Assembly: GCA_020852965.1 (NCBI GenBank)
Contig: JADYZV010000166.1
Span: forward strand, 1-32,176
Source: Pirellulaceae bacterium
GTDB lineage: Bacteria; Planctomycetota; Planctomycetia; Pirellulales; Pirellulaceae
Length of the DNA stretch: 32,176 nucleotides
Direction of reading: 5' to 3'
Part shown: one piece after another, positions 1 through 32,176 of the stretch
How positions within the stretch are numbered: position 1 is the first letter of the stretch
Layout of the letters: the number at the start of each line of letters is the position of its first letter
Made by a program: the position numbers and the translations under genes
Notes under the pieces: model-generated
The model's database searches: none
Seen by the model: only the letters and a program-made list of their open reading frames with translations
Told to the model about the DNA's origin: nothing

Positions 1-94
1 GAGGTTACGAGTCCCAGACATCTGCCCGATCAGACGGACTCGTAACCTCGTCCACTACCCCTCGACTCCAAAATTAAGGCTGGATGATGCACTA
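1..94 (-). repeat. Interspersed palindromic repeat, family A copy 1 (cut by the window start)
   Basis: Positions 1-14 (GAGGTTACGAGTCC) and 36-49 (GGACTCGTAACCTC) are perfect inverted repeats with a 21-nt loop. The right arm continues as GTCCACTACC. The following stretch to about 94 (AATTAAGGCTGGATGATG, then CACTAG) resembles the flank of the copy at 14592-14632 read on the other strand. Related copies lie at 5038-5197 and 19057-19118. The left arm probably continues beyond the window. It lies just upstream of uppP and could form a strong RNA or cruciform hairpin. Confidence 0.75.
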
Positions 95-143
95 GCCAAT
101 TTCCACCCAAACGTAACGCGACACGTCAACCAGAAAATAAATT

Positions 144-980
144 GTGAACGATTATCTAGCTGCACTGATTATTGGCGTGGTCGAAGGGCTGACCGAGTTC
201 CTTCCCGTAAGTTCGACCGCTCACATCCGTATTGCGCAAGAGCTGCTGCATCTACCGCTCGACGATAGCTATTGGAAGATGTTTGCCATCGTGATACAGC
301 TCGGTGCCGTGCTGTCGGTACTGGTCTATTTCCGCGGCCGCATCGCGAGTTTCTTGAAGAGCTTTCCTCAGGGGAGCGATGGGCAGCACACATGGTGGAA
401 TCATCCCTTGTCGTTGGTGCTGCTCAGCTTTGTGGTCACCGCCATCCCCTGTCTGCTGATGGACAAGTTCATCGGCGAAAACCTGGAGAGTTTGACTGTC
501 ATTGGTTGGGCGCTGGTGATCGGTGGCGTGGTGATGTGGGTTGTCGACAAGCAGTTCAGCGATCGCGCGACGACCGAGCGGATGGAGGGGATGACACTGC
601 GGCAAGCGGTCGTGATCGGCTTTACGCAGATTTTCGCGGCTGCTTTTCCGGGCGTCAGCCGTTCGATGGCCACGATCGCGGGAGGGCAAATCATGGGATT
701 GTCGCGGCCCGCTGCGCTCGAGTTCAGTTTCTTTCTATCGATCCCGGTGATGTTTGCCGCTACGGGTTACAAGTTGCTGCAATTTGTGCTCGAATCCGAC
801 ACGACGGTCAGCGCACAGCAGTGGCAGGTGTTGGCGGTCGGCTTTGTCGTCAGCTTCTTTGTCGCCTGGGCCGTGATCGCTTGGTTCATGGCCTGGGTGA
901 ACAAGCACGGCTTTGCTCCGTTTGCCGTTTACCGCATCATCGTAGGTTCCGCTACGCTGGCTTGGATCTACAGCAGCTAG
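144..980 (+). CDS. uppP: Undecaprenyl-diphosphatase (UppP/BacA)
   Basis: Dephosphorylates undecaprenyl diphosphate to recycle the lipid carrier for peptidoglycan and other envelope polymers; an integral inner-membrane enzyme. The 278-residue length is normal for the family. The N-terminal motif EGLTEFLPVSSTAH (residues 14-27) carries the two conserved glutamates (E14, E18), and PGVSRSMATI (169-178) holds the conserved Ser and Arg of the second signature. Several hydrophobic segments are visible around 45-63, 88-105, 117-135, 194-215 and 228-250. The start is GTG at 144, which places the motif at the usual distance from the N-terminus; no strong ribosome binding site precedes it. Acquired-looking copies of this family can give bacitracin tolerance, but this one looks like the ordinary housekeeping form. 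It appears monocistronic, with a 157-bp gap before the next gene. Confidence 0.95.
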   Translation: MNDYLAALIIGVVEGLTEFLPVSSTAHIRIAQELLHLPLDDSYWKMFAIVIQLGAVLSVLVYFRGRIASFLKSFPQGSDGQHTWWNHPLSLVLLSFVVTAIPCLLMDKFIGENLESLTVIGWALVIGGVVMWVVDKQFSDRATTERMEGMTLRQAVVIGFTQIFAAAFPGVSRSMATIAGGQIMGLSRPAALEFSFFLSIPVMFAATGYKLLQFVLESDTTVSAQQWQVLAVGFVVSFFVAWAVIAWFMAWVNKHGFAPFAVYRIIVGSATLAWIYSS

Positions 981-1137
981 TGGTCTTGTCAAAGCACTGG
1001 TATTCGTGTTCATTCGCTTGGTTCGTGGGCAAGACAATCGCGCCCCGCGAATTTGCGCGCCCTCTACCGGCGACTTACATTGCTTTACAATTGGGACTGG
1101 GGCACTAGACTGGTGGGGACTTTTCAAGGATTGGGAG

Positions 1138-3861
1138 ATGGGATCGTCCAAATCGAAATCAAAGTCGAACAAGAAGGCGGAGTTGGAGCGACGGGCGCGG
1201 CAGCGGAGCGCGCGCAAAGGAACTGTGCCTGCTGCGGCTGCAGCGATCTTGCAAGCGTCCACCGCGTGGGAGCTGAAGCCCAAGCCGCTGGCCGATGAGC
1301 CCTTGCATGATGTGGCTGTGTTCGCGCGCTCCAGTCGTGAACAGCTTCCCGCCGAGTTGCAAACCCAAGCTACTGCGGTAGCCGAGGCGCTCGAATTGTT
1401 GCGACAAGGGGCCGATGCTCAAGCGCTCGATATTCTGAAAGACATTCCACGCAGTAGTCCGTTTGCCGACTGGCGTTTGTTCGTGCGCGGATTGGTAGCG
1501 TTTTACGCAGCGGACACCACGGCGGCGCGCCAAGCTTGGGGCCGGCTCGATCCAACCCGCCGACCAGCTCGGATCGCGGCGGTTTTGCTCAAGGCCGAAA
1601 CGGACTCGCCACTCTTTGCCGATGGACAACAACCGTCCGTCAAGCGGATCGAATCGGCTCGGCAACTGCGCCGGCGCGAGCACATTCTGGCGGCGGCGCG
1701 CAATATCGCCAGCGCATCGGCCCGCGATTCGGAGACCAAATTCACGGTTGCGCAAGCCAAGCAGCTTGTGCCATTCCGCGATGAATACCGTGGCCAAGAC
1801 CCCGAGTTCGTCAATCGCTTCGGGCAGGCCTGCGTGCGTTTGGCGGCTTGTCAGGAGAATCCCGATGCCTTCGATATGCTCGTGCCTCAAGTGCCTGGCC
1901 CAGCGCACGATCCGCATTGGAACTTGGAGAATTTCAAGTACGCCTTGAATTTCTCAGATTCTGAGGAATGGGTGGAGGAGGCGGCTGATGACTATCTGAA
2001 GCAGGATTTGACCAAGAGCTCAGCGCCGGAGCCGGTCAAGCAGGCGCTGGCCAGCTTGCTACGAATGACGCAAGCCCGCTATCTCGTGGACCAGCAAAGC
2101 TCGGCCATGGATCCATTCGGCTTTATGTCCGCTGGGGGCACAGACTACAAGTCGATTGAAAAACTGTTGGGTGAAGCGATCAAGCTCTACCCAGCCAATC
2201 GTATCGCGCACTTGAGATTGCTGGAGCTGTTGCAAGAGCAATTGGACGACTACGGCACATCGACTGCAGAAAAGAAGAAGATCGGTCAACGCGTGGTGCC
2301 TGCCAAGGCGGCGTTCGTGAAAGCGTTTCCCAGCGAAGTGGAGGCCACGCTGTGGTTGATCGATCACTATTTTGACGAAGATAAATTGTCTGAGGCGGAC
2401 AAGCTGGTGATTCAACTCTCCAGCTATCGCCTAGAAGACCCACGAGCCAAGGCGCTGCCGTGGAAGCTGAGTCTTCGCCGCGCGATGTACTGTAGCGGTC
2501 GCAAGACACAATTGGCTCAAGTGCCAGCGGCGCTGGACGAAGCGGCAGCCTCGTGGCCAGCCTGGTTGCGACAAGATTGGTTGCCGTTTCTGCGCGCCGC
2601 TTTGGCGCTGCGCCAGGGTGATCGTACCGCCTTCGATGAGCTCGATGCAGCAGCGCGTGCCGCTTGCAGTGCTACCCCACTGCTCGCCGACTGCATGACC
2701 TTTGCCGCCGTCCAGCAGATGAACGTACCCAGCGCACAGCTCAAGCCGTTCCGCCAGATCGTTGAGCAGCACATCGCCGCAGCGGACAAAACTCCGCTAG
2801 AAGAGCTATTCGAGCTGGGGGACTTCTGGTGGGATTTGAGCCGCACTGGCTTGCGACACAAGGGCTATCGATTGCAAGCGAGCAAGATCGGCAAAGTTCT
2901 GTTGAGTAGATTGAAAAATGGCGAAGCGTTTCAAGTTACCTCTCATTTCGAAGGCGCATGTTGCTGGCTAGCCGAGCATAGCTTCTGGTACTCTCGCTTC
3001 GAGTTCAAGGCTCCTGAGTGGCTTGCACCTCATCTTGCCGAACACCCTCGTATTGCTGCGGGTATCGTAAGTGCAGTATTGCGATTCGGACTTGTTATTT
3101 GGCGACTGGCTAATTTTCAATCTCTGATTGAGCAGATAGATTTGGCTGCCAAGCAGGAACGCGATCCCTACTACCGGCATACGATGGCCACTACGGTGAG
3201 TGAAGCGAGACAGAGCTTGGCGGATTTTGAAGCCAGGCAGCGCCTTAGCCCGTTTGCAGCCCTCGGTGATATGTTTGTCGACGATGACGATGACTACGAT
3301 GAGCCGTGCGATTGCCCAAGCTGTCGCGCTGAGCGAGCTCGCGAGGAGGCAGCCAGTGGCTCGTCAGGTGGGAGCGGCAGCCGATCGTCGCGTTCACTAT
3401 TCACTAGTTTTGACGACGACGATGATGACGACGACGATGACGACGACGACGAGGATTGGGATGATGGCAACGATGCTATTCTTAGTCCTGAGGAGTTATT
3501 CGCCGCGCTGGGTCCTGCGCCAGCGATCATGTTAAAAGTTGACGCTCGCTTCCGAGAGCGCGGTGCCGAGGATCAGCTAGAGTTGTTGAACGAAGAGATA
3601 TCGCGCGCTATTGAAGTGCCTTCCAGGCTGGGTGATCTCGAAAAGAAAGCGATTGAAATATTCAAGATTCAAGGTCTCAGTAGTTCTGATGCTGCCGAAT
3701 TTATCACCGCCACCTTTTCCACGGTGCTACGAGGCTTTGAGGCGAAGGTGAGACGCGACGATGCGGGTGCTGAACCCGCTGCTGCCAATCAGACGGCCGA
3801 CCAGAAACGCGAATCGCGCAAGTCGCGACAGAAAGAATTGAACAAGAAAAGAAAACGATAA
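1138..3861 (+). CDS. Large alpha-helical protein of unknown function with poly-Asp tract and CxCxxC motif, first gene of the chaperone cassette
   Basis: A 907-residue protein I do not recognise by name. The N-terminus is lysine/serine-rich and basic (SSKSKSKSNKK). The body, about residues 70-700, is rich in Ala, Leu and Glu helices and reads like a TPR-type alpha-solenoid, although I could not define clean 34-residue repeats. Then comes an acidic patch, a CDCPSC motif (Cys 724, 726, 729), a Ser/Gly linker, 13 consecutive Asp codons (759-771), a further helical region and a very basic C-terminal tail (RKSRQKELNKKRKR). There is no signal peptide or membrane segment. The frame is open from 1006, but ATG 1138 is preferred because AAGGA lies 7 nt upstream and the preceding 44 residues look non-coding. 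It is followed after 41 bp by a J-domain gene and then by GrpE-like and Hsp70 genes. A substrate-delivery or scaffold role is inference only. Confidence 0.8.
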   Translation: MGSSKSKSKSNKKAELERRARQRSARKGTVPAAAAAILQASTAWELKPKPLADEPLHDVAVFARSSREQLPAELQTQATAVAEALELLRQGADAQALDILKDIPRSSPFADWRLFVRGLVAFYAADTTAARQAWGRLDPTRRPARIAAVLLKAETDSPLFADGQQPSVKRIESARQLRRREHILAAARNIASASARDSETKFTVAQAKQLVPFRDEYRGQDPEFVNRFGQACVRLAACQENPDAFDMLVPQVPGPAHDPHWNLENFKYALNFSDSEEWVEEAADDYLKQDLTKSSAPEPVKQALASLLRMTQARYLVDQQSSAMDPFGFMSAGGTDYKSIEKLLGEAIKLYPANRIAHLRLLELLQEQLDDYGTSTAEKKKIGQRVVPAKAAFVKAFPSEVEATLWLIDHYFDEDKLSEADKLVIQLSSYRLEDPRAKALPWKLSLRRAMYCSGRKTQLAQVPAALDEAAASWPAWLRQDWLPFLRAALALRQGDRTAFDELDAAARAACSATPLLADCMTFAAVQQMNVPSAQLKPFRQIVEQHIAAADKTPLEELFELGDFWWDLSRTGLRHKGYRLQASKIGKVLLSRLKNGEAFQVTSHFEGACCWLAEHSFWYSRFEFKAPEWLAPHLAEHPRIAAGIVSAVLRFGLVIWRLANFQSLIEQIDLAAKQERDPYYRHTMATTVSEARQSLADFEARQRLSPFAALGDMFVDDDDDYDEPCDCPSCRAERAREEAASGSSGGSGSRSSRSLFTSFDDDDDDDDDDDDDEDWDDGNDAILSPEELFAALGPAPAIMLKVDARFRERGAEDQLELLNEEISRAIEVPSRLGDLEKKAIEIFKIQGLSSSDAAEFITATFSTVLRGFEAKVRRDDAGAEPAAANQTADQKRESRKSRQKELNKKRKR
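3411..3465 (+). repeat. GAY trinucleotide tract encoding poly-Asp
   Basis: Thirteen consecutive GAC/GAT codons (3412-3450), followed by a GAG codon and further GAT-rich codons, lie inside the large first gene of the chaperone cassette. The mix of GAC and GAT is less slippage-prone than a pure repeat but could still vary in length between strains. Confidence 0.9.
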
Positions 3862-3902
3862 ACACTCTCGAAACCGCCTCCCTGCATTAGACTGTTATCC
3901 GC

Positions 3903-4205
3903 ATGAATCCCACAGATCTCAATCCCCATGACGTGCTAGGACTGGCCGCCGATGCCACATTGGAAGAGGTGCGCAGTGCCTACCTGCGCTTGGTCCGCGA
4001 GCATCCTCCGGAGCGCGATGCCGAAAAATTTCGCGAGATTCATTCGGCTTATACTTTGCTCAACGACCCCATGGAGCAGGCCAAGGCGCTGCTGGCTTTA
4101 TCGAGGGAGCCGCCCGACCTGACCGCTATCATCACGAATGCTGTTGCGAAGCCACTGCGCATCCCCAAGCTGCCGCTCTTGGCCTTGGGCAATGAAGACG
4201 CGTAA
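3903..4205 (+). CDS. Short J-domain protein (DnaJ-like), HPP variant
   Basis: A 100-residue protein that is almost entirely one J-domain. Residues 5-65 show the family pattern: NPHDVLGLAADATLEEVRSA, a helix II ending in LVREHPPERD, and helix III with FREIHSAYTLLND. J-domains stimulate the ATPase of Hsp70 partners through a His-Pro-Asp loop. Here the loop reads HPP with Asp only two residues later (HPPERD). The protein has no Gly/Phe region, zinc domain or client-binding C-terminal domains, so it is a minimal co-chaperone. It starts 41 bp after the large gene and ends 5 bp before the GrpE-like gene, consistent with an operon whose Hsp70 lies two genes downstream. The start is ATG 3903 without a strong ribosome binding site. 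The J-domain identity is clear; whether it is active is inference. Confidence 0.88.
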   Translation: MNPTDLNPHDVLGLAADATLEEVRSAYLRLVREHPPERDAEKFREIHSAYTLLNDPMEQAKALLALSREPPDLTAIITNAVAKPLRIPKLPLLALGNEDA

Positions 4206-4210
4206 ACCTA

Positions 4211-5023
4211 ATGGAAAATTGTATGAACAGTGATAGCCAGCTTGAGTCCGAACCGTCGATGGACAATTCGGCGGGGGATGGCCGAGCTACTTTGGGGGCG
4301 ATAGATATAGTCGAAGCCTTTACCTCGTTGCGGCACGAATTGAAATTGCAAGTTCGCAGTGGTCGCGATTTGCAGCAAGCACTCGACGGGCGCTTGCAGC
4401 AGATCGAGCAGCGCTTAGACGAGCAAATCGCCCTGGTCAGCCGCATTGAGAGCACTCCGCCAGCACCGCCAGCCTCGGCGACCGTGGGTGGTGATCAGCG
4501 ACTTTTGGCAGAATCGCGACAGTTGGCAGAAGCGCTTGCCGAGATCGAAGAGAATTTGCAGCGAGCCGCAGAAACTCTCGCAGCACCACTGGTAGCGAAA
4601 GGCCAACCGTCCGCGCCAGCCAACCCACTGGCGGAACTACTGGTGCAATTCGATCAAAGTATAGCCGCAGCCTCCTGGACGAGTAAGCTACTGGCGCGAC
4701 CACTGCTAGCTCGCCTGCGCGGGCTCATCGAAGGTAGTCTGCGCGAGCCGACGATCGCAGTTGCCGATCCGGCTCGCGAGCGATTGGAAGTCAGTGGGCG
4801 TGGATTGGAATTGTTACTCCAGCGCGTACATCGCTTGATGGAAGGCTGCAATGTGGAGCGACACGATGTGCTGGGACAAGCCTTCGATGCGGAGACGATG
4901 CGGTCGGTCGACGTTGTCTCTACCGACGCCGTCCCCAGCTCGCATGTGGCCGAACAGCTCCGCCCACTCTACCTCTGGCAGGGACAAGTCCTAAAATATG
5001 CCAATGTCCGTTTGGCTAAATAG
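4211..5023 (+). CDS. Divergent GrpE-like nucleotide exchange factor
   Basis: A 270-residue protein. The first 100 residues are acidic and then form long amphipathic helices likely to be coiled coil (about 30-80 and 95-120). The C-terminal 55 residues match the GrpE head-domain pattern: VERHDVLGQAFDAETMRSVD, then VPSSHVAEQLRPLYLWQGQV and a final KYANVRLAK. GrpE proteins release ADP from Hsp70, and the next gene encodes an Hsp70. Canonical GrpE is near 190 residues; this one has a longer N-terminus and a large middle insertion (about 130-200). The start could be 4211 or the in-frame ATG at 4223, which has GGAA just upstream; 4211 is given as the longest form. The GrpE assignment rests on the C-terminal pattern and the gene neighbourhood. 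Confidence 0.72.
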   Translation: MENCMNSDSQLESEPSMDNSAGDGRATLGAIDIVEAFTSLRHELKLQVRSGRDLQQALDGRLQQIEQRLDEQIALVSRIESTPPAPPASATVGGDQRLLAESRQLAEALAEIEENLQRAAETLAAPLVAKGQPSAPANPLAELLVQFDQSIAAASWTSKLLARPLLARLRGLIEGSLREPTIAVADPARERLEVSGRGLELLLQRVHRLMEGCNVERHDVLGQAFDAETMRSVDVVSTDAVPSSHVAEQLRPLYLWQGQVLKYANVRLAK

Positions 5024-5037
5024 TCAGCAATGCATTT

Positions 5038-5197
5038 GTGGTCTGCCAAAGTTAAGACTTAGGGTTGGCGGTAGTGGACGAGGTTGCGAGTCCTTAGCGT
5101 ATGCCGAATCAAAGGGACTCGTAACCTCGTCCACTACACCAAACGGACTCGTAACCTCGTCCACTACGCCAAAGGGAGTCGTAACCTCGTCCACTAC
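5038..5197 (+). repeat. Family A palindromic repeat, copy 2, with three tandem 30-bp right arms
   Basis: The left arm at 5071-5093 begins GTAGTGGACGAGG and is complementary, with one mismatch in 23, to the right arm at 5115-5137. The right arm is then repeated at 5145-5167 and 5175-5197, giving a 30-bp period with short ACACCAAA-type spacers. The flank at 5038-5070 (GTGGTCTGCCAAAGTTAAG and following) is nearly the same as at 19058-19090. It fills most of the 252-bp gap between the GrpE-like and Hsp70 genes. A transcript through it could fold one left arm with any of three right arms. Confidence 0.9.
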
Positions 5198-5275
5198 ACC
5201 AGAATTTAGCTTTTGATAGATCACTAGTTTTCCGCGCAACTCGCACAACCTAGGTAACACATAGAAGTCGACAAC

Positions 5276-7090
5276 ATGAACCAACCGACATCGCCGATTA
5301 TTGGCATCGACCTGGGCACGACCAACAGCGTCGTGGCTGCATTGCTGGGAGGTAAAGTCCAAGTGCTGGAAGAGCAGGGTGAGGCTATCTTGCCATCGGT
5401 GGTCGGCTTGACGCTCGACGATAAACTCATCGTCGGCACAACTGCCAAGAATCAACTGGCCGCATTCCCCGAGCGAACGATTAGCTCGGTCAAGCGACAG
5501 ATGGGGCAAGCGATCAAGGTGAAATTGGCCGATCAGGAATTCTCGCCACAGGAAATCAGCGCCATCATACTGCGACGCCTGCGGCAGCGCGCCGAAACGG
5601 TGCTGGGTGTGGAGGTTACACGAGCCGTCATTACGGTCCCCGCTTTCTTTGACGAAGACCAACGCCAGGCGACTCGTGAGGCGGGAACCTTAGCCGGCTT
5701 GACCGTCGAGCGGATCATCAACGAACCGACTGCAGCCAGCTTGGTCTACCATGCCGGTGAGTCGGCTCGACGACATTTGATTGTCTACGATTTGGGGGGC
5801 GGGACGTTTGACGTGTCCATCGTTCGTGTCGAAGATGGCGTAATCGAGGTGCTTAGCAGCAAAGGGGACACGCAGCTCGGTGGCGACGATTTCGATCAGC
5901 TCCTCACCAAGCACGTGGCCGATATCTTTCTGACCCAACATGGCGTCGACTTGATGTCCCAGAGCACTACGCGTTGGCGATTGATCCAAGCCTGCGAGCG
6001 GGCCAAGTGCGAACTCTCCTTTCATGGTGTGACGCAGGTCGCCGAGGAGTTCATCGCCACCGTCGATGGGCAGCCAGTCAATTTGGATGTCGAGATCGCG
6101 CGCGGCGAATACGAAACGCTCATCGCCCCCTTGATCGAGCAGACGATTGCCTGTGTAGATCAAGCTATTCGCGATTCGGGCCTGACCGTGTCGCAGTTGG
6201 ACGAGCTGATTTTGGTGGGTGGATCGACGCGCACGCCCTTAGTACAGAATCGCTTGAGGGAGGAGTTCCAGCGCGATCCGCAATGGTCGGTCAACCCCGA
6301 TCTGGCCGTCGCCCTCGGGGCTGCGACCCAAGCCGCCATGCAGGATGGCCAAGCGGTTGGTCCAGTGTTGATCGACATCGCCACGCATACGCTGGGTATC
6401 GAGGCGTTGACCGGTTCACCGTTCAACCCCGAGCTAAAGTTTGTGCCGATTCTCCGCCGCAATTCTCCGTTGCCAGCCAAGTACGACGAGGTCTTTAGCA
6501 CCGTGACCGAAGACCAGGATACCGTCAACTTTCGCGTCTACCAGGGAGAAAGCGATCAACTCAGCCGCAATCGGCTGATAGGCAATTTTTTGCTTCAAGG
6601 GTTGAACGAATCCGACCAAGCCGACGGCGAGATCTTAGTGCAATTCGAATTGACGCTCGATGGCATACTCAAGGTAACCGCCACCGAACGCAAGACCGGT
6701 CTTTCCAAAGGAATCAAGATCGATAACGCACTTTCGCAGATGGAGCAGGAGGGGAGCCAACATTCCTTCAACCGACTGGAAGAAATGTTTGGGGCCTCCG
6801 ATGAGCTGATGGGCCTTGGGGAGGTAGTAGAAGCTGCCAGTTTCGGCGAAATTGAGGAAGAGCCAGACATTCACATTCACCGAGCCGATTCGGCCAGCCG
6901 GCCGGCCTCCAAGCTGGCGCAGTTGGTCACTCGGGCCCGCGCTCTGGCTGGTTCACTCAGCGGCGATGACGCCCAGGACGTCGAACGACTGCTGGATTCC
7001 ATTACTCAAGCGGAGCAGCGAGGTGATGACGCTGCACTCGGCAATTTGGAAAGCGAATTGGATGACCTATTGTTCTATTTGGACGCATAG
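5276..7090 (+). CDS. Hsp70-family chaperone (DnaK/HscC-like)
   Basis: A 604-residue ATP-dependent chaperone. The ATPase domain (about 8-365) has all the signature motifs: GIDLGTTNS (10-18), the VPAFFDEDQRQAT segment (121-133), DLGGGTFD (172-179) and LVGGSTRTP (313-321). The substrate-binding beta domain spans about 370-490 (ATHTLGIEALTG onward). The C-terminal part is shorter than in E. coli DnaK: an acidic stretch (520-545) followed by one helical bundle ending DLLFYLDA, with no EEVD-like tail. This resembles the shorter accessory Hsp70s of the HscC type rather than the main heat-shock DnaK. No CIRCE element was seen upstream. The family A repeat separates it from the GrpE-like gene, so it may have its own promoter or be attenuated. 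The zinc-ribbon gene follows 10 bp downstream. Confidence 0.93.
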   Translation: MNQPTSPIIGIDLGTTNSVVAALLGGKVQVLEEQGEAILPSVVGLTLDDKLIVGTTAKNQLAAFPERTISSVKRQMGQAIKVKLADQEFSPQEISAIILRRLRQRAETVLGVEVTRAVITVPAFFDEDQRQATREAGTLAGLTVERIINEPTAASLVYHAGESARRHLIVYDLGGGTFDVSIVRVEDGVIEVLSSKGDTQLGGDDFDQLLTKHVADIFLTQHGVDLMSQSTTRWRLIQACERAKCELSFHGVTQVAEEFIATVDGQPVNLDVEIARGEYETLIAPLIEQTIACVDQAIRDSGLTVSQLDELILVGGSTRTPLVQNRLREEFQRDPQWSVNPDLAVALGAATQAAMQDGQAVGPVLIDIATHTLGIEALTGSPFNPELKFVPILRRNSPLPAKYDEVFSTVTEDQDTVNFRVYQGESDQLSRNRLIGNFLLQGLNESDQADGEILVQFELTLDGILKVTATERKTGLSKGIKIDNALSQMEQEGSQHSFNRLEEMFGASDELMGLGEVVEAASFGEIEEEPDIHIHRADSASRPASKLAQLVTRARALAGSLSGDDAQDVERLLDSITQAEQRGDDAALGNLESELDDLLFYLDA

Positions 7091-7100
7091 ATCGATTTAG

Positions 7101-7343
7101 ATGTTACAACTACACAAGCATGAATTGAGTTGCCCTGTTTGCCGTGCGCGACAGCCCTGGCAAGCGACCTGTCGTCGCTGCGAGGCTGATTTGCAGCTCT
7201 ATGTCAAAGCCCTACGCAGCCTACACAGCGCTCAGCGCCAAGTGGCGGCGGCCCACAACTCGGGCGATGAAGCCAAATGCCAAGCCACGGAGCGATATCT
7301 GACATGGCTTCAACCGCAGACTGATTTAGACACAAGCACGTGA
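7101..7343 (+). CDS. Small zinc-ribbon-like protein, last gene of the chaperone cassette
   Basis: An 80-residue hypothetical protein. Two CxxC pairs (CPVC at 11-14 and CRRC at 24-27) are spaced like a small zinc ribbon. A predicted helix rich in Ala, Gln and Arg follows (about 31-72). There is no signal peptide. The start codon lies 10 bp after the Hsp70 stop, which supports co-transcription and a role linked to that chaperone, for example as an adaptor; this is inference. The gene ends 27 bp before the convergent lipoprotein gene. Confidence 0.72.
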   Translation: MLQLHKHELSCPVCRARQPWQATCRRCEADLQLYVKALRSLHSAQRQVAAAHNSGDEAKCQATERYLTWLQPQTDLDTST

Positions 7344-7370
7344 CTCACCGCAGTCGTGCCGGCATGCTCC

Positions 7371-7757
7371 TCAAGCTCCTGGCACCTCGAGGTCGATTTC
7401 ATTGGCACCTTGCTCGATGCTCTTTTTTAGCGGAGAGCTCATTTCATTGCGATATTCTTTGGGGACCGTTCGTAGCAATTCGGCATTGGAAGAAATCGGC
7501 TCTACGGCATCGACAATTTTCTCAAAATAAACCGTGTATTCGGCTACTTGAATCGGGCGGTCCAGCGCGTAGGTTCCCTCTGCCGTCGTCGTGGCGCTTG
7601 CACCTTGACCGATAATGGAGTTGATAAACTGCACGCGTACCGGTTCCTTGGGAGCAGTTCCGCCAATGGTTAGTTTGCCGGATACGGTGCCCATCGGAGG
7701 GCCACCGTCGCCACAGCCGAGAAGTAGCGTCAAGGCGAGCAGAGAAATCAATTTCAT
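7371..7757 (-). CDS. Small lipoprotein, partner of a DUF1559 protein
   Basis: A 128-residue protein with a lipoprotein signal (MKLISLLALTLLLGC, lipobox LLGC with Cys15). The mature part begins with a short Gly/Pro stretch and then a beta-rich domain resembling a carboxypeptidase-regulatory-like fold (VSGKLTIGG, AEGTYALD). In planctomycetes such small lipoproteins commonly sit just downstream of DUF1559 genes, as here, where the DUF1559 stop lies about 105 bp upstream. The ATG at 7757 is preferred over the in-frame TTG at 7763 because it gives a normal signal peptide. The function is unknown; an envelope or surface structural role is the usual guess. Confidence 0.8.
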   Translation of the reverse strand: MKLISLLALTLLLGCGDGGPPMGTVSGKLTIGGTAPKEPVRVQFINSIIGQGASATTTAEGTYALDRPIQVAEYTVYFEKIVDAVEPISSNAELLRTVPKEYRNEMSSPLKKSIEQGANEIDLEVPGA

Positions 7758-7810
7758 TGTCAAATGAGTACGTCCTAGGCTGGCGTTTTCGATCGATGAA
7801 CAAAGAGGTT

Positions 7811-7842
7811 GGTCGAGCTCGATCGCCGGATAGAGCTCGACC
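7811..7842 (-). terminator. Perfect 10-bp hairpin between the DUF1559 gene and the lipoprotein gene
   Basis: Arms GGTCGAGCTC (7811-7820) and GAGCTCGACC (7833-7842) pair perfectly around a 12-nt loop, 21 bp after the DUF1559 stop codon. On the minus strand the hairpin is followed by AACCTCTTTG, so the U-tract is weak. It could be a partial terminator, an RNA-stabilising structure or a processing site that sets different levels of the two gene products. Confidence 0.45.
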
Positions 7843-7862
7843 GCGAATTCTGGCTGCTTGAT

Positions 7863-8867
7863 CTATTGATCGATGCTCGCAATCACTTGACCGTCATTGC
7901 GGATTGCCATGGCCTTAAAGCTCTGGAAGTCGATTGAGTTAGATATAAAGTGAATGCTGCCGTCGGCCAGGGCTACTTGAATACCGCCGGTATGGAATGA
8001 GTTTACTGTCGTATTGTTGCGATAGGGTACTCGATTTCCAGGGTCGTCGATTTGCGAATTGGGAGGTTGTCGAATGCAGGTGGTACCTGTTTGCCAATGG
8101 TCCGTACAAGTCGCTCCGCTGACCGTATAGTTACGTCGCGCACCACTCCAACCGCCATAGTAGTTGGAGGTCAGATCGGTCTTGCGCACTTGTCCGGATT
8201 GCTCCGCGATAATAATCGTGTTCGACGTTCCATCCGTAATGTCCCCAATGCTCTTCGACTCATTGACGGTCATGATACCTTGGTCGCAGCTCCAGCCTTG
8301 TCCGCAATCGCGATACCCAGCCTGTGTCCAAGTGAAGGTAGGCGCGGCACCTTGGAGTCCCACGTAATGAATTCCCATGCCATTGCCAGGATTGTTGAAG
8401 CTACCGGTGCCACCGGTATTGGTGACATACGTTTGCGGGAAGACTTCCAATGCACTAGAAGGGCAGCGGTAGTTGGGGAAAACATAACCGCTGAGCATCT
8501 GATTGCCTCCCATGAAAGCAGCGGCTGCCGTTGAACCGCCGCCGAAACTACCGCTGAAATTAAGGCTGTTGTAAAGACTGGACTGTTCCAGAAATGGCAA
8601 GATACTGATTCGCCAATTGGTGCCGTCTTTGATGCCCACTTGAGACCACGTATTCCCAGCGCGCGAACCGAAAGGGAATCTGCGGTTGGTGTCGTGGTAG
8701 TTATGCATCGCTAGACCTATCTGCTTCAAGTTGTTGCTACATTGCATGCGCCGAGCCGCCTCGCGCGCCGCTTGAACAGCAGGCAGTAGGAGACCAACCA
8801 GAATGCCGATGATCGCAATGACGACCAATAATTCAACGAGTGTAAACGCACGTTTCAATTGAGACAT
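7863..8867 (-). CDS. DUF1559 domain protein with type IV prepilin-like N-terminus
   Basis: A 334-residue secreted protein of the large planctomycete DUF1559 (SBP_bac_10-like) family. The N-terminus has the prepilin cleavage/methylation motif RAFTLVELLVVIAIIGIL (residues 6-23), in which Ala replaces the usual Gly at the cleavage site. The family hallmark QAAREAARRMQCSNNLKQI follows at about 31-49. The C-terminus has the typical H-X9-DG pattern (FHTGGIQVALADGSIHFIS). These proteins are present in many copies per genome and probably form or decorate surface pseudopilus structures; the exact function is unknown. The start is ATG at 8867. A lipoprotein gene lies downstream on the same strand. Confidence 0.95.
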   Translation of the reverse strand: MSQLKRAFTLVELLVVIAIIGILVGLLLPAVQAAREAARRMQCSNNLKQIGLAMHNYHDTNRRFPFGSRAGNTWSQVGIKDGTNWRISILPFLEQSSLYNSLNFSGSFGGGSTAAAAFMGGNQMLSGYVFPNYRCPSSALEVFPQTYVTNTGGTGSFNNPGNGMGIHYVGLQGAAPTFTWTQAGYRDCGQGWSCDQGIMTVNESKSIGDITDGTSNTIIIAEQSGQVRKTDLTSNYYGGWSGARRNYTVSGATCTDHWQTGTTCIRQPPNSQIDDPGNRVPYRNNTTVNSFHTGGIQVALADGSIHFISNSIDFQSFKAMAIRNDGQVIASIDQ

Positions 8868-9316
8868 GTTGCAGCTTCTTTGAGAATTGAGGACGGAGCT
8901 ACCAAGTCGTTGATCTACAGGATGAAAGTTCGCAGATTCTTTACGGTTGATAGCCTGGGGTGGGAAAGGAAGAAAGTTTGAATGGGGGCGCCCGTTATTT
9001 CAAGCAATGGACGCTTGATAATTCCGTGGTTTTGGCAGGATGGAGAACGCAGCCAGCAGCCTGTTTTTGTGTCGGCCTAACTCCTGGCGTATGAGTGCAT
9101 AGCTAGGTGATGATTTTGGTTTCTCCTGATCATAACTGAGAATGCCCTAGCTGGAAAAGTAGGTTTATGGCTCAAATCCTTAGAATCCACGCAAAAGTAC
9201 ACCATTGTGAGTAGTTTTGTTCGTGTTTGTCTAGGCGTGGTTTCGGCGCCGCAAAACTGGGCAGGCGTGTGCGTGCGACCGAGGGGTGACGCAGCTACTT
9301 TTTTGAACGCCGCTAA
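8868..9316 (-). other. 449-bp gap without a gene
   Basis: This holds the upstream region of the DUF1559 gene and the downstream end of the RND pump gene. It is A+T-richer than the flanking genes. I see no convincing ORF, no strong hairpin followed by a U-tract and no copy of the window's repeat families. Regulatory sites for the DUF1559 gene must lie here, but I cannot place them. Confidence 0.5.
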
Positions 9317-12300
9317 CTATTTAAGAGCGAAGCGTCGCAATAGAACATAAAACACAGGGGTCAGGAATAGTCCGAACAGGGTTACTCCCAGCATCCCGCT
9401 GAAGACGGTCGTACCGAGCACGCGTCGCATCTCGAATCCGGCACCCGTGGCGATCAATAAAGGGATAACGCCTAGGATGAAAGAGAAGGCGGTCATCAAA
9501 ATAGGGCGCAAACGCAAGCGACAGGCATCGATGGCAGCTTGGAAGCGATCTTTGCCTTTGTCTTCTTCGGCCTTGGCGAATTCGACGATCAAAATCGCAT
9601 TCTTACAGGCCAAGCCGATCAGGACGATGAAGCCAATTTGGGTTAACACGTTGTTGTCCATCGAGCGAAACCATACGCCGACCAATGCGAATAACAAACA
9701 TAGGGGAACGATAAGGATAATCGCCAGGGGCAACAACCAACTTTCGTACTGAGCCGCTAGCGCGAGGAATACAAACAAGACCGCCAGTGGGAATAGGAAC
9801 ACGATCGTATTGCCGGCCTGCTTTTCCTGGAAAGCCATCTCCGTCCACTCGTAGCCAAACCCAGAAGGTAGATTTTGCGCCGCTAAACTCTCCATCGTCG
9901 CCAGCGACTGGCCTGTACTGTAGCCGGGTGCCGTAGTGCCGTTCAAATCCGCAGCGGGAAACAGGTTGAAACGCACCAATCGATCCGGGCCCGCCGTGAT
10001 TTGGACGTCGACAACTGAGCCGAGGGAAATGGTTGCCCCTCGATCGCTCCGCGTGCGTATCTTCAGGATGTCGCTCGGATCGTCACGAAACTCTGGTTCC
10101 GCCTGCGCGGTCACGCGGTAGGTACGCCCCAGGAAATTGAAATCGTTGACGTACATCGAACCGAGATAGATCTGCATGGCTTCAAAGACGTTGTTGACAG
10201 GGATGTCGAGCATCTGCGCCTTGGTGCGATCGACCTCGGCATAGACTTGCGGCACGTTCATGTGCAAGTTGGTAAAGGCCTGGGTGATGCCGGGCTGTTC
10301 ATTGGCTTGGGCTAGCATGTTTTCCGTGACCGCATGGAGCGCGTCGATCCCGGCACCGCTGCGATCCTGGACGTACATTTTGAAGCCGCCGCCGCGACCG
10401 ATACCACGAATCGGTGGCGGCGGAATGATTAGAATTCTGGCTTCGCTGATCTCCGCGACTTCACGCCGTAGGTCCTTCACGATGGCTTGTATTCCGCGAC
10501 CTCGTGCGGCTCTTTGCTTGGCATCTTCGAGTGGTAGGAACGAGACGGCCGCATTGGGGCTGATGGTGAACGTTGATCCAGAAAGCCCAGCGATCCCTAC
10601 CGCGTGAGCTACACCGTCGATCTTACTTCCAATTTCGGCAACTCGCCGAGTGACCAGGTCGGTTCGCGACAGCGAGGCACCGTCCGGCAAATTAATACTG
10701 ATAATCACATAGCCCTGGTCTTGGTCGGGGATAAATCCCGTAGGCACCAAGCCAAAACTCAAACCCGTGCAAACCAAGAGTACCAAATAGATGACAATCG
10801 CCATGCCAGACTTCTTGACCAAGCGACCAATGATGCCCGCATAGGCGTTGCTGGTGAAGTCGAACGAGCGATTGAACCAACGAGAGAACCAGCCGAACAG
10901 GAAGTCGACCCAGCGGCCGAAGTTGTTTCGAGGCGCATCCTTGGGTTTGAGCAAAATTGCGCATAGGGCTGGGCTGAGGGTCAACGAAACAAAGGTCGAA
11001 ATGGCCGTCGAAATCGAAATGGTGAGCGCAAACTGTTGATAGAACTGGCCGCTGATGCCAGGCACAAATACCGTCGGTACGAAAACGGCGATCAATACTA
11101 GCGTGGTTGCGATCAACGCAGAACCTACTTCGTCCATGGCTTTGTGCGTCGCCGCGCGCGGTGTCATCCCTTCAGCAATCAGCCGTTCGACATTCTCGAC
11201 CACGACAATTGCGTCGTCGACCACGATTCCAATCGCTAGCACCAAGCCAAACAATGACAGCGTATTGAGTGTCACGCCGAGGGATTGCATCACGGCAAAA
11301 GTGCCGATCAATGAGATGGGAATGGCGATGACAGGGATGATGGTCGGGCGCCAGCCGTGCAGGAACATGAACACGGTCAACACCACAAAGACCGTCGTAA
11401 AGAAAAGAGTTTCGGTGACTTCGTTAATCGACTGCTCTACATAGTCGGTAGGATTGTAAGCAATTTCGTAGCTGAGTCCTTGTGGGAAGTCTCGGCTTAT
11501 TTCGGCCATCGTCCGCTTGACTTCGCTGGCCGTGTCGACCGCGTTGGTTCCGGGGCGCTGGTAGACCAGCACGGCGATAGCCGACTTGCCGTCGAGATAG
11601 CTCAACCGCGAGTAATCTTGCGCTCCGAGCTCGATTCGCGCTACATCGCGCAGACGAGTCACGCGTCCGTCGCTGCCGCGTTTGACAATGATGTCGCCGA
11701 ATTCCGCTTCTCGAACCAACCTTCCTTGCGTGGTGACATTCAATTGAAAAGCCCCCAAATCGCTCGTTGGAGGCTGTCCGATCACACCCGCAGCGACTTG
11801 AACATTTTGACCGCGAATGGCTTGAACGACTTCGCCCGCAGTCAAGTCGACGTGGGTCATCTTTTCGATATCCAACCAGACTCGCATGGCATACTCGTTG
11901 CCCCCTGCGATGCGGATTTCACCGACACCGTCCAGTCGCATTAGCGCATCGCGCACTCTTAAGTAGGCGTAGTTGCTGATGTAGAGTTCGTCGCGACTGT
12001 TGTCGGGTGAGTTGATGTGGACTACCATCAACATATCGGGGATTTGCTTGGTGGTGGTGACGCCGATCTGCCGAACCTGTTCGGGCAGTCGCGACTCGGC
12101 AATCGCTACCCGGTTTTGCACTAGCACTTGGGCATCGTCCAAATTGGTGCCGAGTCTAAAGGTGACGGTCAATTGCATCGTGCCGTCAGAACTGGATGAC
12201 GACTCCATGTAGAGCATATCGTCGACGCCATTCATCTCCTGTTCGATAGGGGTGGCAACGGTGTCCGCGATGACTTGTGGGGTGGCACCGGGGTAGCTGG

Positions 12301-12445
12301 CGCGTACCAGCACGGTCGGTGGGGCGACATTGGGATACTGCGAAACAGGTAGCGTAAAGTAAGTGATTCCGCCTACCAGCACGATCAGGAACGACAGCAC
12401 GGCCGCAAAAATGGGCCGCTCGATAAAGAAGTGTGGGAATTTCAT
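9317..12445 (-). CDS. RND efflux pump inner-membrane permease, HAE1 (AcrB/MexB) family
   Basis: A 1042-residue proton-driven multidrug exporter, close to the 1049 residues of AcrB. It starts KFPHFFIERPIFAAVLSFL, typical of the family, and has twelve expected membrane segments with two large periplasmic loops. The proton-relay motif VDDAIVVVENVER lies in the TM4 region (near residue 405), and the second-half counterpart CKNAILIVEFAK keeps the essential Lys near residue 940. The longer open frame up to 12556 is rejected: ATG 12445 has GGAAG 9 nt upstream and overlaps the adaptor stop in an ATGA (12442-12445), so translation is probably coupled. Together with the adaptor and MarR genes it forms one operon. 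An outer-membrane factor is not encoded nearby. The substrate cannot be told from sequence. Confidence 0.95.
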   Translation of the reverse strand: MKFPHFFIERPIFAAVLSFLIVLVGGITYFTLPVSQYPNVAPPTVLVRASYPGATPQVIADTVATPIEQEMNGVDDMLYMESSSSSDGTMQLTVTFRLGTNLDDAQVLVQNRVAIAESRLPEQVRQIGVTTTKQIPDMLMVVHINSPDNSRDELYISNYAYLRVRDALMRLDGVGEIRIAGGNEYAMRVWLDIEKMTHVDLTAGEVVQAIRGQNVQVAAGVIGQPPTSDLGAFQLNVTTQGRLVREAEFGDIIVKRGSDGRVTRLRDVARIELGAQDYSRLSYLDGKSAIAVLVYQRPGTNAVDTASEVKRTMAEISRDFPQGLSYEIAYNPTDYVEQSINEVTETLFFTTVFVVLTVFMFLHGWRPTIIPVIAIPISLIGTFAVMQSLGVTLNTLSLFGLVLAIGIVVDDAIVVVENVERLIAEGMTPRAATHKAMDEVGSALIATTLVLIAVFVPTVFVPGISGQFYQQFALTISISTAISTFVSLTLSPALCAILLKPKDAPRNNFGRWVDFLFGWFSRWFNRSFDFTSNAYAGIIGRLVKKSGMAIVIYLVLLVCTGLSFGLVPTGFIPDQDQGYVIISINLPDGASLSRTDLVTRRVAEIGSKIDGVAHAVGIAGLSGSTFTISPNAAVSFLPLEDAKQRAARGRGIQAIVKDLRREVAEISEARILIIPPPPIRGIGRGGGFKMYVQDRSGAGIDALHAVTENMLAQANEQPGITQAFTNLHMNVPQVYAEVDRTKAQMLDIPVNNVFEAMQIYLGSMYVNDFNFLGRTYRVTAQAEPEFRDDPSDILKIRTRSDRGATISLGSVVDVQITAGPDRLVRFNLFPAADLNGTTAPGYSTGQSLATMESLAAQNLPSGFGYEWTEMAFQEKQAGNTIVFLFPLAVLFVFLALAAQYESWLLPLAIILIVPLCLLFALVGVWFRSMDNNVLTQIGFIVLIGLACKNAILIVEFAKAEEDKGKDRFQAAIDACRLRLRPILMTAFSFILGVIPLLIATGAGFEMRRVLGTTVFSGMLGVTLFGLFLTPVFYVLLRRFALK

Positions 12446-14043
12446 GAGTTCAACTTCCACAACGTTTGCGCGCCTACGCAAGGCGGGCGCAATTTTGCGT
12501 CGGATAATAGGTCGTGGGCGGCTGAGCAGACACCGACGCGGAGCGTCGGGCCACATTCTTGCCAGGATACTTCAGGCAGTGGGTCCGGTCTCGGCGAGAT
12601 CCACTGTTCCTCGGGGACCGGCTGGTAGTCGTCGGGTAGACCGTCTTCGATAACTTCAATCGTTCCTTCAACAATTCTTATTGGTGACACCCTATTGGAA
12701 TCTTCAAGCGTTTGCCGCAGACTGTTGTCCAACAACTTCTCGTCTTTGGAACCTGGACGCGCTTGCAGCAGTCCTTCGATCACCAGCGTCTCGTCGCCGA
12801 CGAGTCCCTGGCGAATCACCCGTAGACCATCGACGATCGAACCGGGCGTAATCGTGCGGCGCTCAATGACACCATCGACGACAACGTAGACGTACTGCGA
12901 AGACTGATCGGTTCCGATCGCCGAGTCGGGAATCAGCACCGCTTTGTGCGGTGCGCTGCCCGGAATGCGAATGCGAGCGAACATGCCGGGGAGTAGGATT
13001 TGTTCGTCGTTCGGAAACACGCAGCGGGCTCGCATGCTGGCCGTGTCGATATCGAAACGATTGTCGACAAAGTCCATGTGCCCGTGATGTGGGAAGCCGA
13101 CTTCATCGACCAGTCCCAGGAAGACAGGGTTCTTTGCAACCCGCGAACTCTCACGCTCTCCGGAAGCTGCCAAACGCATGTACTTCAACACGTCTTGCTC
13201 GCTGGCATCAAACACGCAGTAGATGGGCTGCATCGACGTGATCGTGGTCAGCAGGGATGCCGCGATGGTACCGCCAGCGATCAGATTGCCTTCCGTAATG
13301 GCTTGGCGACTAATGCGTCCATCGATGGGGGCGTGAATCTGAGTATATTCGAGGTTCAATGCGGCCGTTTCTACGCCGGCTTTGGCCAATTCGATTTCGG
13401 CTTCGGCAGTCGCGATTGCCGCTTCGGCAGAACTAACGCCCGCACGCGTGCCTTCGGTGTCCGCCTGAGCTTGCAGGAATTCGGCGTGGCGTTGGTCGAT
13501 GTCTTCTTGGGCGGCAGCGTTGCGCTCGCTCAGCGCTAGAGTCCGCTTGTGCCGCAGGTCGGCAAGAGTCAGTTGTGCGTCCGCCTGAAGGGCGCGCGCC
13601 CGGGCTTCGCCGAGCTTGGCAACCGATTGTTTCAATTGCGATTCCATCTGCTGAAGTTTCGCTTTGGCCGCGTTGAATTCGGCTTCAAACGGACGCGGAT
13701 CGATGACGAAAAGCAAATCTCCTTTTTTGACAATTTGCCCATCGACGAAATGGACCGATTTCAGATATCCGCCTACTCGCGCGCGGACCTCGACCAAATC
13801 GACCGCCTCCAATCGCCCCGTGTAGGCGTCCCACTCGACGATCTTCTTGGTGATCGGACGAGCCACGGTGACGACCGGATTTAATGTCTGCGGCTTGACT
13901 TTGTCGCGACTACAGCTAGTGCACAAAACCAGTGCTAGGAGTACTAGTAACGCCCATGGCGAGGGCCTAGCACAATTCCGAATCAGCAGATCAATCACGC
14001 TGTTGGTTCTCCACCCTTTTAGATGCCCAGCGGGAAAATTCAT
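12442..14043 (-). CDS. RND efflux periplasmic adaptor (membrane fusion protein, AcrA/MexA family)
   Basis: A 533-residue adaptor linking the RND pump to an outer-membrane channel. The N-terminus has a hydrophobic segment ending in LVLCTSC, a lipoprotein-like signal. The lipoyl/barrel-sandwich halves (VRARVGGYLKSV with VDGQIVKKGDLLFVIDPRPF, and later IHAPIDGRISR) flank an Ala/Gln-rich alpha-helical hairpin (about 115-215). A beta-barrel domain and a membrane-proximal domain follow. The start at 14043 overlaps the marR stop in an ATGA; an in-frame GTG at 13998 is an alternative. The C-terminus is unusual: residues about 494-504 are encoded by a palindromic repeat (12532-12562), and the last 29 residues look like former spacer DNA, which makes this protein longer than the typical 380-400 residues. 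Confidence 0.93.
   Translation of the reverse strand: MNFPAGHLKGWRTNSVIDLLIRNCARPSPWALLVLLALVLCTSCSRDKVKPQTLNPVVTVARPITKKIVEWDAYTGRLEAVDLVEVRARVGGYLKSVHFVDGQIVKKGDLLFVIDPRPFEAEFNAAKAKLQQMESQLKQSVAKLGEARARALQADAQLTLADLRHKRTLALSERNAAAQEDIDQRHAEFLQAQADTEGTRAGVSSAEAAIATAEAEIELAKAGVETAALNLEYTQIHAPIDGRISRQAITEGNLIAGGTIAASLLTTITSMQPIYCVFDASEQDVLKYMRLAASGERESSRVAKNPVFLGLVDEVGFPHHGHMDFVDNRFDIDTASMRARCVFPNDEQILLPGMFARIRIPGSAPHKAVLIPDSAIGTDQSSQYVYVVVDGVIERRTITPGSIVDGLRVIRQGLVGDETLVIEGLLQARPGSKDEKLLDNSLRQTLEDSNRVSPIRIVEGTIEVIEDGLPDDYQPVPEEQWISPRPDPLPEVSWQECGPTLRVGVCSAAHDLLSDAKLRPPCVGAQTLWKLNS
12532..12562 (+). repeat. Family B palindromic repeat inside the adaptor gene
   Basis: CCGACGC and GCGTCGG form a perfect 7-bp stem around a GGA loop (12533-12549), followed by GCCACATTC. 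The same sequence, with CGACGGCGGAGCGTCG, occurs twice at 31829-31908. It lies in frame in the 3' part of the adaptor gene. Confidence 0.8.
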
Positions 14044-14513
14044 TCGTCACTGGCCGCGATCGATTCGCGTACCTTGTCCAATAGTCCATTGAGGCTTTTC
14101 AGTTGCGTCTGGCTCAGCTTGCCGAGCAGTTTGTTTTCAGTTTTTGGCAGATGCTGCATCGCTGCATCCGCCAGTTTTCTTCCAGATTTTGTGATGCGCA
14201 CATGAACTACTCGCCGATCCTGCTTGCATCGCTGCCGCTCGACCAGAGCCTGCTTCTCCAGATGATCGACCAGGGACGTGATGGCCGGTACGACTTGAAT
14301 CATCCGCTCTCCAATCTCGCCGCACGTCAATGGACGGTCGGCTAGTATCAAGATTCGCAACACATTAAAACGCGACAATGTCAGGCCGTGTTCGCGAAAT
14401 AGCCGCGACAGGCGATTGTCGAGTTGATCGCCGATGCGGAGCAAGTTCACCAATGTTTCTTGCTGAAGGGAGGCGAACGGCACCGAGCGTTTGAGTTCCT
14501 GTTGTAGTTTCAT
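14040..14513 (-). CDS. MarR-family transcriptional regulator
   Basis: A 157-residue winged-helix repressor, the usual family length. The winged-helix core spans about 45-110: helix LTCGEIGERM, recognition helix VVPAITSLVDHLEKQALVER and a wing containing QDRRVVHVRIT with the conserved D-R-R (99-101). Flanking helices form the dimer interface. Proteins of this family often repress neighbouring efflux genes and lose DNA binding when bound to the pump's substrates or to phenolic compounds. It is the first gene of the marR-MFP-RND operon, and its stop overlaps the adaptor start (ATGA, 14040-14043). A palindrome overlapping a sigma70-like promoter lies 35 bp upstream, so autorepression is likely. 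No cysteine sensor pair is obvious. Confidence 0.93.
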   Translation of the reverse strand: MKLQQELKRSVPFASLQQETLVNLLRIGDQLDNRLSRLFREHGLTLSRFNVLRILILADRPLTCGEIGERMIQVVPAITSLVDHLEKQALVERQRCKQDRRVVHVRITKSGRKLADAAMQHLPKTENKLLGKLSQTQLKSLNGLLDKVRESIAASDE

Positions 14514-14547
14514 GGCTTAGCCTGTCGCAGCCTAATATGTGATGGAA

Positions 14548-14571
14548 AAGTATCTTATCAGTAAAATACTT
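14548..14571. promoter_or_regulatory. Probable MarR operator in front of the efflux operon
   Basis: AAGTATCTTA (14548-14557), TCAG, TAAAATACTT (14562-14571) form a 24-bp imperfect palindrome (9 of 10 arm positions complementary). It is AT-rich, as MarR sites usually are, and overlaps the -10 element and most of the spacer of the predicted promoter. Confidence 0.7.
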
Positions 14572-14580
14572 AGGCGTCAA
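14552..14580 (-). promoter_or_regulatory. Sigma70-like promoter of the marR-MFP-RND operon
   Basis: On the minus strand, TTGACG (14580-14575) is separated by exactly 17 nt from TAAGAT (14557-14552). The -35 matches TTGACA at 5 of 6 positions and the -10 matches TATAAT at 4 of 6. The marR start codon at 14513 lies about 39 nt beyond the -10. Confidence 0.65.
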
Positions 14581-14591
14581 GGATTTTTAGT

Positions 14592-14632
14592 CTAGTGCCT
14601 CATCCATACTAAGAATTGGGGGTAGTGGACGA
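14592..14632 (+). repeat. Family A repeat, copy 3 (partial), abutting the purD stop codon
   Basis: The segment from CTAGTGCCTCATCCATACTA to GTAGTGGACGA aligns with the left part of the copies at 5038 and 19057. The similarity ends exactly at the purD stop codon (14633-14635), so the rest of the element is missing or was lost against the gene end. Confidence 0.65.
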
Positions 14633-15952
14633 CTATTGCGCTGCTTGTTGCTGCTCGATGAATTGTAGCGCCTTGTCGCTGATGTCCTTGCGGCACCACG
14701 ATCCGGACCAACGCACCTTTTGTACGGCCGTATAGGCGTTGAGCTTAGCCAGCGAGATCGAATCGCCCAGGGCTGTGACGCCCAGCACGCGACCACCATC
14801 GGTGAATACGGTATCGCCTTCCAGTCGAGTCCCCGCGTGGAAGACTTTCACGTCGGGCATCTCGTCGGCCGCGTCGATGCCGACAATCGGTTGTCCTTTC
14901 TTGTAGTCACCTGGATAACCCTGGCTGGCCATGACCACGCAAATCGCTGGGCGTGGATCCCACTCGGGAGTTGGGATTTGATCGAGCGTTTGATCGACGA
15001 CCGCTTCCAGGATATCAACCAGGTCACTCTTGAGTCGCATCAGCAGCGGTTGGCATTCGGGATCGCCAAAGCGACAATTGTATTCGAGCACTTTCGGTCC
15101 CGACTGGGGCGTGAGCATCAAACCAGCATAGAGTACGCCGCGAAACGGTTTGCGATTGCGCTTCATGGTATGAACGGTGGGGACCAGCACATGTTCTTCG
15201 ATCCATGCCATCAGCGCATCGTCGACCATTGGCGTGGGACAGTAGGCGCCCATGCCGCCCGTGTTAGGACCGGTGTCGCCATCGAAGGCTGGCTTGTGAT
15301 CCTGAGCAGGTGGCAGTGGCAGGATGGTGCGCCCATCGGTTATGGCCAGCACGCTCGCCTCTTGCCCGTCGAGTCGCTCTTCGATGATCATTTGCGCACC
15401 GGCCGCACCGAATTCCTTGTGCCGCGCGATGCGGTCGATGGCATCGAGCGCGTCATTGCGGCGTTTGCAGACGATGACCCCTTTTCCGGCTGCTAGGCCA
15501 TCGGCTTTCACGACCACTGGGCAGCGATCGCGCTCATCGGGAAAGCGCCCCTTGATGAAGCGCATGGCGTCATCGGGATCGCGGAAGACTTGAAAGTCGG
15601 CGGTCGGCACGTCGGCTTGGCGCAACAAGTTCTTGCAAAAGGCTTTGCTACTCTCCAACTGCGCAGCCGCTTGACTGGGGCCAAAGACCCGCAGCTTTTC
15701 CGATTCGAAGGCGTCGACGACACCCAGCGATAGCGGAACTTCGGGACCGACCACGGTCAAGTCGATCTTTTCGGACTTGGCAAATTTCACCAAGCCGGCG
15801 ATATCCTCAGCAGCGATGGGAACATTGACCGCATCGCGGGCCGTACCAGCATTGCCCGGTGCCACGAAAACGTCCTTCACGCGTGGGCTTTGCTTGATTT
15901 TCCAAGCCAGCGCGTGCTCGCGACCACCATTGCCTATAATGAGAATCTTCAT
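14633..15952 (-). CDS. purD: Phosphoribosylamine-glycine ligase (GAR synthetase)
   Basis: Catalyses the ATP-dependent joining of phosphoribosylamine and glycine, the second step of purine synthesis, in the cytoplasm. The 439 residues are close to the usual 430. It starts KILIIGNGGREHALAWK, the family N-domain signature. The ATP-grasp region contains VVKADGLAAGKGVIVC, the loop HKPAFDGDTGPNTGGMGAY and FGDPECQPLL, where Glu and Asp bind metal. The C-terminal domain ends near KVRWSGSWCRKDISDKAL. The start ATG 15952 is preferred to the in-frame GTG at 15958 because homologues begin MKIL. It stands alone, without other purine genes, which is common in this phylum. Confidence 0.96.
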   Translation of the reverse strand: MKILIIGNGGREHALAWKIKQSPRVKDVFVAPGNAGTARDAVNVPIAAEDIAGLVKFAKSEKIDLTVVGPEVPLSLGVVDAFESEKLRVFGPSQAAAQLESSKAFCKNLLRQADVPTADFQVFRDPDDAMRFIKGRFPDERDRCPVVVKADGLAAGKGVIVCKRRNDALDAIDRIARHKEFGAAGAQMIIEERLDGQEASVLAITDGRTILPLPPAQDHKPAFDGDTGPNTGGMGAYCPTPMVDDALMAWIEEHVLVPTVHTMKRNRKPFRGVLYAGLMLTPQSGPKVLEYNCRFGDPECQPLLMRLKSDLVDILEAVVDQTLDQIPTPEWDPRPAICVVMASQGYPGDYKKGQPIVGIDAADEMPDVKVFHAGTRLEGDTVFTDGGRVLGVTALGDSISLAKLNAYTAVQKVRWSGSWCRKDISDKALQFIEQQQAAQ

Positions 15953-16116
15953 TGCCACATGCTCTGCGGAACCGGGGGGACTGCTAGGTTTGTCAAAGTC
16001 CGCGATTGTAAGTGCAATGCCTAGAATCCGAAACCACCACTAAGGCCACGCCGGCTAATCCTATGAGTTGGCAGTGACCAGGTGCTGGAAAGTGACCGAT
16101 ATAAGGGGTGACCGTG

Positions 16117-17436
16117 ATGCAATTGATTCGATTTGTGCTGCTATTAGCCACCGTGGTGTGTGGGCTCCCTAGCGCGAGCTCTACCGCCGAAGACGCGCTG
16201 GACCGTTTTTCTAGCGAGAGATTGCAGGCCGTGCACGAAGCGGTCGAGCGTTTGCAGTCCCAGCGGAGTGACCTTTCGCTCCCAGGACCACTGTATCCAT
16301 ACCGAGCCAACATGCACGTCCATTCCGCATTCTCGCATGACAGCCGCGGGCAGATCGACGATATCGTGGCGGCGGCGAAAAAAGTCGGTACGCAAGTCAT
16401 CCTGTTCACGGAGCACCCAGCGGACCACTACGACTTCTTTGTCGATGGACACCAGGGCCTGCACGATGGAGTGCTGCTTGTTCCGGGTGCCGAGATGCGC
16501 GGACTGCACGTCTACCCTCGAACCAGTCTGCAGGGCTCCGAGCAAGGGAGCGAACAGGAGCTGTGCAATCAAGTGGCGGGGCGCGATGGCTTGTTGTTCC
16601 TGTGCCATTTGGAGGAGCGCATGGATTGGGAGTTGAGCGGTTTGACGGGCTCGGAGATCTACAACACGCATGCGGACTTCAAAGATGAGAAACGCTTGTT
16701 GGCTCAATTCCGTAACCCGCTGTGGCTGCTAACGGTCGCCCCACGCGTGGCTAAGTTCCCACAAGAGTCGTACTCAGCCCTGCACAATTATCCTGCCGAG
16801 TATCTCAAACGCTGGGACGAATTGTGTGCCATGTATCCTCACACGGGAGTCTCGGCCAACGATGCGCACCAAAATATTGGCGTGCGCGTGCGACTGGCCG
16901 AAAACGATAAAGTGCGCGTCGAGGATGCACTGGGCGACAAGCTCATCGAGCTCGACAAAGCTGCTCTGGCGGATGTCTATCCAATACCTGACGACGCGCA
17001 GCCGGACAGCGTATTGTTCTCACTGCAACTCGATCGTTACGAGCATGCTTTGCGGCACGTGGCCACGCATTTGCTGATGCCCGAGTTGACTCAGGCGGCG
17101 GTATGGGAGGCATTGCGAGCGGGGCGCGCGTTTGTTGCCTTCGATTGGCTCGTCGACTCGACCGGTTTTGATATTGCCCTACAGTCAGATGGCGTGCGGT
17201 ATGAAATGGGGAGCCAGCCCGCTTGGCGCGAGGGAATGAAACTTGTCGGTCAAACGCCGCTAGCAGGCAAATGGAAGTTAATCCGCAATGGCGAACTATT
17301 AGCGGAAGCAGAAGGGCAAACCTTCACAGCCGACGTCACGCAGCCGGGGCGCTACCGCGTGGAAGTTTGGCTGGACGTGGCTGGCCAACCCTACGTGTGG
17401 ATACTCTCCAATCCGTTTTATATCACAGGCACTTAA
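16117..17436 (+). CDS. Exported PHP-domain (metal-dependent phosphoesterase-like) protein
   Basis: A 439-residue protein with an N-terminal signal peptide (MQLIRFVLLLATVVCGLPSA) and a PHP (polymerase and histidinol phosphatase) domain. Visible metal-ligand candidates are HVH in ANMHVHSAFSHDS (H67, H69), TEH (E99, H100), GAEMRG (E126), LCHLEE (H164) and NDAH (D249, H251), all in PHP order. The C-terminal 100 residues look beta-rich (GKWKLIRNGELL and after) and may be an accessory domain. PHP proteins hydrolyse phosphoesters; the substrate here is unknown and the location is probably periplasmic. ATG 16117 is chosen over GTG codons at 16108 and 16114 because AAGGGG precedes it at about 9 nt. 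It is divergent from purD. Confidence 0.88.
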   Translation: MQLIRFVLLLATVVCGLPSASSTAEDALDRFSSERLQAVHEAVERLQSQRSDLSLPGPLYPYRANMHVHSAFSHDSRGQIDDIVAAAKKVGTQVILFTEHPADHYDFFVDGHQGLHDGVLLVPGAEMRGLHVYPRTSLQGSEQGSEQELCNQVAGRDGLLFLCHLEERMDWELSGLTGSEIYNTHADFKDEKRLLAQFRNPLWLLTVAPRVAKFPQESYSALHNYPAEYLKRWDELCAMYPHTGVSANDAHQNIGVRVRLAENDKVRVEDALGDKLIELDKAALADVYPIPDDAQPDSVLFSLQLDRYEHALRHVATHLLMPELTQAAVWEALRAGRAFVAFDWLVDSTGFDIALQSDGVRYEMGSQPAWREGMKLVGQTPLAGKWKLIRNGELLAEAEGQTFTADVTQPGRYRVEVWLDVAGQPYVWILSNPFYITGT

Positions 17437-17477
17437 TCGGACAGCCTAGGCCTGCGATCCAGCACAGGCAGCATCAG

Positions 17478-17506
17478 TTGCTCGGGGAGGCTCACTAGGC
17501 GATAAT
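17478..17506 (+). promoter_or_regulatory. Candidate promoter for the first Uma2 gene
   Basis: TTGCTC (17478-17483), 17 nt, then GATAAT (17501-17506), located 40 bp before the start codon. The -10 matches 5 of 6 consensus positions; the -35 matches only the TTG. Confidence 0.35.
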
Positions 17507-17546
17507 ATACGTGTCCTCGAATTGTACGATTATCTAAGAGGTTCGC

Positions 17547-18212
17547 ATGTCGACGCTTGTCAATGCCGCTGTAGCTGGCAGTTTGTCCGAGTTATTAATT
17601 GAGCTAGGAGGCGTTTCTGCGGATCGAGTGCTGCGTGATCCGCTTCCAGGCAAGGCAACCTTCGATGATCTGTTGAAGGTCAACGAGTGCGGCCGATGCT
17701 ATGAACTGGTGGATGGAACATTGGTGGAGAAAGCGATGGGGTGGCAAGAATCGTTGATTGCGTTGGCCCTGGGAAGCCTGCTGCGAGATTTTGTCAATTC
17801 GAAGAATCTGGGCATGGTAACCGGTCCCGATGGGTTCACACGGATTCTCGGATCGCTCGTGCGTGGTCCGGATGTCGCATTCTATTCATGGACGCGGTTG
17901 CCCAATCAGCGATTGCCCGAAGAAAAGATTCCCGAATGCGTCCCCGACTTGGCGGTCGAAGTCTTGAGCTTGGGCAATACGCTGGCAGAGATGTCTCGCA
18001 AACGCCGCGAGTATTTTCATGCAGGAGTGCGATTGGTATGGATGGTTGATCCACGTCAGCGAACCGTGGCCGTATATTCCAGTATCACGCAGTATTCGAT
18101 CCTAGATGCATCTCAAGTGCTCGAAGGGGGCGATGTTCTAGTGGGATTGAGAATTGAACTCGCCGAACTCTTTTCGGAATTGGACCGGCAGGGACCGGCT
18201 CAGCCTGATTGA
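17547..18212 (+). CDS. Uma2-family (DUF820) PD-(D/E)XK nuclease-like protein
   Basis: A 221-residue protein of the Uma2 family, which has a restriction-endonuclease fold and is greatly expanded in planctomycetes and cyanobacteria. The expected active-site residues are present: RGPDVAF (D109), PDLAVEVLS (D134, E138) and RKRREYF (K152 or neighbours), followed by VWMVDP. The N-terminus has a 35-residue extension before the usual FDDLLKV start of the fold. ATG 17547 follows AAGAGG at 5 nt. A second Uma2 gene lies 75 bp downstream. The biological role of the family is not settled; nuclease activity is predicted by fold only. Confidence 0.9.
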   Translation: MSTLVNAAVAGSLSELLIELGGVSADRVLRDPLPGKATFDDLLKVNECGRCYELVDGTLVEKAMGWQESLIALALGSLLRDFVNSKNLGMVTGPDGFTRILGSLVRGPDVAFYSWTRLPNQRLPEEKIPECVPDLAVEVLSLGNTLAEMSRKRREYFHAGVRLVWMVDPRQRTVAVYSSITQYSILDASQVLEGGDVLVGLRIELAELFSELDRQGPAQPD

Positions 18213-18287
18213 ACGGGAGTTTGATGGTGGGCAGGTGATTCTTGAAAAGAAAAATATCCAAGCGTAGGACGAGGAGTAAACAATAAC

Positions 18288-18938
18288 ATGTCTACAATCG
18301 AGCGAGCAGCCCGTCTCGACGGAGAGCAGCGCACTCTCATTCGCGATGTCAGCTACGCTTTTTACAAACAGTTCTGCGAAGCCATAGGTGAACAACCCAT
18401 CCGCTTGAGTTATATCGATGGCATGTTGGAAATCATGGTAACCAAGAACCCACATGAGTACTATAAGAAGATGCTTGCCAAGCTAATTGAAGCTACCGTG
18501 CTCGAAGGTAACATTCCGGTGCGCAGCGGCGGGAACATGACCTTCCAACGCGATGACTTGGAGAAAGGTTTCGAGCCCGACGAGTGTTGGTGGATCGCTC
18601 ACGAAGAGCAAGTTCGCCGTAAAACGGAGTTTGATTTTAAGATCGATCCGGCACCCGATTTGGCCGTTGAGATCGAGATGAGTCGATCGTTGGTCAATCG
18701 AATTAGCATCTATGCGGCCATCGGTGTCGCCGAGATTTGGCGTTTCGATGGAAGCAAGTTGCGGTTTTGTCACTTGCAGTCCGATGGGACATACAAAGAT
18801 TGCACGAGCAGTTTGTCTTTTCCCTTTCTCGGCCCGGCTGATTTGCTACCCTACTTGGCCGTCGACGACGATTGCGATGAAACCACACGCATTCGACAGT
18901 ATGTACAATGGCTGCGGGAACAAGGGCACTCGGTTTAA
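18288..18938 (+). CDS. Uma2-family (DUF820) PD-(D/E)XK nuclease-like protein, second copy
   Basis: A 216-residue Uma2-family protein. FEPDECWW (D98) and PDLAVEIEMS (D124, E128) give the acidic active-site residues, but the position expected to carry Lys (NRISIYAAIG, R138) has Arg, so catalysis may be altered. This is a different subfamily from its upstream neighbour: the N-terminus (YKQFCEAI, YIDGMLEIM) and the tail are not alike, so it is not a recent tandem duplicate. The start codon follows GAGGAG at about 11 nt. The gene ends 13 bp before the 18952-19015 inverted repeat. Confidence 0.9.
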   Translation: MSTIERAARLDGEQRTLIRDVSYAFYKQFCEAIGEQPIRLSYIDGMLEIMVTKNPHEYYKKMLAKLIEATVLEGNIPVRSGGNMTFQRDDLEKGFEPDECWWIAHEEQVRRKTEFDFKIDPAPDLAVEIEMSRSLVNRISIYAAIGVAEIWRFDGSKLRFCHLQSDGTYKDCTSSLSFPFLGPADLLPYLAVDDDCDETTRIRQYVQWLREQGHSV

Positions 18939-18951
18939 CCCAAATTGAAGT

Positions 18952-19015
18952 CTCACGCAAAGGCGCGAAGGTGTTTCAAGTTGGATTCGTTGCGAGCTCT
19001 GCGCCTTTGCGTGAG
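18952..19015. repeat. Perfect 15-bp inverted repeat
   Basis: CTCACGCAAAGGCGC (18952-18966) and GCGCCTTTGCGTGAG (19001-19015) are exact reverse complements with a 34-nt loop. It lies directly after the second Uma2 gene. A CGCAAAGGCGC core of this kind recurs in many bacterial genomes as an intergenic repeat. It could also act as a transcription terminator, although no U-tract follows. Confidence 0.8.
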
Positions 19016-19056
19016 GTTTGTTTTCGTGATACCTGCGGTAATCGAAGCGTTGCTCT

Positions 19057-19118
19057 GGTGGTCTGTCCAAGTTAAGACTTAGAGTAGGCAGAAGTGGACG
19101 AGCCTAAGCTGGGACTCC
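19057..19118 (+). repeat. Family A repeat, copy 4 (degenerate)
   Basis: GGTGGTCTGTCCAAGTTAAG, then ACTTAGAGT and AGTGGACGAG, matches the flank and left arm of the copy at 5038-5093; the arm then degenerates (CCTAAGCT) before GGACTCC. It sits just upstream of the molybdopterin oxidoreductase gene. Confidence 0.75.
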
Positions 19119-19128
19119 ATAATTTCAC

Positions 19129-21327
<2,199 letters not shown>

Positions 21328-21333
21328 TTTTTT

Positions 21334-21570
21334 GGAGTGCGGGGATTCATCCCCGCTTTGGCCGGCCGGATAGCTGGTAGCACAGCTGAGTACCACGTTG
21401 AAATCGACAGTGCAAAACGAATCGCGGCTGACAGCATGACGGAAACGGTTAAACGCGGTGGGAAAAGAAACAGACCATCGACCCGCTCGATTCGGTCACT
21501 TCTCTCAACGTTCGAGCGTACCTGCTCCAGGCCCACACAAGACCAAAGCTGGGATAAATCCCAGCACTAC
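21334..21570. repeat. REPIN-like element: two inverted palindromic units 185 bp apart
   Basis: The left unit (21334-21363) is GGAG-T plus the palindrome GCGGGGATTCATCCCCGC (21339-21356) plus TTTGGCC. The right unit (21541-21570), read on the minus strand, is GTAG-T plus GCTGGGATTTATCCCAGC (21548-21565) plus TTTGGTC. The two are inverted copies of one consensus with the GTAG/GGAG head tetranucleotide known from REP sequences. The element fills the gap between two convergent genes and may end transcription from both sides. Confidence 0.75.
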
Positions 21571-21597
21571 AAGGAATCGTCAAACGTCTGAACTCGT

Positions 21598-23304
21598 TTA
21601 GTTGTTCTGCAATCGCAGCAACAGGATGGCGTCTCCAGCAAATGGTGATGCGAGGGTGTGTTGAGCACCTCCGGCGATGTTGGTGTTCTCAACGGGGGCT
21701 ACCCACTCGCCGTCGCGCGGGTTGAACCAAATCGGCTGCCACGCACCAGTCGGCAGTAGCAATTCGATACGTGCGGGTGTTTCGGTAACATTGGCTAGTT
21801 CCGGTTTGTCATCTGAGGAATGCTGGGCGTAGACGATAATCGCGGTTGAATTGCGCATTGCGTTGAACCGCGATGGCTGGTTGCCGGCCAGCTCGGCAGC
21901 AGGCTGCATGCCCGTTAGTTCCAAGTCGGCTTCGCGAAAGAACTTGGCGATCCAGCGGAAGTCGCGAGCGCCATCATCGAGCCGACCTGAATCGACGGCG
22001 GTTTGGTAGCCTTGTACGCCTGTGGTCTTGTTGGTACCTGCGAACGGTTCATAGGTCACGAGTCCGCCATAGCTCGCATGGCCACCACTGAGCAGGCTGG
22101 ACCACATCAGTCGTCGAAAGAAGTAGCGATCATGTTTTGGCGAGCGGTAAATGCCATATCGGTCTTCGTCGTTGATCACGGGATCATCGGCCAGCGGTAG
22201 ATACTTGGCAAAGATTGCTCCGGCGACTTGGTCCATATCTTCAATGGTCACGATATCGGACCATGGTGCATCGACAAAAGCATAGCCGGAAAAACGTTTT
22301 TGATGATTGGTCAGCAGTGTTCCCCAAGCTTCGCGCTGCTGCATATCACGACCGATTTGGTCAATGATCTTGGCGGGGACACAGCGTCCACACCCGCTAC
22401 CATCCAAGTCTTGATCGTTGGAGATGCACCACTGAACGTTTGGTAACGCAGAAAAACGAGCTTGTGCATAGCGCGCGATCCACTGCGATGCGGCGTCGCC
22501 CGCGCCGTAGCGGTGCAATTCCTGCGTATCTTCACCATAGGGGATCAGTTGAAATTGGAGTCGCGGGTAGCGCTGGAGAGCCACCAACAAGCGCCGCTCC
22601 ATTTCATTCCAGTAGGCATAGTTGGCTGTCGTGCGATCGGCAGTGAGGAGCGCTTCTACATTATGTCGGCTGCGGCAAAACCAAGTGCGAATTTTGGTGA
22701 AGCCAACCGCAGCAGCTTGGTCCAAGTACTCTTCCCACAGTGGTTCGGTGTCGGTGAGGTAGCGGTAGCCAGTGTCTCCAATGTGCAAGAACCAATCGCC
22801 ACTATCAAATGCGAACTGGTGTGGATCGCGTGGATGCTTGCGCAACTTTCCAGGGTAATTGGCAGAGACAACAGTGAATTCACCGGTGCGACCGTTGAGC
22901 GACTGCACGGGGCCGCTGGCCAAGCAGCGCCACTTCCACTCTCCCAGAGTTTGGCAATAGGCTCGTCCAACCCAAGTCTGGTCGCCGCGATCAAACATGT
23001 CGACTCGGCACTGGCTACCATCGGGCCGAGTGAACACGATTTGCGGTGCGGAGAGCTGAATAGGCTCGATATTAATTTCAGTTGGCGCGCTGGGCAGCTC
23101 GACTTTTAATTCAATTTGCCACACCCCCCGCTCGGCCGCTTGAGAGGTGCCGGAACAGAAGATCGGCAGTTCGCTTGTCGACTGTTCTCCGGGAGTTTGA
23201 CCACGCAGTGGATTATGCAGCCCAGCGTCATACAGCAACAAAAGGCAGATTGCCATGCCGTTGATGAAGGATTTGTTGAGGATTCGTCGAGGATGCAAAG
23301 CCAT
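21598..23304 (-). CDS. Exported glycoside hydrolase-like protein (DUF5060 + DUF4038)
   Basis: A 568-residue exported protein. The N-terminus has a hydrophobic signal segment (MAICLLLLYDAGL at 17-29). Residues about 55-145 form a DUF5060 beta-sandwich (ending GEWKWRCLASGP and GRTGEFTVV). Residues about 155-455 match DUF4038, a TIM-barrel family related to GH140 (FAFDSGDWFLHIGDTGYRYL, WFCRSRHNVEALL, NVQWCISND). The C-terminal 90 residues resemble the collagen-binding-like domain that often closes such proteins (ARIELLLPTGAWQPIWFNPRDG). A role in degrading plant or algal polysaccharide side chains is likely from the family. The catalytic acids cannot be assigned with confidence; the barrel shows ISND where a glutamate would be usual. 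The start is ATG 23304; the internal ATG at 23256 is possible. Confidence 0.85.
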   Translation of the reverse strand: MALHPRRILNKSFINGMAICLLLLYDAGLHNPLRGQTPGEQSTSELPIFCSGTSQAAERGVWQIELKVELPSAPTEINIEPIQLSAPQIVFTRPDGSQCRVDMFDRGDQTWVGRAYCQTLGEWKWRCLASGPVQSLNGRTGEFTVVSANYPGKLRKHPRDPHQFAFDSGDWFLHIGDTGYRYLTDTEPLWEEYLDQAAAVGFTKIRTWFCRSRHNVEALLTADRTTANYAYWNEMERRLLVALQRYPRLQFQLIPYGEDTQELHRYGAGDAASQWIARYAQARFSALPNVQWCISNDQDLDGSGCGRCVPAKIIDQIGRDMQQREAWGTLLTNHQKRFSGYAFVDAPWSDIVTIEDMDQVAGAIFAKYLPLADDPVINDEDRYGIYRSPKHDRYFFRRLMWSSLLSGGHASYGGLVTYEPFAGTNKTTGVQGYQTAVDSGRLDDGARDFRWIAKFFREADLELTGMQPAAELAGNQPSRFNAMRNSTAIIVYAQHSSDDKPELANVTETPARIELLLPTGAWQPIWFNPRDGEWVAPVENTNIAGGAQHTLASPFAGDAILLLRLQNN

Positions 23305-23419
23305 GGCGTTTACTTTAAGATGGAAAATGTGAATACCGCATGGGGCACAGTGTGTTCACGAGGGCAGCTATCTGCAAGCAATCAGCCATTAGACACGATC
23401 ACAACGCTCAGAGGTATCG

Positions 23420-23707
23420 ATGTTCACCCGCTTACAACGTCCGATTCTAGTCAGTCTGATCACCTGCGTCGCGTGGTTGGGAATCTGTGTCGGTTTGCCA
23501 GCACAGCAGAACAATGCACCGGCCACTCCCGACATCCACTCGTCAGCGGCCAATGGCCCCATCACTCAGCATAAACAGCTACGCGATCTGCCCTATGCGA
23601 CGGTGGATGGCCACGAACTGAAACTCGACCTCTATATTCCCGAAGGAGTGACGGAGCCAAGGCAGGCAGCCATAGATTTTTTGAGGGAGAATCTTCCCAA
23701 GCCGTGA
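23420..23707 (+). pseudogene. Internally deleted alpha/beta-hydrolase (esterase) remnant
   Basis: A 95-residue frame with a good signal peptide (FTRLQRPILVSLITCVAWLG) and the start of a secreted esterase (DLPYATVDGHELKLDLYIPE). It lacks the following oxyanion HGGG segment, the GxSxG nucleophile and the Asp/His. After EGVTEP it jumps to RQAAIDFLRENLPKP, which looks like the final helix of the same protein class. An in-frame internal deletion of roughly 200 or more residues explains this. ATG 23420 follows GAGG at 5 nt, so the stub may still be translated. It is divergent from the glycoside hydrolase gene, 115 bp away. Confidence 0.65.
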
Positions 23708-23876
23708 TTGGAAAGAACGGGCGTTTCATTCGCAAGTCGCCTATCGAAGGTTTCCGCCACGCTTCACATTCGGCTATCAAATCTGCGGTTTCATCTCTGT
23801 ATCAAATTGTGAGTTGCGTAACTTCAGATGATAACAATGGCCTCAGAGTATTGGAATTGTGATTATAATCGCAGCT

Positions 23877-25175
23877 ATGAAACATCTACCACTTGCCCTC
23901 GCGGCCCTCGTACTGTCTGTTTTTGTACCGGCACTAGTTCAGGCGCAGCCCGAACGCTTTCAAGCGGGCGCGGCGAAACGTGACATCACACCGCAGGAAC
24001 CAGTCCCGATGTGGGGCTATGGCGCTCGTCATGCGGCCCTTTCCGAAGGTGTCCTCGATCCGCTGTTTGCCTCGGCGGTGGTCATACAAGCCGGCGATGA
24101 AAAACTGGCGATCGTAGGCCTGGATTTAGGTCGCTCGCCGTCCGAAGCTTCGCTGGAGAGAATTCGCGAGCGGATTAAGAGCGAAGCGGGGATTGAGCAT
24201 GCCATGATCGCCGGCTCGCACACCCACCATGGCCCAGTGCTCGAGTTGAGCAATGCGCCTGGCAAAGGACAGGGACGATTCGATGCAGCCTTGCGCTACT
24301 ACCAACAGATGGAGGATGCCATTGTCGAGGCTATAGTAGAAGCCAATCAGCGTATGGTACCGGCCAAGCTGGCTAGCGCGACGGTCGAGCTCGAAGGCTA
24401 CAACCGCAATCGTCACTCGAAGCTCAAACCAGCTCCGCTCGATACGAGTCTCAGCGTATTGCGCTTTGACAACGCGGATGGAGAGCCCATTGTGGTACTG
24501 GTCAACTTTACTGGGCATCCGACAAGCGTCCCCGGCGAGACGCTCAAGTTCTCCGCCGATTACGTAGGTGCCATGAAGGATAAAGTGGAGGCCGAGTTGG
24601 GTGGTGTTGCTATTTTCATGCAGGGTGCATCGGGCGATTTGTCGATCAACAAAGGTCCTGACTCGGATCACGTCATCTATGGACAAGCGCTTGGTAGTGA
24701 AGTGGTGCGTCTAGCGCAGACGTTGCAGCCGGTGGAGGTCGCCAAGCCTTCATTGAAGGTGCGCGAAGAGCGGTTTCAATTTGCATCGCGGAGCAATTTC
24801 AATAACCCCCTGGTTCGTGGCGCCTACTCGGTCGCCTTCTTTCCGGAATTGATCGCCAATTTTGTCGACGAATATACCGACGGCATTCGCCCCAGGCTAA
24901 CGGTGGCTGTGCTCAATGGTGAACTGGGCTTCGTCGGCGGCTCTGGGGAGTTCTTCTGCGCCCATGCCATTCGGCTGAGAGAGCGAGCTCGCGTCGAACG
25001 ACTGTTTTTCTTCGGCTACTGCAATGGTTACCATCAGTACTTTCCCACGATCGAAGCGGTCGCCGAAGGGGGCTATGGGGCCGACAGTCAAGTTGCCCCG
25101 GCCGAAGTGGGTGCCGGAGAGAAATTGATGAACGCCGCGCTGATGTGGCTCTACGAATTGCGCGGGAAATTGTAA
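23877..25175 (+). CDS. Exported neutral/alkaline ceramidase-like protein
   Basis: A 432-residue protein with a signal peptide (KHLPLALAALVLSVFVPALV, cleavage near AQA). It matches the N-terminal domain of the neutral/alkaline non-lysosomal ceramidase family: AGAAKRDITPQEPVPMWGYG at 30-49, GSHTHHGP (zinc-ligand His at 115-118), NFTGHPTSVPG (second His), GASGDLS and, near the end, FFGYCNGYHQYFPTIEA. True ceramidases are 650 or more residues with a C-terminal immunoglobulin-like domain, which is missing here; planctomycetes have many such short forms and their substrates are unknown, so a ceramide role is not implied. ATG 23877 is preferred to GTG 23859 because of the signal peptide. TATAAT at 23864-23869 lies just before it. 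Confidence 0.88.
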   Translation: MKHLPLALAALVLSVFVPALVQAQPERFQAGAAKRDITPQEPVPMWGYGARHAALSEGVLDPLFASAVVIQAGDEKLAIVGLDLGRSPSEASLERIRERIKSEAGIEHAMIAGSHTHHGPVLELSNAPGKGQGRFDAALRYYQQMEDAIVEAIVEANQRMVPAKLASATVELEGYNRNRHSKLKPAPLDTSLSVLRFDNADGEPIVVLVNFTGHPTSVPGETLKFSADYVGAMKDKVEAELGGVAIFMQGASGDLSINKGPDSDHVIYGQALGSEVVRLAQTLQPVEVAKPSLKVREERFQFASRSNFNNPLVRGAYSVAFFPELIANFVDEYTDGIRPRLTVAVLNGELGFVGGSGEFFCAHAIRLRERARVERLFFFGYCNGYHQYFPTIEAVAEGGYGADSQVAPAEVGAGEKLMNAALMWLYELRGKL

Positions 25176-25194
25176 TTGCTTTGGCAGCGAGTCG

Positions 25195-25779
25195 CTATTG
25201 TTCGACAGCTTCGTCGGTTGTGATTTCGACCATCGCGAACAGCTCGCTGATAGGGAGACTGAAACCAGGGAGCAGTGCGTCAGTCAATTCACCGTCGTCC
25301 GACAGAATGCGCACGTCGGTTGGGCTATCGTAAATGTGAACTTCGCGTTGCTTGGCCGAAACTACCCACACGCGTTCGACCCCAGCTCGGAAGTACTCGC
25401 GAGTTTTCTCGCGTATCTCTTCCCACGTATTGCTAGCGCAGATGATTTCTACGGCCAAGTTCGGGATACACTTCAGTCCATCCGTATCGGGAACCGGCTT
25501 GTTCATCGGCCAGCGCGAAGCGGAGACAAATGCCATATCCGGCCGTCGCTTGCGCTTTACATGAGGTGATAAATCGAAGAGTACCTCCATCAGCCCGTGC
25601 CCTAGTTGTTGATTGAGTGCAATGGAGCCAATCTTCAGGTGTAAGAAATTGGCAATAAATAGTTGCAAGGCTCCCATCGTTGGTTTCTCCTCGATTACAC
25701 CGTCGATGACTTCATAGAGGTTTTCGCTGGCGTTTAGGGCCAACAAGGCTGGCTGCGCGTTGGATTCAATGGTTAACAT
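25195..25779 (-). CDS. Uma2-family (DUF820) PD-(D/E)XK nuclease-like protein, third copy
   Basis: A 194-residue Uma2-family protein. The fold starts LYEVIDGVIEEKPTMGALQ (21-39). Active-site candidates are RRPDMAF (D81), PNLAVEIIC (N107, E111) and EKTREYF (K125), followed by RVWVVSAKQREVHIY. Asn at 107 replaces the Asp found in the two other copies in this window, which could reduce metal binding. The gene converges on the ceramidase-like gene with only 19 bp between the stop codons. It is not close in sequence to the other two Uma2 proteins. Confidence 0.88.
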   Translation of the reverse strand: MLTIESNAQPALLALNASENLYEVIDGVIEEKPTMGALQLFIANFLHLKIGSIALNQQLGHGLMEVLFDLSPHVKRKRRPDMAFVSASRWPMNKPVPDTDGLKCIPNLAVEIICASNTWEEIREKTREYFRAGVERVWVVSAKQREVHIYDSPTDVRILSDDGELTDALLPGFSLPISELFAMVEITTDEAVEQ

Positions 25780-26110
25780 AGGGCTAGCTAGTAAAGAATC
25801 TGAGTGGCGATGTGGACGGTCGAGGTTCGGCCGATAAGTCCATTATAAGCAGATTTGCATGGACTGAGTAAATTAAATAGGGACGGGGCAGGCTACTTGG
25901 ATGTGCTGCCTCACCAAAATCTGGCTCACTATGAACGTAGTGTGACCTCGTTGTGTTTTTGACCCTCATGCTCGTTACCCGCATTGGTGCCGCTTACTCA
26001 TATCGGTTAGTAAACCACCTGCGCGGCCGCGCTACGCGGTTAAACAGATTAGAGTAATGCCGAGCCAAACTCGTTCGTCCCATCGCGCTTGAGCAAGAAT
26101 GACTAACGAA
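25780..26110. other. 331-bp gap without a gene
   Basis: This lies upstream of the third Uma2 gene and downstream of the von Willebrand A gene. I see no convincing ORF, no strong palindrome and no copy of the repeat families. A GC-rich stretch at 26020-26040 is flanked by AT-rich sequence. Confidence 0.5.
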
Positions 26111-27712
26111 TTATTGACCGCACAGTCGTCTGGCCGCTTTGGCAAGCTCTACAAATTCCTCGCGCAGGCCGGTTGTGTCCTGACCCACACACTTCTGCGC
26201 AGTCTCGACGGTCCAATCCCAGTTCGCTCGACCAGCGTACTCGCTGTGTCGCAACAGTAAGCCATAGGCGGCGACGGCAGAGGCGAATTGGAAGTCTTGC
26301 GAAGGTTCATTGGTAACGCTCGTCGGAGAGAGACGTACTTGAAATTCGCTGCTCTCCGAACTCTTCGGTAGCTTGTAACGCAAGTTGACGGTGAGCATAT
26401 CGCTGGAGTCTGCGGTAGCAATCAGCTTTGGCTTGACGAACTCGCTCGGCCGCGACTCAGGCGAATCTTCTGAGGCGCCGGCTGGAATCATTTCGTAAAA
26501 AGCGGTGACGGTGTGGCCCGCTCCGATCTCACCGGCGTCTTTGCTGTCGTCGCGAAAGTCCTGGTTCTCGAGCAATCGATTCTCGTAGCCCAGCAAGCGA
26601 TAGGAATGTACATGCTGAGGATTGAAATCGAGCTGAATCTTGACATCTTTGGCAATTGTCACCAGCGTACCGCCGACTTGTTCAACCAGTACCTTGCGGG
26701 CTTCGAGTAGCGAGTCGATGTAGGCGTAGTTCCCATTGCCTTTGTCGGCCAACAGTTCCATTTTGGAGTCTTTCAAATTGCCGCTGCCGAATCCGAGCAC
26801 GGTTAGAAAGACATCGGAGCGGGCTTGTGTTTGGATCAACTCCAACAATGCACTATCGCTGGTTGCGCCAACATTGAAATCGCCGTCGGTGCAGAGGATG
26901 ACGCGGTTGATTCCACCGAGCACCTGGTGATCGCGAGCGACTTGGTAGGCCAGCTCGATACCTTGGCCGCCGTTGGTAGAGCCGCCGGCAGACAATTGTT
27001 CGATCGCTTTGAGGATCTTCGACCGTTCGCGGGCTGGGGTGGAGTCGAGGACCAGCCCCGATGCGCCGGCATAGACGACGACGGCCACACGATCATCTTT
27101 GCGCAGCTCGCCGGTGAGCAGCTCCAGTGCCGACTTGACCAGCGGTAGCTTCTTCGCATCCAGCATGGAACCAGATACGTCGAGCAAGAACACCAAGTTG
27201 CAGGCTGGCCGTTCGCCCTGCTCGATCGACTGTCCCTTGAGTGCCACACGCAACAGTTGATGCTTGGGCTGCCAGGGGCACGAGGCCAATTCCGTGGTGA
27301 CGCTAAATGGATGCTCGCCGCTCGGTTCGGGATAATCGTAGCTAAAATAGTTGACCAACTCTTCGATGCGCACGGCACCAGGTGGCGGAGTTTTTCCCTC
27401 CTGCAGCATTCGCCGCACGTTGGCGTAAGAGGCCGTGTCAACATCGATGGCGAATGTAGATTGCGGCTCATCGAGCGCGACCACAAATGGATTGTCGCTT
27501 ATGGCCGCATATTCTTCGCTATTAAACTCGGCTGTCGGAGTTTGTCGTAGTTCGTTGAGCGTATCGAGCCGAGATGTATCTACGGCTGTTGGATCAGTAC
27601 CGCTTCGGCTCATATGGCCGTTTTGCGCGCGTCCGCAGCCGGAGATCAACAGGAGTGTGACGAGTAGATAGGGCGCAACGAAGAAAGAAAGTGTGCGTGA
27701 CGAGTGAGACAT
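26111..27712 (-). CDS. YfbK-type von Willebrand factor A domain lipoprotein
   Basis: A 533-residue exported lipoprotein (signal peptide with lipobox LLISGC, Cys26). An N-terminal vWF-associated domain spans about 74-150 (NPFVVALDEPQSTFAIDVDT, and RIEELVNYFSYDYPEP). The vWA domain (about 172-350) has a complete MIDAS metal site: D178-V-S180-G-S182, T246 in GGSTNGG and D276 in CTDGD. The C-terminal part (about 355-525) matches DUF3520. Such proteins probably bind other envelope proteins through the metal site; no enzymatic activity is expected. ATG 27712 follows GGGAG at 7 nt, so the longer frame to 27751 is rejected. No partner ATPase of the MoxR type is present in the window. Confidence 0.92.
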   Translation of the reverse strand: MSHSSRTLSFFVAPYLLVTLLLISGCGRAQNGHMSRSGTDPTAVDTSRLDTLNELRQTPTAEFNSEEYAAISDNPFVVALDEPQSTFAIDVDTASYANVRRMLQEGKTPPPGAVRIEELVNYFSYDYPEPSGEHPFSVTTELASCPWQPKHQLLRVALKGQSIEQGERPACNLVFLLDVSGSMLDAKKLPLVKSALELLTGELRKDDRVAVVVYAGASGLVLDSTPARERSKILKAIEQLSAGGSTNGGQGIELAYQVARDHQVLGGINRVILCTDGDFNVGATSDSALLELIQTQARSDVFLTVLGFGSGNLKDSKMELLADKGNGNYAYIDSLLEARKVLVEQVGGTLVTIAKDVKIQLDFNPQHVHSYRLLGYENRLLENQDFRDDSKDAGEIGAGHTVTAFYEMIPAGASEDSPESRPSEFVKPKLIATADSSDMLTVNLRYKLPKSSESSEFQVRLSPTSVTNEPSQDFQFASAVAAYGLLLRHSEYAGRANWDWTVETAQKCVGQDTTGLREEFVELAKAARRLCGQ

Positions 27713-27830
27713 GGTAGAACTCCCGAGCAGTCGAGGAAGCGACGAATGCAAGACTCTATTAAGTGAGACGCGGAAAGCGTCGCTGATATTCCTGCGAATT
27801 GGAAATTTGGCGTGGATGATTTCGACCCCT

Positions 27831-28057
27831 GTGAGCTTGCCTCATCGGTGAAGCAGTTTTGTAGATAGAGGCACCTTCTGTTCACATCCCGCGTCTGTCC
27901 GTTGATGCGCTCGACCCCGCTGTGAGCTTGCCTCACCGGTGAAGCAGTTTTGTAGATAGAGGCGACTTCTGCTCACATCCTGCGAGTGTCCGTTGATGCG
28001 CTCGACCCCGCTGTGAGCTTGCCTCACCGGTGAAGCAGTTTTGTAGATAGAGGCGAC
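27831..28057 (-). repeat. 91-bp tandem repeat, 2.5 copies
   Basis: Units start at 27831, 27922 and 28013 with an exact 91-bp period; the third copy stops after 45 bp. Each contains GTGAGCTTGCCTCA, the 10-bp palindrome TCACCGGTGA (TCATCGGTGA in unit 1) and GTTTTGTAGATAGAGGC. The second half (TTCTGCTCACATCC and TGTCCGTTGATGCGCTCG) is also conserved between units, with a few substitutions. Confidence 0.93.
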
Positions 28058-28112
28058 CGGTCGCGTTCGCGCGGGGCGTCGGTGGCTAGAGATAAAACTT
28101 GCGCTCCAGCCC

Positions 28113-28300
28113 GGCAAGCGGGCAATGGGGGCGATAGGAACAATGGGGGCGTAGAGAGCAAGCAAGATGTACGAGCCAAGCGGGCGATGGGGGCGTAGAG
28201 AGCAAGTAAGACGTACGAGCCAAGCGGGCAATGGGGGTATCGAGATCGAATAAGGTGTACCCGGCAAGCGGGCGGACGCGGGGGCAGAGAGATCATTCTC
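28113..28300 (+). repeat. G-rich 44-bp tandem repeat, about four copies
   Basis: Units start at 28113, 28175, 28219 and 28263 with CAAGCGGGC. The last two steps are 44 bp; the first is 62 bp because an 18-bp block (CAATGGGGGCGATAGGAA type) is duplicated. Each unit has a run of four or five G followed by a purine-rich stretch such as GTAGAGAGCAAG. It lies between divergent genes and shows no coding logic. Confidence 0.85.
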
Positions 28301-28368
28301 TTGCTAGAATAGAATGCCAATACAAATCCCCAATTATCGAATTAATAAATATCTAGGTGTATATTGCT

Positions 28369-28908
28369 ATGTCGTCAGCCAATAGAGTTCAATCGGCCCC
28401 TCGGCCTGAATCGCCAGCAAAGCCTGCTCGGGTAAGCATTCGCCAAGGGGATCTCTCATTGGCCAGCGATCAAGCCGCCGTGATTGAACTGCTCAATTCG
28501 TACGCCAGCCAACTGGTAGGGCGGATGAGACCGTTGGACGCCTCGGTAGAAAGCACCGTGATTGAAGGACTACAATCGCAGCCCATGTGCCGATTGTTTT
28601 TCGCCGAGTTGGGTGGGCGCATCGTGGGCATGGCTCTATGCTTCCTGGGCTACTCGACGTTCAAAGGGGCACCGCTGATCAATATCCATGATTTAGCGGT
28701 CCACCCAGATTTTCAACAGCGAGGTATCGGATCGCAATTGCTCTGTGCGGTAAGCGACTTCGCGCGGCAGCATCAGCACTGCGCCGTGACGCTCGAGGTT
28801 CAAGCCAACAACCCAGCGCGGAAACTATATGCGCGGCACGGCTTCCAAGTTCTCGATGTGCCCGTCGACGATAACGCCGTTTTGTTCGGGAAGTTGGAAA
28901 TTGTTTGA
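28369..28908 (+). CDS. GNAT-family N-acetyltransferase
   Basis: A 179-residue acetyl-CoA-dependent acetyltransferase. The GNAT core begins at about residue 22 (VSIRQGDLS) after a Pro/Ala-rich leader. Motif A is clear: INIHDLAVHPDFQQRGIGSQ with the acetyl-CoA-binding QQRGIG loop (116-121). Motif B follows with VTLEVQANNPARKLYARHGF. The closest pattern is the small-molecule or diamine/aminoglycoside-like GNATs; the substrate cannot be told. ATG 28369 is chosen over the in-frame GTG 28357. Its 3' end overlaps by about 109 bp, on the other strand, the open frame of a truncated secreted-protein gene. Confidence 0.9.
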   Translation: MSSANRVQSAPRPESPAKPARVSIRQGDLSLASDQAAVIELLNSYASQLVGRMRPLDASVESTVIEGLQSQPMCRLFFAELGGRIVGMALCFLGYSTFKGAPLINIHDLAVHPDFQQRGIGSQLLCAVSDFARQHQHCAVTLEVQANNPARKLYARHGFQVLDVPVDDNAVLFGKLEIV

Positions 28909-29213
28909 ACGTCGTATTGAGCTGGATAACGAATGGTGGCCACTCCCTTAGCATCGCTGACAGATTCTTTGGGGACTCCAAATTTCCGTTCATCCCAAAA
29001 GCCATGTCCGTCGATTTCCACCATCCGCATCGCGTAGGGCATGACCATCGCACCCACGACCGCTTCGCCATCCTCGCCCGTCAGTACCACTTTCAATTCC
29101 GCCATCACGAAATCAGCCTCGGCAGTTCTACCAACTGCTTCTTCCTGAGCCAAAACATCAGCTACTGTCAACAGGGTCATTGCCACGATCAATAGCCACG
29201 CGTTTCGCATCAT
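28800..29213 (-). pseudogene. 5' fragment of a secreted protein, truncated against the GNAT gene
   Basis: The 137-residue frame starts with a signal peptide (MMRNAWLLIVAMTLLTVADV, cleavage near LAQ) and a short beta-rich region resembling the start of a carboxypeptidase-regulatory-like domain (LKVVLTGEDGEAVVGAMVMP, then GVATIRYPAQYD). After about residue 103 it runs antisense into the end of the acetyltransferase gene and no longer looks like protein of its own. This suggests that the 3' part was deleted. A short intact secreted protein is less likely but possible. Confidence 0.5.
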
Positions 29214-29328
29214 ATTCCCTCTCCGATTGCTAACTATCCTCGATACTCATTCATGCTACCACAACCGCAGAAGAACGACGTAAGCACTTCTTGGCAAACC
29301 GACTTCTGTCCCCAGAAATACCAGGAGA

Positions 29329-29362
29329 GGCAGAATGATGGGAGCCAAAATATCATTCTGCC
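29329..29362. repeat. 11-bp perfect palindromic repeat
   Basis: GGCAGAATGAT (29329-29339) and ATCATTCTGCC (29352-29362) are exact reverse complements around a 12-nt loop; a further ATTCTGCC follows at 29370-29377. It lies between the truncated secreted-protein gene and the ethanolamine ammonia-lyase gene, downstream of the latter. Confidence 0.75.
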
Positions 29363-29443
29363 GGCCATGATTCTGCCATAGAAATGATTGTTGACAATCA
29401 AATCGACGCGAGAATCTATGTGAGCGGTGACACCGAAAAGCAA

Positions 29444-31741
29444 TTAGCTAGTCAAAACGCGGCGGATGTCGAGGGCTGCTTGCTGAGGCGAGAGGGCGGT
29501 GGTGGCGATGCCGGAGATGACTTTGGTGATGTTGTGATCGATGGCGCCAGTCGTCTGCCACTGTTCACCACTCGCCGCAGTCAGATAGGCGGACAGTGTG
29601 TGGTGTCCGCTCCCTGGTCGCTCGCCGATGATGTGTACGAGCGTGTGTTTTCCCTCTAAGCCGGCGAACAACGCCTCGCCAATGCGATAGCCTGCGCGAA
29701 CACGGCCAGATTTGATCACAATGGTTTCAGGGGCGGTGCGGTAGCCGGCTTCCGCTAGTTCACTTCGCAGGCGCTCAAGCAGGGGGTGGAGATTCCCGTC
29801 GTCCATGGCGGCTAAGGCGTTGAGCCCTTCGGAGACGACTATCTGCACGTCGTAGCGTCCCGCTTGTCGCTCGCGCAGTGATCGTATTTGTGCTTGAGAA
29901 TCGACCCCCAATCGCTCACCGCCGGCGGGGCGCAGAATGTAGTCGAGCCGTCCTTGCGACGTGGACTCGACGACCAAACCGTCGGGGATCTGTTCGATAA
30001 AGTCGTCGCGCCATTCGACCCATATGCAGCGTTTGGAATCTTGGTAGATATGTTCGATCTCGGAGCGTAATTTGGGAGCGAGCTCCGAGGGGCGCGAACC
30101 ATAGCCTTGAGCGATGAACACACCTCGCTTACGGATCTCCGAGAGCTGTTGCTTGCCAGCGGCCAAGATGTCTGCATCGCTGCGCTTGTCGGCTTGACGA
30201 CGGCAGTACTGCAAGTAAACCCATAGCGGATCGCCAAAGTGCTGCGTCGGATTGCCGCCTGAGTCGATCACGCCCAACTCCATGAAGAACTTCCACATGC
30301 CATCGTTGACACGGAAGCCGAACTGCTCACGCAATCGCACGTGATCTTGATAGCCCGTCGTCAAATAGCCTAGCATGGGATCGATCTTGGTGGGCAAGGC
30401 CATGAGATAAGCCGGATTGGCGGGCGCGATTTGTTCCAGACACCAATCGAGGTCATCCAGAGTGACGTCCATGTGCAGCGTCGAACAGACATCCAAGCCG
30501 ATCGTCAGGCCGTGCAGCTTGCCCATCACGATATCTTCCAAGCAGCAGCGGACCAATTGCTCGCGCGTCCTAAACACCTCGGGGCCGATAAAGCCCGCTA
30601 CGTCGTTGAGGTGAACCCAGGCGCGCTCGGTATCCCAATCGGTCCCGCGTGCTTGTGCCATGTTCCGCGCCAGTTGCCGCGTGAAACCGTACTTGCGCGA
30701 CTCGTGCAGGACCATGTCAAAACCGTGGTCGTGGCCATTGGTGAAGTCGGCACCTTGGCCCGTTTCAAAGTACAACCCAAAGCGACCTTGTCGTCGCCGC
30801 GCGTAGTCGACCATCTTTTCGATCGTGACGTCGAAGGTCGCGTTGGCGGTGTCATTGCCTGCGATGCTCTGGAACCACAGCTCGGTCGATCCAGGCTGTT
30901 GTTCTTCGGCGGCGGCTTGAACGTCGATGTGCGATAGCACGCAGTGGGGAAGTAGGTGGTCGACGCCAAACGTGACCAACACCTCTTGCAATGTTCGCTC
31001 GACGGCTAGCACCGAAGCGACTTCGCTGGAGACCGGATTGGTGCCTATTAAAACATCGCCGACAGCATAGGCAAACGCATCGAAGACTTGCCAACGTATG
31101 TCATCGACGTTGTCGGTCGGTGAATTGGGTTGAACGCGCGCACCGAGATAACCCTTGGCACCTATGTTGCTTCCGGGCAGTGGATTGAATATCTTGGCAC
31201 CGAGCGAGATCAGCTCGTGGTTGGACATGAGTTTCACGAGGCAACCGATCACATCGCTGGAGAGGCCAGGCATCAGGGGCTTGATCTCAGCTTCCGTGGC
31301 TGAGAGTAGAAATTCTTTCAATTGGCCAAGGGTCGCCTGCGAGAACGCGGTCAGCGCCTGGGGCTCGAGCCCTTGCTGTAGAAAGTGAAACAAGTTGTCG
31401 CGTAGGGGCGGATGGGTATCGATTGATTTTAGGCGGGTGTTGGCGAGTAGTTTACGGGCCCGGGCGCGCGAGTTCTCATCGGCCGCGCTGACACCGACAA
31501 TGGCGTCTCCCTCCTTGAATTCATTGGCCGCACCGAGCAGGCGTTTATAGAGACGTTCATCGAATTGGCCCGAGTTGCGTTGCATGTAGGCGAATAGATC
31601 TTCATCGAGGCCAACTTCACCAATCGCTATTCCCGGCTGCAGTTCATTTCCAGCGGCGCTGGACGCTCGCCAGCCTGCCGCAGTGCTCAAGCCAGCGGCT
31701 ATCGAGCCCAGAAAGAAACGTCGACCAATGAGCGGTGTCAT
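29444..31741 (-). CDS. eutBC: Fused EutB-EutC ethanolamine ammonia-lyase with apparent Tat signal
   Basis: A 765-residue protein joining the large and small subunits of adenosylcobalamin-dependent ethanolamine ammonia-lyase, which converts ethanolamine to acetaldehyde and ammonia. EutB spans about 35-510: FDAFAYAVGDVLIGTNPV (220-237), LYFETGQGAD (323-332), GFIGPEVF (383-390) and LEDIVMGKLHGLTIGLDVC (401-419). A linker of about 80 residues follows. EutC spans about 595-765: LDYILRPAGGERL, QIVVSEGLNALAAMDDG (633-649) and HIIGERPGSGHHTLSAYLT. The N-terminus GRRFFLGSIAAGLSTAAG has the twin-arginine pattern followed by a hydrophobic stretch and an Ala-rich cleavage region, absent from ordinary EutB. 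ATG 31741 follows GGAG. No eutA, eutH, microcompartment or B12 riboswitch is visible nearby. Confidence 0.93.
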   Translation of the reverse strand: MTPLIGRRFFLGSIAAGLSTAAGWRASSAAGNELQPGIAIGEVGLDEDLFAYMQRNSGQFDERLYKRLLGAANEFKEGDAIVGVSAADENSRARARKLLANTRLKSIDTHPPLRDNLFHFLQQGLEPQALTAFSQATLGQLKEFLLSATEAEIKPLMPGLSSDVIGCLVKLMSNHELISLGAKIFNPLPGSNIGAKGYLGARVQPNSPTDNVDDIRWQVFDAFAYAVGDVLIGTNPVSSEVASVLAVERTLQEVLVTFGVDHLLPHCVLSHIDVQAAAEEQQPGSTELWFQSIAGNDTANATFDVTIEKMVDYARRRQGRFGLYFETGQGADFTNGHDHGFDMVLHESRKYGFTRQLARNMAQARGTDWDTERAWVHLNDVAGFIGPEVFRTREQLVRCCLEDIVMGKLHGLTIGLDVCSTLHMDVTLDDLDWCLEQIAPANPAYLMALPTKIDPMLGYLTTGYQDHVRLREQFGFRVNDGMWKFFMELGVIDSGGNPTQHFGDPLWVYLQYCRRQADKRSDADILAAGKQQLSEIRKRGVFIAQGYGSRPSELAPKLRSEIEHIYQDSKRCIWVEWRDDFIEQIPDGLVVESTSQGRLDYILRPAGGERLGVDSQAQIRSLRERQAGRYDVQIVVSEGLNALAAMDDGNLHPLLERLRSELAEAGYRTAPETIVIKSGRVRAGYRIGEALFAGLEGKHTLVHIIGERPGSGHHTLSAYLTAASGEQWQTTGAIDHNITKVISGIATTALSPQQAALDIRRVLTS

Positions 31742-31828
31742 GTGTAGTTCTCCGGAGTGGAATGCGTCGAGCGGTAGTGGGCGCGATGCTTGTGCTCAGG
31801 TAATTCGCTGGATGAAGCGGGTAGCAAC

Positions 31829-31908
31829 ACCGACGGCGGAGCGTCGGGCCACATTCGTTGCAAATTTTTTGGTAAACCGACGGCGGAGCGTCGAGCCACA
31901 TTCGTTGC
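31829..31908 (+). repeat. Family B palindromic repeat, two copies 47 bp apart
   Basis: Copies at 31829-31862 and 31876-31908 share ACCGACGGCGGAGCGTCG and then GCCACATTCGTTGC, differing at one base in the core. CCGACG and CGTCGG form the stem in copy 1. The same repeat occurs inside the efflux adaptor gene at 12532-12562. They lie upstream of the ethanolamine ammonia-lyase gene and just past the end of the Mpo1-like gene. Confidence 0.85.
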
Positions 31909-31919
31909 TACACCTTAGG

Positions 31920-32176
31920 TTATTCGCCCGACGTGGCCGAGTTGGTGCGGAAAAGGCGTTTTCCGAGTGCGTCGAGCACCCACAGCGGACCGATTAACAG
32001 GTACTGCAGATCCTCAAAAAACGCGGGCTTCTTGCCTTCGATTTTATGCCCAATGAACTGTCCGATCCAGGCTACCACAAAGACGACCAACGCGAGCGGC
32101 CAAATCGAGCTATTCGTCAGCGATTCGTAGAGGGCGACTAGGGCCAATACGCCGGCGGACCAGACCAACATCCCAA
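31920..32176 (-). CDS. Mpo1/DUF962-like membrane protein, C-terminal part
   Basis: The last 83 or more residues of a protein whose start lies beyond the window edge. It contains two or three membrane segments (LVWSAGVLALVALYES, WPLALVVFVVAWIGQFIGH, YLLIGPLWVLDAL) and the family pattern QFIGHKIEGKKPAFFEDLQY. DUF962 includes yeast Mpo1, a dioxygenase of fatty-acid alpha-oxidation; the His of the GHKIEG motif fits its metal-binding His. Bacterial members are poorly characterised. The ATG at 32171 is probably internal, because the frame stays open to the window end. It ends just after the family B repeats. Confidence 0.75.
   Translation of the reverse strand, partial: GMLVWSAGVLALVALYESLTNSSIWPLALVVFVVAWIGQFIGHKIEGKKPAFFEDLQYLLIGPLWVLDALGKRLFRTNSATSGE

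Follow-up and report, generated by a model that had tools for sequence, protein, structure and literature searches.

A single-chain EutB-EutC ethanolamine ammonia-lyase with a Tat-type leader: a probable family of B12 enzymes acting outside the cytoplasm

The described systems close to the protein reported here include the canonical two-gene ethanolamine ammonia-lyase (EAL), as in E. coli, and, among corrinoid enzymes, the reductive dehalogenase RdhA/PceA. According to PMC5821096, damage to the adenosylcobalamin (AdoCbl) of EAL normally requires EutA and ATP. RdhA/PceA is a corrinoid enzyme that carries a Tat signal, to which the dedicated chaperone PceT binds (PMC8905343). Among the open-licence papers in PMC none contained both "ethanolamine ammonia-lyase" and "twin-arginine", and no published account of an exported EAL was found among the open-licence PMC titles and abstract openings listed.

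The fused gene and its surroundings

The window, that is the whole stretch of 32,176 nucleotides from a Pirellulaceae bacterium that was analysed, contains a fused eutBC gene with the following features.

29444..31741, minus strand: intact ORF of the fused EutB-EutC ethanolamine ammonia-lyase, 765 aa, ATG start
31750..31753, minus strand: GGAG resembling a Shine-Dalgarno site, 8 nt before the leader's ATG
31652..31741, minus strand: Tat-type leader with RR motif, residues 1-30; putative cleavage near residues 29-30
31718..31723, minus strand: twin-arginine codons, residues 7-8
30242..31549, minus strand: EutB catalytic domain, residues 65-500 (Pfam 446.8 bits, cut-off 25)
Within the EutB domain: R202, Q204, N235, E326, F384 and D417, corresponding to R160, Q162, N193, E287, F329 and D362 of E. 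coli
30011..30241, minus strand: inter-domain segment of 77 residues (501-577), mostly predicted with high confidence
29453..30010, minus strand: EutC domain, residues 578-763 (Pfam 101.6 bits, cut-off 25.8; the match starts at model position 48 of 235)

An earlier note on this DNA had described one 765-residue EutB-EutC chain with a twin-arginine leader. Both observations were confirmed: the ORF translates as quoted, the two Pfam domains lie in a single reading frame, and the leader is of the RRFFL type with the RR pair at residues 7-8. With the NCBIfam models EutB scored 586 bits (cut-off 554), and EutC obtained 79.2 bits with an equivalog model whose cut-off is 230. The closest solved sequences were the EAL heavy chains 2qez (Listeria) and 3abo (E. 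coli), followed by light chains. An AlphaFold model built with 41 aligned proteins had a mean pLDDT of 89, and Foldseek placed 3abo_A at rank 1 and 3abo_B at rank 9. Because residues 1-33 had pLDDT values below 50, the leader lies outside the predicted fold. There is no Cys in these 33 residues, and the window protein therefore lacks a lipobox. The next in-frame ATG encodes Met53 and is not preceded by GGAG.

As the earlier note had stated, neither eutA nor any other eut gene was found among the window ORFs scanned. The ectoine model DoeB gave one match among these ORFs, at chance level (18.6 bits, cut-off 402.7). An Mpo1-like (2-hydroxy-palmitic acid dioxygenase-like) gene (31920-32171, minus strand) precedes eutBC on its strand, at the contig end. 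The spacer upstream of eutBC (31829-31910) contains accgacggcggagcgtcg, two bases, then ccacattcgttgc; the unit is present twice and is perhaps a dispersed intergenic repeat. Elsewhere the 32-kb window carries three genes for Uma2-type putative endonucleases (17547-18212 and 18288-18938, plus strand; 25195-25779, minus strand) and a ceramidase-like gene (23859-25175, plus strand; Pfam 58.6 bits, cut-off 32.1), which is possibly lipid-related.

The leader among relatives

EutB was detected in 30 of 392 genomes sampled from the phylum, the window's own included, and in 21 of 60 relative genomes, two genomes being common to both samples. The loci formed three groups: canonical separate EutB (group A, 15 loci), a distant fused EutBC (group B, 6 loci) and the fused clade of the window (29 loci). 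A scan of genome contigs, which covers the closest relatives, gave 80 named loci, the best 80 of 560 relatives. These are mostly from Planctomycetota, with Myxococcota, Acidobacteriota, Bacteroidota, Thermodesulfobacteriota, Pseudomonadota and others also represented; since many relatives are MAGs, isolated odd taxa may be binning errors. The closest named relatives of the window's own genome are likewise Planctomycetota. Relatives with 51-52% identity over 97-99% of the length were found in 25 plasmid records (Sinorhizobium, Ensifer and one Pararhizobium), the carriers including S. meliloti Rm41, BL225C, SM11 and GR4. The presence of the gene on Sinorhizobium meliloti megaplasmids makes it experimentally testable. 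RR leaders were seen in all three plasmid-borne rhizobial proteins whose N-termini were read (L133, L134, L135). Three S. meliloti records, different from these, name the fused protein just EutB, an example of how annotation transfer hides location.

The clade sample, which includes the best 80 of the 560 relatives, consisted of 109 loci with the window; 103 were distinct, and three truncated ones (L049, L087, L116) left 100 complete N-termini. Judged by motif, 92 of the 100, the window protein among them, have a Tat-type leader, one (L114) has a Sec-like leader and seven are leaderless (L024, L028, L101, L117, L125, L128, L130). L114 (L114:9791-10060) is a Riflebacteria relative in which the Sec-like, not Tat-like, leader precedes the same fused enzyme. 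In the Tat-type members position 0 is R in 92/92, position +1 is R in 91 and K in one, and position +3 is F in 82; positions +6 to +17 are nearly uncharged and most other positions are variable. A permissive pattern recognized an A-x-A-like leader end in 86 of the 92. Because the 92 rows were picked by a pattern demanding R[RK], the invariance of the arginine pair must be weighed together with the eight exceptions.

A Tat-like rule of our own was also applied to the N-termini of the 109 loci, with duplicates still in. It was passed by 89/109 clade loci, by 0/15 canonical EutB and 0/6 distant fused leaderless EutB N-termini, and by 427 of 17,800 shuffles (2.4%) of leaders that had passed. Eight of the 20 loci that failed carry an RRx[FV] leader with a too-short uncharged run (L042 and its duplicate L051, L064, L072, L079, L082, L102, L115) and one, L129, carries RKxF. 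The remaining 11 comprise the seven leaderless loci, the Sec-like L114 and the three truncated ones.

A tree of 123 rows was built with FastTree and rooted with the canonical group. It contains an export clade of 94 rows (support 99), of which 83 are of the Tat form, 9 of the Tat-lipobox form and 1 of the Sec-like form, and one row is truncated. All 93 readable N-termini of this clade carry an export signal; the window's clade has seven members without a leader, and all seven fall outside the export clade. The homologues thus bear out the leader pointed to in the earlier note, with RR (once RK) in 92/100 and the leaderless rows outside the export clade. The simplest reading of the tree is that the fusion preceded the leader, which would have been gained once, with no loss seen. 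The window's clade sits on a very long branch (1.96) and its internal root is therefore uncertain, so the leaderless members may have lost the leader. Two warnings came from the tree program, one about joining the distant fused group through a long branch and one about unusual composition in six rows, L024 and L028 being two of them.

A lipobox-like Cys stands at the leader end in nine clade members, seven recognized by pattern and two (L113, L129) by eye; in L137 an RR or RK leader also ends in a lipobox Cys. The automatic pattern marked 13 loci, six of which, all planctomycete, looked doubtful on visual inspection and were not counted (L052, L056, L057, L063, L086, L110); these may be lipoproteins too. 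The lipobox-like forms occur in several lineages and correspond to four changes on the tree, of which starred branches force at least two. Additional copies were searched for in seven myxobacterial genomes, chosen because their loci already matched. Two full-length copies were present in five of them, and in 5/5 a Tat-lipobox form was paired with a leaderless one; the two remaining genomes have a single copy each, one Tat-lipobox and one leaderless. This pairing within genomes is the strongest sign, as far as sequences go, that the leader decides location.

Active site, genome setting and alternative readings

The equivalents of E. coli R160, Q162, N193, E287, F329 and D362, which we take to be substrate-site or active-site residues, are identical in 101/101 clade members, the window protein included. 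Conservation of this kind across several phyla points to a functional enzyme, and ethanolamine deamination is its simplest assumed role; the substrate of the clade enzyme may have changed. We regard it as unlikely that the protein is exported without being an EAL, whether it acts on another amino alcohol or has lost catalysis. Such a reading could draw on the E257 position, which is T in 100/101 members, on EutC R141 and D211, replaced by E and Y in 101/101, and on a short insertion that precedes the N379-D380 stretch. However, E257 is absent from 15/15 canonical planctomycete EutB as well, E. coli EAL is the best fold match, and the six presumed substrate-site residues are unchanged throughout the clade. 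Clade EutC retains 20 of the 44 columns conserved in canonical EutC, the GERPG stretch included.

The genome setting was compared in 48 genomes, namely all EutB-positive genomes of the 392-genome and 60-relative samples except G394 (partial gene): 28 with the window's clade (one of them, G421, also with a distant fused locus), 5 others with distant fused loci and 15 canonical. TatC, the sole Tat component searched, is present in the window's genome, and so is a PduO-type adenosyltransferase, which was matched in 48/48 genomes. The window's genome has one EutB; nothing in its whole sequence matched EutA, EutH or TIGR00908, the model for the Eat permease. None of the 28 genomes of the window's clade has an Eat-type permease above the cut-off (381.75). 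Such a permease was found in one distant-fused genome and in 4/15 canonical genomes, in the latter always adjoining eutB, and one further canonical genome has a permease beside eutB that scores marginally below the cut-off. The permease contrast is at most suggestive, since weak matches to the model (up to 136 bits) occur in 25/28 genomes of the window's clade and diffusion of ethanolamine is possible at neutral pH (PMC5821096). Among the 48 genomes, EutA above cut-off (5/6) and EutH (2/6) were confined to those with the distant fused type. Absence of EutA was rejected as a mark of export, canonical planctomycete genomes having 0/15 above cut-off too.

No operon or partner emerged from neighbour clustering at 80 loci plus the window: no family occupied a fixed position across the clade, and shared neighbours were limited to near relatives. 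A Pfam scan of 120 of the 128 immediate neighbours (at least 110 aa) gave no conserved partner, no family having more than four members among the 25 of 112 families listed; the scan covered 74 loci that are neither leaderless nor Sec-like, and a rare partner could be missed by it. Neighbour ORFs were taken as longest open frames, which are ill-suited to high-GC myxobacteria (6/10 scanned had no Pfam match).

Two further alternatives concern the N-terminus itself. If the leader were a relic or a start-codon artefact, the enzyme would be cytoplasmic; the in-frame Met53, near the alignment start of the leaderless L024, and the seven leaderless clade members would fit this. Yet GGAG precedes the leader ATG and not Met53, the RR/RK leader is kept in 92/100 members amid freely varying surroundings, and the 94-row export clade contains no leaderless row. 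We consider this explanation quite improbable, and the non-functional relic that the earlier note had offered as its alternative is disfavoured, the leader being free to vary save at the Tat-critical positions and lipoprotein-like in several lineages. In enteric bacteria the N-terminus of EutC targets the microcompartment, and the extension could be imagined to serve similarly, as microcompartment (BMC) shell genes occur in 31/33 genomes of the clade and the distant fused type, the window's included. In the window's genome, however, the shell genes are on contigs C70 and C138 and none is on C166, which carries eutBC; the extension is an RR-hydrophobic signal that sometimes ends in a lipobox-like Cys, and PMC4207490 describes the planctomycete shell locus as one for fucose and rhamnose. 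With a locus free of shell genes and a signal of this type, microcompartment targeting is highly improbable and was rejected.

A putative exported ammonia-lyase and its known counterparts

What the sequences themselves show is that the two subunits are fused, that the active-site residues and the Tat-type leader are conserved, and that the leader has lipobox-like variants. These properties support the Tat-export interpretation of the earlier note, and we give a probability of about 0.76 to the reading that the protein is an AdoCbl-dependent single-chain EAL with a Tat signal peptide, which would be folded, exported by Tat to the periplasm and split ethanolamine there. We infer export in vivo, the site of AdoCbl loading, the activity, and what becomes of the products. 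The chain would be made and folded in the cytoplasm, where AdoCbl would probably be loaded, and the Tat translocase would carry the folded chain into the periplasm, with a lipid anchor in some lineages. The fusion would ensure that both subunits are exported in equal amounts by one signal peptide. Periplasmic ethanolamine, e.g. from phosphatidylethanolamine head groups, would yield ammonia and acetaldehyde, which might cross the inner membrane carrier-free. Because such small products can cross, neither an ethanolamine permease nor, apparently, EutA would be used. Planctomycete membrane invaginations, to which the earlier note had alluded, are not required, as the protein is also present in rhizobia and myxobacteria.

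Several points count against this exported EAL. The periplasm has no ATP, and the EutA/ATP requirement leaves the upkeep of a periplasmic enzyme to be explained; a possible answer is that fresh AdoCbl might arrive through the outer membrane. The Sec-like L114 misfits cofactor loading before export and would need loading outside. The divergence of clade EutC with its missed NCBIfam cut-off, and the absence of a conserved partner gene, are also unfavourable.

If the reading is true, an exported EAL would break the picture of the B12 radical enzyme as confined to the cell interior, and the enzyme would have to keep working with neither ATP nor EutA at hand and no adenosyltransferase nearby. To our knowledge no AdoCbl radical enzyme had been located outside the cytoplasm before, so that this one would be the first. 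The sequences probably represent a family of B12 ammonia-lyases acting outside the cytoplasm, whose tag is kept by most close relatives in several phyla. In the wider form of this proposal, which we hold to be somewhat better than an even bet, a widespread AdoCbl radical enzyme family would comprise Tat-exported, sometimes lipid-anchored EAL that obtain nitrogen and carbon from ethanolamine of membrane origin and need no permease, microcompartment or ATP-driven reactivase.

Canonical EutBC (E. coli 3abo and planctomycete group A) shares with the window's clade the domains of both subunits, the fold and the six active-site residues. It differs in that the subunits have separate genes, a leader is found in 0/15, and a permease gene adjoins eutB in 5/15 genomes (one marginally below cut-off), whereas the clade protein is fused and has a leader. 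The leaderless fused EutBC of Planctomycetota (group B) is likewise one EutB-EutC chain. It is, however, distant (198-226 bits to the window protein) and has a leader in 0/6; EutA adjoins in 3/6 genomes, with EutH within the same cluster in 2/6. Ala occupies the position expected to be D362 in 6/6 (L019, L023, L034, L035, L037, L050), and this enzyme may act on a different amino alcohol. RdhA/PceA differs from EAL in fold and chemistry and is not known to use an AdoCbl radical. A gene for a PceT-like partner was not found for the fused EutBC in the neighbour scans; RdhA/PceA provides a precedent for the export of a corrinoid protein (PMC8905343).
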